Shown here: positions 1 to 64,000 of the stretch, piece by piece
Numbering within the stretch: the first letter of the stretch is position 1
How the letters are laid out: each line of letters begins with the position of its first letter
NCBI GenBank assembly: GCA_027624855.1
Contig: JAQBTQ010000015.1
Span: 1-64,000 of the forward strand
Length of the DNA: 64,000 nucleotides
Reading direction: 5' to 3'
Origin: Bacteroidota bacterium
GTDB lineage: Bacteria > Bacteroidota > Bacteroidia > Flavobacteriales_D > Sanyastnellaceae
Position numbers and translations under genes: made by a program
Notes under the pieces: generated by a model
Seen by the model: the letters and a program-made list of their open reading frames with translations, nothing else
Told to the model about the DNA's origin: nothing
The model's database searches: none

Positions 1-353
1 CCTTGCTGTGTTGCGTCATACTGGAACTTACCAGAAGGAACATCATCACTTTGTCCATGCTGCTCGACATAGATTACGTCTTCATTCGAATCACTGACCA
101 CAGTTTCATCAGACAAATCTGCATAATTAGACGAAGTAGCCACCCAAACCGTCATGCTCGTCGCAACGACTGTTGCTCCAATGGCAACCCTTCTTGCCAT
201 TTTCATCCTTCTCAACAGATCTAACTGCTGAGTCGCTCCATTCGATAACTGGTCCAACTCACGATTAATCGAGTTCCAATTCCCCTTTACATCGGGCTCA
301 AAGCCATCAAATGCCTTACGAATGTTGTTCAGCCAGTTTAAGTTTTCGCTCAT
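1..353 (-). CDS. Membrane protein partnered with ECF sigma factor (putative anti-sigma factor), partial
   Basis: The gene runs off the left edge, so only about 116 N-terminal residues are visible. Its ATG overlaps the TGA of the upstream sigma-factor gene (ATGA), which implies translational coupling. Residues 1-50 are charged and probably cytoplasmic. Residues about 55-73 form one hydrophobic segment (ARRVAIGATVVATSMTVWVA), followed by an acidic, probably periplasmic stretch. Short cytoplasmic domain, one membrane span and tight coupling to an ECF sigma gene are the usual layout of an anti-sigma factor. No zinc-finger (HxxxCxxC) anti-sigma motif is visible, so the role is inferred from position and topology only. 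Confidence 0.6.
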   Translation of the reverse strand, partial: MSENLNWLNNIRKAFDGFEPDVKGNWNSINRELDQLSNGATQQLDLLRRMKMARRVAIGATVVATSMTVWVATSSNYADLSDETVVSDSNEDVIYVEQHGQSDDVPSGKFQYDATQQ

Positions 354-919
354 TTCGCAACTTTCATTTGTTTCATACCCAACAAAATGTCTTGAACATT
401 TCGCTTGGCCTTAGCGAGGTTTGATTTTGACGCCCCCACAGAAATGCCGAGTTCATTAGCAATTTCTTGGTGGCTGTAGTTGTCAAAAACATATAAGTTA
501 AATACCGTCCGGTATGCGGGAGATAGCTCATTCATCGCCTTGAGAATTTCGTGCACCGAGAATGTTTCATCGGTGTCCGGAGTATCCTCCGATTCTTCAT
601 TAATCAGGCGCTCAAGCTGTGAGTCTTCTATAGCATCGACTGGGTTCGATTTCATTTTTCGCAAAAAATCGAGTGCTGTATTTACCATTATGCGTCTTAT
701 CCAACCTTCAAAAGAACCTTTCGAGGTGAACCCTTCAATGTTCGAGAACACTTTAAGGAACCCCTCTTGCACCATATCCTGGACCCGGTCATGATCGCCC
801 GAATACCGCAAACAAACGCCGAACATCAATCGATAATACCGTTCAAAGACCCACCGTTGAGACCGCCGATCTCCTCGCTTACATCCGTCGATATGTTTTC
901 GTAGTTCGCTTTCTGACAT
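350..919 (-). CDS. RNA polymerase sigma factor, ECF (sigma-70) family
   Basis: A 189-residue protein of typical ECF length. Region 2 lies at about residues 22-90 (RWVFERYYRLMFGVCLRYSG, then a VQDMVQEGFLKVF segment for core and -10 recognition). Region 4 lies at about 130-185, with the helix-turn-helix NYSHQEIANELGISVGASKS. The family directs RNA polymerase to a small regulon under control of a membrane-bound anti-sigma factor, which fits the overlapping downstream gene at 1-353. The 142-bp region up to divergent mnmA holds its promoter, but I could not pick out a convincing box. The target regulon cannot be deduced. Confidence 0.93.
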   Translation of the reverse strand: MSESELRKHIDGCKRGDRRSQRWVFERYYRLMFGVCLRYSGDHDRVQDMVQEGFLKVFSNIEGFTSKGSFEGWIRRIMVNTALDFLRKMKSNPVDAIEDSQLERLINEESEDTPDTDETFSVHEILKAMNELSPAYRTVFNLYVFDNYSHQEIANELGISVGASKSNLAKAKRNVQDILLGMKQMKVAK

Positions 920-1049
920 GGCTTCCGCCGCCTCTATGACGATAAATTAATAAAAGGGTTGCCTCACTTTGTAAATGACCCATTCAAGTTTACCATATTT
1001 TTTTCATTATCACAGTGTTACCAATCATGAACGACACTTAATTGGTAAT

Positions 1050-1057
1050 TAAATTTG
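1050..1057 (+). promoter_or_regulatory. Promoter -7 box of mnmA (TAAATTTG)
   Basis: TAAATTTG is a perfect match to the Bacteroidota -7 consensus TAnnTTTG. It is followed by CACC and then the ATG of mnmA, so transcription should begin at or next to the start codon. The 15-mer TAAATTTGCACCATG recurs exactly at recR. No clear -33 TTG element is visible. Confidence 0.65.
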
Positions 1058-1061
1058 CACC

Positions 1062-2225
1062 ATGAGAATTGTGGTTGGGCTATCAGGCGGCGTGGATTCC
1101 AGTGTAGCTGCATGGCTTTTGAAACAAGCAGGCCATGAAGTCATTGGTATTTTCATGAGAAATTGGCACGATGAATCTGTCATCATAGACAATGAATGCC
1201 CTTGGATTGACGATGCAAATGATGCCATGCTGGTCGCATCCCACTTAGGCATTCCTTTCCAAGTATTGGATCTCAGCGAGCAATACAAGGAGCGAATAGT
1301 GGACTACATGTTCGAGGAATATGCTTGCGGGAGAACTCCGAATCCTGACGTGCTGTGCAACAGAGAAATCAAGTTTGACTTGTTTCTACAATCCGCCTTG
1401 GACTTGGGCGCTGAATGTGTTGCCACAGGACATTACTGTAGGAAAGGCACAACAGAGGTGGATGGGAAGACTGTACACCAGTTGCTTGCAGGTGTAGACA
1501 ACAACAAAGACCAAAGCTACTTCCTCTGTCAACTCACCCAAGCTCAGCTTAGCCAAGCCGTTTTTCCTATCGGAGAGTTGACCAAGCCGGAGGTCAGAGA
1601 AATCGCTGAAAAAATTGATCTTCCGACGGCGAAAAAAAAGGACAGTCAAGGACTGTGCTTTATCGGAAAAGTCCGTCTTCCAGAATTCCTTCAGCAACAG
1701 TTGGAACCGAAAGAGGGCCACATCATCGAAATCTCTGCGGAACTTGCAGAATCGAAACGCGAGCAATCAGAGCAACCCATGGAACCGTTGAAGTGGCAAC
1801 GAGACGATGGTCAGGTCGTTGGAGCTCACCAAGGAGCTCACTTCTTTACGGTCGGTCAACGAAGAGGCATTCAAGTAGGAGGAAAACCCGAGCCTCTTTT
1901 TGTCATAGAAAAGAACGTGGAAGAAAACATCCTATACGTTGGTCAAGGTGAGAATCATCCAGGATTGATGCGTTCAGCTTTGCGAATCCAGCTTGATGAG
2001 GCGCATTGGATACGAACCGACTTAGCATTGAAGGACGGGGAATCAACTGACGATTATCATTTCCGAATTCGGTACCGCCAACCTTTACAAGGTGGAAAGC
2101 TTGAACGCAAGGGCAACGCTCTATTCATTTGGTTCGATGATCCCCAATCGGGAATCGCAGCAGGTCAATTTGCTGCTTGGTACCGAGGCGATGAGTGCAT
2201 CGGCTCCGGTGTGATTGCGTCTTGA
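1062..2225 (+). CDS. mnmA: tRNA-specific 2-thiouridylase MnmA
   Basis: 387 residues. MnmA makes 2-thiouridine at wobble U34 of Lys, Glu and Gln tRNAs by ATP activation of the uridine and persulfide sulfur transfer. The PP-loop SGGVDSS lies at residues 8-14. The catalytic cysteine is C99 in [12 protein letters not shown], and the second cysteine is C199 in SQGLCFIG, together forming the usual catalytic pair. The C-terminal beta-barrel domains follow ([11 protein letters not shown]). The start is fixed by [10 protein letters not shown] and by the promoter box 4 nt upstream. It is divergent from the sigma-factor gene and is followed by an unrelated secreted-protein gene. Confidence 0.97.
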
Positions 2226-2299
2226 AGCAAATAACCAATTGCGCGCAACCTTTTGCAAATTATTTTGTTTCTAACTTGAACTCTCTAAGTCAACCTGTA

Positions 2300-5230
2300 A
2301 TGAAGCGCATTCTAACCTTTGCTTTCCTATTCCTACTATCCTATGTGCCGTCTCATGCGCAAACTGATTGCGAGTTCGAAGGACTGATCACAGTTGATGC
2401 GGGAATTTGGGGAAGCGAAATCAGTTGGACCATTTCAAATGAATCGAATGAGGTGATTTTGGAAGGAGGAAACTATGCGATGTATCAATCTGATACCCTT
2501 ACTTACTGCTTCAATCCAGGCTGCTACACCCTTAGGTTATTTGATTCATTTGGTGATGGTTGGAATGGCGGATCGATTTCCGTGAACTTTCCAGACTCTG
2601 GGTTGATGCTCGGAGAATTCACGCTGGAAAATGGCGATTTTGGAGTGTTTGGACTATCCGTTTGGGCTGAGTGTGAGGCGGTCAATGAGGAAGATGAAGT
2701 TTTTGGCTGCACCAATCCTGAAGCTGATAATTACAACCCGTCAGCAACGGTTGATGATGGCACTTGCAACAATGAATGCAATGACGCAGATGCGTATTCA
2801 CTGCTCTATCTGTGCACGTTCAATGATGGTCAGAATGTCGCTTTGGAAATTACCGATTCATCTGGAGAGGTTTTATACGCTGGAGAGAATTATGACGATT
2901 ATGACATCATCTACCTCGACCTCTGTTTTGCATCAGGATGTTTTACTGCAACCTTGACCAATACCGCTGGAGATGGTGGATGGTATGGCGGGTATTTTTA
3001 CATAAACTCCAATGGAGCGCAAATTGTATACGCCACGCTTCCAGATGACAGCACCGAATGGAGTTTTGACTTTTCACTCGATGGGTCATGTGGAGACGTT
3101 TTTGGTTGCACTGACCCCGTCGCTCCGAATTACAATCCAGAGGCGACTGTCGACGACGGAACTTGCCTTCCTTCATGCGAATGCGATGATGAACCGATTG
3201 AACCCGTTTGTGGCATGAATTGGTTCACAGGCGAACTGATCACTTTTAACAACCTATGCGAGCTCGAATGCGCGGGAGCCTACTTCTACTGGGAAGGAGA
3301 TTGTGCTGATCAGCCCATCTATGGATGCATGGATGAAGACGCCTTGAATTACGATCCATCGGCAACAGCGGATAGTGGAGGATGCCTCTACCCCATTGAT
3401 TGCGCGTCTTCTACTTCCATTTCAATTACTTCAGAAATAGCATGGAACGATAGCACATATGATTGGGGTGGATTTCCATTGTACAGCTGGTACATTTCAA
3501 ACGCCACCAGCGCCTGGTATAATTACGTGACGTATGCAACAGCAGAGGGCGTTATGGTAACCGAAGGATGCATAGAAGACGGTTGTTACAATTTCACCGT
3601 GTACAACAATGGTTTTGCTGAACTCGAAGGAAGCATTCAGGTCATCCTAGGCGAAGACACACTCAACTATGAAGTGAGCAATGATCAATTTCAATCCACT
3701 TTTGGACTCGGCGTCAACGTTGATGATTGTGAGCCCTTTGTGCCAGGCTGCACAGACGAAGATGCCATTAACTACAATCCCGACGCTACAGAAGACAATG
3801 GGTCTTGCATTTATCCATTGAACTGTGATGAAGGAGAAATTCCAGGGCAACTTTATGTCTGCACTTTTTCACAAGGCTATGCCGTGGGTTTGACCATTGA
3901 AGATGAAGAAGGAAACATTCTATTCGACCAACAGGGATTCGATGATGTAGCGATTATATACTTAGACATTTGCGTTGATGCCACTGCATGCTATACCGCG
4001 ACCATGAGCAACCTCATTGGAGATGAATCATGGTATGGAGGTTACTTCTACTTGAATGCAGGCAATGTTCAGTTGGTGTACGAGTCACTCGATGGAAATC
4101 TAAGCACCGAAGTGGTTCAATTCTCGCTTGACGGGAATTGTGGTGACGTCTTGGGATGCACGGATCCGCTGGCAGCAAATTTCAATCCCGATGCGACAAT
4201 CGATAATGGATCGTGCATCTACCCTGTAGATTGCGAAGGACTTATCACGGTAAGCGGTGCGTTAACACCAAGCACTTGGCCCGAAGAGATCGTATGGGCT
4301 TTGATTGATGCGGAAGGAACTATTTGGTGGGAAGGTTTTGGATTGGACGCAGCGTCCTTTGAATTCTGCGTTCCGCCGGGCTGTTACATTCTTCAAATGG
4401 TTGATCTTTTCGGAGATGGTTGGGATGAATCGGTCCTTACGCTCTATTTTGAGGGTGAAGGAATGGATTTTACCCTGAGCAACGGCAGTTTCTTGGAAAC
4501 AAACATTGGAATCGGTGCAAGTTGTGACGACGAGCCAGACCCCATCGTCGGATGCACGGATGCAGGAGCCATCAATTATAATCCCGCGGCGACAGAAGAT
4601 GACGGATCTTGCGAGTTTTCAGCTTGCCCAACCAATGAAGTGACGTTTGTTACGGTAACATTGGAAGATGGAATGAGCCTTGGTTGGAGCTTAGGGGGAG
4701 GATCGCTGGATGCCACCTCAAACATTGGAGGTGGATTGTATGCAAACAACAGCAGCCATAGCTACACTGCATGCCTTGCGAACGATTGTTATGAAATTAC
4801 GATGTGGGACATGAATGCGGATGGTTGGAACGGCGGTTGGATTGAAGTTTGGATGAATGATGAATTGATCACTTCCGAATCGCTTGAAGAAGGATTCATG
4901 AGCTCAATGTCACTCGGAATTAATGAGGAATGTGAGGAAATTGACACGGGTGGATCTCCTTTTTCTTTCCCTGACCCAATCGGGTTTGCACCTTATCCCA
5001 ATCCAACCGAAGGCGAAACGAATCTCAACGGTTCAGGATGGGACCAACACCTGCCCATAGAATTGGAAATGCGCGATGTCACAGGGCGAGTGGTCATGAA
5101 GCGAACAATCACCATTGGAGGGGATTTGAGCCAGTGGATCATTCAAACCGAAGAGTTTCAGGCGGGTCTTTACCTAATAACAGGAAATCAAGCGGGAAGA
5201 ACGGCTAGCACTGAATTGATCGTACGATAA
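2300..5230 (+). CDS. Large secreted modular protein with six Cys-flanked repeats, Kazal-like domain and T9SS sorting domain
   Basis: 976 residues from the ATG at 2300. An upstream in-frame start would run into mnmA and precede the signal peptide, so it was not used. Residues 1-21 are a signal peptide (MKRILTFAFLFLLSYVPSHAQ). Six beta-rich modules of about 100 residues alternate with six 20-residue repeats, GC(T/M)xxxAxNYNPxATxDxGxC, at C137, C270, C343, C484, C620 and C752. Several modules contain GCYxxxxxDxFGDGW-like motifs. Residues 293-335 resemble a Kazal inhibitor domain. The last roughly 85 residues (from PYPNPTEGETNL) match a type A T9SS C-terminal sorting domain. It is probably exported by T9SS and anchored or released at the cell surface. 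An adhesin or protease-inhibitor role is only inference; no enzymatic domain is visible. Confidence 0.9.
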   Translation: MKRILTFAFLFLLSYVPSHAQTDCEFEGLITVDAGIWGSEISWTISNESNEVILEGGNYAMYQSDTLTYCFNPGCYTLRLFDSFGDGWNGGSISVNFPDSGLMLGEFTLENGDFGVFGLSVWAECEAVNEEDEVFGCTNPEADNYNPSATVDDGTCNNECNDADAYSLLYLCTFNDGQNVALEITDSSGEVLYAGENYDDYDIIYLDLCFASGCFTATLTNTAGDGGWYGGYFYINSNGAQIVYATLPDDSTEWSFDFSLDGSCGDVFGCTDPVAPNYNPEATVDDGTCLPSCECDDEPIEPVCGMNWFTGELITFNNLCELECAGAYFYWEGDCADQPIYGCMDEDALNYDPSATADSGGCLYPIDCASSTSISITSEIAWNDSTYDWGGFPLYSWYISNATSAWYNYVTYATAEGVMVTEGCIEDGCYNFTVYNNGFAELEGSIQVILGEDTLNYEVSNDQFQSTFGLGVNVDDCEPFVPGCTDEDAINYNPDATEDNGSCIYPLNCDEGEIPGQLYVCTFSQGYAVGLTIEDEEGNILFDQQGFDDVAIIYLDICVDATACYTATMSNLIGDESWYGGYFYLNAGNVQLVYESLDGNLSTEVVQFSLDGNCGDVLGCTDPLAANFNPDATIDNGSCIYPVDCEGLITVSGALTPSTWPEEIVWALIDAEGTIWWEGFGLDAASFEFCVPPGCYILQMVDLFGDGWDESVLTLYFEGEGMDFTLSNGSFLETNIGIGASCDDEPDPIVGCTDAGAINYNPAATEDDGSCEFSACPTNEVTFVTVTLEDGMSLGWSLGGGSLDATSNIGGGLYANNSSHSYTACLANDCYEITMWDMNADGWNGGWIEVWMNDELITSESLEEGFMSSMSLGINEECEEIDTGGSPFSFPDPIGFAPYPNPTEGETNLNGSGWDQHLPIELEMRDVTGRVVMKRTITIGGDLSQWIIQTEEFQAGLYLITGNQAGRTASTELIVR
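2708..4612 (+). repeat. Six in-frame copies of a Cys-flanked Asp/Asn-rich coding repeat
   Basis: Each copy encodes C(T/M)xxxAxN(Y/F)(N/D)PxATxDxGxC, exactly 20 residues from Cys to Cys. Cysteine pairs are at residues 137/156, 270/289, 343/362, 484/503, 620/639 and 752/771 of the secreted protein. The copies separate larger beta-rich modules. Conserved Asp/Asn positions suggest calcium-stabilised, disulfide-closed linkers; the metal role is inferred. Confidence 0.85.
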
Positions 5231-5250
5231 CTAAATCGTACGATAACTAA
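5219..5250. repeat. Perfect 16-bp tandem duplication containing a 10-bp palindrome
   Basis: ATCGTACGATAACTAA occurs twice back to back (5219-5234 and 5235-5250). The first copy includes the last codons and stop of the secreted-protein gene. Each copy contains the perfect palindrome ATCGTACGAT, with centres 16 bp apart. Confidence 0.9.
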
Positions 5251-5266
5251 GTGGTATATTGAAATC

Positions 5267-5292
5267 ACCGTCCCCTAGGATATAGGGACGGT
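5267..5292. terminator. Hairpin between convergent genes, putative bidirectional terminator
   Basis: ACCGTCCC (5267-5274) pairs perfectly with GGGACGGT (5285-5292) across a 10-nt loop. It lies between the convergent secreted-protein gene and the GT2 gene. There is no long T run on either side, so termination is likely but not certain. Confidence 0.55.
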
Positions 5293-5295
5293 TCA

Positions 5296-6267
5296 CTATT
5301 TTGGGATCACCCGTTCCGTGACTTGGTAATCATGTCTGCGCGGATCGTTGCGAGAGGTCATCTCAGCTAAAAATCCGGTTAAGAAAAACTGGGCTCCTAT
5401 TACCATTCCAATCAGTGAAACGTAAAAGGCTGAAATTTCAGTGATATTTCTGGTTGGATTTCCCTCCAAGATGCTAATCCATTTGCTGATTGCGATGTAA
5501 GAGAAGCCGATCAAGCTGCCTAGAAACATCAGCACCCCAAGTGATCCGAAGAAATGCATCGGTTTTCTTGAAAACCGAGACATGAACCCGATGGTCATCA
5601 AATCGAGGAATCCGTTGATGAACCGCTCCATACCAAATTTTGACGACCCATACTTTCTCGCTTGGTGCTGCACCACTTGTTCTCCAATGCGATCATATCC
5701 CGCACTCTTTGCCAAAATTGGGATATAACGATGCATCTCACCTTGGAGCTCAATCGCCTTGACCACCTCCAAACGATACGCCTTCAATCCGCAATTAAAA
5801 TCGTGCAATTGTATCCCACTTACCCAGCGGGTGGCTGCGTTGTAAAGTCGCGTTGGTATCGTTTTACTGATGGGGTCATGGCGCTTCTTTTTCCAGCCGC
5901 TGACCATATCAAATCCTTCTTCTAATATTTTTCGCTCCAACTCGGGAATCTCTTCAGGGGAATCCTGCAAATCAGCATCCATCGTTACCACGACCTTGCC
6001 TTTCGCTGATCCAAAACCCAAATGCAATCCTGCACTTTTGCCATAATTCTTTGCCATGCGAATACCAACCACGCGGGCGGGATCGGCTTGAGCAATTTCC
6101 TGCACCACTTGCCATGAACCATCGCGGCTTCCATCATCAATAAAAATGATTTCATACGCTCTTCCAGAGAGCACTTTATCGATCCAACCCTTTAATTCAC
6201 GAAGGCTTTCTTCTTCATTAAACAGTGGAACGACGATGGACAGCTCTATTTCATTCATTGACTTCAT
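5296..6267 (-). CDS. Glycosyltransferase family 2 (DPM1/GtrB-like), membrane-anchored
   Basis: 323 residues. The N-terminal GT2 fold starts ELSIVVPLFNEEESL, with nucleotide-binding IIFIDDGSRDGSW and metal-binding MDADLQDSPEEI. Two C-terminal membrane spans follow (FFGSLGVLMFLGSLIGFSYI and AFYVSLIGMVIGAQFFLTGF). This architecture belongs to enzymes that move a sugar from UDP/GDP-sugar to undecaprenyl or dolichyl phosphate at the inner membrane. The start could also be the ATG at 6258 (MNEIELS). It lies just downstream of the DUF4199 gene on the same strand, a pairing I recognise from other Bacteroidota genomes. The donor sugar cannot be told. Confidence 0.9.
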   Translation of the reverse strand: MKSMNEIELSIVVPLFNEEESLRELKGWIDKVLSGRAYEIIFIDDGSRDGSWQVVQEIAQADPARVVGIRMAKNYGKSAGLHLGFGSAKGKVVVTMDADLQDSPEEIPELERKILEEGFDMVSGWKKKRHDPISKTIPTRLYNAATRWVSGIQLHDFNCGLKAYRLEVVKAIELQGEMHRYIPILAKSAGYDRIGEQVVQHQARKYGSSKFGMERFINGFLDLMTIGFMSRFSRKPMHFFGSLGVLMFLGSLIGFSYIAISKWISILEGNPTRNITEISAFYVSLIGMVIGAQFFLTGFLAEMTSRNDPRRHDYQVTERVIPK

Positions 6268-6334
6268 GCACTCAATGCAATACGTTTCGCAATTAATCTA
6301 TGTTTCAAAAGACTTATTTTCAAGGGACTTCGAT

Positions 6335-6853
6335 TCAAAAAAACTTCGGATTTGATCTTTGCATAATGGCACCAACGATGAGTGCTCCAATGGCCCAAAA
6401 GAGAATCCCAAACACCCAGCCTATGAGCTTTCCAAAAGGATTCATCCAATACTCCAAGTCTGCTGGCATCTTATCCAACTCAGACTTGGGAATCAGTTGA
6501 GTAAAACCAGAGTCCTCAAATTCTGCCATAATTTGCTCGATCATTTTTGCATTGAGCTCGGGGTCCAAAATCGAACTCAATACGATGTCAATCACTACTC
6601 CAAATAAAGTCGCCACGGTAGCTGCTGACAAAGCAACAAAGAAAGCCCGACCAAAAGTCAAAAACCCATCGCCTGCATTGCGTTCCATGGAGCAGGCCAG
6701 GAACATGCCAGCAACGACTAAAACAAGCTGACCAAAACCTACCCATCCACTCATCAATGCTTCCACACCATAGAGGTAAGCAACCAACTTGATGACCACA
6801 ATGATCATGCCTGCTGCCGCGCCTTGTTGAATAGCCAGAACCGGTATTTTCAT
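6335..6853 (-). CDS. DUF4199 domain-containing membrane protein
   Basis: 172 residues from ATG 6853 (MKIPVLAIQQGAAAGMIIVV). About four hydrophobic segments are visible: residues 8-28, 36-58, 70-95, and 145-165 near the C-terminus (GWVFGILFWAIGALIVGAIM). This matches the DUF4199 family of small Bacteroidota inner-membrane proteins of unknown function. It precedes the GT2 gene on the same strand with a 67-bp gap. A longer reading upstream lacks a good start and would cross the promoter box. A role with the glycosyltransferase is inference from gene order. Confidence 0.85.
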   Translation of the reverse strand: MKIPVLAIQQGAAAGMIIVVIKLVAYLYGVEALMSGWVGFGQLVLVVAGMFLACSMERNAGDGFLTFGRAFFVALSAATVATLFGVVIDIVLSSILDPELNAKMIEQIMAEFEDSGFTQLIPKSELDKMPADLEYWMNPFGKLIGWVFGILFWAIGALIVGAIMQRSNPKFF

Positions 6854-6857
6854 AACC

Positions 6858-6865
6858 GCAAGGTA
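6858..6865 (-). promoter_or_regulatory. Promoter-like box of the DUF4199 gene (TACCTTGC)
   Basis: On the minus strand TACCTTGC is followed by GGTT and then ATG. The same box with the same 4-nt gap precedes hutI. It matches TAnnTT and deviates from TAnnTTTG at the last two bases. It faces the SRP RNA promoter with 21 bp between the boxes. Confidence 0.5.
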
Positions 6866-6886
6866 GCACAACCACACATTTCATGG

Positions 6887-6894
6887 TATCTTTG
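6887..6894 (+). promoter_or_regulatory. Promoter -7 box of SRP RNA (TATCTTTG)
   Basis: TATCTTTG matches TAnnTTTG perfectly. It ends 4 nt before the predicted 5' end of the SRP RNA stem (GGGGCAAG at 6899), which calibrates where transcription starts relative to this box in this genome. Confidence 0.7.
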
Positions 6895-6898
6895 CTCA

Positions 6899-6996
6899 GG
6901 GGCAAGTCTCTTACGACCAGCTCCCGTCAACTCCCCCAGGGCCGGAAGGCAGCAAGGGTAGACGGTTGTAGCGGTGCGATAGGAATCGCTTGCCCC
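6899..6996 (+). ncRNA. ffs: Signal recognition particle RNA, small bacterial type (4.5S)
   Basis: About 98 nt. The ends GGGGCAAG (6899-6906) and CTTGCCCC (6989-6996) are complementary and close the long stem. The conserved Ffh-binding domain with GGAA tetraloop is visible as GGCCGGAAGGCAGCAAGG. A run of five T follows the 3' end. The RNA is the scaffold of SRP for co-translational membrane targeting. It lies only 23 bp upstream of accC. Confidence 0.95.
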
Positions 6997-7019
6997 TTTT
7001 TGCTTCTTCTCCCTATTCG

Positions 7020-8525
7020 ATGCCTACCCAGAAAATCCAAAAAATTCTCGTTGCCAATCGCGGCGAAATTGCCTTACGCATCATGCGAACGGCAAGGGAA
7101 ATGGGAATCAAAACGGTAGCTATTTATTCTGAAGCCGATAAAGAAGCCGTTTTCTCTCGGTTTGCTGACGAGGCTTATCACATCGGTCCTGCCCCTTCGA
7201 GTGAAAGCTACCTCGTTGCAGACAAAATCATCGAGGTCGCAAAGAAATCCGGAGCGGATGCCATCCATCCAGGGTATGGATTCTTATCGGAGAATGCCTC
7301 TTTTGCACGGCAAGCAATTCAGGAAGGGCTCATATTCATTGGTCCGGGAGCCGAAGCCATTCAGACGATGGGATCGAAGTTGGCGGCAAAAGAAGCGGTA
7401 AAACCTTTCAATGTCCCGCTCGTCCCTGGAACAGACCACCCAATCAGCAACCCGGCTGAAGCCCTAGAGATAGCAGATCGCATCGGCTATCCAATTCTCA
7501 TTAAGGCCAGTGCAGGCGGTGGCGGAAAAGGAATGAGGGTCATCGAAAATCCGGAGCAGCTGGAAAATGGATTTGATCGCGCAGTATCAGAAGCAAAAAA
7601 TGCTTTTGGTGATGGTTCAGTCTTCATAGAGCGATTCGTCAATTCTCCACGTCACATTGAAATTCAAATCCTTGCGGATTCTCATGGAAACATCGTTCAT
7701 CTTTTTGAACGAGAATGCAGCATCCAAAGAAGGCATCAAAAGGTCGTTGAGGAAGCTCCTTCATCCGTGCTAACTCCTGCGTTGAGAGATGCCATGGGGC
7801 AAAGTGCCATTGAAGTCGCTCGCAGTTGCAATTACGTTGGTGCCGGTACGGTGGAATTTCTATTGGATGACCAACATCGGTACTATTTCTTGGAAATGAA
7901 TACACGACTCCAGGTGGAACATCCGGTGACCGAATGCATCACCAATGTTGATTTGGTTCGTGAACAAATTCGAATTGCTGAAGGTCATCCCCTTTCCTTT
8001 CGTCAAGAAGATCTTGCAATCCGAGGTCATGCAATCGAAATTCGTGTCTATGCAGAAGATGCGAAAAATGGATTTCTTCCAGACACTGGCAAGCTTGATC
8101 GCTACAGAATTCCAACAGGTCCGGGCATTCGCGTTGATGATGGTGTAGAGGAAGGCCAAGAAATACCGATCCATTACGATCCCATGCTCGCCAAATTGGT
8201 GGTATTTGGGCATGACCGTCAATCCGCTATCGATCGCTGCATTCACGCCATTGACGACTACGAGATTTCTGGAGTTCAAACGACGCTCGATTTTGGCAGA
8301 TTTGCTATTTCACATGAGGCTTTCCGTTCAGGAGATTTCGACACCCACTTTGTTGATCAGTACTTCGAGCCGCAAATGCTTGAACGCCCTATTTCTTGCA
8401 CCAGTGAGGAAATCGCTCAACTCACAGTCGGGTTGGTCAATCGAACAAAAGCCGTTTCAGTGAATGGTGCTCCGAAAAGCGAATCAGCAGCATCTTCCTG
8501 GACGAAACGGAGACTTTCCAATTAA
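7020..8525 (+). CDS. accC: Biotin carboxylase subunit of an acyl-CoA carboxylase (AccC-like)
   Basis: 501 residues from ATG 7020 (MPTQKIQKILVANRGEIALR); an earlier in-frame start would lie inside the SRP RNA. Order of features: N-terminal domain (HPGYGFLSENASFA), ATP-grasp with glycine-rich KASAGGGGKGMR, catalytic MNTRLQVEHPVTE, and the C-terminal biotin-carboxylase lobe. It carboxylates biotin on a carrier protein using ATP and bicarbonate. It is about 50 residues longer than E. coli AccC; the low-complexity C-terminus is unassigned. No carrier or carboxyltransferase gene is adjacent, so acetyl-CoA versus propionyl-CoA carboxylase cannot be settled here. It converges on the sirtuin gene with overlapping stop codons. 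Confidence 0.92.
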   Translation: MPTQKIQKILVANRGEIALRIMRTAREMGIKTVAIYSEADKEAVFSRFADEAYHIGPAPSSESYLVADKIIEVAKKSGADAIHPGYGFLSENASFARQAIQEGLIFIGPGAEAIQTMGSKLAAKEAVKPFNVPLVPGTDHPISNPAEALEIADRIGYPILIKASAGGGGKGMRVIENPEQLENGFDRAVSEAKNAFGDGSVFIERFVNSPRHIEIQILADSHGNIVHLFERECSIQRRHQKVVEEAPSSVLTPALRDAMGQSAIEVARSCNYVGAGTVEFLLDDQHRYYFLEMNTRLQVEHPVTECITNVDLVREQIRIAEGHPLSFRQEDLAIRGHAIEIRVYAEDAKNGFLPDTGKLDRYRIPTGPGIRVDDGVEEGQEIPIHYDPMLAKLVVFGHDRQSAIDRCIHAIDDYEISGVQTTLDFGRFAISHEAFRSGDFDTHFVDQYFEPQMLERPISCTSEEIAQLTVGLVNRTKAVSVNGAPKSESAASSWTKRRLSN

Positions 8526-9229
8526 GACTTCTTCGAAAACCAAAGGGCATCGAGCTGCTCCAATCCCTTGGATGCTTCGAAAGGCCAATCGATTGCTCCA
8601 GGAACACCTAAGTCCTCTGCTGCCGGATCAATGACATGAATTGGAATTCCAGGTACCGTTTCGTAAGCCAATTGAGCCGCTGGGTAAACCTGCAAAGACG
8701 TTCCAACCACTACGAGGCAATCAGCAGATTGGACTTTTTTGATTGCCTCGTCCATCATCGGAACAGATTCACCAAACCAAACGATGTGAGGCCGCAACCG
8801 ATAGCCATTTGGACAAACATCCGTTGAGCGCATTTCCCAGCTTGAAAGTTGAAAAACTTCACCTGCAGGACTGCAACTTCTCGCCTTCATTAATTCACCA
8901 TGCAAATGCATCACAGCGACCGATCCTGCTCTCTCATGAAGATCATCGACATTTTGAGTGATGATTTCCACCGAAGTTTTTTCCTGCCAATTGGCAAGAA
9001 TTCGATGACCAAGGTTGGGTTCCGAATTGAGCAATTGCCTTCGCCTTTCGTTGTAAAATCGAAGCACCCGATCTGGATTGCGATTCCATGCTTCCGGGGT
9101 AGCAACTTCTTGCACAGGCTGACCTTCCCACAAACCACCTGCCCCTCGAAACGTTTGAATGCCACTTTCCGCGCTCATTCCAGCACCAGTGAACACAACA
9201 AGCCGCTTAGGCACAGAAATTCGTTCCAT
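8522..9229 (-). CDS. cobB: NAD-dependent protein deacylase, sirtuin family (CobB-like)
   Basis: 235 residues from ATG 9229 (MERISVPKRLVVFTGAGMSA). The NAD-binding GAGMSAESGIQTFRG motif, TQNVDDLHERAG and the catalytic-His motif HLHGE are all present. The family removes acetyl or succinyl groups from lysines, consuming NAD+. The zinc-site region keeps only one Cys of each usual CxxC pair (ARSCSPAGE and DVCPNGYRLRP), so the structural zinc is probably absent. Its stop overlaps the accC stop. The promoter is shared divergently with the exonuclease gene at 9280. Confidence 0.93.
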   Translation of the reverse strand: MERISVPKRLVVFTGAGMSAESGIQTFRGAGGLWEGQPVQEVATPEAWNRNPDRVLRFYNERRRQLLNSEPNLGHRILANWQEKTSVEIITQNVDDLHERAGSVAVMHLHGELMKARSCSPAGEVFQLSSWEMRSTDVCPNGYRLRPHIVWFGESVPMMDEAIKKVQSADCLVVVGTSLQVYPAAQLAYETVPGIPIHVIDPAAEDLGVPGAIDWPFEASKGLEQLDALWFSKKS

Positions 9230-9233
9230 GCCA

Positions 9234-9241
9234 TGAAGGTA
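9234..9241 (-). promoter_or_regulatory. Promoter-like box of the sirtuin gene (TACCTTCA)
   Basis: On the minus strand TACCTTCA is followed by TGGC and ATG. It matches TAnnTT at the same 4-nt distance seen at other starts in the window, and faces the exonuclease promoter box across 23 bp. Confidence 0.4.
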
Positions 9242-9264
9242 CAACAGCCTTCCCTCGAATGATT

Positions 9265-9272
9265 TATCTTTG
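9265..9272 (+). promoter_or_regulatory. Promoter -7 box of the exonuclease/ccm run (TATCTTTG)
   Basis: Perfect TAnnTTTG match, identical to the SRP RNA box, ending 7 nt before the ATG at 9280. It probably drives the long downstream plus-strand gene run. Confidence 0.65.
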
Positions 9273-9279
9273 AATCCCT

Positions 9280-9837
9280 ATGAAAGAGCGTCATTTCATC
9301 ATCTACGACTTGGAGGCCACCTGTTGGCGAAGCCGTGCACCCAAGCGCGTGGAGGTCATTGAAATTGGTGCCGTCAAAGTGCATGAGTCGTTGGAGATTA
9401 TAGATGAATTTTGCCTTTTTGTGCGTCCGACGCTGCATCCCGAAATCTCCAGTTTCTGCACCAAATTGACTAGCATCACACAGGCTGATATCGATGACGC
9501 TCCTCCTTTTGATGAAGCCATTGAAGCTTTTGAAGATTGGATGTCCCCGAAAGAAAACCATGCCGTATTGATGAGTTGGGGCGAATTTGACAAGAGACAA
9601 CTGCTGAGTGATAGTGCACTGCATGGGATTGAATTGCCTTGGTTGCGATACCATGCCTGCCTCCAGCATCATTACAGCAAATGGAAAGGAAGCAAAAACC
9701 AAATTGGCTTGAAAACCGCACTCGAACTCGAAGGACTGAATTATACCGGTACCCAACATCGGGCCATCGAAGATGCCCGGAACATGGCCCGCCTATTTCA
9801 AGTGATCGCTCAACCTATGGAAATTGTTGAGCTTTGA
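9280..9837 (+). CDS. 3'-5' exonuclease, DEDDh (ERI1/KapD-like) family
   Basis: 185 residues. Exo I is FIIYDLEATCW (Asp and Glu metal ligands). Exo II lies around MSWGEFDKRQL. Exo III is HRAIEDARNMARLF (His and Asp), giving a complete DEDDh set. The family trims 3' ends of RNA or DNA; bacterial members are often annotated KapD-like inhibitors of sporulation or general exonucleases, and the substrate here is unknown. It is the first gene of a plus-strand run, immediately ahead of ccmB (13-bp gap). Confidence 0.88.
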   Translation: MKERHFIIYDLEATCWRSRAPKRVEVIEIGAVKVHESLEIIDEFCLFVRPTLHPEISSFCTKLTSITQADIDDAPPFDEAIEAFEDWMSPKENHAVLMSWGEFDKRQLLSDSALHGIELPWLRYHACLQHHYSKWKGSKNQIGLKTALELEGLNYTGTQHRAIEDARNMARLFQVIAQPMEIVEL

Positions 9838-9850
9838 ACGCATCGATAGC

Positions 9851-10522
9851 ATGTTAGCGCTCCAAAAAATTTATCACCTCGTTCAGCACGCCATTCGCAT
9901 TGAAATTCGCAATAAACATGGAATTTTAGGGCTTTTGATTTTTGCCATCGCGGCCGTTTATGTTTGTTATCAGACCACCGGTTCTTCTGTCCATTCTGAA
10001 AGCTGGAACGCATTGATTTGGGTTGTGCTCCTATTCGCTGCATTCAATGCTGTATCCAAACCTTGGGCTGATGATAGCGCTGCGATGCGCAGCGTTTTGT
10101 TTCATACCGTTTCTCCTCAGCATTGGATCCTCGCGCGAATCATCTACTACACCCTCATGTTATGTGCCATGGGACTCGCCGTGTTTTTAGGATTTGTCAT
10201 CTTTCTAGGGCTAGAGCCTTTCAAATCCTCTTCCCCATTGCACTTTTTTCTAGGGGTGGAACTGACAGCTGTGGCCCTTGCTGCATTACTCGCATTGATT
10301 CAAGCAATCGCCTCTCGGGCAGGTGGAGGGTTCAGTCTGATATCCGTCTTGGGGTTGCCATTGATTATTCCCATCATTCTTATTTCCACTCGCTTCGGTT
10401 CAGATTTGATTTCTGGTATGGCATTCGCAGATACGGCTCATCACTTGCTTTTTTTGGCGACTTTAACTGGGGGATTCGTGGCATTGGGGTACATCCTCTT
10501 CCCTTACCTTTGGCGTGACTAA
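9851..10522 (+). CDS. ccmB: Heme exporter membrane protein CcmB
   Basis: 223 residues from ATG 9851; an upstream TTG would overlap the exonuclease gene. About six membrane spans are visible, with an N-terminal amphipathic part (IRIEIRNKHGILGLLIFAIA) typical of CcmB. CcmB is the membrane subunit of the CcmAB(C) complex that handles heme for c-type cytochrome maturation. The ATPase gene ccmA is not in the window, so it must lie elsewhere. Followed by ccmC after 6 bp. Confidence 0.88.
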   Translation: MLALQKIYHLVQHAIRIEIRNKHGILGLLIFAIAAVYVCYQTTGSSVHSESWNALIWVVLLFAAFNAVSKPWADDSAAMRSVLFHTVSPQHWILARIIYYTLMLCAMGLAVFLGFVIFLGLEPFKSSSPLHFFLGVELTAVALAALLALIQAIASRAGGGFSLISVLGLPLIIPIILISTRFGSDLISGMAFADTAHHLLFLATLTGGFVALGYILFPYLWRD

Positions 10523-10528
10523 TTGAGC

Positions 10529-11602
10529 ATGATTCATCGAAGTTGGAAGATTATCGGACTGGCCCTGCTGGTTTATGTCGCAGCAATGAGTTTCATTGTG
10601 CCGCTAGGCCCCGGGTTAATTGATTTTCAGCGTGTTACAACAACCGAAAGGCTTGATGCCAGCCCTGAACAGGATGCCCCTTTCTACGAATTGATTGGAA
10701 TCGGAACACATTGGAATGCACTAAATGAAGAGCAAAGTGGTCAATTGAAATGCATTTTGAAGCATGAAAGCCAATTGGCAGAATTGCCCGTTGTATCGAT
10801 CACTGATGACCAACACGCAATTGTGAAGGTGGACCTCCCGGATACCTTGCCCTCCAAATCGTGGGACGTTTTTGTGATTCACCCCATTGACGGAACACTC
10901 TTGCTGGAAAATGGTTTGTTCCTTGAAGACCAGACGATTGAAGAAAATTATTCGTGGACCAATCCGAGCATTGAACAATTGGAATCAACCTTGACATTTC
11001 ATTTCCCCTTCCAACCCCGAATTTTCGAATCCATTCGAAATTTGATGTGGCATGTTCCAATGTGGTTCACCATGTTCGTGTTGATGGGAATTGGGTTTGT
11101 TGCATCCATTAAACAGTTATCTGCGCAAAACAAGACCTTTCAATTCGACGATCAAGCGCTGGCAAGTGTGCAGACTGGAATTTTCTTTGGAGCGCTGGGC
11201 TTGCTTACAGGGAGTTTGTGGGCGCGTTACACGTGGGGAGCATGGTGGGTCGATGACCCTCAACTCAATGGGGCATTGATCACCGTCATGGTTTATGCAG
11301 GATACCTCGTTCTGAGAGCTTCCGTTCAAAATCGAAGACAAAGGGCACAACTTTCAGCGGTGTACAACCTTTTCGCATTCACTATTTTGGTCATCCTTTT
11401 GATGGTTTTACCGCGTTTTACAGAAAGTTTACATCCTGGAAAAGGTGGGAATCCCGGATTCAACACATACGATTTGGATAGCACATTGCGATGGGTTTTT
11501 TATCCTGCAGTATTGGGATGGATTTTGTGGGGGGTCTGGATGTACCGGTTGAGGCTCCAATTCAATCGACTAGATGAAAAATTGAAACGAATTTTGCACT
11601 GA
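10529..11602 (+). CDS. ccmC: Cytochrome c maturation protein CcmC (heme handling, CcsA/CcmC family)
   Basis: 357 residues from ATG 10529. After one N-terminal span comes a soluble stretch of about 130 residues, then several spans carrying the tryptophan-rich heme motif TWGAWWVDDPQLNG, the CcmC/CcsA signature. It presents heme to CcmE on the outer face of the inner membrane. The protein is longer than E. coli CcmC (about 245 residues) because of the N-terminal extracytoplasmic insertion, a difference worth noting. It sits between ccmB and the ccmD-like gene. Confidence 0.87.
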   Translation: MIHRSWKIIGLALLVYVAAMSFIVPLGPGLIDFQRVTTTERLDASPEQDAPFYELIGIGTHWNALNEEQSGQLKCILKHESQLAELPVVSITDDQHAIVKVDLPDTLPSKSWDVFVIHPIDGTLLLENGLFLEDQTIEENYSWTNPSIEQLESTLTFHFPFQPRIFESIRNLMWHVPMWFTMFVLMGIGFVASIKQLSAQNKTFQFDDQALASVQTGIFFGALGLLTGSLWARYTWGAWWVDDPQLNGALITVMVYAGYLVLRASVQNRRQRAQLSAVYNLFAFTILVILLMVLPRFTESLHPGKGGNPGFNTYDLDSTLRWVFYPAVLGWILWGVWMYRLRLQFNRLDEKLKRILH

Positions 11603-11603
11603 A

Positions 11604-11813
11604 ATGAATTCCTTGATCTCCATGATACTTCAAGTCAATCCACTGGAAGGTTTCTTTTTCGGCAGTGGAAAGGCCATGGTTGCTGCTGGCGTCATCATCA
11701 TCATCATTCTGGGCCTTGCTATTTGGATGTTCAGAATGGAATCACGGATGAATCGCTTGAACCAACGTCTGGACATGGAAAATCCGGGACCGTCTGATTC
11801 GGACAAATCATGA
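11604..11813 (+). CDS. ccmD: CcmD-like small membrane protein
   Basis: 69 residues with one hydrophobic helix (AAGVIIIIILGLAIWMFR, residues about 27-44) followed by a short charged tail. CcmD proteins are tiny one-span factors that release heme-loaded CcmE from CcmABC. Identification rests on size, topology and position between ccmC and ccmE; sequence conservation in this family is poor. Its end overlaps the ccmE start (ATGA). Confidence 0.7.
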   Translation: MNSLISMILQVNPLEGFFFGSGKAMVAAGVIIIIILGLAIWMFRMESRMNRLNQRLDMENPGPSDSDKS

Positions 11814-12229
11814 AAAGAGCTCATATCATATCCATCGGCTTCATCGCAGTGCTCATCGGGACGTTCATTGCTACGTTTTACAGCACCAGCCGATCGACCA
11901 CTTTTGCCGAAGCGGATCTTCGACCTGAACAAGAGTGTAAGATTTCGGGTACGCTGAATGCTGATTTTGAGATCATTTACGATCCCGAAGTCGATCCAAC
12001 CAAGACCGTATTTCATATGACCGATCGAGCCGGTCAAACCAAACGAGTGGTATTGAGCCAACCCAAGCCAACCGGCTTGGAAAACAGTGAATCTATTGAT
12101 TTATATGGAAGCTCTCAAGGCACTGATTTTCATGCAAATAAGATGCTTATGAAGTGCCCTTCGAAATACAACCAAAACAACCACATCATCGTGGAGGATG
12201 AAGGCTCCATCGATGGGAAAGCATCATGA
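11810..12229 (+). CDS. ccmE: Cytochrome c maturation heme chaperone CcmE, CXXXY variant
   Basis: 139 residues. An N-terminal signal anchor (residues 5-25) leads into the OB-fold periplasmic domain. The heme-attachment loop reads FHANKMLMKCPSKYN: C116 and Y120 form CXXXY where E. coli CcmE has HXXXY with the heme-binding histidine. A natural CcmE class with cysteine at this position is known outside the proteobacteria. It accepts heme from CcmC and delivers it to CcmF. Start and stop both overlap neighbours (ATGA with ccmD and with ccmF), so expression is tightly coupled. Confidence 0.9.
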   Translation: MKRAHIISIGFIAVLIGTFIATFYSTSRSTTFAEADLRPEQECKISGTLNADFEIIYDPEVDPTKTVFHMTDRAGQTKRVVLSQPKPTGLENSESIDLYGSSQGTDFHANKMLMKCPSKYNQNNHIIVEDEGSIDGKAS

Positions 12230-15012
12230 TGTCAGCATATACAGGGGAATGGATTGAAGTTGCGTACCTCGGAAGATTCCTCATTGCATTGGGATTCGCC
12301 TCCGCATTTGTTGGTTTGGTAGCTTTCATTCGAAAATGGGACTCCATCAAGCGGGTCGCATTTCGGATCCATGCAGCTTCGATTTTCGCAAGTATCGCGT
12401 TGGTCTTCTTATTGTTCATTCAACACCGCTATGAGTTCCAATACATTTGGAAACACCTCAATAATGAAATGCCCATGCGCTTCATTTTCAGTGCGTTTTG
12501 GGGTGGGCAAGAGGGTGGTTTTTTGCTTTGGATGTTTTGGCACAATGTGCTCGGACTCATTCTTCTGCGGACAGAATCAAAATGGAGTGATGTTGTGATG
12601 GCTGTTTTGTGCAGCATTGAGTTGTTTCTAACCTCCATGCTCTTAGGGATCTATTTTGGCGATTTTCAGTTAGGATTGGACCCCTTTCTTCTGCTGAGAG
12701 AAGCACCGAATAACATTGGATTGCCTTGGACCTTACGTGGGGATTACCTCACGGCATTTCCCATGTTTCAGAATGGTCAAGGACTAAATCCGCTCCTTCA
12801 GAATTACTGGATGACCATCCATCCCCCCACACTTTTTCTCGGTTTCGCAGCCACATCCATTCCTTTTGCATTCGCCATTTCTGGCTTGACCAACCGAGAC
12901 GACAGGTCGTGGATGAAACCCGCCTTACGCTGGTCCATTTTTGGCATTGGTATATTGGGAACTGGGATTCTCATGGGTGGGGCTTGGGCATACGAGGCAC
13001 TGAGCTTTGGGGGTTTTTGGGCATGGGATCCTGTCGAGAATTCGTCGCTCGTGCCTTGGTTAACCCTTGTGGCTGGAGCGCATTTGCTATTGATCAATCG
13101 GAATCGGCAAAAACCTATAGCTTACTTCAGTACGGTCTATTTCTTGTTGCTGTCATTCCTGCTGGTTCTATACAGCACCTTCTTAACCAAGTCGGGCATC
13201 TTGGGTGACACCTCGGTCCACAGCTTTGTCGACAGTGGCATACTTCCACAATTATTGGCCTATCTGCTCACTTTTATGGCCATGGCACATTTGATGTTGT
13301 TGCGTTCGTCAAAATGGAAGCGAGCATCGTTTGTGCTTTTCCTGCTCATTGGGATCATTCTTTTGAAAGGCTGGGTCATTGAAGGACTGACGCTTTTTAT
13401 GCTTGCATTGGTCATCCTAGCCGTACGCTCCTACCTGCGCGACTTTATTAGAACGAAAGAAGAAGACTCGATTTGGAGTCGAGAGTTCTGGATGTTTGTG
13501 GGTTCATTGCTCTTCTTAATCAGCGCTGCACACATCACCTGGCAAACCAGCCTTCCTGTATTCAATCATTTTCTTGAGCCATTATCTCCCTTGCTTGCGC
13601 GATGGGGAGATCATTATGACATCGAATTGTTTCGAGACTTGAGCCAGCACAACTTGGCTCCCGGTACCAATTTAGACCAAACGTATCACTTGATTCAAGT
13701 CCCGCTAGCCGTATTAATCATGGGGCTCATGGCATTGACACAATGGTTGAAATACAAAAGCACCCCAGGACGAGTCGTAATCAAAAACTTGAGCGTTTCA
13801 CTCATCATCAGTGCCCTATCAACTGCATTGGTGATTGGAAGTTTTGATTGGGAAGCTTGGGAAATTCCGAGAATTGCGCTGCTTTTTACTTCGGCATTTG
13901 CTGTTTTCTCCAATGCGGATTACGTAGCGAGAGCCGTCAAATCGAATTGGAAATCCTGGGGATCTCCCATTGCGCATGTAGGCTTTGGCATGGTGATTTT
14001 TGGCGCGGTGATTAGCACCAGTCAAAAGTGGATCATTTCTCAAAACCAAATTGGTGACATCAGCACGTTGAATGAAGAACTCAATAACCGCGAAGATTTG
14101 CTCATTATGGAAGGCGACACGCTTGCCATGGGGCCTTATTTTGTAAGTTATCGAGACCGTTACCAAGAAGGGATCCATGTCAAGTTCCGCATGGATTATT
14201 TTGAAAAAGAGTCCATTCAGTATCAGGCTGGTGATGTCGTTTATTTCGATGGCATGGTATTCGAAGCGCATGAGGGACATCAGGCTTCTGATCAATTTGC
14301 AGATGACTTAGAAGCGCATTGGATGTTCATCCCATTTCCGAACGAACGGCAAGCAAAAGCCACAAAAAATTGGAAAGCGGGCACACCTGGAGATAAGCTT
14401 TTCACGCTCGAACCACGCATTCAATTGAATGAGCAGATGGGAAATGCTCCAGAACCAGACACCAAACATTGGTTGAATAAAGACCTTTACACCCACATCA
14501 AATGGGGTCGAATCACCCCTCCAGAAACCGATGAAGAAGGTTGGATGGGAGGACGAACGCATACCATGCAAGTTGGAGATAGCATGCTCATTGGACATAC
14601 ATTGATGACGATAGACAGCCTGCGAGCTGTCTCGGATGCGGAAAAACCAAGTCGAGGATTGCTAGCGAAAGACCTTGCGGTGGCAGCTTGCGTTCAGTTA
14701 AAAAACAAAGCCTTGACGGCGGTGCACGAACCATTATACATCGTTCGGGATAGCACCATCATTCCGGATTTGTATGAAGCTGAAGCATTTGGCGTCAAGA
14801 TGCGAATCGAATCTTTTGATCCCAATTCAGAACAATTGGAAATGACGGTTTGGGAACACGAGTCCGTGCGACGTGATTTTGTCGTCATGCAAGCAGCTAT
14901 CTTTCCACTGATCAACATTTTGTGGCTGGGGTGCATCCTCATGGCGATCGGATCCTTCCTTGCTGTTTGGACTCGATGGAAAACCGACCAAAAATCCAAG
15001 TCCAATGGATAA
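12226..15012 (+). CDS. ccmF: Cytochrome c heme lyase subunit CcmF
   Basis: 928 residues, larger than E. coli CcmF (about 650). More than a dozen membrane spans are visible. The WWD heme motif is GGFWAWDPVENSSLVPWL, and conserved histidine-bearing loops include TIHPPTLFLG and GDTSVHSFVDSG. A long soluble segment (about residues 610-890) precedes the last membrane helix. CcmF transfers heme from CcmE to the CXXCH motif of apocytochromes. CcmG and CcmH are not adjacent. The gene overlaps ccmE upstream (ATGA) and the DUF2520 gene downstream by 8 bp. Confidence 0.94.
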   Translation: MMSAYTGEWIEVAYLGRFLIALGFASAFVGLVAFIRKWDSIKRVAFRIHAASIFASIALVFLLFIQHRYEFQYIWKHLNNEMPMRFIFSAFWGGQEGGFLLWMFWHNVLGLILLRTESKWSDVVMAVLCSIELFLTSMLLGIYFGDFQLGLDPFLLLREAPNNIGLPWTLRGDYLTAFPMFQNGQGLNPLLQNYWMTIHPPTLFLGFAATSIPFAFAISGLTNRDDRSWMKPALRWSIFGIGILGTGILMGGAWAYEALSFGGFWAWDPVENSSLVPWLTLVAGAHLLLINRNRQKPIAYFSTVYFLLLSFLLVLYSTFLTKSGILGDTSVHSFVDSGILPQLLAYLLTFMAMAHLMLLRSSKWKRASFVLFLLIGIILLKGWVIEGLTLFMLALVILAVRSYLRDFIRTKEEDSIWSREFWMFVGSLLFLISAAHITWQTSLPVFNHFLEPLSPLLARWGDHYDIELFRDLSQHNLAPGTNLDQTYHLIQVPLAVLIMGLMALTQWLKYKSTPGRVVIKNLSVSLIISALSTALVIGSFDWEAWEIPRIALLFTSAFAVFSNADYVARAVKSNWKSWGSPIAHVGFGMVIFGAVISTSQKWIISQNQIGDISTLNEELNNREDLLIMEGDTLAMGPYFVSYRDRYQEGIHVKFRMDYFEKESIQYQAGDVVYFDGMVFEAHEGHQASDQFADDLEAHWMFIPFPNERQAKATKNWKAGTPGDKLFTLEPRIQLNEQMGNAPEPDTKHWLNKDLYTHIKWGRITPPETDEEGWMGGRTHTMQVGDSMLIGHTLMTIDSLRAVSDAEKPSRGLLAKDLAVAACVQLKNKALTAVHEPLYIVRDSTIIPDLYEAEAFGVKMRIESFDPNSEQLEMTVWEHESVRRDFVVMQAAIFPLINILWLGCILMAIGSFLAVWTRWKTDQKSKSNG

Positions 15013-15775
15013 CTACAGTCCACGCATCGTCCTTCTTGGGTCAGGGAATGTCGCAACTTCATTGGGCCAAGCATGGGAAAGGAATGGAGCCGCCATTGTG
15101 GGATTCTGCAACCGAAAGGGTGAGATTCCAGCTGGTTTCTCAACCCAAGATGTGCCATGCTTCAATCATCCGTCTTCCATCGATGTAGAGGCCGATTTTG
15201 CACTGGTGGCTGTGCGTGATGAATATGTTTTTTCTAGCATAGAAGCGCTCCCCTCTCAATTGACACCCGTTCACTTTAGTGGGGCCCAATCCAATCCCCA
15301 AAATGGCGGGGTGATCTGGCCTGCTCAAAGCATTCAACTCAACGATCCTGAGGCAATTAAGAAGGTTCCTTTGGTCGTCACGGCATCGGATGGCGTACAA
15401 TTGGAACGCATCACCTCTTTGGCTCAGCTTATTTCTCCTATCATTCATCCAACCGATGCTGAAAAGCGAATGAAGGGCCACCTTGCGGCAGTGTTTGCTG
15501 TGAATTTTACCAATCATGCATTTGCAATTGCACAGCGACTTGCTGCGGATGCCGACCTCGACTGGGATTGGTTTGTACCCATGATTGAAGCAACTTGCAT
15601 TGGAGCAGTTGACCAAAAGTCCGAAGCGCGTCAAACAGGACCCGGAATACGGAGAGAACAAGCCGTGATTTCTGCGCAGCTCGAGGCACTTCAGGCTCAC
15701 TCACCATGGAGGGAATTTTATGAGGCTGCGACGCACAGCATTCAAAACATGCACAAAACTCAGAACCATGAATAA
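15005..15775 (+). CDS. Rossmann-fold protein with DUF2520 domain
   Basis: 256 residues from ATG 15005 (MDNYSPRIVLLGSGNVATSL). The N-terminal NAD(P)-binding motif GSGNVA resembles the ProC/PanE-type Rossmann fold. The C-terminal half is helical and matches DUF2520 (KGHLAAVFAVNFTNHAFAIA, then a TGPGIRREQ motif). It is probably an oxidoreductase, but the substrate is unknown. It overlaps ccmF and kdsC by 8 bp on each side; in my experience DUF2520 genes often precede kdsC in Bacteroidota. Confidence 0.85.
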   Translation: MDNYSPRIVLLGSGNVATSLGQAWERNGAAIVGFCNRKGEIPAGFSTQDVPCFNHPSSIDVEADFALVAVRDEYVFSSIEALPSQLTPVHFSGAQSNPQNGGVIWPAQSIQLNDPEAIKKVPLVVTASDGVQLERITSLAQLISPIIHPTDAEKRMKGHLAAVFAVNFTNHAFAIAQRLAADADLDWDWFVPMIEATCIGAVDQKSEARQTGPGIRREQAVISAQLEALQAHSPWREFYEAATHSIQNMHKTQNHE

Positions 15776-16292
15776 GCTCCCGTTGGATCAATTAAAAAAC
15801 ATTCAATTGCTTGCATTTGATTACGACGGTGTCTTTACTGACGGTACCATTCTGATTGATGCCGCTGGCAACATGTTGCGCCAAGGGCATGCCAAAGACG
15901 GTTTTGCAGTTCAGTGGGCATGTAAGCAAGGAATTCCCTTGGCCATCATTACAGGAGGCCGAGAACCCAGCGTTGAAGCCCGAATGCGCGGACTCGGCAT
16001 TGAAGAAGTCCATCTCGGATGCCACGACAAGCTTGCAGTTCTCAGCGACCTCAGTCAGCGTAGTGGAATTCCATTGGAATCAATGGCCTACATGGGCGAT
16101 GACATGCCAGACAAGCTCGCCCTTCAACATGTGGGGCTTTCCTGTTGTCCTGCAGACGCTGCTGCAGACATTCTACCACTTTGTGATTATGTAAGTTCGA
16201 TTAAAGGAGGACACGGTTGCGTTCGCGAACTGATTGAAGGTTTCATGAAAGCTAAGGGCGTTTGGAACGGAAAAGGTCAGACAAATTGGTGA
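15768..16292 (+). CDS. kdsC: 3-deoxy-D-manno-octulosonate 8-phosphate phosphatase KdsC (HAD superfamily)
   Basis: 174 residues from ATG 15768 (MNKLPLDQLKNIQLLAFDYD). HAD motif I is FDYDGVFTDG. Motif II is IITGG. The conserved YMGDDMPD loop (motif IV) and the CPADAAADI segment are as in KdsC. It hydrolyses Kdo-8-phosphate to Kdo for the LPS inner core. The length matches the family (about 170-190). It overlaps the DUF2520 gene by 8 bp. Confidence 0.92.
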   Translation: MNKLPLDQLKNIQLLAFDYDGVFTDGTILIDAAGNMLRQGHAKDGFAVQWACKQGIPLAIITGGREPSVEARMRGLGIEEVHLGCHDKLAVLSDLSQRSGIPLESMAYMGDDMPDKLALQHVGLSCCPADAAADILPLCDYVSSIKGGHGCVRELIEGFMKAKGVWNGKGQTNW

Positions 16293-16335
16293 TAACCTGT
16301 ACCTGCTAAAAGGGGCAACGACAGCCGTATCCTAT

Positions 16336-16343
16336 TAAATTCG
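16336..16343 (+). promoter_or_regulatory. Possible promoter box upstream of yidC (TAAATTCG)
   Basis: TAAATTCG matches TAnnTTTG except one base and ends 9 nt before the yidC ATG, in the only sizeable gap (60 bp) after kdsC. Confidence 0.4.
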
Positions 16344-16352
16344 CAGGTTCTT

Positions 16353-18227
16353 ATGGATAAAAATCAAATCATTGGCATCGTATTGATGGTTCTGTTGTAT
16401 ATCGGATACATCTGGTATACCGCTCCGACAGAAGAAGAGATGCTCGCTGCTCAGGCAGCAGAAATCGAATTTGCTGAACAGCAACGCTTGGACAGCATTG
16501 CAAATGCTGAGGAGGCAACGTTTCAAACTCAACTTAGGCAACTTCCCGAACCTACTGATTCCAATCAAACCATCGATCCTTCGCTGATTGAACGTTTTGG
16601 GTCACTCGCCACCGCCTCAATAGGTCCAGATGCCGAATACACCTTGGAGACAGAAGATGCTGCGATTCGTTTCAGCAATCGGGGTGGAATGCCTGTGGAA
16701 AGCGAACTCAAAAAATTCCAGCGCTACCAATCTGATCAAAACATCGCCTTGTGGGATGTTGAGCGCAGTGAAATGAACATCGAGTTCGAAATGCAAGGTT
16801 CAAACCGTATGATCAATTTGAATGATTTGCATTTTGAATTGGAATCACAGACCGAACAATCCATCACCTTGGTATGTCGCTCGGATGAAGGACAAATCAT
16901 TCGATGGAAACACACCATTAAAGGCCATGAACTTTCCTCCAATTTGACCTACGAAAATTTTGGAAATGAACTAGGAGAAAGCCAGAGATTGGTCTGGGTG
17001 GCCACTGGTATACCAAACGAAAAAGGCCTCGACTGGGAGCGTCAGCACAGCAGTATTTACTACAAAGAACTAGGACTCGGCAGGGATTATTTATCCGATG
17101 GCCGAAGCGACGAGGCCATTACGGAAGAGCCCTTGGAATGGGTGGCGTTCAAACAAAACTTCTTTTCAGCCTTGGTCCACGTCGACGGAAATTTCTTGAC
17201 CGGCGCCTCTTTACAGACGATTGTACCGGAGGAAGACTCAACAGCCACGATGCACTATCGGGCTGAATTACCTTTTCAACCCAGCCAAGCGGGAAACATC
17301 ATTACGAATGATTTTCAATTTTATTTCGGACCCAACGAGCAAACAGCACTAGAAGCACTTGAACTCGCAGAGGCTGATCGCATCATCGATTATGGCTGGT
17401 GGATCTTCGGTTGGGTGAACCGAAACGCTATTTTGCCGCTCTATAATTTCCTCGCTTCCAAATTGGCATCAGCAGGACTGATTATCCTGGTGATTACGCT
17501 CATCATAAAACTCGCCCTCTCTCCCATCACTTGGAAGAATTTTATGTCTTCGGCTAAGATGCGTGTTTTGCGCCCAGAAATTGAGGAACTCAATAAGAAG
17601 CACGAAGACGATGCAATGGCGAAGCAACAAGCCACCATGGCACTCTATCGTCAAACCGGTGTCAATCCGCTTGCAGGATGTGTACCGGCTTTGTTACAAA
17701 TGCCCATCCTTTATGCCATGTTTCGGTTTTTTCCATCCAACATCGGCATGCGCGGCGAGTCATTTTTGTGGGCAGATGACTTGGGAGCCTATGACAGCAT
17801 CATCGACCTGCCTTTTAGCATTCCTTTTTATGGAGCTCACGTGAGTGGATTTACCTTCCTTATGGCCATTAGCACCTTTTTGTACATGCGGATGACCATG
17901 GCGAATCAGCCACCCCAACCTCAGCAACCGGGTATGCCCAATATGAAGGTTATCCAGCAGATTTTCCCATTCATGATGCTCTTTTTCTTCAATCAATTTG
18001 CTTCAGGATTGAGCTTGTATTACTTGACAGCCAACGTCATCAGCATGGGACAAATGGTCGTGATCAAGCAATTTTTGATCGATGAGGATAAGATTCGAGA
18101 GAAAATTGAAGCCAATAAGGCAAAACCAAAGAAAAAATCTGGTTTCCAAGAACGGCTTGAGCAGATGCAAAAGGAGCAAATGGCGAAGACTAAAGAAATC
18201 AAAGCCAAAAGAAAATCCCGAAAATGA
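16353..18227 (+). CDS. yidC: Membrane protein insertase YidC
   Basis: 624 residues. An N-terminal span (IIGIVLMVLLYIGYIWYT) is followed by a periplasmic beta-supersandwich domain (about 80-360). The conserved C-terminal insertase core comes next, with TGVNPLAGCVPALLQMPILY, QIFPFMMLFFFNQFASGLSL and a lysine-rich tail. It inserts inner-membrane proteins with or without SecYEG. The long tail (KAKPKKKSGF) is typical of ribosome-contacting YidC. The stop overlaps the next gene (ATGA). Confidence 0.96.
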   Translation: MDKNQIIGIVLMVLLYIGYIWYTAPTEEEMLAAQAAEIEFAEQQRLDSIANAEEATFQTQLRQLPEPTDSNQTIDPSLIERFGSLATASIGPDAEYTLETEDAAIRFSNRGGMPVESELKKFQRYQSDQNIALWDVERSEMNIEFEMQGSNRMINLNDLHFELESQTEQSITLVCRSDEGQIIRWKHTIKGHELSSNLTYENFGNELGESQRLVWVATGIPNEKGLDWERQHSSIYYKELGLGRDYLSDGRSDEAITEEPLEWVAFKQNFFSALVHVDGNFLTGASLQTIVPEEDSTATMHYRAELPFQPSQAGNIITNDFQFYFGPNEQTALEALELAEADRIIDYGWWIFGWVNRNAILPLYNFLASKLASAGLIILVITLIIKLALSPITWKNFMSSAKMRVLRPEIEELNKKHEDDAMAKQQATMALYRQTGVNPLAGCVPALLQMPILYAMFRFFPSNIGMRGESFLWADDLGAYDSIIDLPFSIPFYGAHVSGFTFLMAISTFLYMRMTMANQPPQPQQPGMPNMKVIQQIFPFMMLFFFNQFASGLSLYYLTANVISMGQMVVIKQFLIDEDKIREKIEANKAKPKKKSGFQERLEQMQKEQMAKTKEIKAKRKSRK

Positions 18228-18706
18228 GCTTTGCGCAACAGATACTGTTGGGCTGGATAATTCTTGCCTCTTTTGGTTGTAGCAACAAGAACACAACCAG
18301 CTCATCCCCAGATTTTGAGCCGGCTATTTTTGAGAAGACCCTATGCTTTGGACCTTGTCCGGCCTTTTTCTTTGAACTTCATCCAGATGGTCATTGTGAC
18401 TTGACCATCACACGTCCCTTCCTAGAGGGAAAACTCAATCATCTTGAACCCGGACAGTATTTCGCTGAAATGAGTGATGCAAAAACTTGGAATGACGCAC
18501 TTCATGCTGCTCTCGAGTTAACAGGTTATCATGATTTGGATGAAGTCTATGACAACGAGCACATCACCGATCTTCCAAGCACAAAAACCACCATTCAAGG
18601 CAAATCCATAATCAATCGCTACAAAGGACCCGATTTGGACCGGTTGTACGATGTCCTTGACAAGGGCATGGAATCCTTAAATTGGCAACCCATTGAAACC
18701 AAATAA
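18224..18706 (+). CDS. DUF6438 domain-containing putative lipoprotein
   Basis: 160 residues. The N-terminus is hydrophobic and ends in ILASFGCSN, an imperfect lipobox, so membrane anchoring is likely. The motif CFGPCPAFFFELHPDGHC near residues 42-59 matches the DUF6438 signature (GPCPxYxxxIxxDG). Function is unknown. Its ATG overlaps the yidC stop. It is followed 12 bp later by the S46 peptidase gene. Confidence 0.75.
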   Translation: MSFAQQILLGWIILASFGCSNKNTTSSSPDFEPAIFEKTLCFGPCPAFFFELHPDGHCDLTITRPFLEGKLNHLEPGQYFAEMSDAKTWNDALHAALELTGYHDLDEVYDNEHITDLPSTKTTIQGKSIINRYKGPDLDRLYDVLDKGMESLNWQPIETK

Positions 18707-18718
18707 ATCTTCTTATTC

Positions 18719-20875
18719 ATGAAAAAACTGATGACATTCACGCTGATTGTTGGCTTTTTGTCAATGAATTTCAGCACGCGTGCCGATGAAGGCATGTGGC
18801 TGGTCAGCATGCTCAATCGCATCACCATGGCCGAAATGAACGGCATGGGACTCAACCTTACAGCAGAAGAAATTTACGACATCAACAACGCTAGCTTAAA
18901 AGATGCTGTCGTTCGATTGAATGGCGGTTCTTGTACAGGAGAAGTCATTTCCTCTCAAGGTTTAGTACTGACCAATCACCATTGTGCTTATGATGCAATT
19001 CAAGGCTTTAGCTCCACGGAGAATGACTACTTAACCGATGGATTCTTTGCAAAAGAATTGGGGCAAGAAATGCACATCAATGATTTTGTAATCAGTTTCT
19101 TGGTTCGAATTGACGACGTCACCGATCGAATTCTCGATGGCATCGATATGAATCTTTCTGAGGAGGAGCGCGACGAAGCAATTGCCAGTGCGCGAAAAGC
19201 CCTTATGGAAGAAATGAACCCCGATGGGGACAAGGAACTCGAAGTAAAAAGTTTCTACTACAACAACGAGTTTTACCTCTTTGAATACAAGACCTATCGA
19301 GACATTCGACTCGTAGCGGCTCCACCAGAAAGCGTTGGGAAATACGGCGGAGACACAGATAATTGGATGTGGCCTCGACACACTGGAGACTTTTCCATGC
19401 TTCGTATTTACGCCGATGCCAGTAATGAACCTGCTGATTACAGCGACAGCAATGTTCCTTACCAACCAAAACGACACCTTCGAATTTCAATGGATGGCGT
19501 TTCAGAGGGTGATTTCACCATGGTCATGGGGTATCCTGGAAGCACAGACCGATTCTTAACAAGCTGGGGCATCGATCAGGCACTCAGCTTGTACAATCCT
19601 TCCGTTGTCGATGTGCGGGATTTGAAGCTAAAAACCATGAAGAAACACATGGATGCTGACCCTGCCGTTCGCATCCAATACGCGGCCAAGTATGCACAAA
19701 CCGCGAATTACTGGAAATACTACATCGGACAATCGACTGGATTAGAGAAATTAAATGTCAAAGAAGAAAAAGAAATTCTTGAAGACAGGTTTGAAAATTG
19801 GGTCAATGCCAGCGAGGAGCGACAAAATGAATATGGGGAAGCACTTGAGTTGATTGAATCCTACTACGACGACACCGACGTTAGTGTCAAAGGCAAAGTT
19901 TATGCGCTCGAAGCAGGACTTATTGGGTGCGATATTTCATTGTTCGCGTTTCGCTTTTATCGGATGGCTGCAGGCTTATTCAGCGATGATCCAGCTGAAG
20001 TTGAAGCAACAAAGGCAAGGATGAATGCATTTGCAGACAGCCATTTCCGAGAATACGACCAAGCCACCGACCGTGACTTATTCGTAAATCTCATGACGAA
20101 GTTCCGTGATGACATTGATCCTATTTATCACCCTTCGTTCTTTTCAATAGTCAAGAAAAAACACAAAGACGATTTCGATCGATTTGCGAAAAAGATGTAT
20201 GCCAAGAGCTTTTTGGTTGATGCCGATCGATGCGCAGCCTTCATCGCGAATCCAAGTCAAAAGGCTCTTGAAGCTGATCTTGCGATTCAAGTTGGACAAA
20301 GTGCGATTCAAACGTATTTCGCGGCCATGACAGATCCTGCAGAAGATAAATTCAATCGGGGTTATCGTTTGTTCGTGAAAGGGATCAGGGAAATGGATTC
20401 ACATAGAATGATTGCTCCAGATGCTAACTCCACCATGCGTTTAACATATGGTCAAGTAGCACCCTATTCAGCGAACTCTGTTGAATTCGATTTTATTACT
20501 ACAGCAGACGGAGTATTGGAGAAGAAAGACAATTCAAATCCTGAATTTTTTGTGCCAGATGCACTGGATGAGCTGATTCGGAACCGCGATTTTGGAAATT
20601 ATGCCGATGAATCCGGTGAATTGGTCGTGTGCTTCATCCATGGAACCGACATCACTGGAGGCAATTCTGGTTCTCCCGTATTGGATGCAAATGGAGATTT
20701 AATTGGCTGCGCATTCGATGGAAACTGGGAAGCCATGAGTGGTGATATCGCTTTTGAAACGGAACTGCAACGCACCATTTCTGTGGACATTCGATATGTC
20801 ATGTGGATTCTTGACAAATTCGCTGGTGCCAATAACCTAATTGAAGAAATGGATTTGGTTTCAGGATTGCGCTAA
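18719..20875 (+). CDS. Dipeptidyl-peptidase, S46 family (DPP7-like)
   Basis: 718 residues with a signal peptide (residues 1-22). The trypsin-like catalytic elements are all present: His in LVLTNHHCAYD, Asp in TDNWMWPRHTGDFS and Ser in GGNSGSPV. An inserted helical domain (about 280-560) shapes the N-terminus-binding pocket. The S1-site motif reads CAFDGNWE with glycine where DPP11 has arginine, which points to DPP7-type preference for hydrophobic rather than acidic P1 residues. It would release dipeptides in the periplasm for peptide catabolism. It ends the long plus-strand run before a strong terminator. Confidence 0.93.
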   Translation: MKKLMTFTLIVGFLSMNFSTRADEGMWLVSMLNRITMAEMNGMGLNLTAEEIYDINNASLKDAVVRLNGGSCTGEVISSQGLVLTNHHCAYDAIQGFSSTENDYLTDGFFAKELGQEMHINDFVISFLVRIDDVTDRILDGIDMNLSEEERDEAIASARKALMEEMNPDGDKELEVKSFYYNNEFYLFEYKTYRDIRLVAAPPESVGKYGGDTDNWMWPRHTGDFSMLRIYADASNEPADYSDSNVPYQPKRHLRISMDGVSEGDFTMVMGYPGSTDRFLTSWGIDQALSLYNPSVVDVRDLKLKTMKKHMDADPAVRIQYAAKYAQTANYWKYYIGQSTGLEKLNVKEEKEILEDRFENWVNASEERQNEYGEALELIESYYDDTDVSVKGKVYALEAGLIGCDISLFAFRFYRMAAGLFSDDPAEVEATKARMNAFADSHFREYDQATDRDLFVNLMTKFRDDIDPIYHPSFFSIVKKKHKDDFDRFAKKMYAKSFLVDADRCAAFIANPSQKALEADLAIQVGQSAIQTYFAAMTDPAEDKFNRGYRLFVKGIREMDSHRMIAPDANSTMRLTYGQVAPYSANSVEFDFITTADGVLEKKDNSNPEFFVPDALDELIRNRDFGNYADESGELVVCFIHGTDITGGNSGSPVLDANGDLIGCAFDGNWEAMSGDIAFETELQRTISVDIRYVMWILDKFAGANNLIEEMDLVSGLR

Positions 20876-20904
20876 TGCTTTCTTCAACGTCTAAGATGCA
20901 TTCG

Positions 20905-20935
20905 AAAAGCGACCTCAGAAGAGGTCGCTTTTTTT
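20905..20935. terminator. Bidirectional intrinsic terminator between S46 peptidase and ppc
   Basis: GCGACCTC (20909-20916) pairs with GAGGTCGC (20921-20928) over an AGAA loop. AAAA precedes and seven T follow, so it can stop transcription from both convergent genes. Confidence 0.9.
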
Positions 20936-20945
20936 ATTCCAAATT

Positions 20946-23501
20946 TTAAACCGCATTGCGGCTTGCGTTGATGATTCCAAACATGGAACGTATCACCAGT
21001 CGCTTCAAAACCTTTTGATCCCAGCCGCTTTCCGCTTGATTGGAATCCAATTCTCCCAGCGCAAAATGTTGAATCACCAAAAGCGGCCGAATGATATCAT
21101 CGCGTAATGCAATGCTTTCTCGAATGTGCGGGTTCCGCTCCATCAAGATGGACTGACCGGAGATATGCAAAACCCATTTCTTGGTGCGTTCATACTCCTC
21201 ACGTATCACATTCCAAATATCACCAAACTCTAAATCTCCTTGAAGATGCGCCGTGAGTCTGAAATCACTCTTCATCATGCTTTGCATGCTGTTTTCAACC
21301 AAAGCTCTGAAAAATGCATTTTCAGCATAGAGCGCGCAGGCCTCCTCAATTCGGCCACTTTCATTTAGCCACTCCAACGCTGAACCCAAACCAAAGAAAC
21401 CCGGGACATTTTGTTTCAATTGCGTCCATGACCCGACAAATGGGATCGCACGCAAATCCTCAAACCTCAATGGTCCATCTTTCGCCCGACTTGTAGGTCG
21501 ACTTCCAATGTTCGTTTCCCCATAATATTTCAAAGTGCCCCAGCGCGTCAAATAATTCATGAATTGGGGATGCGACTTGAGCTTTTTGTAATGTTCAAAT
21601 GATTGTGAGCCAAGCTCTTCGATCAATTCTCGCTGCTGCTTGTCAATCTGAGTCTGAGGGTCTTCAAAAATTCGATTTTGTAAACCTGCCGTCAAGAGCA
21701 ATTCCAGATTAAAACCAGCCGACTTCGGAATGCCATAATTTGAACTGATCGTTTGACCTTGGATGGTCGTTTGGATTTCAGTGTTCTCTATGTCTGATCC
21801 AAGTGACGCATAGAAACGGTGTGTATTCCCACCTCCTCGAGCGGGTGGCCCCCCTCTTCCATCAAAAAACAAGATGGTGACACCCGATTCTCTCGAAAGT
21901 TTGGATAATCTCCTTTTTGCCTCATAGATGGACCAATTGGCTTGCAGGTACCCTCCATCTTTGGTGCCGTCTGAAAACCCGAGCATCACGGTTTGACGAT
22001 TTCTGCGAGCTTTGAGGTGTTCAAGGTAGAGGGCATTGGAATAGAGTTTCTTAACCTCCTCTTCACAACGAGATAAGTCGTCAATGGTCTCAAACAAGGG
22101 AACGATATCCAATTCCATTTGCTTCCATACCCCTGCCATTCTTGCCAAGGCAATGACCGCTGCAACGTCAGCGATTCCTCTGCAGTTGCTAATGATGAAT
22201 CGATGACACGATCGTGGACCATTCGAAGCTTGAATTTTGGCCATGATGCGCAACGATTCAAGGATGTCTTGATGGCGCTCTTCAAGCAATGATCCAAGGT
22301 CCGCAGTCCAATTTTTTGAAAGCAAAAGGTCCACTTGTTGATCCTGTGATAAAGACCGAAACTCCTCAACATCTTCCCCAACCATATCCAATGCGCTATC
22401 GAGTGCACTTTGAATGACTCTGCTATCCTGACGAATATCGAGGCTCGCAAAATGCAACCCAAACAACCGAAGCTTGAACTGAAAACCACGAATCTTTTCA
22501 ATGAAAAGCGAATTCGAATGAGCCGCAACCCAATCAGCTACTTCGCCTAATTCACGATTCAATTCAGAAACCGATAAAGAGCCTTTATCCGGATGCAACA
22601 TGGCATACTCAATCCGATCCTGCAATCGATCCAAACGCGAAGAAACATGCTTAAATGTGATTCTTCTTCGTAAATCGCGAATCTCACGACGATAGCATCG
22701 AAGCAAAGTCAACCTTAATCGTTCTGCAACATCCCATGTTGTCTTCGCATCCACAAAAGGATTTCCATCTCGATCCCCACCAGGCCAGAATCCAATTCCA
22801 ATCAAGGATTCATTCAGCGAAGCACCCGCAGCATCATCCAATGTTTGAGCCATGCGACCGTAAAGTTCCGGCGCCGCATGGTAAAATACATTTTCAAGAT
22901 ACCAGGTTTGCCTTACGGCTTCATCGAATGGTGTTGGTGGTTCTGATTGAAAAAACGGCGTCAATCCCAGCTGGTGCAATAGCTTTCGAATACTCACCAA
23001 ATCATTCTCTTCCATTGCCTTAGCCAAGTCGGTGATTATGGCAAGTGCATTTCCTGGATAAAACTGGGTGGGATGCGCCGTCAATACAACCCGAACTGCA
23101 TATTCACCTAATAAGGATTTCAATTCTTGGTCTTTCCGATGTCGGCGAATTCTTTGCATAAAACTCTGAAGAGATTCTGCACCGCCAAGATCATTCAATT
23201 GCGCATATCGCGCATCCTCCAATGCATCAACAAGTACGACTTGTCTCTCCACATATTGGATGATTCTGAAAAGCAAGTCTGCTTGCTCCTGTATGGTCTT
23301 TAGCCCTTGTGACTTGAAAAAGCCAGCCAAAATTTCCTGTGGCGTTTTTGAAGATTCCAATCCTTCGTCACAAGCTTCTTGCAACAACGGAACCCTCAAT
23401 CCTGTTTGGCGAATGCCATCCAATGGCAACGTCAGAAAAATACCGTTGAACACATGAAATGGGTGGCTGACTACCGCACTGTACTCTTTTCTATCCTTCA
23501 T
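20946..23501 (-). CDS. ppc: Phosphoenolpyruvate carboxylase
   Basis: 851 residues. The catalytic His motif is VLTAHPTQFYPGN. FWPGGDRDGNPFV, MLGFSDGTKDGGYLQANW and the glycine-rich FFDGRGGPPARGGG loop that protects carboxyphosphate are all intact. It carboxylates PEP to oxaloacetate, an anaplerotic step. The C-terminus ends NASRNAV rather than the common MRNTG, a divergent form of the conserved allosteric tail. The start (MKDRKEYSAV) is supported by a TACATTTG box 17 nt upstream. Confidence 0.95.
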   Translation of the reverse strand: MKDRKEYSAVVSHPFHVFNGIFLTLPLDGIRQTGLRVPLLQEACDEGLESSKTPQEILAGFFKSQGLKTIQEQADLLFRIIQYVERQVVLVDALEDARYAQLNDLGGAESLQSFMQRIRRHRKDQELKSLLGEYAVRVVLTAHPTQFYPGNALAIITDLAKAMEENDLVSIRKLLHQLGLTPFFQSEPPTPFDEAVRQTWYLENVFYHAAPELYGRMAQTLDDAAGASLNESLIGIGFWPGGDRDGNPFVDAKTTWDVAERLRLTLLRCYRREIRDLRRRITFKHVSSRLDRLQDRIEYAMLHPDKGSLSVSELNRELGEVADWVAAHSNSLFIEKIRGFQFKLRLFGLHFASLDIRQDSRVIQSALDSALDMVGEDVEEFRSLSQDQQVDLLLSKNWTADLGSLLEERHQDILESLRIMAKIQASNGPRSCHRFIISNCRGIADVAAVIALARMAGVWKQMELDIVPLFETIDDLSRCEEEVKKLYSNALYLEHLKARRNRQTVMLGFSDGTKDGGYLQANWSIYEAKRRLSKLSRESGVTILFFDGRGGPPARGGGNTHRFYASLGSDIENTEIQTTIQGQTISSNYGIPKSAGFNLELLLTAGLQNRIFEDPQTQIDKQQRELIEELGSQSFEHYKKLKSHPQFMNYLTRWGTLKYYGETNIGSRPTSRAKDGPLRFEDLRAIPFVGSWTQLKQNVPGFFGLGSALEWLNESGRIEEACALYAENAFFRALVENSMQSMMKSDFRLTAHLQGDLEFGDIWNVIREEYERTKKWVLHISGQSILMERNPHIRESIALRDDIIRPLLVIQHFALGELDSNQAESGWDQKVLKRLVIRSMFGIINASRNAV

Positions 23502-23518
23502 CAGAACTATCTCTAATA

Positions 23519-23526
23519 CAAATGTA
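23519..23526 (-). promoter_or_regulatory. Promoter -7 box of ppc (TACATTTG)
   Basis: Perfect TAnnTTTG on the minus strand, 17 nt before the ppc ATG, predicting a leader of about a dozen nt. Confidence 0.6.
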
Positions 23527-23589
23527 GTTCCCGACTTCGAGAACCGCAGATGTACGACCCTTGAATCGCAACCTTATGCTGGACTTGGT

Positions 23590-23597
23590 TACTTTTG
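23590..23597 (+). promoter_or_regulatory. Promoter -7 box of trmD-rplS (TACTTTTG)
   Basis: Perfect TAnnTTTG match, 18 nt before the trmD ATG at 23616. Confidence 0.6.
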
Positions 23598-23615
23598 ATC
23601 ATTCGAATCTTGAAC

Positions 23616-24299
23616 ATGCGCATCGATATCCTCACCGTCGTACCCAAGCTATTGAAAAGCCCGCTGTCAGATAGCATCGTACAACGAGCCCAAGACAATG
23701 AGGTTGTAGAAATCCATGTTCATGATATCCGGAAATGGAGCACGGATAAGCACAAAAAAGTCGATGACGAGCCATTTGGGGGAATCCCTGGCATGGTCAT
23801 GACCATTCAACCCATCTTAGACGCCATCAATGAATTGAGAAGTGAGCGCTCTTACGACGAAATCATTTACCTCACTCCAGATGGGGAAACCCTCAAACAA
23901 GGCCGCGTCAACCAACTTTCTTTAGCCAACAATCTCCTAATGGTTTGTGGTCACTACAAAGGAATTGACCAGCGATTGCGCGATCACGTCATCACCATGG
24001 AGCTTTCTATTGGAGATTATGTGTTATCCGGTGGCGAATTGGCCGCTGCTGTCCTAACCGATGCAATCGTTCGCTTGCTACCAGGTGCAATTGGAGACGA
24101 ACAAAGTGCATTGACAGACAGCTTTCAAGATCAATTGTTGGCTCCACCAGTTTACACGCGACCAGCCAATTACAATGGATGGGAAGTGCCCGAAATTCTT
24201 CGTTCTGGAGACCACGCAGCCATTCAAAATTGGATGGAACAGCAGGCCATTGAGCGCACAAAATCAAAGCGTCCAGATTTATTCGAAAAAGATTCATGA
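23616..24299 (+). CDS. trmD: tRNA (guanosine(37)-N1)-methyltransferase TrmD
   Basis: 227 residues from ATG 23616 (MRIDILTVVPKLLKSPL); a longer reading uses a TTG inside the promoter box. The SPOUT trefoil-knot motif LSIGDYVLSGGELAA and the SAM-site LTPDGE and CGHYKGIDQR elements are present. TrmD methylates G37 of tRNAs with SAM and prevents +1 frameshifting. It lies directly upstream of rplS, the classical trmD-rplS pairing; rpsP and rimM are not here. Confidence 0.96.
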   Translation: MRIDILTVVPKLLKSPLSDSIVQRAQDNEVVEIHVHDIRKWSTDKHKKVDDEPFGGIPGMVMTIQPILDAINELRSERSYDEIIYLTPDGETLKQGRVNQLSLANNLLMVCGHYKGIDQRLRDHVITMELSIGDYVLSGGELAAAVLTDAIVRLLPGAIGDEQSALTDSFQDQLLAPPVYTRPANYNGWEVPEILRSGDHAAIQNWMEQQAIERTKSKRPDLFEKDS

Positions 24300-24362
24300 C
24301 AAAGAGGACCAATCGTATCCGGATTCTTCGTAATATTGCACCCCAATTCACGGGAGTACAAA

Positions 24363-24370
24363 TAGCATTG
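24363..24370 (+). promoter_or_regulatory. Possible promoter box at rplS (TAGCATTG)
   Basis: TAGCATTG deviates from TAnnTTTG at one informative base and ends exactly 4 nt before the rplS ATG, the same geometry as several other genes. The gene may also be read from the trmD promoter. Confidence 0.35.
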
Positions 24371-24374
24371 AATT

Positions 24375-24734
24375 ATGGACCGCATTCAGGACATCGCGAA
24401 CAAGTTGGTTGAAACTCCACAATGGCCGGACTTCCGAGCTGGAGACACCATCACCGTAACGATTAAAATCCGAGAAGGAAACAAAGAGCGCCTCCAAAAA
24501 TTCCAAGGCGTTGTAATCCAACGTCGTGGATCTGGAAATACCGAAACTTTTACCGTTCGAAAAATGGCTTCAGGTGTAGGTGTCGAACGCGTGTTCCCTG
24601 TAGCGTCGCCTTTCATTGATGGCATTGAGGTAAACAAACGAGGAAAGGTACGTCGAGCACGAATCTATTACCTCCGAGAACTAACTGGTAAAGCAGCGCG
24701 CATTAAGGAACGTAGAAACGTTTCTGCAAAATAA
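24375..24734 (+). CDS. rplS: 50S ribosomal protein L19
   Basis: 119 residues. The L19 core is unmistakable: [50 protein letters not shown] and [21 protein letters not shown]19 lies at the 30S-50S interface. The length is usual for the family. It is followed by an intrinsic terminator. Confidence 0.98.
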
Positions 24735-24764
24735 CAGCGACGAAGCTCACTTAACAAAACCAAT

Positions 24765-24792
24765 AAAGGCCCGTTTATACGGGCCTTTTGTT
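24765..24792. terminator. Intrinsic terminator after rplS
   Basis: AAAGGCCCGT (24765-24774) pairs with ACGGGCCTTT (24779-24788) over a TTAT loop, followed by TTGTTTTG. It lies between rplS and the convergent ftcD gene and could serve both. Confidence 0.9.
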
Positions 24793-24849
24793 TTGTAAAA
24801 GTGATTCATCCAAGGTGTTTAGCGCTTGTAAATCAAAGTTAGAATTGGT

Positions 24850-26547
24850 TCAAGACGCGCCATTCAAAATCCGATCGACCTGGGCCAAAACTTCGAGCTC
24901 CAATGCTTCCACTTGTTCCACCAAATCAATGCATTCCGCTTGAATTCTTTGGACATATTCAGCATCCTTCAAATCTTGTAAATTCACTCGTGCATTCAAA
25001 ACGGCTCCTTTCACTCCAGTTCGGATGGCCATGGCACCTACCCCTGCATCGGTGATGGAGTTTGGATTCCCTTTTTTCGCCATTTCACTTGCCACCTTCA
25101 TGGATTCCAATGCCAGTCGCGCGACCTGCATGGGGACATCAATTGCATTTCTAGTGGCCAATTGAATCGCTTCGGACCGCTTTGACTTTTGTTCTTCATT
25201 GGATTTAGGCAACCCGTACGCTTCCATTATGGCATTAAAGGCAGCTGTGTCCGCATCAACAAGCAACGCCAGCTGATTCTGCAACATCATGCCCCTTTCA
25301 GCAAATTGACTAAATTCCTCCCAGCGATCATCCCAACCCCGCTTATGAGCTGAAAGGTTCGCAACCATGGTGGCAAGTGCAATGCCCATCGTTGCCGAGT
25401 AAGCTGCTACCGAACCTCCCCCTGGCGCTGGACTTTCAGAAGCTGTTTCTTCCGCAAATTCGCTCAATTTCATATCGAGCAATGGCGTTTGGCCTGGCTC
25501 CGAGATCAAGAATTCGATGACTCGTTTGTTTGGATCAAACGGAGCTAAGTCATCCAGCCCCAATGACTTCACCGCGATCTTCACCTTTTCCATAACCCCA
25601 ATTCCCAGGCTCCGTGATTGTTTTCTTAAAAAGTAATCTGCCGCATCGGTCAGCACGCGAAGCGGGAGCAATCCAACGAGTTCAGACCCTGTAACACGTA
25701 TGCCACGAGCTTGCGCCTTTGCACAGGCCTCATCAAAAGCAATGTGCACGGGAGTAACCTTGATATCTGTCAAATTCAATGACAATTGTGCAATGCCATA
25801 TTCTTCGATGTACCAACCAATGCCTTTGACAGCCTTCAACGATCCGGGGATACGAATGGGCTCTCCTGCGGAATCCTTCACAATTGGACTGCCTGCGCCA
25901 CCTTCACGCTTTACCCGTCCCGATTCCCTTATATCAAAAGCAATCGCGTTCGCTCTTCGTGAGCTGGTCGTGTTCAAGTTGATGTTGTAGGCAATGAGAA
26001 AATCCCGAGCACCAATAGCCGTAGCACCCGATCGTTTGGTGAAGTCATTCCATTGAGATGGGCCGAAATCTGGTGCGCCTTCTTGTGTTTCTATTTTCGC
26101 TAACCCTTCATATTGACCCTTCCGGCAATAAGCCAAATTTTTTCGTTCTGGGCGTTTGGCAGCCTCTTCATAGAAATAACCTGGAATCCCCAATTCATTT
26201 CCAACGCGCTCGCCGAGCGCATGAGCAATTGCCGTGCATTCTTCCATTGTTACACCACTCACTGGCACAAACGGACAAACATCGGTCGCTCCCATCCGGG
26301 GATGCTCACCACGATGCTTTCGCATGTCGATGAGTTCGGAAGCTTTTTTTATCAAACGAAAAGCAGCCTCACCAATTTGTTCAGGTGGACCCACAAAGGT
26401 GATGACCGTTCTATTTGTTGATTTTCCTGGATCGACATCAAGCAATCGAACATTTTCTACGGTCTCAACGACATCGGCAACAGCACGAATAATCGATTCA
26501 TTTCTCCCTTCCGAAATGTTTGGTACACATTCTACCAATTTTTGCAT
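24850..26547 (-). CDS. ftcD: Bifunctional glutamate formimidoyltransferase / formimidoyl-THF cyclodeaminase
   Basis: 565 residues from ATG 26547 (MQKLVECVPNISEGRNESII); a GTG 6 bp upstream is also possible. Residues 1-330 are the formiminotransferase domain, and residues about 355-560 are the helical cyclodeaminase (ETASESPAPGGGSVAAYSAT). The fused enzyme converts N-formimino-glutamate plus THF to glutamate and 5,10-methenyl-THF, the last step of one histidine degradation route. It lies downstream of hutI on the same strand with a 45-bp gap. Confidence 0.95.
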   Translation of the reverse strand: MQKLVECVPNISEGRNESIIRAVADVVETVENVRLLDVDPGKSTNRTVITFVGPPEQIGEAAFRLIKKASELIDMRKHRGEHPRMGATDVCPFVPVSGVTMEECTAIAHALGERVGNELGIPGYFYEEAAKRPERKNLAYCRKGQYEGLAKIETQEGAPDFGPSQWNDFTKRSGATAIGARDFLIAYNINLNTTSSRRANAIAFDIRESGRVKREGGAGSPIVKDSAGEPIRIPGSLKAVKGIGWYIEEYGIAQLSLNLTDIKVTPVHIAFDEACAKAQARGIRVTGSELVGLLPLRVLTDAADYFLRKQSRSLGIGVMEKVKIAVKSLGLDDLAPFDPNKRVIEFLISEPGQTPLLDMKLSEFAEETASESPAPGGGSVAAYSATMGIALATMVANLSAHKRGWDDRWEEFSQFAERGMMLQNQLALLVDADTAAFNAIMEAYGLPKSNEEQKSKRSEAIQLATRNAIDVPMQVARLALESMKVASEMAKKGNPNSITDAGVGAMAIRTGVKGAVLNARVNLQDLKDAEYVQRIQAECIDLVEQVEALELEVLAQVDRILNGAS

Positions 26548-26592
26548 GTCCACAAAATTTATTTCCTCCGAAAATAGGGTCAGATGCCTTTT

Positions 26593-27858
26593 TTACGAGC
26601 GATGTTCGACTCCATCAATGAACACCTTTTCAACCGGCTCTTCACCAAAATCATAAGCGATTGACTCCAATCCTTCCATCGGGCGAGTCAATAGCAAATT
26701 GGCAGCGCGGCCTCTAGAAATGACCCCCGCCCGATCCGACAGCCCCATCGCTGCTGCACCGTTGATGGTCGCTGCCGCTATGGACTCCAATGGCAACATC
26801 TTCATTTTCAATATTCCCAATTGAACCACACGGCTCATGTTGGAAGATGGTGCTGACCCGGGATTGAAATCACTCGCTAAGGCAATGGGAACATCGGCTT
26901 TCATCAATTGGCGAACTGGCGTGTAGGGAATTCCCAGAAAATAGGAACAGCCAGGCAAAGCGCATGCGATGGTTCCTTTTTTTGAATCTTCATTTGAGCG
27001 CCTTAACGCCTCGACATCCTCGTTGGTCAATTCTTCCAAATGATCTACCGAAATGGCACCTGCTTCAACGCACATTTTCACCCCGGACAATGCTGTAAAT
27101 TGATTTACATGAATTTTTGCGGGCAGTTCCAATTTCCGAGCAGCCAAAATCAAGGATTGAACCGCTCCTACATCGAAGTAGCCTTCTTCACAAAATGCAT
27201 CGACGTAGTCTGCCAAATTAAGATCTTTGACAATGGGCAATACATCTTCGATCATATGACGTGTCCAACTTTCTGAGGTCCAATTTCCCGACGGAACTGC
27301 ATGACAGGCCAAAAAAGTGCTCCTCACTGGGATGGATGCAGATGCTTTTATTCGGGCTATCACCCGAAGCATTTTTAACTCTGCTTCCTGAGTCAAGCCA
27401 TATCCACTCTTGATTTCTATGGCTCCAGTCCCGAACCCAATTGCAACTTGAAGTCGTTGCATTGCATCCTCAAATAAAGCATCCTCGGACATGGATTGTA
27501 AGGCCAAAGCAGAATTCAAAATACCGCCACCAGCCTCAGCTATTTCTTGATAGGTCTTTCCTTGAATTCGACTTAGAAACTCATCAGACCTTGGCGCAGC
27601 AAAAACCATATGGGTATGGCTATCACACCAAGCTGGAAGTACATATCGGCCATCACAATCTACGATTTCCAATCCACCCCAATCGGCAATTCCTGGAAAG
27701 GAATTCATGCTACCAAAATCAACAATTACGCCTTCTTCTACTGCCAACCATGCGTTATCGAGGCAAGCGAAGGACTTCATCTCACTACCAAAAAGTCGCT
27801 CAGGAGGATGGTCATAGGCACCAACCAAGCTTTTGATGTTTTTGAAAAGGGTTCGCAT
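26593..27858 (-). CDS. hutI: Imidazolonepropionase
   Basis: 421 residues. The amidohydrolase metal site is visible as PAWCDSHTHMVFAAPRSDEF. KSGYGL, the AISVDHLEEL His, and ASDFNPGSAPSSNMSRV (metal-binding Asp) follow. It hydrolyses imidazolone propionate to N-formimino-glutamate, feeding the FtcD downstream. Start ATG 27858 has the TACCTTGC box 4 nt upstream. It is divergent from aroC with only 45 bp between the start codons. hutU is absent from the window; hutH is about 18 kb away. Confidence 0.95.
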   Translation of the reverse strand: MRTLFKNIKSLVGAYDHPPERLFGSEMKSFACLDNAWLAVEEGVIVDFGSMNSFPGIADWGGLEIVDCDGRYVLPAWCDSHTHMVFAAPRSDEFLSRIQGKTYQEIAEAGGGILNSALALQSMSEDALFEDAMQRLQVAIGFGTGAIEIKSGYGLTQEAELKMLRVIARIKASASIPVRSTFLACHAVPSGNWTSESWTRHMIEDVLPIVKDLNLADYVDAFCEEGYFDVGAVQSLILAARKLELPAKIHVNQFTALSGVKMCVEAGAISVDHLEELTNEDVEALRRSNEDSKKGTIACALPGCSYFLGIPYTPVRQLMKADVPIALASDFNPGSAPSSNMSRVVQLGILKMKMLPLESIAAATINGAAAMGLSDRAGVISRGRAANLLLTRPMEGLESIAYDFGEEPVEKVFIDGVEHRS

Positions 27859-27862
27859 GCCC

Positions 27863-27870
27863 GCAAGGTA
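27863..27870 (-). promoter_or_regulatory. Promoter-like box of hutI (TACCTTGC)
   Basis: On the minus strand TACCTTGC is followed by GGGC and ATG. It is identical to the DUF4199 gene box, with 21 bp to the divergent aroC box. Confidence 0.5.
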
Positions 27871-27891
27871 GCAATCCCTGAGCCGGTTCCG

Positions 27892-27899
27892 TAAATTTG
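27892..27899 (+). promoter_or_regulatory. Promoter -7 box of aroC (TAAATTTG)
   Basis: Perfect TAnnTTTG followed by TACC and ATG; differs from the mnmA and recR start context at a single base. Confidence 0.65.
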
Positions 27900-27903
27900 T
27901 ACC

Positions 27904-28992
27904 ATGTCAGGCAATTCATTTGGACGCGTTTTTCAATTGACGACTTTTGGCGAATCACATGGACCAGCAATCGGCGGTATAGTTGATGGTTGTCCTGCTG
28001 GTCTTAAACTTGATTTAGCACGTGTTCAAAATGAAGTCAATCGAAGGCGCCCAGGCCAATCTGCGCTTACAACACAACGTGATGAGTCAGATCAAGTCGA
28101 ATGGTTAAGCGGCCTTTACAATGGACAAACAACCGGCGCACCGTTGGGATTTTTAATTCGAAACAAAGATCAAAACCCTGACGACTACGACCACTTAGCT
28201 CGTGCATTTCGGCCATCACATGCGGACTATACGTATCAAAAAAAATATGGCATCCGTGACCATCGAGGTGGAGGAAGATCATCCGCTAGGGAGACGGCGT
28301 GCAGGGTCGTCGCTGGGGCTGTCGCGCGGCAAATATTGGAACACAATGGCATTCGGCTATCAGCCTATGTCGAGCGCGTCCAAGACATCGCAGTTCCATA
28401 TGGACCAAAATATGTTGATCCTGAAATAATCGATGGCCACCCTACGCGATGTCCAGACCATGCAACCGCTGCTGCTATGCAAGAGCGCATTGAACATGCT
28501 CGAACGGAAGGAGATACCGTGGGTGGAGCCATTGTTTTGGTTGGACAGGGAATTCCCGTTGGCCTAGGCGAACCGGTCTTTGAAAAATTTCAAGCGAATC
28601 TCGCCAAGGCCATGTGGAGTCTTCCTGCTGTGAAAAGCATGGAAATTGGTTCGGGCATAGCCGGCACCTACATGAACGGGTCCAAACACAATGATCGTTG
28701 GACGGTCGACAAAAACGGATTGCCTCGAACCGAAACGAACCACAGTGGTGGTATCCAAGGTGGAATAACCTCCGGTGAAGAACTTGTTCTCCGGATCGGA
28801 TTCAAACCCGTTTCCACATTGATGAAACCTCAAGAGAGCATTGACGCCGCGGGAAATCTTGTCGTGATTGAAGGAAAAGGTCGACATGACCCTTGTGTTT
28901 TGCCCAGAGCCGTTCCGTTGGTTGAAGCCATGGCTTTGTTGGTTTTGGTAGATCATTGGTTGATAAACCGAGCCAGCTCGCCGCTAGTCTAG
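27904..28992 (+). CDS. aroC: Chorismate synthase
   Basis: 362 residues. Signatures: N-terminal GESHGPAIGGIVDGCPAGL, the FMN/phosphate-binding GGGRSSARETACRVVAGAVA, and C-terminal RHDPCVLPRAVPLVEAMALL. It converts EPSP to chorismate using reduced FMN, the last shikimate-pathway step. aroA, the preceding step, is at the right end of the window but not linked. The gene stands alone between hutI (divergent) and the symporter. Confidence 0.98.
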   Translation: MSGNSFGRVFQLTTFGESHGPAIGGIVDGCPAGLKLDLARVQNEVNRRRPGQSALTTQRDESDQVEWLSGLYNGQTTGAPLGFLIRNKDQNPDDYDHLARAFRPSHADYTYQKKYGIRDHRGGGRSSARETACRVVAGAVARQILEHNGIRLSAYVERVQDIAVPYGPKYVDPEIIDGHPTRCPDHATAAAMQERIEHARTEGDTVGGAIVLVGQGIPVGLGEPVFEKFQANLAKAMWSLPAVKSMEIGSGIAGTYMNGSKHNDRWTVDKNGLPRTETNHSGGIQGGITSGEELVLRIGFKPVSTLMKPQESIDAAGNLVVIEGKGRHDPCVLPRAVPLVEAMALLVLVDHWLINRASSPLV

Positions 28993-29016
28993 ACTTTTTT
29001 TTGTCCCCTCAAACCT

Positions 29017-29024
29017 TACATTAG
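29017..29024 (+). promoter_or_regulatory. Possible promoter box of the DAACS symporter (TACATTAG)
   Basis: TACATTAG matches TAnnTTTG except one base and is followed by AGGC and ATG, again with a 4-nt gap. Confidence 0.45.
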
Positions 29025-29028
29025 AGGC

Positions 29029-30438
29029 ATGAAGGGATTGGCGTTACACTGGCAAGTCATCATTGGACTGCTGCTTGGAGTCGTTTATGCTTGGTTGAGC
29101 GTGACTTTGGGCTGGAATGATTTTACACTGAACTACATTCAACCATTCGGTGACATATTCATCAATCTACTCAAATTAATCGCAGTCCCTTTGGTGCTAT
29201 TCAGCATCATCAGTGGGGTTACCAGCCTGGGAAACATCAAGAAACTGGGTCGTATGGGAATCAAAACCCTGCTGACCTACATCGGAACGACCATGGCGGC
29301 AGTCATCATTGGCTTGTTGCTGGTGAATATTTTTCAACCTGGAGCTGGTGCCGACCCGGAATTACTGGAGACCAATCGCATTCGATATGAATTGTGGCGA
29401 GATGCATCAGGTGTGCAGGCGCTGGATGAAATGCGAATGATCGATGATCCTGCCAACGCAGAAACAGTCGCTTCAGTGCGTTCAGAACAAGTAGCCTCCA
29501 GTGAATGGGTCAAAGACAAGCTGGAGAAGGCATCGACAACGAAAAAGTCTGGTCCGCTTCAACCGCTGGTTGACGTCATTCCTAAAAACATCTTCGGCTC
29601 ATTGGTTAACATGAGCATGCTTCAAATCATTTTCTTCGCAATTTTCTTCGGTGTCGTCGTCGTAGGATTACCGGATGAAAAAAAACGGCCATTGACCACA
29701 GCCATAGACTCCTTGAATGAAGTGTTCATACAAATGGTATGGGTGGTTATGAAAGCGATGCCCTTTTTCGTTTTCACTTTGATGGCTGGACAAATTGTGA
29801 AAGCGGCAGGTTCGGACCCTGAAATGCTTCAGCAGTTGCTGAGCTTTCTATTGCGATATGGCTTGGTGGTTATCCTGGGATTGGCATTCATGGTCTTTCT
29901 CTTTTATCCAGCGTTGGTTTCCATAACTGTCAAAAAAATGGGTTGGAGACGGTTTCAATCCGGCATGCGATCAGCTCAGCTCACTGCTTTTTCCACTTCC
30001 AGTTCGGTTGCCACGTTGCCGGTTACGATGAAATGCGTCCATGAAGAACTTGGGGTCAGCGCTCGAACTTCCTCTTTCGTGTTGCCAATTGGCGCAACCG
30101 TTAACATGGACGGAACCAGCATGTATCAGGCAATTGCTGTGGTCGCTTTGGCCCAATTCCACATGGTCGACCTCGCTTTATCTCAACAAGCGGTCATCGT
30201 CCTCACCGCGACATTGGCGTCCATAGGCGCGGCTGCGGTTCCATCTGCAGGATTGGTGTTGATGATCATCGTCTTGGAAAGCGTTGGACTAAACCCAGCT
30301 TGGATCGCCCTAATTTTTCCCATTGACCGAATTCTTGATATGTGTCGAACCGTGGTCAACGTTACCGGTGATGGTGCCGTCTCTTCCATCATCGCAGCAT
30401 CGGAAAACGAATTACAAACCACCGAATCAAACGCATGA
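29029..30438 (+). CDS. Dicarboxylate/amino acid:cation symporter (DAACS/GltP family)
   Basis: 469 residues with about eight membrane spans. HP1 carries the family serine-rich motif FSTSSSVATLPVT, and span 7 carries ATVNMDGTSMYQA (the NMDGT substrate/cation motif). C-terminal RILDMCRTVVNVTGDG closes the binding site. It imports glutamate, aspartate or C4-dicarboxylates with Na+ or H+. A charged loop of about 85 residues (about 105-190) is longer than in bacterial GltPh-type carriers. Its stop touches a possible ATGA start of the next gene. Confidence 0.92.
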   Translation: MKGLALHWQVIIGLLLGVVYAWLSVTLGWNDFTLNYIQPFGDIFINLLKLIAVPLVLFSIISGVTSLGNIKKLGRMGIKTLLTYIGTTMAAVIIGLLLVNIFQPGAGADPELLETNRIRYELWRDASGVQALDEMRMIDDPANAETVASVRSEQVASSEWVKDKLEKASTTKKSGPLQPLVDVIPKNIFGSLVNMSMLQIIFFAIFFGVVVVGLPDEKKRPLTTAIDSLNEVFIQMVWVVMKAMPFFVFTLMAGQIVKAAGSDPEMLQQLLSFLLRYGLVVILGLAFMVFLFYPALVSITVKKMGWRRFQSGMRSAQLTAFSTSSSVATLPVTMKCVHEELGVSARTSSFVLPIGATVNMDGTSMYQAIAVVALAQFHMVDLALSQQAVIVLTATLASIGAAAVPSAGLVLMIIVLESVGLNPAWIALIFPIDRILDMCRTVVNVTGDGAVSSIIAASENELQTTESNA

Positions 30439-30461
30439 TTGGGAGGTCGATTCCCACCGGT

Positions 30462-32513
30462 ATGAATCGCTTAATTCTAAGCTTAACGGCTGTGCTCTTC
30501 TTCCTCAGCTTGGCTGGCACAAGTTATGCGCAAGAGGAACTCGACGAAGAAAATATCTGCCATTCCGACCCAAGCGAAAAAGCGGCGAAAGCACTGGAAA
30601 AAGGCATGCGTTCCTCGAAATATGACGTCGAACAACGAATAGAATTTTTGAGGGAAGCTTGGGCGACTGATGAAGATTGTTTCGAATGCTTATTTCAGCT
30701 TGGGATGTTGGAGTTTTGGAATTACCGGTCGGGAAAAGGAGATGCCTCAGAGGCCGAGGAAGCGTTATTGGAGTTGGCGGATCGTTGTCCGAATTACCGG
30801 GATGATGCATGGTATGCACTTGGAGTCTTGGCACTTGCTAAAAAAAATCAAGAGAAAGCCCTCATTCACTTTGAACAGTACTTGGATTTTGAATCGGATT
30901 TCGATGAATCATTCGGTTCAAGGCGAGACAAGCGCATAGAAGAAGTCCGTTCAGTGGTTGAGAAGATCGAATTCGAATTGGCATTTTGGAAACACCAGGA
31001 TTCATTCATACCCGTCCCCATCAGTGAATTGAGTTCAAGCGACGATGAATTTCTTCCCGCCTTATCGCCGGATGGTTCGATGCTTTTTTTCACCAGAAAA
31101 GAGCTTATCAAAAACAAAGGCGATATAGTCACCACAGAATCAGAAATTTTCCGGGTTTCACTTCGCGACTCAACAGATTTTACAGCGGGAATGCCAATGG
31201 AGTCTCCTTTTAACACGGGAAATCGATACGGTGGCGCCACCATTTCCATTGATAATCGAGAGATGTTCATTGCTGCGATCAACCCAAACCCAATGAACGA
31301 CCGGAACATTGACATTTATTCAACGAAATACACCGTCAATGAAGACGCGCAGAATGCCATTGAAAAATATGCTTGGGGACCATTGACGCTCGTTGAAAAC
31401 ATCAATTCGCCGGATGGTTGGGAAGCCCAACCGGCCTTGAGTCCAGACGGCAAGGAGTTGTATTTTGCGCGAATCAATGGGGAATCCATTCGCGATGAAA
31501 ACGGCAACCCGTCCATGGATATATGGGTTTCGCTTAGGAAGGCCGATGGTGGCTGGAGTAACCCGACCCTCCTGCCCGCCCCAATTAACTCACAAGCCCA
31601 TGACAAAGCCCCCTTTTTGCACCCGGACGGTAAAACCATGTATTTCGCGAGCGATCGCAAGCCCGGTGGCGGCGGCTATGACATTTGGATGAGCCGTCGG
31701 GATGAAAACGGCAATTGGGAAGCACCAACGAATTTTGGTGCTCCAATCAATACCTCGGGCAACGAGCACGGACTCGTTGTGAGTGCAAATGGAACCGAAG
31801 CATTTTTCTCGAGCAATCGTGCAGGGACGAAAGGTCTCGACATCATCTCCTTTCCTGTACCCGAAGAAATGAAACCAAAAGAGGTTTTTATTTTGACCGG
31901 CAACGCAGGTTCCATCGGCGATAGCCTCCATCAACCCACCCGTCTCTACTTGAAGTATGCACAGTCGAAACGCGTTCAAGAAATTGAAATAGACCGGTTG
32001 GACGGACACTTCGCATCAGTCGTTGAAACCGGAATGAACGAAGACGTCTTGCTGGTTGCTGAAGGCGATGGGTTTTCATTTGAAAGTCAAATCATTCATG
32101 ACCGAAACTCTGATACCCCAAAGAACCGCTTTCAAGCGTCCATAAGCAGTTTCGATGAAAAAGATGAGAAGCCTTTTGAAATCGGTGAAATCCAATTCGA
32201 AACCAATTCATACCAAGTGAGCCGAACCAGCCAGCTCATGCTCGCAGAATTTGCCGAATTTTTGAACCGTAAAGGGAATTACACGATCAAGGTCATGGGC
32301 CATACTGACAGCCAAGGAAATAAAAGTGAGAATCAGATTTTGTCAGAAAATCGCGCAAATGCGGTGGCAGCTGTTTTAATTGAACATGGCATTCCACCTG
32401 CATTCATTGTATCAGAAGGATACGGCGACACCAAGCCATTGGCTACAAATTCAACGCCTGAAGGACGCGCGCAAAATAGAAGGACCGAATTTGACGTTCA
32501 GAAGAGCAACTAA
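30462..32513 (+). CDS. PorE-like protein: TPR, beta-propeller (PD40) and OmpA C-terminal domain
   Basis: 683 residues from ATG 30462 (signal peptide MNRLILSLTAVLFFLSLAGT, cleaved near SYAQ); an ATG at 30435 overlapping the previous stop is also possible. Tetratricopeptide helices lie at about 60-160. Propeller repeats follow with recurrent motifs such as LSPDGSMLFFTRK and ALSPDGKELYFAR. The OmpA/MotB peptidoglycan-binding domain is at about 570-683 (GHTDSQGNKSENQILSENRA, GYGDTKPLA). This domain order matches PorE, an accessory T9SS component linking the outer-membrane machinery to peptidoglycan. There are also other Bacteroidota OmpA/PD40 proteins, so the T9SS role is likely but not proven. 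Confidence 0.8.
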   Translation: MNRLILSLTAVLFFLSLAGTSYAQEELDEENICHSDPSEKAAKALEKGMRSSKYDVEQRIEFLREAWATDEDCFECLFQLGMLEFWNYRSGKGDASEAEEALLELADRCPNYRDDAWYALGVLALAKKNQEKALIHFEQYLDFESDFDESFGSRRDKRIEEVRSVVEKIEFELAFWKHQDSFIPVPISELSSSDDEFLPALSPDGSMLFFTRKELIKNKGDIVTTESEIFRVSLRDSTDFTAGMPMESPFNTGNRYGGATISIDNREMFIAAINPNPMNDRNIDIYSTKYTVNEDAQNAIEKYAWGPLTLVENINSPDGWEAQPALSPDGKELYFARINGESIRDENGNPSMDIWVSLRKADGGWSNPTLLPAPINSQAHDKAPFLHPDGKTMYFASDRKPGGGGYDIWMSRRDENGNWEAPTNFGAPINTSGNEHGLVVSANGTEAFFSSNRAGTKGLDIISFPVPEEMKPKEVFILTGNAGSIGDSLHQPTRLYLKYAQSKRVQEIEIDRLDGHFASVVETGMNEDVLLVAEGDGFSFESQIIHDRNSDTPKNRFQASISSFDEKDEKPFEIGEIQFETNSYQVSRTSQLMLAEFAEFLNRKGNYTIKVMGHTDSQGNKSENQILSENRANAVAAVLIEHGIPPAFIVSEGYGDTKPLATNSTPEGRAQNRRTEFDVQKSN

Positions 32514-32543
32514 CTTCATCAACCGAAAATTCTCAAGTTATCC

Positions 32544-33083
32544 ATGAACTTCCGGTCCCTGCAATTATTCGCCGCATCCTGCTTCTGCATTTTGTTGAGT
32601 TGTTTCAATGAAGAGGATACCATTCATGGAATTCCCCGGGATCACTGGAGTTCTTTTGGAGATAGCATCGATGTAAATCAACCCCTGATTTCGATGCAAG
32701 AAGGAAAAAATCGATTGGCAGCATATGAAGATGCATCTGGACTGTTTTTAGGGGAAATCATTGAAAGCTGCGGAAAACTCGGATGCTGGATGATCGTCAG
32801 TGAGGAAAATGGCGATACCGTTCAAGTGTTCATGAAACAACACGAGTTCTTCATCCCTAAGGACAGCCTTGAAGGATTAACGGCTCTCATACAAGGACGA
32901 GCACATATGGACACGTTGTCAGCTGAGCTTCACAAGGAGTTGCTCCTTGATTCCAATGGCACCGAAACAAGTGGCAAAATTCAAGAGATGAATGACGTCC
33001 TGATTCAATTCATCATCGAGGCCAGTGGAATACTCATCGCGGATGTGCCAGATGGTGTCCTTAAAAAGCATCAAGATTCCTAA
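32544..33083 (+). CDS. DUF4920 domain-containing lipoprotein
   Basis: 179 residues. A signal peptide ends in ILLSCFN, a lipobox with C20. The DUF4920 core is visible as GEIIESCGKLGCWMIVS (two Cys flanking the strand) and HEFFIPKDSLEG. The fold is an OB-like domain in which family members often bind metal or nucleic acid, but the function is unknown. Probably anchored to a membrane facing the periplasm. It follows the PorE-like gene after 30 bp and could be co-transcribed. Confidence 0.8.
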   Translation: MNFRSLQLFAASCFCILLSCFNEEDTIHGIPRDHWSSFGDSIDVNQPLISMQEGKNRLAAYEDASGLFLGEIIESCGKLGCWMIVSEENGDTVQVFMKQHEFFIPKDSLEGLTALIQGRAHMDTLSAELHKELLLDSNGTETSGKIQEMNDVLIQFIIEASGILIADVPDGVLKKHQDS

Positions 33084-33168
33084 GAAGGGTTCAGATCAAT
33101 TTGCAGAGGAGTTAGGCTTTTTTGGCGGGAAAAACCACCTCAAAAAGGCACAAGCCACCGTTGAGAAC

Positions 33169-33183
33169 TTCACCAATGGTGAA
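33169..33183. promoter_or_regulatory. Palindrome upstream of the TPR/barrel operon (possible operator)
   Basis: TTCACCAATGGTGAA is a perfect inverted repeat (6-bp arms, 3-bp centre) lying 22 bp upstream of the TAATTTCG box, near the expected -33 position. It is a candidate regulator site only. Confidence 0.3.
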
Positions 33184-33205
33184 ATCAATTCTTTGCTCTA
33201 AACGG

Positions 33206-33213
33206 TAATTTCG
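33206..33213 (+). promoter_or_regulatory. Possible promoter box of the TPR/barrel operon (TAATTTCG)
   Basis: TAATTTCG matches TAnnTTTG except one base and ends 6 nt before the ATG at 33220. Confidence 0.45.
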
Positions 33214-33219
33214 AGAGAA

Positions 33220-36200
33220 ATGAAACAGACGTTGTTAAGGCCATCTCCTACCCTTATTTTTTTGGTGTTGACGCTGGTCGTTGGGGCAGAATCCCACCTG
33301 CTTGGCCAGTTCCAAACCGATGACGACTTTGATCGCGCACATCAATACTGGGAACATCAAAAATTCAGCGCTGCACTGCAGGCCTATGATCATTGGATTG
33401 ACAAGCATCCGGACGAATCTTCGGACAAACTTGCCACAGCGGCATACCGATCAGCGCGATGTGCAATTGAGCTGCATCATCCCGATGCCCAACAGCGGGT
33501 TCAATCGTTCTTGGAAACTTTTCCCGAAAGCCCCCTTTCTTGGGAAATTGAATGGGATTATGGCAATCATTTGTACAGAACTGGTAAATGGAAAGCCGCT
33601 GCAACTGCTTTGGACCAGCTGAACACGTTGAAAATGACGCCAGAGCAAAAGCTCCAGTGGCAATTCAAGAGAGGCCATGCATATTTTGAATTGGAAGAAT
33701 TCGAAAAAGCGCGGCTGGATTTGTTTGCTGTCATGGAATCGAAAGAGAAAATCGCGGAATATGCAGAGCCCGCCCTTTACTATTTCAGTCATATATCCTA
33801 CCTATTCGGACAACCACAAGTCGCGCTTGAAGGATTCGAATCATTGCAGGATGCAGAAGAACTGAAGGATATCGTTCCGATTTACATCGCTCAACTCCTC
33901 CACGAAACTTCGCAATACGAACGACTTATTGAATATGCCCCTGTTGTTTTGGGTGAGGAAGTAGCCCTAAACAATCGACAACGAAAAGGCATTGTGCGGT
34001 TGTTGGGGGACGCTCTGTATAGGGGGCAACGATTTGAAGAAGCCCTCCCATACTTGAAAGAAGCCTATGATGAAGCTGACCGTGCGGAGCGGACCGTCGA
34101 CTTCGCTTACCAAATGGGCTCAACATATTTCTATCAGGGGTCCTATCAAGAGGCATTGGATTGTTTCGCGCTGGTGACCCGAAATCAAAATCAATGGAGT
34201 CAAATCGCCCATTATCAATCAGCCTCTTGCTTTCTCGCTTTGGGAGAGAAACAAAAAGCCCGCTTTGCATTCAAGAATGCTGCTGATTTAGAGGACGATC
34301 CTAGTATACAAGAAGACGCCCTATACAATTATGCAAAACTCGCTTATGAATTGACATTCAATCCATTTGATGAGGCCATCATCGCAATTGAAAAGTACTT
34401 AGAGACGTACCCAAATTCGAGGAAGAAAGATGAGGCCAACGGATTTTTGTTGGAAGTCTACATGTCCTCAAAAGATTATGATCGGGCTATGCTGGCACTT
34501 GAAAGAATTGATGCCAAAACCCCCGATGTCAAGAAGGCTTATCAACTCGTAGCATTCAATCAGGGAGTTGAACTTTTCCGCACGGGGAAGTATCAAGAAG
34601 CCCAATCGTTTTTCCAAAAATCCAGAACGTACCCCATCAATTCCATCCTATCGGCAGAATCGATTTTCTGGGAAGGCGAAGCGAGCTATTTGATGAAGGA
34701 TTACACAGCCGCCACCTCCCTGTATGCTCAATTCGAGTCAGCTCCGGGGTCATTCAAAAGCACACATTATGCAGATGCGATGTACGCAAGAGGATACGCT
34801 TTATTCAAGCGTTCCAAATACATCGACGCGCTCAGTGCGTTTCGAAGCTTTCTGAAAACAACAAAAATATCAGAGGGTTCTAAAATTCTCGACACGAAGC
34901 TTCGCATCGCTGACTGTTATTTTGCAAACAAAGAATTCGATTCTGCAGCCGATTATTATCAAGAAATTATTCAAGCGGGTAATCAAGAGATTGATTACGC
35001 CCGATATCAACGAAGTGAATGTTTTCTGTCCTTGAATCAACCTCAAGATCAACTTTTGGAATTGGCTTCCATCATTGAGAAGCATCCACAATCAACCTAT
35101 GTGCCTCAAGCAAAGTATCAGGCTGCACGCACCCATATTTCATTGGTCCAATTGGATGAGGCATTGATTCATTTGGAATCGCTTCGCAACGATTTCCCAG
35201 AATCCATTATGAGCAAATTGGCTCTGGTAGACCTCTGCTTAATCGCTATGAAAAATGACCAAGCAGAACAAGCATTGCAATATTGGGAGATCATCCGCAC
35301 CCAATATCCGAACGATCCAATCGCAAGCGACGCCTACAATGTCGTTGAACCCTTGTTAATTGATCGAAATTTATTGGACGATTTGCCTTCTGGAGTGGGA
35401 TTGAACAAGGATGAAATTGAGGAACGACTATTTCTCGCCTCCAGGGAATTGGCACTCGACAGGAATTGCGAAAAAGCGGTCTTGCGTCTCTCTGAATTCA
35501 CGAGACAATATCCCAATAGCCCATACTGGATTGAGGCCCATTTTTTCTTGGGAAGCTGTGCATATGACATTGATCAACAGGAACTTGCACGCCAATCGTT
35601 TGAGACGGTGTTGGCTGGGCCCACAACCGATTTCAGTGAACAAGCTGCTATTGGTGCTGCTACCATTGCTTGGAACGCAAAAGATTATCCCGGGGCAAAA
35701 CTCCATTATCAAACACTTGAAAAACTTCACGCTTCAAAATCCTCCAAGCTAGAAGCTCAAATTGGATTGATGCGGTGCCATTATGTTTTAGAAGAATTTG
35801 ATGCTGCTCTGAGCTATGCGAATGAAGTGCTCGCTGCACCGGAGACTCCGGAGGATATTGGACAAAAAGCCACGTTTTGGAGAGGGAAAATTTTATTTGA
35901 TCAAAGGGAATTTGAACAGGCCTTGCCAGACCTTGAACAAACGGCTTCCATGGGAGGTCAAAATAGTGCTGAAAGCCAGTTTCTGATTTGCCAAATTCTT
36001 TTCCAGCAGGGCGATTACTCATCAACAGAGCAAGCCATTTTCAAACTGATTAATGATCACGGCAATCAACAAAAATGGCAACATCAAGGTTTTCTATTGC
36101 TCATCGATACTTACATCAGCTTAAAGGACTGGTTTCAAGCGAGAGCAACCGCAGAAAGCATTCTTGAATTTGTCCAAAAAGAAGAAATTCTGGAACAAGC

Positions 36201-36300
36201 CCGAATAAAATTAGAAACCATCAATCGATTGGAAATGGCGGAATTGGCACCCATAAATGCCTCAGATTCTATACCAAATAACCTCGACATCAACGAATGA
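33220..36300 (+). CDS. Large periplasmic tetratricopeptide-repeat protein
   Basis: 1026 residues with an N-terminal signal peptide (hydrophobic LIFLVLTLVVG). Almost the whole length is TPR-type helical pairs, with recurrent motifs such as ADAMYARGYALFKRSKYIDA and YQMGSTYFYQGSYQEALDCF, giving perhaps twenty or more repeats similar to BamD/YbgF-type TPRs. No catalytic domain is visible. Its stop overlaps the start of the outer-membrane barrel gene (ATGA), so the two products are made together and likely interact at the outer membrane. Such TPR-barrel pairs occur in Bacteroidota without assigned function, as far as I know. Confidence 0.82.
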   Translation: MKQTLLRPSPTLIFLVLTLVVGAESHLLGQFQTDDDFDRAHQYWEHQKFSAALQAYDHWIDKHPDESSDKLATAAYRSARCAIELHHPDAQQRVQSFLETFPESPLSWEIEWDYGNHLYRTGKWKAAATALDQLNTLKMTPEQKLQWQFKRGHAYFELEEFEKARLDLFAVMESKEKIAEYAEPALYYFSHISYLFGQPQVALEGFESLQDAEELKDIVPIYIAQLLHETSQYERLIEYAPVVLGEEVALNNRQRKGIVRLLGDALYRGQRFEEALPYLKEAYDEADRAERTVDFAYQMGSTYFYQGSYQEALDCFALVTRNQNQWSQIAHYQSASCFLALGEKQKARFAFKNAADLEDDPSIQEDALYNYAKLAYELTFNPFDEAIIAIEKYLETYPNSRKKDEANGFLLEVYMSSKDYDRAMLALERIDAKTPDVKKAYQLVAFNQGVELFRTGKYQEAQSFFQKSRTYPINSILSAESIFWEGEASYLMKDYTAATSLYAQFESAPGSFKSTHYADAMYARGYALFKRSKYIDALSAFRSFLKTTKISEGSKILDTKLRIADCYFANKEFDSAADYYQEIIQAGNQEIDYARYQRSECFLSLNQPQDQLLELASIIEKHPQSTYVPQAKYQAARTHISLVQLDEALIHLESLRNDFPESIMSKLALVDLCLIAMKNDQAEQALQYWEIIRTQYPNDPIASDAYNVVEPLLIDRNLLDDLPSGVGLNKDEIEERLFLASRELALDRNCEKAVLRLSEFTRQYPNSPYWIEAHFFLGSCAYDIDQQELARQSFETVLAGPTTDFSEQAAIGAATIAWNAKDYPGAKLHYQTLEKLHASKSSKLEAQIGLMRCHYVLEEFDAALSYANEVLAAPETPEDIGQKATFWRGKILFDQREFEQALPDLEQTASMGGQNSAESQFLICQILFQQGDYSSTEQAIFKLINDHGNQQKWQHQGFLLLIDTYISLKDWFQARATAESILEFVQKEEILEQARIKLETINRLEMAELAPINASDSIPNNLDINE

Positions 36301-38078
36301 TCATGGGCCGATTTCAAAAACGACTTTATACACTGGCCATTGGCATGCTCCTCTGCAGCGTCCATGACGCCACTGCAGCGTTTAGTTCAAGTGACACCTT
36401 GGATCTGGATGTCACTTTCACAGGGGTGCGAGACGTATCCTTAAGGGATGCCCATAAACAAATGATTTGGCCCCGTCCTGCTGATTTAAACCTGGATAAA
36501 CCGGCATTCGAATATTCTTTGATGCCCGTTCGCATGAACGTGAATCCCACATGGGAAAGGGAAAAGCCCAAAAGGTTGAAGCTCGAAGAGCCCATGCAAA
36601 GGCTGTATCGAGGATTTGTGGATCTTGGAATGGGGAACTATCTCTCTCCTTCTTTAACAGCGAGCTACACCGACCTGAGAGCCAAAGATTCGAATTGGGG
36701 CACCCAAATTCTCCATCAATCCACGAGAGGAGGATTCATTTTGGATGAATCATTGGAAAACGAAAGCCCGCAACAGTTCAGTTCAACGGAGGTTTCTGGT
36801 TGGTACAAGAAGTTTTTCAAGCGTCATCAATTGACAACGACCACAGCTTATAATAGGGATCACATTAGTTATTATGGCAGGACAAACGAAGTCCTTGTGG
36901 ATACTTCCTTCTTTGGTACGGGGGACTCGTCCACCTTTCAAAGCTGGAATTCAGAGGTTCGCTTTGGTCAATTGAATAATGACGCTGATTTAAAAATTGA
37001 GGCTACGGCGAAGTATCAATTGTTTTGGAATGACCGCAACGTAAAGGAGCACAATTTAGACGCAACCGTCAGCATCCAAAGAAATGTTGAAAGCACGCCT
37101 TTTTCGCTTCTCTTGCACTCCAACATTGATCGGTTAAAACGCCAAGAAGAAGGACTCATTTTAGCTCCACAAAAACAGGCCATTTTCGATCTCCATCCGA
37201 ACATCTCAAAATCGACCGAAAATCTGAAAACCCATTTTGGCTTTGGGCTTTGGATTGATGCTCAAGGCAATAAACCCTTTCTTTTTGTTCCAGAAATCAG
37301 CGCGTCATTATCGTTGCTGCAAAATGTATTTGTTGCCTATGGCGAATTAGGCGGCGGGATTGATCAAAATCGCTTTGCTGCGGCCCTGGAATTGAACCCC
37401 TTTATACCATCTCCTGCTGACACCACTTCTGATTGGCAAAACACCTATGAAAATCTTGCAGTGCGCGGAGGGCTGAAAGGATCTATCACGCGAGCCATTG
37501 CTTTTGATCTCTCAGCATCGAACAAAAACAGAAAGCAACACCTTTTTTGGACTCCAATCGATCCATTTGGTAACGGCTCCGCCTTCTCTCCGCTATATCA
37601 AGATGTCAACATAACAACCCTTTCAGGAAATGCTACATGGAAACTGAATGACGCCACGAGCATTTCAAGTTCCATTCAACAGCACACCTATCGGTTCGCA
37701 GACACTTTGCAAACGGAAATGACTGCATGGAATTTACCGAGTATGGAAATCAGAGGCCAAGTCCGTCATTCCATCAAAGACAAAATCCACTTCAATTCTT
37801 CAATTGAATGGGTCACAGGCCGGCGCGGAATGAATGCCTACAGCCCAATCGTTGAATCCATCGAAGAGATTACAGAGATTACCAGTCAATCCATTTTAGG
37901 ATATGCCTACGACTTACAGGACATCCTTCGATGGAATATGCGGATTGAATATGCTTACAACGCTAGGATAAGTGCTTGGATATCAGGGATTAACCTCCTG
38001 AATCGAACCAATCCCGTCTTCTACGGATACAACGACCAAGGCATCCGTTTTCAAATGGGATTTAATTACGCATTTTAA
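36297..38078 (+). CDS. Outer-membrane beta-barrel protein (TonB-receptor-like barrel without plug)
   Basis: 593 residues. A signal peptide at the N-terminus (LYTLAIGMLLCSVHDATAAF) is followed by about 100 residues of linker. Alternating amphipathic strands then continue to the end, which terminates in MGFNYAF with the C-terminal aromatic typical of Omp85-inserted barrels. The region YRGFVDLGMGNYLSPSLTAS starts the strand-rich part. No TonB box or plug domain is recognisable. The barrel is translationally coupled to the preceding TPR protein, suggesting an outer-membrane transport or assembly module. Substrate unknown. Confidence 0.78.
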   Translation: MIMGRFQKRLYTLAIGMLLCSVHDATAAFSSSDTLDLDVTFTGVRDVSLRDAHKQMIWPRPADLNLDKPAFEYSLMPVRMNVNPTWEREKPKRLKLEEPMQRLYRGFVDLGMGNYLSPSLTASYTDLRAKDSNWGTQILHQSTRGGFILDESLENESPQQFSSTEVSGWYKKFFKRHQLTTTTAYNRDHISYYGRTNEVLVDTSFFGTGDSSTFQSWNSEVRFGQLNNDADLKIEATAKYQLFWNDRNVKEHNLDATVSIQRNVESTPFSLLLHSNIDRLKRQEEGLILAPQKQAIFDLHPNISKSTENLKTHFGFGLWIDAQGNKPFLFVPEISASLSLLQNVFVAYGELGGGIDQNRFAAALELNPFIPSPADTTSDWQNTYENLAVRGGLKGSITRAIAFDLSASNKNRKQHLFWTPIDPFGNGSAFSPLYQDVNITTLSGNATWKLNDATSISSSIQQHTYRFADTLQTEMTAWNLPSMEIRGQVRHSIKDKIHFNSSIEWVTGRRGMNAYSPIVESIEEITEITSQSILGYAYDLQDILRWNMRIEYAYNARISAWISGINLLNRTNPVFYGYNDQGIRFQMGFNYAF

Positions 38079-38189
38079 ACCCCAGGATTACCTTGTGAGA
38101 AACTCCGTTTTCCTGTGGAAAACTGAACCACTAAAGCGCTTCGAATCTTCAGTATTTACAGCGGATTGATGTTATTTTTAAGGAGTAAA

Positions 38190-40227
<2,038 letters not shown>

Positions 40228-40267
40228 TGGTTTCTGAAGCGCTAATTCAGACATTGCGATCGTCTAC

Positions 40268-41065
40268 ATGAACTGGTCAGGCAAAACGGTATGGGTGACC
40301 GGAGCGAGCAGCGGAATTGGAAAAGCTACTGCTCACGCTTGGGTAAAAAAGGGAGCACGGTTGATTTTATCCTCAAGAAAGCGGGACGCGCTTGAGGAAT
40401 CCATGGCTGATTGGACGGATGAAGAACGTGATCGAAGTTGCATTTTGGAATTGGATCTTGCCGATAGCCCTTCACTTCCGGAGAAGGTTCAAACTGCCAT
40501 ATCCTGGAACGGTCAGATAGATGTCATGGTACACTGTGGCGGAATCAGTCAAAGATCGCTTGCCATTGAAACCGATTTGTCTGTGGATCGCAAAGTAATG
40601 GAGGTCGATTATTTCGGAACCGTCGCATTGACAAAAGCTCTTCTGCCGCACTTCGTGGACAGGAAGCAAGGTCACTTCGTTGTTGTTACAAGTTTGATGG
40701 GATTGTTTTCCTCGCCATTGAGGTCAGGGTATTGCGGCGCCAAACATGCTTTACACGGGTTTTTCGAAGCCCTCCGGGCAGAGCATCATTCTGATAAGAT
40801 TGGAATCACCATGGTTTGTCCTGGATTCATTCGAACTCAAATTTCTTTAAATGCTGTGGTTGGGGATGGCTCCCAACAAGGAACCATGGACGAAAAAACA
40901 GGCGCAGGCATGAGCCCAGAAGATTGTGCAAAGCGATTGATTCGTGCGGTGGAGAGAAATAAGCCTGAGGTCCTGATTGGTAATTCTGAAATTGCAGGAG
41001 CATACCTTAAACGATTCTTTCCCAATGTGTTAAGGAAGGTTATGCGCAAGGCCGCTGTCACCTAA
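40268..41065 (+). CDS. Short-chain dehydrogenase/reductase (SDR)
   Basis: 265 residues. The classical cofactor motif TGASSGIGKATA is at residues 10-21. The catalytic Ser (VVVTSLMG) and the YxxxK motif YCGAKHAL are intact. It resembles the DltE/YqjQ-type SDRs that act on lipids or unknown ketones (C-terminal helix LKRFFPNVLRKVMRKA), so the NAD(P)H-dependent carbonyl substrate cannot be assigned. It follows gyrB after 40 bp and converges on the adaptor gene. Confidence 0.9.
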   Translation: MNWSGKTVWVTGASSGIGKATAHAWVKKGARLILSSRKRDALEESMADWTDEERDRSCILELDLADSPSLPEKVQTAISWNGQIDVMVHCGGISQRSLAIETDLSVDRKVMEVDYFGTVALTKALLPHFVDRKQGHFVVVTSLMGLFSSPLRSGYCGAKHALHGFFEALRAEHHSDKIGITMVCPGFIRTQISLNAVVGDGSQQGTMDEKTGAGMSPEDCAKRLIRAVERNKPEVLIGNSEIAGAYLKRFFPNVLRKVMRKAAVT

Positions 41066-41087
41066 ACCCCAGATTTGATTAACTATT

Positions 41088-42188
41088 TCAATACTGCGGT
41101 TGATTCCAGACCTTCAATTTGTCCTCCAGGGAAACACCGTCGAGTACCTCAACTGTAATTCCGTCCGACAAGCCTAAGGTAACGGGTCGTTTTTCAAATT
41201 GGTTTTCCCCGATCAAAACTTCGACAAAAGTCCCCTCTTCCCCATACTGAACCAGCATTTCTGAAATCGTCATGACTTGCTTCCGTTCATCCAACACCAC
41301 ATTGGCATTGGCTGAATAACCAGCACGCAAAAATTGACCTTCAGCCAATTCAACTGCGGCTTTGATTTCGAACTGGATTGCACCCGCTTCTTCGAGTCCT
41401 TTGGGGCTGATGTATTCGAGCTTTGCCGGAATAACCAAGCCTTCGATGGCGCCAATGGTCAATTGAATATCCATTCCTTCGGACAACTTCTCTACCTCAG
41501 ATTCATCAATACGGCCGACAAAAATTAAATCGTTCATATCGGCAACGGCTGCGATGGTCGTCCCTTCATTAAAATTGTTGGCTTCAATCACGCTATTCCC
41601 TTTCTTGACTGGGACGTCCAGAACCATCCCGTCGATGGTGGATTTAATCAATGTGTTAGACGACCTTCCATTTCTCGAGGCCACGCCATCTTGAATGATT
41701 TTTAGGTTGTCCTCTGCTGCATACAATTCCTCTTGGGCTTGCCGCTGGGCCAATTCGATCGACTGGAAATTCGCTTCAGAAATGATTCCTTCCTCGAGTA
41801 ACCCCTGATTGCGATGGACTGTAGCATCTGCATCTGCAAGTGCTATTCGGGCGCGTTGCAACCGAGATTCAGCATTGCTCAATGCCCCCATGTCGGGTAC
41901 AACCATGACCTCAGCCATGACCTGCCCCGTTTGAACCAATTCCCCTGCTTCAACCGCTACGCGGCGCACAATACCTGAAATCTGCGGTTTAATCAATATT
42001 TCCTGCCTTGGCTGAATAGAGCCTGCTGCAACCGTTTTAATAACGATATCTCCCACCCTTGGGCTTTCTGTTCGGTAGGTTGCTTCCTCTTGCTGCTCTT
42101 GGTCGTAAAGGAAGTTCAACGTGTAAACTGCTCCAAAAAGCACCAAAAAAATAAATAGCAACAGCGCGTATAGGCGTCCTTTCTTCAT
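41088..42188 (-). CDS. Periplasmic adaptor (membrane fusion) subunit of a MacAB-like exporter
   Basis: 366 residues. One N-terminal membrane span (YALLLFIFLVLFGAVYTLNF) anchors a HlyD/RND-type adaptor. The split lipoyl/barrel-sandwich halves frame a coiled-coil hairpin of about 70 residues (ALSNAESRLQRARIALADAD onward), followed by beta-barrel and membrane-proximal domains. MacA-type adaptors link an inner-membrane ABC transporter to a TolC-like outer-membrane channel. It is the last gene of a four-gene export set. No TolC homologue is in the window. Confidence 0.9.
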   Translation of the reverse strand: MKKGRLYALLLFIFLVLFGAVYTLNFLYDQEQQEEATYRTESPRVGDIVIKTVAAGSIQPRQEILIKPQISGIVRRVAVEAGELVQTGQVMAEVMVVPDMGALSNAESRLQRARIALADADATVHRNQGLLEEGIISEANFQSIELAQRQAQEELYAAEDNLKIIQDGVASRNGRSSNTLIKSTIDGMVLDVPVKKGNSVIEANNFNEGTTIAAVADMNDLIFVGRIDESEVEKLSEGMDIQLTIGAIEGLVIPAKLEYISPKGLEEAGAIQFEIKAAVELAEGQFLRAGYSANANVVLDERKQVMTISEMLVQYGEEGTFVEVLIGENQFEKRPVTLGLSDGITVEVLDGVSLEDKLKVWNQPQY

Positions 42189-42192
42189 TTGA

Positions 42193-43488
42193 TCAATCGG
42201 TTCTTATGGCTTCTACAGGTCGCATTGAAACAGCCCTTACCGCTGGCAAGATACCTGCAATTCCACCCATGATAACCATGGTAATTAAAGATTGTACAAC
42301 TACATCTATGGAAACCTCTGGGTTCCTAAAACTCCCACCCTCCATTTCTGGGAATGTTTTTAGTAAAGCATCCAACCCTTCAATCGTCCCAACGCCGAGT
42401 ATGGCACCAATCAGTCCAAACAACATCGTCAGAAGCAACGTCTCTCCCATAATTTGTCTGACCACCACTCCCGGTGAAGCACCCAATGCCCTCCGAATGC
42501 CCAATTCATTGGTGCGCTCTTTGACGGTTATGAGCATGATATTCATGATGCCAATAATCCCCGCTAACAGCGCCAATCCACCAAAAACGAAGCTGACCCC
42601 ACGAATCGCAGAAAACACCATTTGCATTTCCTCAAAATCCTTGGCAACCGTCCAATGGCCAAAAGCACGATCATCATCTGGGTGCACAGACAATCGTGCC
42701 TTCAAAACCGACATCACATGGGCAGCGGCAGAATCGGCATGAACGTCTTCATCAAAAAGAAGACATAACCATCCAACCTCATCCCCTTTGTGAAAGGCTT
42801 GATTAAAAGATGAAAAAGGAATGCGAATGCTTTGTAGATCTTCCTCGGCATCTTCACCTGAACGCAACGACCCAAATACCCCTACCACAGTAAAATTGAC
42901 CCCGTTGATCCGAATGCTTCCACCGATGGGATCTTCATCGGAAGCAAACAAAATTTCTTTGACTCGTGATCCAATCACAGCAACTTTTCTAAGGTCTTCT
43001 ATGTCCTTTTTGTTGATGTGGCGGCCTGATAGCAAAGGCCTCGCTTCAATTAATTGTTGCTCAGGAAATTCACCAAATACCGTAAATGCGCCTGTTTTGA
43101 TGCCTCGGGTAACATTATTCGATCCCCTCCAACCTCCCAATTGGTTTTGAGGTGCAACGGCCTCCACAACTGTGCTATTGGCAGCGAGGTATTCGACATC
43201 ACCGATGGTCAATTCAATTGGGCGTCCCCGTTTAAATCCCTTGTAAGGTTTGCTTGTACTCTGTGTCCACATGAACATCGAGTTTTTGGCCATATCTCCC
43301 AATTCTTGACTCACTCCATTTTGCAATCCATTCGCCGAACCAATGGTCAATACAATCATGAACAATCCCCAACCAACACCGAGTCCACTCAGCATGGTTC
43401 TCATTGGTTTTTGCAATAATATCTGCACCAATTCTATGAAGCCATCCCAATCTGGGCGCCAATTCATGAAGTTCAATGCTCTACTCAT
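42193..43488 (-). CDS. ABC transporter permease, MacB/FtsX type (second copy)
   Basis: 431 residues. An N-terminal span (GVGWGLFMIVLTIGSANGLQ) precedes a periplasmic MacB core domain of about 220 residues, then three C-terminal spans (VFGGLALLAGIIGIMNIMLI and following) with the conserved RTNELGIRRALGAS coupling segment and MRPVEAIRTD end. It lacks an ATPase domain, which is supplied by the gene at 44731. It overlaps the first permease gene by 8 bp. The two paralogous permeases probably form a heterodimer in a mechanotransmission-type exporter. Confidence 0.9.
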   Translation of the reverse strand: MSRALNFMNWRPDWDGFIELVQILLQKPMRTMLSGLGVGWGLFMIVLTIGSANGLQNGVSQELGDMAKNSMFMWTQSTSKPYKGFKRGRPIELTIGDVEYLAANSTVVEAVAPQNQLGGWRGSNNVTRGIKTGAFTVFGEFPEQQLIEARPLLSGRHINKKDIEDLRKVAVIGSRVKEILFASDEDPIGGSIRINGVNFTVVGVFGSLRSGEDAEEDLQSIRIPFSSFNQAFHKGDEVGWLCLLFDEDVHADSAAAHVMSVLKARLSVHPDDDRAFGHWTVAKDFEEMQMVFSAIRGVSFVFGGLALLAGIIGIMNIMLITVKERTNELGIRRALGASPGVVVRQIMGETLLLTMLFGLIGAILGVGTIEGLDALLKTFPEMEGGSFRNPEVSIDVVVQSLITMVIMGGIAGILPAVRAVSMRPVEAIRTD

Positions 43489-44719
43489 CGCGCAAGGCTT
43501 CTACGGGACGGATTGAAACCGCCCGGACGGCTGGACCCACCGCGCTAATGACACCTACAGTCACAAGAATGAACAAGGCGAGCATCGCCGTTTCAAAATT
43601 CACTTTGGGATTGGAGAAAAAATCGTGCTCGACGAATGGAGCAATGCCTTGCAACAGCCAAATTCCTGCAAGCAAACCAACACAACCAGAGATCAACATC
43701 AAAAACACCGCCTCTTGGATGATTTGACCCACAATCCTGGATCCTGTCGCTCCCAGAGCCTTTCGTATGCCAATTTCTTTGGTTCTCTCTCGGACAACGA
43801 TGGCCATGATATTGGCCACACCCATGGCCCCTGCCAACAAAGTCATCAAACCCACAAACCATACAAACAGCCGAATGCCTTGAAAAATTTGTCTGAATAT
43901 TTCGGCCTCCTCATTTCGATTTTCAACCCACACTCCCTCAGCGTCATCTGGATGGACGACCAACCGATCCTTTAACCATCCCAGCATGGAAACCGAAGTT
44001 TCACGCGTTTCCTCGATCTCCGCATCTCCTGTGCCAATGGATACGCGACTCACAACGTCGTCATTCTGAAATAGTGATTGCGCCGTTGAAAAGGGTACAT
44101 AAACACTTCTGTTCTCCCATCTTGAGCCGGATTGATCAAAGGCGCCAATGACAGCAAACTGGATTCCTCTTAATTGGATAAAAGTACCGACTACGGCTGC
44201 TGGATCAGTGCCTTTTGGATATAAATCTTGAACCAATTGCGCCCCAATTACAGCCACCTTCCGTTCTTGAGCCAGATCATATGGGGAAACGAATCGACCA
44301 GCCGTTAGTTTGACCAAACCGATTTCACTTTGATCTGGATCCACCCCGCGCACATTGTACGAACCTTGTTGATTGCCGTATTGCACAGTCGACCCCCAGC
44401 GATAAACCAAACGACTCCATGACGGCATGGTATCCAATTCATTTTTCAAGGCTTGCTCATCGGGATTGTGGAGCTCAACCCGCCTGTTTGGCTTGCGCCC
44501 ACGAAAGGCAAGCTGTGCGTTTCCCGTTCTTACCTCCATCACGTTAGCAGCGTTGTCTCCAAACGTTTCCTGCACCCCTGACTCGAGTCCTGACCCCAAT
44601 CCTTGCATGACCACGAGTATGAAGATGCCCAACGCAATGCTCAATCCGGTCAATCCCGTGCGCAGAGGATTGCTCAAAACGGTATTGAATATTTCTAGCC
44701 AGGCGTCTCGGTCAAACAT
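43481..44719 (-). CDS. ABC transporter permease, MacB/FtsX type (first copy)
   Basis: 412 residues with the same layout as its downstream paralogue: one N-terminal span, a periplasmic core, and three C-terminal spans (IRLFVWFVGLMTLLAGAMGV, then ERTKEIGIRKALGATG). It ends SIRPVEALRDE, matching MRPVEAIRTD in the partner. It starts 11 bp after the ATPase gene. The clear divergence between the copies suggests an obligate heterodimer rather than a recent duplication. Confidence 0.9.
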   Translation of the reverse strand: MFDRDAWLEIFNTVLSNPLRTGLTGLSIALGIFILVVMQGLGSGLESGVQETFGDNAANVMEVRTGNAQLAFRGRKPNRRVELHNPDEQALKNELDTMPSWSRLVYRWGSTVQYGNQQGSYNVRGVDPDQSEIGLVKLTAGRFVSPYDLAQERKVAVIGAQLVQDLYPKGTDPAAVVGTFIQLRGIQFAVIGAFDQSGSRWENRSVYVPFSTAQSLFQNDDVVSRVSIGTGDAEIEETRETSVSMLGWLKDRLVVHPDDAEGVWVENRNEEAEIFRQIFQGIRLFVWFVGLMTLLAGAMGVANIMAIVVRERTKEIGIRKALGATGSRIVGQIIQEAVFLMLISGCVGLLAGIWLLQGIAPFVEHDFFSNPKVNFETAMLALFILVTVGVISAVGPAVRAVSIRPVEALRDE

Positions 44720-44730
44720 GACACTTCCTG

Positions 44731-45396
44731 TTATTCATTTTCAATTTGACCATCCCTTAATCGTATGATTCGATGGCACTGAGCCGCGATTTCATTTTCA
44801 TGCGTAACGACCACGATGGTAATGCCCTCTTTATTGATTGATTTTAACAGTTCCATCACCTCATTGGACGTTTTGGAATCGAGGGCACCAGTCGGCTCAT
44901 CTGCTAATATTACACGCGGATTAGAAATCAATGCCCTCGCAATGGCAACGCGCTGCTTCTGGCCCCCACTCATTTGATTAGGCAAATGATTGTACCAGGC
45001 TTCCAATCCCACCTTCTTCAAAAACTGAAGCGCAAGTTCTTGTCTTTTTCTTCGATTGACGCCTTGATAGTAAAGCGGTAAAGCCACATTTTCCATGGCC
45101 GTTTTATAATGAATCAAGTTGAAGCTTTGAAAAACGAACCCCAAAAATTCACTGCGATACTTTGCCGCTTGCTTTTCGCTCAATCCCTTCATGTTCATCC
45201 CATCAAGGTGGTAAGAACCTTGATCGAAATCATCCAGTAATCCGAGCACATTCAGTAGTGTGGATTTACCAGAACCACTCGACCCCATGATCGCCACCAA
45301 TTCTCCAGCATCAATCTTGCAATCAATTCCCTTTAAAACATCCATGGATTGTGATCCTGTTTGATAGGACTTCCAGATGGAATTCAGTTCAATCAC
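44731..45396 (-). CDS. ABC transporter ATP-binding protein (LolD/MacB type)
   Basis: 221 residues starting at a GTG ([20 protein letters not shown]). Walker A is [12 protein letters not shown], the Q-loop is VFQSFN, the signature is [15 protein letters not shown], Walker B is [12 protein letters not shown], and the H-loop is VVVTHE. It belongs to the LolD/MacB/FtsE subgroup that powers FtsX-like permeases. It starts only 9 bp after the hutH stop, so the two may be co-transcribed although the functions look unrelated. Confidence 0.93.
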
Positions 45397-45405
45397 CTGC
45401 TCGGA

Positions 45406-46929
45406 TTATGATTGGGTTGGATTGTTGGAAAAGTCCGCAGGCGCTGTGCTTGAAAACATCCAATGTTTTGTCGCCATCATGAGTGGTTGCATGACTGCAT
45501 CTCGCTCTAAAAATGGAACGTTTCTTCTAAGAGACCTTTGCAATGCGTGCAATGCAGGGGCCATTCCATCTCCTTTTCTTAAATCACATGCTTGAGCGGC
45601 TGTCATGCATTCAACTGCCAGCACTTGTTCCACATTATCAAGGATTTTCCAAAGTTTCAAAGCCGAATTTGCGCCCATGCTCACATGATCTTCTTGCCCA
45701 TTGCTACTATCAATGTTATCGGCCGCATTGGGTGTGCAAAGTTGTTTGTTTTGAGACACCAAAGACGCTGCTGTGTATTGAGGAATCATAAACCCACTAT
45801 TGAGTCCTGGAGCTGGTGTCAAAAACGGCGGTAGTCCCTGACGTCCTGAAAGCAACTTGAATGTCCTTCGTTCAGAAATACTTGCCAACTCATGAGCTGC
45901 CAAAGCCAGAGATTCCATTTGAAGAGCCAACGGTTGACCATGAAAATTCCCTCCACTTAGAACCTTTCCACTTTCCGGAAAAATCAACGGGTTATCGGTC
46001 ACGGCATTGATCTCATTTTCTAGCACCACACGAGCAAAGTCTAATGCATTGCGACTTGCTCCATGCACTTGAGGCGCACAGCGAAATGAATAAGGGTCCT
46101 GGACTTGTGATCTTGGAATGGTCTGCCATTCGCTTCCTTTCAGCCAATCAAGCACATTGTTAGCGACCAATTCCGCACCGCTTTGATTGCGCACTTGATG
46201 AATTTCCGGATCGAACGGTTCAATTCGCCCATGCCATGCTTCAAGTGACCACGCACAAACGGCATCTGCCCAATCCGCAATCTGTTCTAGCCTTTTCATG
46301 GACATCACCGCGTAAGCCAACATCAATTGGGTTCCGTTGATTAGCGCCAAACCCTCTTTTGCGCCTAAGGATAACGGATTCCAATTTTGTTCTTGCAATG
46401 CTTCATTCGCTGTCACGGTCACGCCGTTTTTTCGGATCCATCCCTGACCAATCAGGGGCAAAACCAAATGACTCAATGGCGCTAAATCTCCGCTTGCACC
46501 CAATGAGCCTTGCGAAGGGACGACCGGAAAAAGGTCAGCATTCCAGTGGGCGACCAAGCGATCAATCGTTTCTCTTTTGACGCCACTGTGTCCCTGACAT
46601 AGCGCTTTGATTTTCAACAGCAACATGGCTCGAACCACCTCATCAGGCACCTCATCTCCGACCCCACAGGCATGTGAAATGAGCAAGTTCTTTTGCAATT
46701 CGCTTAGTTCTCCCTCTCCAACTTTGGTATTCGCCAAATCACCGAATCCTGTGTTCACTCCATAGATCGCTCGACCACCATCTTGACTCAACAAATCCTC
46801 CAAAAAAGCACGGCACCGCTCCACTTTTAAAATCACATCTTCCGATAATTCAATTTGTGGCTGCTGTTCAACCAGCGCCCACACGGATTGCAGATTCCAG
46901 GCAGCTGATGTCAATTGATGCGGTTTCAC
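45406..46929 (-). CDS. hutH: Histidine ammonia-lyase
   Basis: 507 residues from a GTG start at 46929 (MKPHQLTSAAWNLQSVW). A longer reading frame reaches into the divergent gene and is not used. With this start the MIO cofactor triad is A145-S146-G147 (GSLGASGDLAPLSH) and the active-site tyrosine is Y56 (AIYGVNTGFGDL), only 3 residues off the well-studied Pseudomonas enzyme (142-144 and 53). The TATATTCG box 4 nt upstream also supports it. The enzyme deaminates histidine to urocanate. Confidence 0.94.
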   Translation of the reverse strand: MKPHQLTSAAWNLQSVWALVEQQPQIELSEDVILKVERCRAFLEDLLSQDGGRAIYGVNTGFGDLANTKVGEGELSELQKNLLISHACGVGDEVPDEVVRAMLLLKIKALCQGHSGVKRETIDRLVAHWNADLFPVVPSQGSLGASGDLAPLSHLVLPLIGQGWIRKNGVTVTANEALQEQNWNPLSLGAKEGLALINGTQLMLAYAVMSMKRLEQIADWADAVCAWSLEAWHGRIEPFDPEIHQVRNQSGAELVANNVLDWLKGSEWQTIPRSQVQDPYSFRCAPQVHGASRNALDFARVVLENEINAVTDNPLIFPESGKVLSGGNFHGQPLALQMESLALAAHELASISERRTFKLLSGRQGLPPFLTPAPGLNSGFMIPQYTAASLVSQNKQLCTPNAADNIDSSNGQEDHVSMGANSALKLWKILDNVEQVLAVECMTAAQACDLRKGDGMAPALHALQRSLRRNVPFLERDAVMQPLMMATKHWMFSSTAPADFSNNPTQS

Positions 46930-46933
46930 ACCT

Positions 46934-46941
46934 CGAATATA
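46934..46941 (-). promoter_or_regulatory. Promoter-like box of hutH (TATATTCG)
   Basis: On the minus strand TATATTCG is followed by AGGT and the GTG start. It matches TAnnTTTG except one base, at the recurrent 4-nt distance, and helps to fix the hutH start. Confidence 0.45.
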
Positions 46942-47005
46942 ATGCGATTGTCTCCGCTCACGCACCTTATCTTCGAAGCATATTTGCTTTTCCAGTATTG
47001 AATCA

Positions 47006-48982
47006 ATGAAATTTCGGAATCTATCTCGTTGCGTGCTTCCCTTGCTTTTCACATTTATCGGTTGTTCGATGCTTGTGCAAGCACAAAGTGATTTCACCGT
47101 TGCCAGAGATCAATTTGCCAATGGACTCGTTTTTGAACAAATTTCATCACCTTCATTTGACAAAGGTGCATTAACCGTTCGATGGTCCTACAAACCGGGC
47201 CTGAGCGGTCAGTTTACTGGGATTGATTTGGCACTTGCACGATGCATAGACCTGTCATTACAGCGTGACTCGGCTGGTAGAAACGAAAACCTCAAATGGA
47301 CGATTTCAGCGAATAGCGCATCCATTGTGGGCTCAGAATCAAACCAAAGTGAATGGGGCGCCCGGTTCTTAAATCAATTAATGAAGGCCGATTTAGCAGA
47401 ACTTTGGCCCGTAGTGCAAGCCAATTGGTTGGCGTCTTGGGAAGCGGAGGAAACGGAGCCAAATCAAGCAATCAATCGTGTTCAAGCTCAACTGCTTTTT
47501 ACGAGCGGACATCCCTACGGCGAATGTCATTTTCCTGAAAATATCGAAGCGATTTCAATTGAAAAACTCGAGGAGCATCGCAGCAAATTTTGGAGACCCA
47601 ATATCTGTCATGTGGTTTGGAGTCGACCGAATCGAGCAGGTACCATCCCTGTCGAGTGGGCAAAAACATTGAACGCATGGATTGCCCGCGAGGTGCCAGC
47701 AGGATCCATCATCATCCCGGGTCGGCCTAATGAAATTCAAGTCGCCGTCATTGACCGAGAATCAGACTCGATTTCCGTTTCTGTTGCGCACAAGATCAGG
47801 ATGAAAATGAACCAACCAGATGCCATGGCCTTGGAACTATTGAACCTGGAGCTCCAATCCCATTGTGCTCATCAGATTGATCTCATGGCGGATGACTTCA
47901 TGGGTAAAATGCAAATCCGATGGTCGACCCAAGTCCACAAATTGATCACGGAATTGGATTCAGTCCTGAACTTCCTTTCCGAATCTACCTCTGAATCGAT
48001 TGAAGACTCGACGCTCATGGCCTTGAAACAGGCCTACCGAGAATCAGTATATGCTGATATTGGTGAAGCATCGACGGCTGGCTCCCGTTGGATTCAACTT
48101 TCGCATTCTCGTGAAATCTTGGACCTGAACTCCTTCGAGGAAGTATTGAACCAAATCGAAACTTCCGATTTGTACAGGATGGCGGCGATTCACATTCGTC
48201 CGGAACAATTGCACATCATCATCGATGGCAATCGAACAACCATTGAATCCGCCCTTGCAGGATGGGTGTCTCCCGAAAACATGGCATTTTTTGATACACA
48301 GGCTCAACGACTCAGCAATTACGGCCCCAGTCCTATGGGACTGACGTTCGAACAGGTGGTCGTAGCGCATTATGAAGCTCAGGGTGGGTTGGATGAAATT
48401 GATAAACTCAGGTCGCTCAAAACTTCTGGAACACTCTTGGCCTCCGGTTCACAATCCATGAACTTTGAGTTTTCACATCTCTATGGCGAAGGGTACCATA
48501 CAGCCGTCAAGGTGGATGGTCAAGTCATGATGGAGCAGAAAATCAATAATCAAGGAGGACAATCCATTCAAATGGGTCAACCACGGGTGCTCCCAGATGC
48601 TGAATTCCAGCGCCATCGACAGTATTTGTACTCAGCTTATTTGATGCATTTAGATGAAGTGGGAATTCAAGGGAGTCTCGCAGGAACCACAACCCTGGAA
48701 GGTTCTACTTACCATGTCATTGAACTTCATCGTGAGGGTCAATTGGAGATGAGCTTGTTTTTCGATGCCCAAACGAATCTATTGATGCGGACAGTCGAAA
48801 ATCGAAAAGGCCCAACTGGACCTCTTTTGATTACTACAGTTATCAGTGAGTATGCCGAGACTGAAGGGTTAATTTTCCCAATCAAAATTGCTCAATTATC
48901 GAATAATCAAAAGGTGATCATGGCAGTGGAATCCGTTGAAGTCAATCCAAAATTGGATAAATCAAAATTCACTTGGGAATGA
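47006..48982 (+). CDS. M16-like (non-catalytic) peptidase-fold protein with C-terminal LolA-like domain
   Basis: 658 residues with a signal peptide (LSRCVLPLLFTFIGCSMLVQ). Residues about 30-420 resemble an M16 (insulinase/PqqL) half (GLVFEQISSPSFDKGALTVR, GHPYGECHFPENIEAI), but the HxxEH zinc motif is missing at the expected place. Residues about 445-658 start EAQGGLDEIDKLRSLKTSGT and resemble the LolA-like/outer-membrane lipoprotein-sorting domain found at the end of many Bacteroidota M16 proteins. It is probably an inactive partner or chaperone in the periplasm. A lone CATATTTG lies 19 nt before the ATG. Its stop overlaps the ftsE-like gene (ATGA). Confidence 0.62.
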   Translation: MKFRNLSRCVLPLLFTFIGCSMLVQAQSDFTVARDQFANGLVFEQISSPSFDKGALTVRWSYKPGLSGQFTGIDLALARCIDLSLQRDSAGRNENLKWTISANSASIVGSESNQSEWGARFLNQLMKADLAELWPVVQANWLASWEAEETEPNQAINRVQAQLLFTSGHPYGECHFPENIEAISIEKLEEHRSKFWRPNICHVVWSRPNRAGTIPVEWAKTLNAWIAREVPAGSIIIPGRPNEIQVAVIDRESDSISVSVAHKIRMKMNQPDAMALELLNLELQSHCAHQIDLMADDFMGKMQIRWSTQVHKLITELDSVLNFLSESTSESIEDSTLMALKQAYRESVYADIGEASTAGSRWIQLSHSREILDLNSFEEVLNQIETSDLYRMAAIHIRPEQLHIIIDGNRTTIESALAGWVSPENMAFFDTQAQRLSNYGPSPMGLTFEQVVVAHYEAQGGLDEIDKLRSLKTSGTLLASGSQSMNFEFSHLYGEGYHTAVKVDGQVMMEQKINNQGGQSIQMGQPRVLPDAEFQRHRQYLYSAYLMHLDEVGIQGSLAGTTTLEGSTYHVIELHREGQLEMSLFFDAQTNLLMRTVENRKGPTGPLLITTVISEYAETEGLIFPIKIAQLSNNQKVIMAVESVEVNPKLDKSKFTWE

Positions 48983-49665
48983 ATAAGCAACCATTGATTC
49001 AATTGCAAAATGCATCGGTCGCGCAGGCAGAGCATCTGGTACTCAAAGAAGTCAATCTCGAGGTCATGCCGGGTGAATTGGTCTATTTGATTGGGAAAAC
49101 CGGATCAGGAAAGAGTTCGTTGCTTCGTGCCATTTATGGGGATCTTCCGCTGAGAGGGGGAAGCGGGATGGTTTGCGGGCATGACCTGACAAAAATCAAT
49201 CGCAAAAACGTTCATCAATTAAGGCGCGATTTGGGAATCGTTTTCCAAGATTTTGCATTGCTCCAAGATCGGTCTGCTGCCTCAAATCTTGATTTTGTGC
49301 TCGATGCGACTGGCTGGAAACGAGGTAAAACTCGTGAAAATAGGATCCAATCTTGTCTCGAGGCAGTCGGCCTTGGTACAAAAGGGTATAAAATGCCTCA
49401 TGCATTATCCGGAGGAGAACAACAACGCCTTGCCATCGCTCGAGCGTTACTGAATGAACCCCATTTGATCGTAGCAGATGAACCCACAGGAAACCTGGAT
49501 CCGGAGACCACCGAAGGAATTCTTCAACTGTTGCACAGTTTGGTTCAACAGGATCGTGCGGTGGTCATGGCGACCCACGACCACCTTGCCCTGAAGCGCT
49601 ACCCTGGCAGGGTTATGGAATGCGTTGGTGGCATGATGAATGAAAAACTTAGCATCGCTGGTTGA
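48979..49665 (+). CDS. ftsE: FtsE-type ABC ATP-binding protein
   Basis: 228 residues from ATG 48979 (ATGA overlap with the previous stop). Walker A is [12 protein letters not shown], the Q-loop region is [10 protein letters not shown], the signature is [15 protein letters not shown], and Walker B is [12 protein letters not shown]. Sequence and length match FtsE, which with FtsX regulates peptidoglycan hydrolases during division. No ftsX lies nearby; it is often separate in Bacteroidota. A LolD-type role is the alternative. Confidence 0.82.
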
Positions 49666-49676
49666 AGAATCTGCGC

Positions 49677-50417
49677 ATGAATCCCATCATCAGCGTCATC
49701 ATACCCGTCAAACGCAATGTCACTGGACTCTCGGTGACCGTTGATGCCCTGCATGCCCTCGACCAACAAGGCATCGAAATCATCGTAGTCGACGGCGGAG
49801 GCTGCGCCGAAACCAAAACTTGGTTGCTTCAGCATCAATCGAAAATTGACCATGTAAGAAGTGCTCCGGACGGCGGTATTTATGATGCTTTGAACTACGG
49901 AATTGGTTGTGCTAATGGGCAATGGATTTGGTGTGCAGGTGCAGGTGACCTGCCGATACAAGGTACATGGAAGGCCATACTCAATGGATCTCTAGCATTG
50001 GACGAAAAATCTGTCCAAATCTTTTCTGTTGAGATGGATGGCGAATCGGAAAATGGCGTTCCAACATCTTACAATGCGCGATGGGATGAATCATTGATCT
50101 GGCGGAACACAGCCCATCATCAAGGTTTTCTCTATCCCAAATCAATGGTTCATGAGGTCAAATTTGACACCCAGTTCAAAGTACTTGCCGATTACGCTTT
50201 GCATTTAAGCTGGTGGAATGAAGGAAGAAAAGCGGAACTTCACCGGAGCTCACTTTCAATGGTCGAGTCAGGCGGCATTTCGCGGCAATTTACTCCCTCA
50301 CTCTACTTGGAAGAATGGCGTTTAAAAAAGCAAATTTTAAGCGGTTGGCGAAAATGGCTCCAACCATTTTGGCTGTTCGGGAAATTCACATTCAAGAAAA
50401 CGGGTTTGAAACGTTAA
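49677..50417 (+). CDS. Glycosyltransferase, GT-A fold (WcaA/PglI-like family 2)
   Basis: 246 residues from ATG 49677; a TTG 15 bp upstream is less likely. The N-terminal nucleotide-sugar fold reads MNPIISVIIPVKRNVTGLSV, with EIIVVDGGGCAETKTWL. The sugar-handling motif SAPDGGIYDALNYGI is the form common in WcaE-like and colanic-acid transferases. The later YNARWDESLIWRNTAHHQG portion matches the same group. It probably adds a sugar to a surface polysaccharide. Its stop overlaps that of the convergent GT4 gene by 4 bp. Confidence 0.88.
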   Translation: MNPIISVIIPVKRNVTGLSVTVDALHALDQQGIEIIVVDGGGCAETKTWLLQHQSKIDHVRSAPDGGIYDALNYGIGCANGQWIWCAGAGDLPIQGTWKAILNGSLALDEKSVQIFSVEMDGESENGVPTSYNARWDESLIWRNTAHHQGFLYPKSMVHEVKFDTQFKVLADYALHLSWWNEGRKAELHRSSLSMVESGGISRQFTPSLYLEEWRLKKQILSGWRKWLQPFWLFGKFTFKKTGLKR

Positions 50418-51556
50418 AGCGCTTTCGCTTGACGAAGTGCCAATACAATTTGATTTTCTTCCTGTTCCCAATTCAATTCGTCACTGGCTGAAGCACACTG
50501 CGCTATCCAGTGTTCCTTCGTTTTGCTCAAGACTTGAACTACGGCCGCTGCAATGGCTTGAGGAGTCGAAGTTTGTGCCACTTCTCCAACTTCATAATGC
50601 TGAATGATTTGAGATACTTCAGGCATGGCCGAAGCCACCACCGGAATTCCTGCATGGATGTAATCAAAAAGCTTATTTGGAAGACTCATCCAATAGTTAC
50701 CATGGACTCCTTGATCCAAACTCAAGCCTACGTCCGCTGAGCCGGTCAGATTCCGCAGTTCTTCGAACGGCATTTTTGGAAGGCAAATCAACCGACCATT
50801 GAATTCCGGTACTTGGGAATTGGCCCAATGCCATTCTTCACCACCTCCAACGATTACCAAGTACCAACTGGGTTCGTTCTCCAAACACGCTACTGCTTGT
50901 TTCACTCCACGATCTTTGTCGAGAAATGCGCCTTGCAAAATCAAGAAAGTTGCGTCTACAGGTATGTTCAATTGAGTGCGCCAATCTCCTTCCAACACCA
51001 CTTTTCCATGATTTAAATCCACTGATTTTCGCGGCATATTGCGTACAACAAGCGGCTTGCCCCCTCGTGCCAGCGGATATCGGGCATGATAAGCCTCCGC
51101 AATGCTTGCATTAACTGTAATAACCGAGGTCAACGACGGAAAAATAGCTCGTTCCAGGGTTAACCAAACCCATCTTTGAAAAGGCCTACCTGTTAATCCC
51201 GCAGCCTCAGTGAAAAACTCATGGCTGTCATAGATAAGCGGAACGCGGTGCAATTTTGATACGAGAAATGCCGGAAGAAGGGTGTCGAGGTCATTGGACC
51301 AAATGGCTTCATGTCGGTTACGGAGAAGCTCGAAGAAGTACGCTAATTGAAGATGGGCATAAAACAGAAAGCCCCGCTCTGCAATCAATCTCAGGCGGTT
51401 CCCAGAATATGGAATGAATAGCGGTTTTGAATCATTCTGCAATCGACCAATGAGGTTTGGACTCCAACCATGAGTTTGCAGCGTAGCGCACGTTTTGAGC
51501 ACACGTTGGTCGTGGTTCAAATCATTGGATACAAGAACCGCAATTCGCCGCTTCAT
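50414..51556 (-). CDS. Glycosyltransferase, GT-B fold (family 4-like)
   Basis: 380 residues. The N-terminal Rossmann half (RIAVLVSNDLNHDQRVLKTC) and C-terminal half with VDATFLILQGAFLDKDRGVK and the LSLDQGVHGNYWMSLPNKLF donor-binding region fit GT4 enzymes. IPVVASAMPEVSQII carries the donor-loop position. It would transfer an activated sugar to a lipid-linked or surface glycan. It is the last gene of the recR-led minus run, 5 bp after the exonuclease gene. Confidence 0.87.
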   Translation of the reverse strand: MKRRIAVLVSNDLNHDQRVLKTCATLQTHGWSPNLIGRLQNDSKPLFIPYSGNRLRLIAERGFLFYAHLQLAYFFELLRNRHEAIWSNDLDTLLPAFLVSKLHRVPLIYDSHEFFTEAAGLTGRPFQRWVWLTLERAIFPSLTSVITVNASIAEAYHARYPLARGGKPLVVRNMPRKSVDLNHGKVVLEGDWRTQLNIPVDATFLILQGAFLDKDRGVKQAVACLENEPSWYLVIVGGGEEWHWANSQVPEFNGRLICLPKMPFEELRNLTGSADVGLSLDQGVHGNYWMSLPNKLFDYIHAGIPVVASAMPEVSQIIQHYEVGEVAQTSTPQAIAAAVVQVLSKTKEHWIAQCASASDELNWEQEENQIVLALRQAKAL

Positions 51557-51561
51557 TGGCT

Positions 51562-52401
51562 TTAGGATTTCATCCCTTCGTGCACACGCCGCAGCACTTT
51601 TTTTGTGTACTCTGGAAAATCAGCGCCCATCATCCATCCATAATACCCCGGATTCTCTTCCAACACGCGCTTGACAGGTTTTCCTTTGTGTTGGCCAAAA
51701 TTGAATAACACCTCTCCTGCCTCATCGAATACAAATCGTCCTGCGAGGTCTGCAAACGATTGCCGCTGACAAAAAACACCGAGCTCATCCATGTCCGTTG
51801 GTACAGGTCCAACGGTCTCTTCTTCTGAGATACGGACCGTTGTATTCTCATACCTGTGCAATTGCGCAAGTAAGACCTCTAAGGTTGCCTCTGTATCTGG
51901 AAGCGCTTCATGAGCCCCTTCCAATTCTTTGTCGCAATAAAAACGATAAGCCGCCCGAAGCGTGCGCTGTTCCATCTTGTGAAAGATGTTCTGAACATCA
52001 ATCAAATTGCGATTTTCTAAATCAAAATCGATGCCCGATCTCAAAAATTCTTCGGCAAGAAATGGCACGTCAAAACGGTTTGAATTATACCCTCCTAAAT
52101 CACAACCATCCAGAAACGAAGCCATGCTTTTGGCGTATTGCTGAAAGGTCGGTTTATCTCGAACATCCTCATCATAGATTCCATGAATTAAACTGGATTC
52201 CAATGGAATTGGCATATTCGGATTGATGAGCAATCGATGAGCATGGCCGCGACGTTCTGGTTTCTTTTCAATGGAACCATCAACATTGACCTTAATCATT
52301 GCAATCTCCACAATGCGATCCTTGGTCAAATCCGTGCCCGTGGTTTCTAAATCAAAAATGACCAAAGGGCGCTTTAGGTGAAGTACAGAAGTATCCATCA
52401 T
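51562..52401 (-). CDS. 3'-5' exonuclease, DnaQ/DEDDh family with C-terminal DUF3820-like domain
   Basis: 279 residues. Exo I is LVIFDLETTGTDLTKDRIVE, Exo II is LGGYNSNRFDVPFLAEE, and Exo III is AHEALPDTEATLEVLL, a complete DEDDh set. The last 60 residues (FNFGQHKGKPVKRVLEENPG) resemble the small DUF3820/quorum-type domain often fused to Bacteroidota DnaQ-like nucleases. It may proofread DNA or act in repair; it is not the replicative epsilon by linkage. It starts 16 bp after the E2 gene. Confidence 0.9.
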   Translation of the reverse strand: MMDTSVLHLKRPLVIFDLETTGTDLTKDRIVEIAMIKVNVDGSIEKKPERRGHAHRLLINPNMPIPLESSLIHGIYDEDVRDKPTFQQYAKSMASFLDGCDLGGYNSNRFDVPFLAEEFLRSGIDFDLENRNLIDVQNIFHKMEQRTLRAAYRFYCDKELEGAHEALPDTEATLEVLLAQLHRYENTTVRISEEETVGPVPTDMDELGVFCQRQSFADLAGRFVFDEAGEVLFNFGQHKGKPVKRVLEENPGYYGWMMGADFPEYTKKVLRRVHEGMKS

Positions 52402-52417
52402 CTTAGGTGATCTTCGA

Positions 52418-53800
52418 CTAAACCACTGGTCGGTTCAGATCAAATTCTTCAAGGTATTGCGCAACCCGCTTCACGAAACTCCCACCCAACATTCCGTCCA
52501 CCACTCGATGGTCGTAGCTATGGCTTAAAAACATCATGTGCCTTATGCCAATGGAGTCACCTTCAGGCGTTTCAATGACCGCTGGTTTTTTGCGTATCGC
52601 GCCGAGCGCCAAAATACCAACCTGGGGTTGATTGATGATGGGGGTTCCCATGACATTACCAAAAGTGCCCACGTTGGACATGGTGTAGGTTCCTCCAGCA
52701 GTATCATCCGGTTTCAATTTTCCATTTCGTGCCCTATCTGCCAAATCGTTCACCTTGTGAGCGAGTCCTACTAGGCTTAATTGATCTGCATTATGAATGA
52801 CCGGTACGATGAGATTTCCCGACGGCAATGCTGCCGCCATTCCCAAATTGATCTGCTTTTTAATGATGATTCGGTCACCATCGACACTCGCATTGACGCC
52901 TGGGAAATCCCGAATCGCTTTGATAATCGCTTCTGCAATCAATGGAGTGAAAGTCAACTTGGTACCGTGAGCCCTAGCAAATTCGTCCTTGTTCCTATTG
53001 CGCCACTGAACGATTCGAGTCATATCCGCTTCAACAAAACTCGTCACGTGAGGACTGGTTTGGACCGAGCGAACCATGTGATCCGCTATCATCTTTCTCA
53101 TTCGGTCCATTTCCACAATTTCGTCCTGACCTGATACGCTCACTGCTGCAGCAATGGGCATCGCTACCGATGAAGCGACGGCAGTTGGCTTTTGCGCATT
53201 ACTGGCTGAGGTCATAGTCGACGATGAAGAACCCGTGCTTCGCTCGTTGACGTAGCCTAGTATGTCTTTTTTGGTGACCCGACCTTCTGATCCTGTCCCA
53301 GAAATGGCTTCCAATTCTGAAAGGGTCACTCCTTCGGACTGAGCAATGCTTCGAACCAATGGAGAATAAAACCTTCCATTTGATCCAGTTCTGGAAGGCA
53401 TTTGGTCCAGTGGTTCATTCAATGGTTTATTCATTGTTGCCCCGCCGACAGGCAACGGAGATTCCAATGATTGTATCACTTCCTCCGGAACCGGTTCTTC
53501 CTTTATTTCTGGGATAACCGCAGCTGCTTCAGGAGCAGAAGGCTCAGCGGTGCCCACTCCATCCGTATCAAATTTGGCAATGGGTTGACCCACTGCGATG
53601 ACATCACCTTCCGAAACCAACCATTCAACCAACGTGCCATTTTCAGGGGCGGGAACCTCACTATCCACTTTATCTGTCGCGATCTCAACCAATGCTTCGT
53701 CAGCATCAATCCGTTCTCCGGCATTCACAACGAATTTCGTGATGGTGGCTTCTGCCACACTCTCACCCATCTTTGGTAAAAGGATTTCAATTATGGCCAT
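52418..53800 (-). CDS. Dihydrolipoyllysine acyltransferase (E2) of a 2-oxo acid dehydrogenase complex
   Basis: 460 residues. One lipoyl domain at 1-77 has the lipoylated lysine K44 in EIATDKVDSEVP. The E1/E3-binding domain is near 140-180 (FYSPLVRSIAQSEGVTLSEL). The acyltransferase core ends with SHSYDHRVVDGMLGG (catalytic His). It moves acyl groups from E1 to CoA. One lipoyl domain and the overall sequence suit a branched-chain or 2-oxoglutarate complex; E1 and E3 are not adjacent, so I leave the substrate open. It overlaps the GT2 fusion gene by 14 bp. Confidence 0.92.
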   Translation of the reverse strand: MAIIEILLPKMGESVAEATITKFVVNAGERIDADEALVEIATDKVDSEVPAPENGTLVEWLVSEGDVIAVGQPIAKFDTDGVGTAEPSAPEAAAVIPEIKEEPVPEEVIQSLESPLPVGGATMNKPLNEPLDQMPSRTGSNGRFYSPLVRSIAQSEGVTLSELEAISGTGSEGRVTKKDILGYVNERSTGSSSSTMTSASNAQKPTAVASSVAMPIAAAVSVSGQDEIVEMDRMRKMIADHMVRSVQTSPHVTSFVEADMTRIVQWRNRNKDEFARAHGTKLTFTPLIAEAIIKAIRDFPGVNASVDGDRIIIKKQINLGMAAALPSGNLIVPVIHNADQLSLVGLAHKVNDLADRARNGKLKPDDTAGGTYTMSNVGTFGNVMGTPIINQPQVGILALGAIRKKPAVIETPEGDSIGIRHMMFLSHSYDHRVVDGMLGGSFVKRVAQYLEEFDLNRPVV

Positions 53801-55763
53801 GTCGATGTATTGCGCTTTGCGAAATTAAGGCTTCCCAGATGACTTGAAGGTCCATTGTCCAACGATAATCACGAACATAGGTCAATAGCACACGTTCTTT
53901 CTCCCTATCTCCAACGTTTTCAACACGTTGGAAAACAAATTCACTTGCGAATCTCGCGTTCGAATCCTTCATTTCGTCGAATCCTACCCAAGTTCCTTGC
54001 CCGAGTATGATTTCCAGAGCCCGAGCCAACCAATTTCCTTGCTTGCGCATGAACAAAATTGGAAACCCGATGAAAACAAAAATCGAGACCAAAACGTCCA
54101 AAATTCTTTTTGCACGGCGTGCTTTGGCCGTGAAAATAGCCCGATCAAGGTCGTCGATGCCTGATTTCTCCGGCCCCCCTTCTCCCACAATTTGTTCCCT
54201 ATCTGTCCAAGCAATTCGAAACCGAACGTCTGTTTGATTTGCCTTGGCCATGGCGCGAATCATTGCAGATGAAGAAACGTCTTTTCCACTGATGATCACT
54301 TCATTGAATTGATGAATCCGTATGGCTTCATTCAAATCGTCAATGGTTCCCAGCCAGCGAATGTCTTCGTTGGAATTCTCGAGCATTTTGCCCTCTGGAC
54401 TTAAAGCATGGGCAATATCGAATTCAATGGGTTCCATGACATCGCTGCTTCGAACCATCGATTGTATGGCATCCAAATCATCGGGACCTGAAATGAATAA
54501 TCGCTTTGGTCTCGGATCCCGGACACCACTTCGAACCAAGGGCAGCACGACCCTTGTCAGAAACATCACGAGAGGCAAGGAAGCCATGCCAAAAATGAAT
54601 ACAGCTCGACTGAATCGAATGGCCTCAGGCAAGAGGCCATAGGTCGCCAACAATACCATGGTGCCTATCGCCACTCCCTTCAATAGGTTGCGCCAACGCA
54701 ATGGTCTGTCATACCCTCCTTGAACCTTAATCGCTACCAACCAGACCAAAGTATACACGGCTGTTGCTGGAAGAGCCCAGTTCCAATCATAATCTATCCC
54801 TTGCCATTGGCCATAATAATGCAAAAAAGCAACCAGTAATCCCCATGTCAAACAAGCGTCAAGCAGAGGTGTAATTGAATTACGCCAAACCCTTGATATT
54901 ATGGCAATTATGGCTCTAAAATAAATTGCCATTTGAATCAATGCATGCATCGCTCGACCGCGTGGACCCGCGAAATGATTACGAGCAAAAATTTGCATTG
55001 CACGATAGAAGACCAGCACGTAATTCAGGGACCCTTTTTTCGTACTCTCTCCTTTGTAATGGATGATGCTGGTATCTGCAAAAAAATGATTTTCCCACCC
55101 TCCTTTCATGATGCGCCAGCTCAGGTCAATGTCTTCTCCGTACATGAAGTAACTCTCGTCCAACAGTCCAACCTCATCCAATACGGACCGTTTCATCCAC
55201 ATGAAAGCTCCACTCAAAATTTCGATTTTTTGAGATTGATCAATGGGAAGATGCCCGAGGTAATACCGATTCAACTTAGCTGATTTTGGAGCCAATTTGT
55301 ACAGACCGGAAATCTTCCAGAAAGCAGCTTCAGGTGTTGGAATTCCCCGTTTTGATTCAGGCAGGAATCGCCCAGCACCGTCTAACATGGGCACTCCCAA
55401 TCCCCCAAGTTGAGGTTGTGAATCGGCATAACTGATGCATTTCCATAAGGTGTCTTCTTGAATGATTGTATCCGGATTCAACAAGAGCACCCACCTTCCT
55501 TTCGATTGAGTAATGGCCAGATTGTTTGCTTTCGAGAACCCCAGGTTTTCATCCAATTCCATCAGCTTGACATGAGGAAATTGATTTCGAACCATGGCAC
55601 AGGATCCATCAACAGAATGATTGTCTACCACCCACACATCGCCGTCAAGCCCTTGTTCCCGGAGCACCTGAATACTTCGATCCACAGAAAGCAGGCATTG
55701 GGATAGAAAATGCTCTACGTTATAGTTTACGATGATGACAGAAACGTCCAAAATTGAAATCAA
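53787..55763 (-). CDS. Fusion: GT2 glycosyltransferase, membrane domain, CoA_binding_3-like domain and truncated sugar-transferase tail
   Basis: 658 residues from a TTG start overlapping the recR stop (TTGA). Residues 1-245 are a GT2 transferase (VSVIIVNYNVEHFL, LLLNPDTIIQED, YFMYGEDIDLSWR). Residues 275-415 hold about five membrane spans. Residues 420-520 resemble the CoA_binding_3 domain of CapD/WbaP-type proteins (WLGTIDDLNEAIRIHQFNEV). Residues 550-600 keep the first helix of a bacterial sugar transferase (AKRILDVLVSIFVFIGFPIL) and a terminal GQGTWVGF, but the catalytic core between them is missing. Probably a surface-polysaccharide glycosyltransferase whose phosphotransferase part is no longer catalytic. 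Confidence 0.8.
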   Translation of the reverse strand: MISILDVSVIIVNYNVEHFLSQCLLSVDRSIQVLREQGLDGDVWVVDNHSVDGSCAMVRNQFPHVKLMELDENLGFSKANNLAITQSKGRWVLLLNPDTIIQEDTLWKCISYADSQPQLGGLGVPMLDGAGRFLPESKRGIPTPEAAFWKISGLYKLAPKSAKLNRYYLGHLPIDQSQKIEILSGAFMWMKRSVLDEVGLLDESYFMYGEDIDLSWRIMKGGWENHFFADTSIIHYKGESTKKGSLNYVLVFYRAMQIFARNHFAGPRGRAMHALIQMAIYFRAIIAIISRVWRNSITPLLDACLTWGLLVAFLHYYGQWQGIDYDWNWALPATAVYTLVWLVAIKVQGGYDRPLRWRNLLKGVAIGTMVLLATYGLLPEAIRFSRAVFIFGMASLPLVMFLTRVVLPLVRSGVRDPRPKRLFISGPDDLDAIQSMVRSSDVMEPIEFDIAHALSPEGKMLENSNEDIRWLGTIDDLNEAIRIHQFNEVIISGKDVSSSAMIRAMAKANQTDVRFRIAWTDREQIVGEGGPEKSGIDDLDRAIFTAKARRAKRILDVLVSIFVFIGFPILFMRKQGNWLARALEIILGQGTWVGFDEMKDSNARFASEFVFQRVENVGDREKERVLLTYVRDYRWTMDLQVIWEALISQSAIHRHGHN

Positions 55764-56377
55764 TGCGTGTAGGGAATTCGTTGCTTAAGGCTTTGAATCA
55801 AGGTCGCCTCATCAGCATGTTGCAGATCTTCACCTACAGATAAACCGCGAGCTATAGCAGTAATCTTCAATGGAAGATCCGATAGTTTGCGGAAAAGGTA
55901 AAAGGCCGTCGTCTCACCTTCCATGGTGGCTGGCAAAGCGAAAATGACTTCAGTTTCAGGCAATTCTTGAGTGTATCTTTTCAACCTCTCAACGAGGGTT
56001 TCAATATTCAAATCATTGGGTCCAATGCCATCCATCGGACTGATCACCCCGCCTAAAACGTGATATTTCCCAGAAAATTGCCCCGTGCTTTCCATGGCCA
56101 ATAAATCGCGGATGTCTTCCACAACACAAACCAACTGGGAAGACCGCGATGAATTTTCACAAATAGAGCAAGTAGGATCTTCCGTCAGGTTATGGCATTC
56201 GCTGCAAGCGTGTATCCCCTCTTTCATCTTCAACAAGGCTCCTGCAAAGGCCTCGACTTGCTCATCACTTCTCGCCAATAAATTGAGCACGAGACGCAGG
56301 GCTGTTTTTTTTCCTATTCCTGGCAAGGACGATACCTGGTCTACTGCAGCTTCAATTAATCGAGATGGAAGTTCCAT
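55760..56377 (-). CDS. recR: Recombination mediator protein RecR
   Basis: 205 residues. The helix-hairpin-helix SSLPGIGKKTALRL, the zinc finger CSECHNLTEDPTCSIC and the TOPRIM region (LVCVVEDIRDLLAMESTGQF) are intact. RecR with RecO loads RecA onto SSB-coated single-stranded DNA. It begins 36 bp from the divergent symporter gene, with TAAATTTG 4 nt before its ATG, and opens a five-gene minus run. Confidence 0.97.
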   Translation of the reverse strand: MELPSRLIEAAVDQVSSLPGIGKKTALRLVLNLLARSDEQVEAFAGALLKMKEGIHACSECHNLTEDPTCSICENSSRSSQLVCVVEDIRDLLAMESTGQFSGKYHVLGGVISPMDGIGPNDLNIETLVERLKRYTQELPETEVIFALPATMEGETTAFYLFRKLSDLPLKITAIARGLSVGEDLQHADEATLIQSLKQRIPYTH

Positions 56378-56381
56378 GGTG

Positions 56382-56389
56382 CAAATTTA
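56382..56389 (-). promoter_or_regulatory. Promoter -7 box of recR (TAAATTTG)
   Basis: On the minus strand TAAATTTG, CACC and ATG follow each other, the same 15-mer as at mnmA. Twelve bp separate it from the divergent symporter box. Confidence 0.65.
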
Positions 56390-56401
56390 CAGGGGCTTCT
56401 G

Positions 56402-56409
56402 CATCTTTG
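56402..56409 (+). promoter_or_regulatory. Promoter-like box of the sodium symporter gene (CATCTTTG)
   Basis: CATCTTTG (first base off consensus) is followed by AACC and ATG, keeping the 4-nt gap. Confidence 0.4.
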
Positions 56410-56413
56410 AACC

Positions 56414-57889
56414 ATGAATCCCACATTGGTCCTTCTCATTTTCGTAGGATATGTCCTCCTTCTTCTTGGTATTGCCCATCTGACCTCAACAAAAGGTCAA
56501 ACAGCGAATGGAAATGCGCAATTCTTCATTGCTGAAAAGGCTGCGCCCTGGTACGCTGTGGCATTTGGCATGATTGGAGCTTCGTTGAGTGGGGTCACCT
56601 TCATAAGCGTTCCTGGATGGGTCGAATCGAGCGGATTCACCTACATGCAGATGGTGTTGGGTTATTTGGTGGGTTACGGGTTCATTATGTTGGTCCTTTT
56701 GCCATTGTACTACCGAATGGGACTCACAAGCATCTATGGTTATTTCGGCAGTCGGTTCGGAAAAAATGCTTACCTCACAGGAGCAGGTTTTTTCATTTTG
56801 TCCCGGACCATTGGAGCTGCGTTTCGGCTTTTCTTGGTCGGTCTGGTTCTAAAATTATTCGTTTTAGAACCCTTAGGGTGGAATACCGGGATTGGCTATG
56901 CGTTGACCATTTTCGTCATCATTTCAGTTATTTGGGCCTACACAAAGCAAGGGGGATTGGGAACAATTGTCTGGACAGACACCCTGCAAACTGCAACCAT
57001 GCTCATTGCCGTCGCAGCCAGCGCATATGTGATCTCAACGGAATTGGGTTGGACAGGAAACGAGACCATTCAAAACATTCGCAGGAGCTCCATGAGCGAT
57101 TGGTTCATCTGGGACGATTGGAAGGCCTCAAATCATTTCATTAAACATTTTCTAGCCGGAGCTTTTGTCGCCGCAACCATGACGGGGATGGATCAAGACA
57201 TGATGCAAAAGAACCTCGCTTGCCGAAACCTCCGAGATGCTCGTTGGAACATGGGAACGCTGGCCATCACTTTGGTCTTCATCAATTTGCTTTTCTTATC
57301 CCTGGGCGTTTTGCTGTACACCTGGACGCAGAATCAAGGAATTGAGGTCGCCCAATCCGATAGCTTGTTTCCAACGGTTGCGCTCGGCGGGACGTTGGGC
57401 TTTGGGATTGCTTTGATGTTTTTAATCGGGTTATTGGCCTCAGCATTCAGCAGTGCGGATAGTGCCATGACTGCATTAACCACGTCAATTTGCATTGATG
57501 TTTTGAAAGTAGAAGAACGCCAAGAAAAAGAATCAGTTAGCCTCAGGAAAAAAGTACACGTGGGAGTCGCCTTGGCGCTATTTGGTGTGATTTTGATTTT
57601 TTCCGAAGTGAATGACACGAGTGTCGTAAAGGCAATCTTTACCGCTGCGAATTACACCTACGGCCCGATTTTAGGACTTTTCTGCTTTGGTTTACTCACT
57701 AAAAAAACACCTGTTGATCGCGCAATTCCATTTGTTGGTATCCTCAGCCCAGTCGCCTGTTATGGTCTTGAGTCCGCTTTGGTTCATTGCTTTGATTTTA
57801 GCTTTGGATTCGCTTTACTTCCCGTCAATGGAATCATCACCTTTATTGGTTTGCTATTGATCTCAAGAAAGAACGCCATCAATTTCTGA
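56414..57889 (+). CDS. Sodium:solute symporter (SSS family)
   Basis: 491 residues with about 13 membrane spans. The family core is present: FGMIGASLSGVTFISVPGWV (span 1), the substrate/Na+ region GTIVWTDTLQTATMLIAVAA, the GMDQDMMQKNLACRN loop and LLASAFSSADSAMTALTTSI (span 8, Na+ site). It imports an organic solute with Na+; the family covers proline, pantothenate, sugars, urea and others, so the substrate is unknown. Start ATG 56414 follows a promoter-like box. Confidence 0.93.
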   Translation: MNPTLVLLIFVGYVLLLLGIAHLTSTKGQTANGNAQFFIAEKAAPWYAVAFGMIGASLSGVTFISVPGWVESSGFTYMQMVLGYLVGYGFIMLVLLPLYYRMGLTSIYGYFGSRFGKNAYLTGAGFFILSRTIGAAFRLFLVGLVLKLFVLEPLGWNTGIGYALTIFVIISVIWAYTKQGGLGTIVWTDTLQTATMLIAVAASAYVISTELGWTGNETIQNIRRSSMSDWFIWDDWKASNHFIKHFLAGAFVAATMTGMDQDMMQKNLACRNLRDARWNMGTLAITLVFINLLFLSLGVLLYTWTQNQGIEVAQSDSLFPTVALGGTLGFGIALMFLIGLLASAFSSADSAMTALTTSICIDVLKVEERQEKESVSLRKKVHVGVALALFGVILIFSEVNDTSVVKAIFTAANYTYGPILGLFCFGLLTKKTPVDRAIPFVGILSPVACYGLESALVHCFDFSFGFALLPVNGIITFIGLLLISRKNAINF

Positions 57890-57920
57890 TGTGGTTTGTT
57901 TACCCTGTTTATCATCACAG

Positions 57921-57928
57921 TATTTTTG
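57921..57928 (+). promoter_or_regulatory. Promoter -7 box of the aminotransferase gene (TATTTTTG)
   Basis: Perfect TAnnTTTG match, 24 nt before the ATG at 57953; predicts a leader of roughly 18 nt. Confidence 0.6.
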
Positions 57929-57952
57929 CCTTTTCAAATTGTGAAGCTTAAT

Positions 57953-59149
57953 ATGGAAGAGCGAACCTCCCAGCTGTTAAACCGATTATCGGAGTCAGCG
58001 ACCATTGCAATGGCAAGAAAAGCGACGGAACTGAAAAACGCCGGCATCGATATCATTTCCCTTTCGTTAGGCGAGCCAGATTTTGATACTCCGAATGCAA
58101 TGAAAGCAGCAGGTATTGGGGCAATTGAGCAAAACATCACCCATTACACACCCGTTCCAGGGTTGCTCGATGTGCGTGAAGCCATTTGCATGAAATTCAA
58201 GCGTGACAACAACCTTGATTTCTCGCCAGATCAAATCGTCGTATCCAATGGTGCAAAGCAAAGCATCACCAATGTTGTTTTGTCTCTTGTGGATCCTGGG
58301 GAAGAAGTCATCCTTCCTGCGCCCTATTGGGTAAGTTATGCTGACATGGTCGCTTTCGCCGGTGGAACCTCAAAAATCATTTCAACGAAGATTGAGCATG
58401 ACTTCAAAATTCAACCAGAAGAATTAGAGTCCGCGATTTCAGACAAAACACGATTGATGATTTACTCATCTCCTTGCAATCCTTCTGGATCTGTTTATAC
58501 CAAGGAAGAAATCGAGGGGTTGGCGGAAGTTTTGGAGCGTCACCCCCATGTTTACGTAATCAGTGATGAAATTTATGAACTCATCAACTTCACTGGAAAT
58601 CATTATTCTATTGGCGCCATTGAAAGCCTAAAAAATCGCGTTATCACTGTGAACGGCGTATCCAAAGGATTTGCAATGACCGGCTGGAGACTTGGGTACA
58701 TTGGTGCACCTCTATGGGTGGCAAAGGCTTGTTCCAAAATTCAGGGACAGGTTACCTCAGCGCCTTGCAGCATTGCTCAAGTTGCCGCTGGAGCTGCTGT
58801 TCAATCGAATCCTGAAATCGCCGCAGGCATGACTGCTGCATTTCTGACACGCAGGGATTTGATGATCGCAGGCTTGAAGGCCATTCCAGGCTTAAAAGTC
58901 AACAAACCCATGGGAGCTTTCTATTTGTTCCCTGATGTCAGCGCATTATTCGGAAAGTCCAATGGAGAAAGGGTCATCGAAAATGCTGAAGATTTTGCCA
59001 TGTACCTCCTTGAAGAAGCGCATGTAGCAACAGTGGGAGGAACTGCATTTGGCACGCCCGAATGCATTCGGCTTTCCTATGCCGCCTCGGAGGAACAGCT
59101 GAAAGAAGCCATCCGCAGGATTTCCAAGGCAGTTGAAGCGCTTCAATAA
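57953..59149 (+). CDS. aspC: Aspartate aminotransferase (PLP class I, subgroup I-gamma)
   Basis: 398 residues from ATG 57953 (MEERTSQLLNRLSESATIAM); the longer reading adds an unsupported hydrophobic N-terminus. The PLP-lysine motif is VNGVSKGFAMTGWRLGY (Lys forming the Schiff base). YSSPCNPSGSVYTKEEI and EIYELINF also fit. It interconverts aspartate and 2-oxoglutarate with oxaloacetate and glutamate; related prephenate aminotransferases share this fold. It stands between the symporter and hldE. Confidence 0.93.
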   Translation: MEERTSQLLNRLSESATIAMARKATELKNAGIDIISLSLGEPDFDTPNAMKAAGIGAIEQNITHYTPVPGLLDVREAICMKFKRDNNLDFSPDQIVVSNGAKQSITNVVLSLVDPGEEVILPAPYWVSYADMVAFAGGTSKIISTKIEHDFKIQPEELESAISDKTRLMIYSSPCNPSGSVYTKEEIEGLAEVLERHPHVYVISDEIYELINFTGNHYSIGAIESLKNRVITVNGVSKGFAMTGWRLGYIGAPLWVAKACSKIQGQVTSAPCSIAQVAAGAAVQSNPEIAAGMTAAFLTRRDLMIAGLKAIPGLKVNKPMGAFYLFPDVSALFGKSNGERVIENAEDFAMYLLEEAHVATVGGTAFGTPECIRLSYAASEEQLKEAIRRISKAVEALQ

Positions 59150-59160
59150 CGCAGCTGAGT

Positions 59161-59168
59161 TAACTTCG
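59161..59168 (+). promoter_or_regulatory. Promoter-like box of the hldE kinase gene (TAACTTCG)
   Basis: TAACTTCG is followed by TAGC and the ATG at 59173, one base off TAnnTTTG, with the recurrent 4-nt gap. Confidence 0.45.
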
Positions 59169-59172
59169 TAGC

Positions 59173-60189
59173 ATGGATGCTTTAGCAGCCTTACACAATA
59201 CCGATCAAGTTACAGCCCTGGTAATCGGAGATGTAATGCTCGATTCCTACCTAGTAGGCCACGTCAACCGTATTTCTCCGGAAGCTCCTGTTCCAGTCGT
59301 GGATGTAAAAATGCGAGAACAGCGATTGGGGGGTGCAGCCAATGTGGTAAAAAATCTAGTCGCTCTAGGCGCCAAGGTTCATTTAAGTGCGGTCATTGGT
59401 GAAGATGCTGCAGGAAATGAAATCAAGACATTGCTGCAAAACATGAATGTGCAGACGAATGGATTGATCACTTGCACAGATCGGCCTACGCCGGTAAAAA
59501 CGAGAATCATCAGCAACGGACAACAATTACTGCGAGTCGATGAGGAACAGACGCATGGTATCGAAGAATCGCAATCACTAGAACTCATAAACCATTGCGA
59601 ACGCATACTGAAGGAAGAACGCATCGATGTGGTGATTTTCGAAGATTACGATAAAGGAACTTTGACTACTGAAGTCATTGAACGAATCATCCAATGCTGT
59701 TCTAAACTGAATATTCTCACTGCGGTTGATCCAAAATTTCGAAATTTCAGGAGCTACCAAGGCGTCACCTTGTTTAAACCAAACTTCAAGGAATTGACCG
59801 AGGGCTTGGGAATTGCAATCCACAAGTCCTCCGATGAAAGCCTTTACCAGTCCATTCAAAAACTCCACTCCCTGCTGAAACCACAAATATCGATGGTGAC
59901 CCTCAGCGAACGTGGAGTGAGCGTCAGTGCGCCAGACCGTGGCCTAGAATTTAAACGCATTCCAGCATTTGAAAGAGAGATTACTGACGTTAGCGGTGCA
60001 GGTGACGCTGTCATTGCAGTTGCAAGTGTCTTATTGGCTCTGGAGGTACCGATTGAAGAATTGGCTGCCGTTTCAAATCTCGCCGGAGGATTGGTATGTG
60101 AACGTGTCGGTGTGGTTCCAGTCGATCGATTGGAGCTGTTGAATGAGTGGGAATTGTACCTCTCCAAGATCAATACACCATTGACCTGA
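59173..60189 (+). CDS. D-glycero-beta-D-manno-heptose-7-phosphate kinase (RfaE/HldE domain I, PfkB family)
   Basis: 338 residues. The N-terminal signature VIGDVMLDSYLVGHVNRISP, the RLGGAANVVKNL element and the PfkB ATP motif DVSGAGDAVIAVA are intact. It phosphorylates heptose-7-phosphate in ADP-heptose synthesis for the LPS inner core. The cytidylyl/adenylyl (domain II) half of fused HldE is absent, as is common where rfaE1 and rfaE2 are separate genes. Followed by trkH after 2 bp. Confidence 0.92.
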   Translation: MDALAALHNTDQVTALVIGDVMLDSYLVGHVNRISPEAPVPVVDVKMREQRLGGAANVVKNLVALGAKVHLSAVIGEDAAGNEIKTLLQNMNVQTNGLITCTDRPTPVKTRIISNGQQLLRVDEEQTHGIEESQSLELINHCERILKEERIDVVIFEDYDKGTLTTEVIERIIQCCSKLNILTAVDPKFRNFRSYQGVTLFKPNFKELTEGLGIAIHKSSDESLYQSIQKLHSLLKPQISMVTLSERGVSVSAPDRGLEFKRIPAFEREITDVSGAGDAVIAVASVLLALEVPIEELAAVSNLAGGLVCERVGVVPVDRLELLNEWELYLSKINTPLT

Positions 60190-60191
60190 AC

Positions 60192-62018
60192 ATGCAATTC
60201 CAAGAATTCAGGGAACGGGTAAATGTATTTCTATACGGCTCCAAAAACGGAGTTTTAGCCAGCTTGAAAGCCCTCAACCTGTTGGTTTCGGTATCGGCAT
60301 TATTTGTCTTGGCGATTTACTACGGATTCCCAAATGAATCTGACACCGCGACTCAACTTCTCCAGTTTGTGAAGTTCTCATTCGGGTTTTACGTATTCCA
60401 ATATTTAACCCGCCTGCTTTACGATTTTCAACCGCGTGAATTCTTGAAGAGAACGTGGTTTGAAGGGGCCGTTATGACCGTTCTAGTCGTGGAAGGTATC
60501 AGTGATTTACTGACTGGCGAATTGGTTATAGGAAAGTTCACTCAATCAATTGGATTTGACTCAATATCAGATTTTTATACAATATTTATACAAGGGTATT
60601 TTTTCACGATTGTCGTAGCAGAAATTTTTAGAGGCGGACGTGTCTTACCACGGATTCGACTCAATCCCGCCGTGATATTTATCATGAGTTTTTTGGGCTT
60701 AATCGCCATTGGTACGGTTTTGTTGATGCTCCCAGAAATGACTACTGCTGATGGCAGCATGCGGTTCCTTGATGCATTGTTTACATCGACCAGTGCGACC
60801 TGTGTAACCGGCCTTATGGTGGTTGATACCGTTACTTATTTCACATTCAAAGGGCAAGTTGTTCTGTTGCTTCTCATTCAATTGGGTGGTTTGAATCTCG
60901 TAGCTTTTGGGTCGTTTCTGGTTCTTGCTTCAAAATTTGGGTTGGGAGTTCGTCAACACGAAGTCATCGAAGATTTCGTCAATCGCAACACTTTCAATGC
61001 AAGCGCAGGATTATTGCGCAAGGTGCTCCTTTGGTGCTTCACAATAGAAGTGGCTGGCGCCATTGCGATGCACTTGACTTGGGGGGCTGCACTTGATCAT
61101 TTAAGCACTGGTAAACAATGGTTTTATTCGATTTTCCACTCTGTTTCAGCATTCAATAATGCCGGTATTTCGCTCTTTACGGATGGCTTTGCGAATCATG
61201 CCGTGGCAGCACATTATATGACACATTGGGTTATCACCTTATTGGTCTTTTTCGGTGCATTGGGCATGGTTGCAATTTTCGACCTTTTCGACGTTCAGCG
61301 GCTTCGAGATCGCATGACGCACCCCTGGAAGCAAATTGGATTTGCAACAAAAATTGCCCTTTACTTTTCTGTTGGTCTCGTGCTCATTGGGGCGCTCGGA
61401 TATTGGCTGCTCGAGCGAGACACTTCCATGCAAGGCCTGAGCGCATTTGGCCAAGTGACCACCGCATTTTTCCAAAGCGCCACTCGAACCAGTGGATTTA
61501 ACACCGTCGATATTGGAAGCTTGGGCATTCCCATATTGTTTCTTCTGATTATTTTGATGTTCATCGGTTCGTCATCCAGTTCGACGGGCGGAGGGATAAA
61601 GACTTCTACCCTGGCAATTGTCATGGCCGACGTTTGGAGAACGGTTAGAAACTTTGATCATGTGCAGCTTTTCAAGCGTACCATTCCTGCAGTGTTGCGT
61701 TCTAGAGCCTATAGCGTGCTATTGTTCTTCTTAATTGGAAACACCCTGTCCATTTTTCTGTTAACGATTACAGAATCCCACATTCTAGAAATGAGTGGAC
61801 GAGGCATCATGGATCTTATCTTCGAAGAAGTCAGCGCATTTGGAACCGTTGGACTCAGTACCGGTATCACGGCGTCATTAAGCCCTATCGGTAAGGTCAT
61901 CATCATGTTGAGCATGTTTATTGGACGGGTCGGAACGTTAACCGTGGCCTATGCTATCGGAGGGCGAATTACGAAGACCCACATCAAATACCCTGAAGGC
62001 CACACGATGGTCGGATAA
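60192..62018 (+). CDS. Potassium uptake channel subunit, TrkH/KtrB family
   Basis: 608 residues from ATG 60192. Residues 1-150 are an N-terminal extension with about four extra hydrophobic helices, not in E. coli TrkH or KtrB. The conserved K+-selectivity region follows as repeated M1-P-M2 units: TSTSATCVTGLMV, SAFNNAGISLF, TRTSGFNTVDIG and TVGLSTGITASL, with the filter glycine in each. TrkA/KtrA is not nearby. It mediates Na+/H+-coupled K+ uptake with a cytoplasmic TrkA partner. Confidence 0.92.
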   Translation: MQFQEFRERVNVFLYGSKNGVLASLKALNLLVSVSALFVLAIYYGFPNESDTATQLLQFVKFSFGFYVFQYLTRLLYDFQPREFLKRTWFEGAVMTVLVVEGISDLLTGELVIGKFTQSIGFDSISDFYTIFIQGYFFTIVVAEIFRGGRVLPRIRLNPAVIFIMSFLGLIAIGTVLLMLPEMTTADGSMRFLDALFTSTSATCVTGLMVVDTVTYFTFKGQVVLLLLIQLGGLNLVAFGSFLVLASKFGLGVRQHEVIEDFVNRNTFNASAGLLRKVLLWCFTIEVAGAIAMHLTWGAALDHLSTGKQWFYSIFHSVSAFNNAGISLFTDGFANHAVAAHYMTHWVITLLVFFGALGMVAIFDLFDVQRLRDRMTHPWKQIGFATKIALYFSVGLVLIGALGYWLLERDTSMQGLSAFGQVTTAFFQSATRTSGFNTVDIGSLGIPILFLLIILMFIGSSSSSTGGGIKTSTLAIVMADVWRTVRNFDHVQLFKRTIPAVLRSRAYSVLLFFLIGNTLSIFLLTITESHILEMSGRGIMDLIFEEVSAFGTVGLSTGITASLSPIGKVIIMLSMFIGRVGTLTVAYAIGGRITKTHIKYPEGHTMVG

Positions 62019-62022
62019 TTCA

Positions 62023-62781
62023 ATGGGAACAAGAGTCACCCCCTACACCCAGCCTGAACAGGAATCAAAGAAGCGACAAGTTGCGCGAATGTTCGATAAC
62101 ATCGCTCACAGCTATGATTTCTTGAATCATTTCTTTTCGCTTGGCATTGATGTGCTCTGGAGAAAGCGTGCAATCAAAATATTGAAAGCACACTTGAAAG
62201 AAAGCGGCACACAGGACAATCTCCATATCATGGACATGGCTACCGGTACTGCAGATTTTGCAATGGAAACCATGCGAATTGGCGGGGAAAACCTTCGAAT
62301 AACGGGTGTTGACATTTCCCCAGGAATGCTGGAAGTTGGAAGAAAAAAAGTGGAGCGCAAAGGCTGGAGCGATTCGATTGCGCTGATTGAAGGGGATAGC
62401 GCTGATCTGCCATTTAATGATGAAACTTTTGATGCGTACACAGTCGCTTTCGGTGTCAGAAATTTTGAATTCTTGGAGCAAGGCCTGATAGAAATGCGAA
62501 GAACCTTGCGGCAGGATGGCTTGGGCATCGTTCTTGAATTTTCAAAGCCCCGCTATTTTCCTCTCAAACAAATTTTCCATTTTTATTTCCATTGGCTGAT
62601 GCCCACAATGGGTAAATTGGTCTCAAAGGATGCCTCCGCTTACTCCTATTTACCTGAGAGTGTGGATGCATTTCCCGAAGGAGATCAATTCCTGAGCATT
62701 ATGGAAGAATGTGGTTATCGCTCTTGCAAAACCATCAGATTAACGGGTGGGATCGCAAGTATCTACACAGGAATCAAGTGA
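62023..62781 (+). CDS. ubiE: Demethylmenaquinone methyltransferase (UbiE/MenG)
   Basis: 252 residues from ATG 62023 (MGTRVTPYTQPEQESKKRQV); a longer reading overlaps trkH. The family motifs are MFDNIAHSYDFLNHFFSLGI, the SAM-binding MDMATGTADFAMETMRIG, and FEDT-like VAFGVRNFEFLEQGL. It methylates demethylmenaquinone to menaquinone, the quinone used by Bacteroidota. Its TGA overlaps the GTG of aroA. Confidence 0.94.
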   Translation: MGTRVTPYTQPEQESKKRQVARMFDNIAHSYDFLNHFFSLGIDVLWRKRAIKILKAHLKESGTQDNLHIMDMATGTADFAMETMRIGGENLRITGVDISPGMLEVGRKKVERKGWSDSIALIEGDSADLPFNDETFDAYTVAFGVRNFEFLEQGLIEMRRTLRQDGLGIVLEFSKPRYFPLKQIFHFYFHWLMPTMGKLVSKDASAYSYLPESVDAFPEGDQFLSIMEECGYRSCKTIRLTGGIASIYTGIK

Positions 62782-64000
62782 ACATTCGAGTTTTCCCGTC
62801 AGAATTGAGGGGGAGTGTTTCCGCCCCTCCATCAAAATCTGTAATGCAAAGAATGGTCGCTGGGGCGCTATTGGCAGATGGCACAAGCATCATCCACAAC
62901 ATATCGCAATCTGATGACTGCACAGCGGCCTTGCAATTGGCAGCTCAATTAGGCGCAGAAATAGAGATCGACGAAACCTCCTTAAAGATCACTGGTGTTG
63001 GCGGAAATTTGCAACCTCGGACGGAAACGCTTCACGTTGGAGAGTCAGGATTATCTGCCCGATTATTCACGGCCATTGCAGGATTGGCAACTCCGCCATT
63101 AAGCATTGACGGAGAAAAATCAATTCGTGGTCGTCCCATGGATGATTTAGCCTCTGTTTTTGAACAACTCAAAGGTCACTTGACGACCACAAACGGGTCG
63201 TTCCCATTGCATATTCAGAAAGGAATTCGAAGTGGTGATGCTTCGCTGAATGGGAGTATTTCCAGTCAATTCCTTACGGGGTTGCTGTTCACCCTTCCCA
63301 ATTTATCTGGCAACTCCTCCCTTTTTATTCAACAATTGAAGAGCGCTCCTTATGTGCAATTAACCCTTGAAATCCTGGAAGACTTTGGGATTAAAATTGA
63401 TCATGACGAGAGCTTTCAGCGGTTTCATATTGAAGGCCCGCAAAAATTCGATCCAATCGAAACCGTAGTAGACGGAGATTGGTCTGGCGCTGCGGCAATT
63501 GCCGTGGCAGGCATGCTCTGCGCAAGTGATTCGATTGGAATTTCCGGACTTGATAACCAATACACCCAAGCTGACGAGGCTATAAGGGGTGCCTTATTGT
63601 TTGCAGGAGGTGCTCTTTCTGGGACTGAGGACGGCATTCAAATCGCAAGGAGACCCGTTCGGGCATTCAATCTGGATTTGACGGAATCACCGGATTTGTT
63701 TCCTGTTCTGGCGGCATTGGCGGCGCATGGTAAGAAACCCTCTCGCATCCAAGGGATACATCGGCTCTACCAAAAAGAATCAAATCGCGCTCAAACCATT
63801 CAATCAGAATGGAAAAAATTTGGGATCAAGGTCGAATTGGACGAAGCCTCTGATGCCATGATCGTATATCCAGGAAAGGAGATCGTGAATGAACCGATGA
63901 CAATTGAAACTTATGGTGACCATCGGATTGCCATGGCAACAACCATTTTGGCCATGGCAGGGAAGGCTTCTGCAATCATTAAGGATGCAGAATGCGTTGC
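62778..64000 (+). CDS. aroA: 3-phosphoshikimate 1-carboxyvinyltransferase (EPSP synthase), partial
   Basis: The gene starts at a GTG overlapping the ubiE stop (GTGA) and is cut by the right edge after about 407 codons. Motifs: APPSKSVMQRMVAGALLADG (S3P binding, SKS), GESGLSARLFTAIAG, SSQFLTGLLFTLP, DGDWSGAAAIAVAG, LTESPDLFPVLAALAAHG, KESNRAQ and TYGDHRIAMATTILA. It joins shikimate-3-phosphate with PEP to make EPSP. The start is MNIRVFPSELRGSVSAP; only the last few tens of residues are missing. The sequence is divergent from E. coli AroA but has all the catalytic blocks. Confidence 0.92.
   Translation, partial: MNIRVFPSELRGSVSAPPSKSVMQRMVAGALLADGTSIIHNISQSDDCTAALQLAAQLGAEIEIDETSLKITGVGGNLQPRTETLHVGESGLSARLFTAIAGLATPPLSIDGEKSIRGRPMDDLASVFEQLKGHLTTTNGSFPLHIQKGIRSGDASLNGSISSQFLTGLLFTLPNLSGNSSLFIQQLKSAPYVQLTLEILEDFGIKIDHDESFQRFHIEGPQKFDPIETVVDGDWSGAAAIAVAGMLCASDSIGISGLDNQYTQADEAIRGALLFAGGALSGTEDGIQIARRPVRAFNLDLTESPDLFPVLAALAAHGKKPSRIQGIHRLYQKESNRAQTIQSEWKKFGIKVELDEASDAMIVYPGKEIVNEPMTIETYGDHRIAMATTILAMAGKASAIIKDAECV

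Follow-up and report, generated by a model that had tools for sequence, protein, structure and literature searches.

A linked gene pair for a giant TPR protein and a plugless TonB-transporter-like barrel is part of the core gene set of the class Bacteroidia

Nearly all sampled Bacteroidia carry, side by side, the genes for a giant TPR protein and for a plugless outer-membrane barrel predicted to resemble TonB-dependent transporters, and the pair belongs to the core of this class. The two proteins very probably act together, and we tentatively assign them to the export or assembly of polypeptides at the cell surface, a division-coupled role being nearly as likely. The pair was examined in a window of 64,000 nucleotides (contig JAQBTQ010000015.1, positions 1 to 64,000, from a Bacteroidota bacterium), where the two reading frames on one strand and the ATGA that joins them were confirmed as first read from the sequence (Table 1). 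A DUF4920 gene likewise adjoins the pair in loci L053 and L081, and a PD40-OmpA gene also occurs in both.

Table 1. Positions of the gene pair, its upstream features and context genes in the window
Feature	Position	Strand	Basis or remark
PD40-OmpA protein gene resembling PorE, below family cut-off (context)	30435..32513	+	
DUF4920 protein gene (context)	32544..33083	+	family match
Conserved element GGCACA-N6-CGTTGAGAACTTC	33147..33171	+	comparison with relatives
Palindrome TTCACCAATGGTGAA	33169..33183	.	present in sequence, not conserved
-7-like promoter box TAATTTCG (TAnnTTnG)	33206..33213	+	comparison with relatives
Giant TPR protein gene	33220..36300	+	ORF, 1026 aa, TPR family matches
ATGA, overlapping stop and start codons	36297..36300	+	sequence
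Plugless TonB-transporter-like outer-membrane barrel gene	36297..38078	+	ORF, 593 aa
Barrel N-terminal tail, residues 24-102	36366..36602	+	low confidence in model; conserved DAxKxxxxP...Y
Probable gyrB (context)	38215..40227	+	ORF, identity by eye

Distribution and linkage of the two genes

The TPR gene was detected in 200 of 207 Bacteroidia genomes, and a draw across the phylum gave 72 of 73 Bacteroidia genomes with both genes. All 72 that have either gene possess both, and in 71 of them the two are neighbours on one strand (gaps being measured between profile matches and not between ORF ends); the only unlinked case is G286, where TPR and barrel lie 188 kb apart. Such near-universality in the class rules out a local or lineage-specific oddity, and because nearly all sampled Bacteroidia keep the genes together, it is probable that they encode one core envelope machine. 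The sequence-only reading had proposed a single complex on the grounds of co-translation; their joint presence and their linkage are strong support for a single functional unit, from which we would infer a physical complex. Independent occurrence of the homologues, named at that stage as a possible objection, amounts in linkage to G286, one genome of 72, to which family f34 (G384 and G376), from beyond the class, may have to be added.

A few genomes depart from this pattern. At the cut-off used the TPR gene was not found in two genera (f22 g286 and f93 g233; lineage names for such family and genus codes were deduced from TPR similarity to named loci), and it is missing from G549, a genome of 0.5 Mb. 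G502 has 10 scored SusD matches and possesses neither the pair nor SprA, while G237, G463 and G471 have SusD and the pair with no SprA match. Barrel sequence adjoins the TPR gene in 85 of 119 named stretches, and many of the other 34 end at the stored edge; in L122 and L153, about 1.4 and 0.8 kb downstream of the TPR gene contain no recognised barrel.

Outside the class only the TPR gene was counted (at E 1e-30), because hits to the barrel profile are mostly partial and may represent other barrels. All 133 TPR-positive genomes here have SprA as well, 65 of the 72 with SusD have the TPR gene, 64 genomes lack both SprA and TPR, and 26 possess SprA without the TPR gene. Those devoid of SprA, SusD and TPR are presumably Chlorobia. 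Among SprA-positive genomes the association between TPR and SusD is weak (Fisher p 0.052, computed over related genomes that are not independent). The surroundings of nine genomes, chosen partly for having both matches on one contig, show a barrel match adjoining TPR in seven, all except G384 and G376.

Predicted proteins and upstream region

The TPR protein is modelled as a long superhelix of 53 helices, including that of the signal peptide (mean pLDDT 88). It probably starts with a Sec signal peptide followed by Gln30, which is invariant in 48 aligned sequences, and its N-terminus, judged by eye, points to a periplasmic location. Family matches are to TPR models only, Foldseek returned generic repeat proteins at low TM-scores, and PDB sequence searches with each single protein of the pair gave nothing useful. 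Two NCBIfam models pass their cut-offs, namely TIGR02795 (YbgF; 173.1 against 90.1 bits, a score that sums several repeats of a 119-position model) and TIGR03302 (BamD/YfiO; 89.8 against 81.4 bits, on part of the 1026 residues), and the former matches 48 of 48 TPR homologues at E 1e-5. However, we rejected YbgF and BamD as names: a long array of repeats contains stretches that fit short TPR models, and the cut-offs are then passed misleadingly. The full CpoB model (PRK10803) is not reached, with 51.6 bits against a cut-off of 383, and BamD is a lipoprotein of about 240 residues, whereas the present protein has 1026 and carries an invariant Gln, not Cys, at its putative mature start. The model for PorW/SprE (NF052312) matches distantly, at 62.8 bits where its cut-off is 250.

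The barrel model (mean pLDDT 84) is TonB-transporter-like with about 22 strands counted, and all of its best structural matches among those listed are TonB transporters, for instance BtuB (Foldseek E 3.4e-18) and FhuA (Z 23.1, rmsd 3.2, 436 residues aligned); its profile matches PfeA (E 3.3e-5). The window's barrel has no match among Pfam or NCBIfam families, and in 81 homologues, searched with Pfam at E 0.01, PF00593 occurs in four (best E 6.8e-7) and the plug domain PF07715 in none, which agrees with the initial description of the barrel as plugless. The predicted large fold would be shared with TonB-dependent transporters (BtuB, FhuA, PfeA and SusC), but the pair's barrel differs from these in having, in place of a plug, a tail some 80 residues long, and in its constant TPR neighbour. 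Model confidence is low before residue 103. A loose TonB-box pattern, picked after inspection of the tails and with many of its matches in close relatives, is present in 26 of the 81 tails (over 200 shuffles the mean is 3.1 and the maximum 8, and seven control windows taken along the barrel give 2, 0, 0, 2, 1, 13 and 4); the pattern tried initially, also loose, gave 36 of 81 without a control. Searching the PDB with the tail profile found no transporter. Extracellular loops are overall less conserved than strands (1.41 against 1.82 bits), although conservation is high in L1, L7, L9 and L11; of the 30 most conserved positions, 21 fall in extracellular loops or halves, against about 18 expected by length. 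A constant surface partner, as might be read from loop conservation, was rejected, since the loops taken together are not well conserved.

TAnnTTnG is the Bacteroidota promoter consensus, and the promoter box pointed out in the sequence-only reading is borne out by TAATTTCG, which lies exactly 34 bp past the conserved element GGCACA-N6-CGTTGAGAACTTC in all 11 sequences compared (the window and 10 relatives). When up to 3 mismatches are allowed, the element, a possible activator site, matches at a single place in the genome, and so does its backwards control. Scanning the leader for promoters and terminators found none. The palindrome TTCACCAATGGTGAA is present as described, but 0 of 10 relatives have it; on this and on the counts of perfect 7-1-7 palindromes (the window has 4, and five shuffles have 5, 7, 2, 8 and 2), it was rejected as an operator. 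Inverted repeats of all kinds, their arms 7 bp long and their loops 0-8 bp, are in excess (60 in the window against 28-43 in shuffled sequence), an excess that takes in terminators and does not single out TTCACCAATGGTGAA.

Possible roles of the pair

If the pair is an exporter or assembly machine, its physical organisation, direction of transport, cargo and energy source would be as follows. The plugless barrel, presumably descended from TonB-dependent transporters, would form the outer-membrane conduit, and the TPR superhelix would be its periplasmic arm, receiving and holding a cargo that is most likely a surface polypeptide, chiefly surface lipoproteins. This cargo would be moved outward or passed to partner barrels in a Slam-like manner without the pair being Slam. 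The conserved barrel tail may attach to the TPR protein or act as a gate of the pore, and in some lineages energy may be supplied by ExbB/ExbD and a TonB-like protein.

The statement that no known outer-membrane machinery has such a composition proved wrong, since Slam (surface lipoprotein assembly modulator) unites a TPR N-terminal domain and a 14-strand DUF560 barrel in a single polypeptide (PMC5449769). That paper describes Slam as absent from Bacteroides and expects a different system there. The pair resembles Slam in combining a periplasmic TPR part with an outer-membrane barrel, but it consists of two genes and a barrel predicted to have about 22 strands, and DUF560 (SlipAM) is not among the four Pfam families matched by any of the 81 barrels (E 0.01); hence, by the features tested, it is not a Slam member. 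Oar of Myxococcus xanthus is a TonB-transporter barrel needed for outward protein traffic, but it has a plug and a TonB box, and the consulted portion of PMC6434023 reports no giant TPR partner. Moreover, the pair is similar to the Bacteroidota BAM core (BamADGH) as a phylum-core outer-membrane machine, and the phyletic pattern reported for BamG/BamH, SusCD and SprA is much as that of the TPR gene (PMC12611786); BamG itself is a 14-strand FadL homologue (PMC12578637). The consulted portions of these two 2025 BAM papers leave the exporter of Bacteroidota surface lipoproteins open, and the main text of neither contains 'tetratricopeptide'.

Counted for export are the near-universality, the linkage, the Slam-like composition together with the expectation of a different system in Bacteroides, the lipoprotein exporter left open in the BAM papers, the SprA/SusD pattern outside the class with its likeness to that reported for BamG/BamH, SusCD and SprA, and the retention of the pair in the three SusD-bearing Bacteroidia without SprA. 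Counted against it are the neighbours, which point to division as much as to export, the weak SusD link, the 26 SprA-positive genomes without TPR and the weaker conservation of loops than of strands. The pair is not an obligatory lipoprotein exporter everywhere, because G502 has SusD without it and two genera lack the TPR gene. We regard as unlikely the bolder version that identifies the pair with the missing translocon for surface lipoproteins in Bacteroidota and sees in it a plugless former importer with a tail that TonB could pull and a giant TPR receptor for loading lipoproteins, served in Sphingobacteriaceae-like genomes by its own ExbB/ExbD/TonB-like motor next door.

Also possible, if somewhat doubtful, is a division-coupled Tol-like module, in which the TPR protein would span the periplasm from the barrel to the division or peptidoglycan machinery, with ExbB/ExbD-type motors, and act in outer-membrane constriction or anchoring. 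Of 190 loci (many with cut ends, and three being weak, unrelated TPR matches from G502), 92 have an FtsE-like gene next to the TPR gene, divergent in 92 of 92; among the 133 loci that contain the whole TPR gene together with 900 bp of upstream sequence, 70 have it at most 700 bp away. However, a divergent neighbour does not imply shared function, and the representative FtsE-like protein reaches 241.2 bits, below the cut-off of 264.85. ExbB-type and TonB-like genes occur in 10 of 50 long loci, with an ExbD cluster in 8, and in L062 genes for a SPOR-domain protein, ExbB and ExbD lie downstream of the barrel, but the ExbB set is limited to two families. OmpA-like genes near the pair (L038, L042 and L059), the PD40-OmpA gene upstream in the window and the matches to YbgF-type TPR models also fit such a module. 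Against this, the full CpoB model stays far under its cut-off, and no Tol system is known to have a barrel of TonB-transporter type. The pair is like Tol-Pal/CpoB (YbgF) in its TPR protein and in the ExbB/ExbD-type or OmpA-like neighbours of some families, and unlike it in the far greater length of that protein and in the barrel partner. No tol-pal genes were found among the four genes scanned upstream of the pair in the window.

A role in outer-membrane homeostasis, with the barrel as a port for moving or balancing lipid or LPS and the TPR protein as a scaffold, appears distinctly improbable: the near-universality in the class, the single-purpose promoter element in the genus and the absence of the TPR gene from the 0.5-Mb genome are consistent with it, but the gene clusters examined hold no lipid-transport domain or gene beside the pair, and the barrel fold is that of transporters for soluble ligands. 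We give still less credence to polysaccharide export. BcsC, PgaA and AlgK/AlgE are TPR-plus-barrel exporters of the same gross composition, and glycosyltransferase-like genes were seen by eye beyond FtsE in some of the long loci; however, those exporters have a linked polysaccharide synthase, which was not seen among the recurring neighbours of the 50 long loci, exopolysaccharide systems are patchy whereas the pair is in nearly all genomes of the class, and the listed matches of the barrel are all TonB transporters. Equally improbable is an accessory role in the type IX secretion system, since the association with SprA in all TPR-positive genomes outside the class and the distant likeness to PorW/SprE, also a large periplasmic TPR protein of Bacteroidota, are offset by a score far from that family's cut-off, by the three Bacteroidia genomes that keep the pair without SprA and by the lack of T9SS genes beside it in the window.

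No paper naming the pair was found in the literature searched, which covered few subscription journals and no preprints, and the pair is thus without name or function there. Its retention in almost every sampled genome of a large class makes it likely to be basic to the building of the cell surface. Export of surface lipoproteins, if that is its role, would settle the question left open in the consulted portions of both BAM papers and provide an example of an importer that became an exporter; a role as a division module would instead reveal how these bacteria couple their outer membrane to division.

Gene pair and its distribution

Two co-directional ORFs overlapping by ATGA, from which the sequence-only reading had started, were found as claimed, the ATGA being common to both. 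No Pfam or NCBIfam match was obtained for the barrel protein of the window at E 0.01. Judged by eye, the TPR protein starts with a likely signal peptide, after which comes Gln30. This residue is invariant across 48 aligned homologues and corresponds to the Gln predicted after the signal peptide by the Bacteroidetes Q-rule (available part of PMC10653852); hence the protein is probably periplasmic and not a lipoprotein. Through repeat matching it exceeds the cut-offs of both TIGR02795 (YbgF) and TIGR03302 (BamD), and the family may therefore be misnamed YbgF or BamD by automatic pipelines.

Features of the TPR-barrel pair and its upstream region
Feature	Position	Strand	Size	Remarks
GGCACA-N6-CGTTGAGAACTTC-N34-TAnnTTnG	33147-33213			upstream order before the TPR gene
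Upstream element	33147-33171		25 bp	candidate site
TPR ORF	33220-36300	+	1026 aa	Pfam matches essentially TPR-type
Barrel ORF	36297-38078	+	593 aa	

As a single query, the window barrel matches 93 of 101 family and 195 of 199 order genomes (48/48 and 149/149 at ≥90% completeness and ≤5% contamination) and just 50 of 296 genomes in the phylum; hence profiles of both proteins were built for this phylum draw (n = 296). With these, both genes were detected in 72 of 73 genomes of the class Bacteroidia, and in 71 of the 72 they adjoin on one strand, separated between profile matches by ≤531 bp (61 pairs) or ~1.1 kb (10 pairs). Such neighbourhood conservation strengthens the notion of a single unit. 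Independent occurrence had been named as evidence to the contrary; within the class co-occurrence holds in these 72 genomes, while adjacency is lost in G286, where 188 kb lie between the genes. In the four loci inspected among those with the ~1.1-kb gap, all from Flavobacterium-type genomes (L082, L106, L123 and L139), this gap holds a PhzF-like ORF (by eye).

The stretches listed by a DNA-pattern scan (at least 119 exist) carry the TPR gene in 119/119 cases, with barrel sequence adjoining in 85 of the 119, on the same strand every time. Named carriers include Flavobacterium, Aquimarina, Tenacibaculum, Pedobacter, Flavisolibacter, Lewinella and Marinifilum. In a second class draw the TPR gene is present in 200 of 207 genomes, absence from class genomes being scored at E 1e-30. 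The seven misses are G549 (0.5 Mb), G555 (although G587, of the same family, carries the gene twice), G560, G592 and G618 (family f93, genus g233), and G659 and G679 (f22, g286). A second long TPR-profile match in G237, G537, G573 and G587 may represent paralogues.

Outside the class, the TPR gene occurs in 133 of 223 genomes, all with the T9SS component SprA, while 26 possess SprA without the TPR gene and 64 have neither; 65 of 72 genomes with SusD are also TPR-positive, and all these associations are inflated by kinship among genomes. Within the SprA-positive genomes the TPR-SusD link is weak (p 0.052). This co-distribution resembles the pattern described in the accessible text of PMC12611786, in which Chlorobiota are the only FCB members devoid of BamG, BamH, SusCD and SprA. 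In two genomes of family f34 (G384 and G376; L218, L219 and L220) the TPR gene has no recognised barrel alongside, and a weak barrel match sits on another contig. Three class genomes without SprA retain the pair (G237, G463 and G471); G502 lacks SprA and the pair, yet is SusD-rich.

Predicted structures

The barrel model (mean pLDDT 84) has 26 beta stretches within residues 106-592, of which 22 are counted as membrane strands, although 24 is also possible; the count omits short loop stretches and the low-confidence segment 525-539, so that both barrel ends are again periplasmic. The best 50 matches listed by Foldseek (BtuB, E 3.4e-18) and by VIA-align are all TonB-dependent transporters or relatives, FhuA superposes with Z 23.1 (rmsd 3.2, 436 residues), and the sequence profile agrees (PfeA, E 3.3e-5). 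PF00593 is matched by 4 of 81 members, and TonB-receptor models by a minority. No member among the 81 matches the plug domain, so this barrel of TonB-dependent transporter type is indeed plugless, as the earlier reading had it; an N-terminal tail of ~80 residues with the motif DAxKxxxxP...Y replaces the plug. TonB-box-like stretches are seen in some lineages (EEIVVTTAY in L062 and L070); the pattern occurs in 26 of 81 tails, where shuffling gives a mean of 3.1, but one of seven control windows within the barrel also has it 13 times, and a profile of the tail found no transporter in the PDB. In the TPR model (mean pLDDT 88) there are 53 helices, one of them being the signal peptide.

Neighbouring genes and upstream element

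Recurring neighbours were clustered across 50 long loci. Of 190 loci, 92 have an FtsE-like gene, and its orientation relative to the TPR gene is divergent in 92/92. Among the 133 loci that hold a complete TPR gene plus ≥900 bp upstream, it lies ≤700 bp away in 70. Its representative has FtsE as top NCBIfam match (241.2 bits, below the cut-off of 264.85), the others being assigned by BLAST to this representative. The divergent loci (e.g. L054, L097, L175 and L180) span Flavobacteriaceae to Bacteroidales (Marinifilum, Prolixibacteraceae). ExbB-type and TonB-like genes follow the barrel in 10 of the 50 long loci, from two families (L057, L060, L062, L064, L065, L066, L068, L070, L077 and L078), with an ExbD-type gene clustered in eight. 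The domain check, on L062 alone, identified MotA_ExbB, ExbD and a SPOR protein, and no Pfam match for the TonB-like protein. OmpA-like genes are close to the pair in L038, L042 and L059; in the window a PD40-OmpA protein and DUF4920 are encoded upstream, and probably gyrB (by eye) downstream.

The proposed promoter box is borne out: the 25-bp element, exactly 34 bp and TAnnTTnG keep their spacing in 11/11 sequences (the window, nine relatives of the same genus and one of another). The element, with 0.01 occurrences expected in the window, has one genome site at ≤3 mismatches, as does the backwards control. It may be a dedicated activator site upstream of a putative -7 box.

Possible roles of the pair

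The TPR protein and the barrel very probably work jointly, as one core machine of the envelope. The claim that no known outer-membrane machinery has this composition does not stand, as TPR and barrel are likewise combined in Slam (surface lipoprotein assembly modulator; accessible part of PMC5449769). Tentatively, the machine would export or assemble surface polypeptides, chiefly surface lipoproteins, because of this shared composition, because Slam is reportedly not present in Bacteroides (PMC5449769), where the exporter is left unsettled in the available portions of PMC12578637 and PMC12611786, and because a TonB-type transporter can serve secretion, as described for Oar in the part of PMC6434023 available. 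G502 and the TPR-less genera g233 and g286 speak against an obligatory exporter role. The main rival, a Tol-like division module, is suggested by the FtsE, SPOR and ExbB/ExbD neighbours and is only slightly less likely than the export role. As identities, Slam itself is ruled out by the absent DUF560, the two genes and ~22 strands, a canonical TonB transporter by the absent plug, and CpoB, BamD and PorW by membership tests for the TPR protein. Within TPR-plus-barrel systems, the pair is notable for its wide distribution and for an importer-type barrel without a plug.
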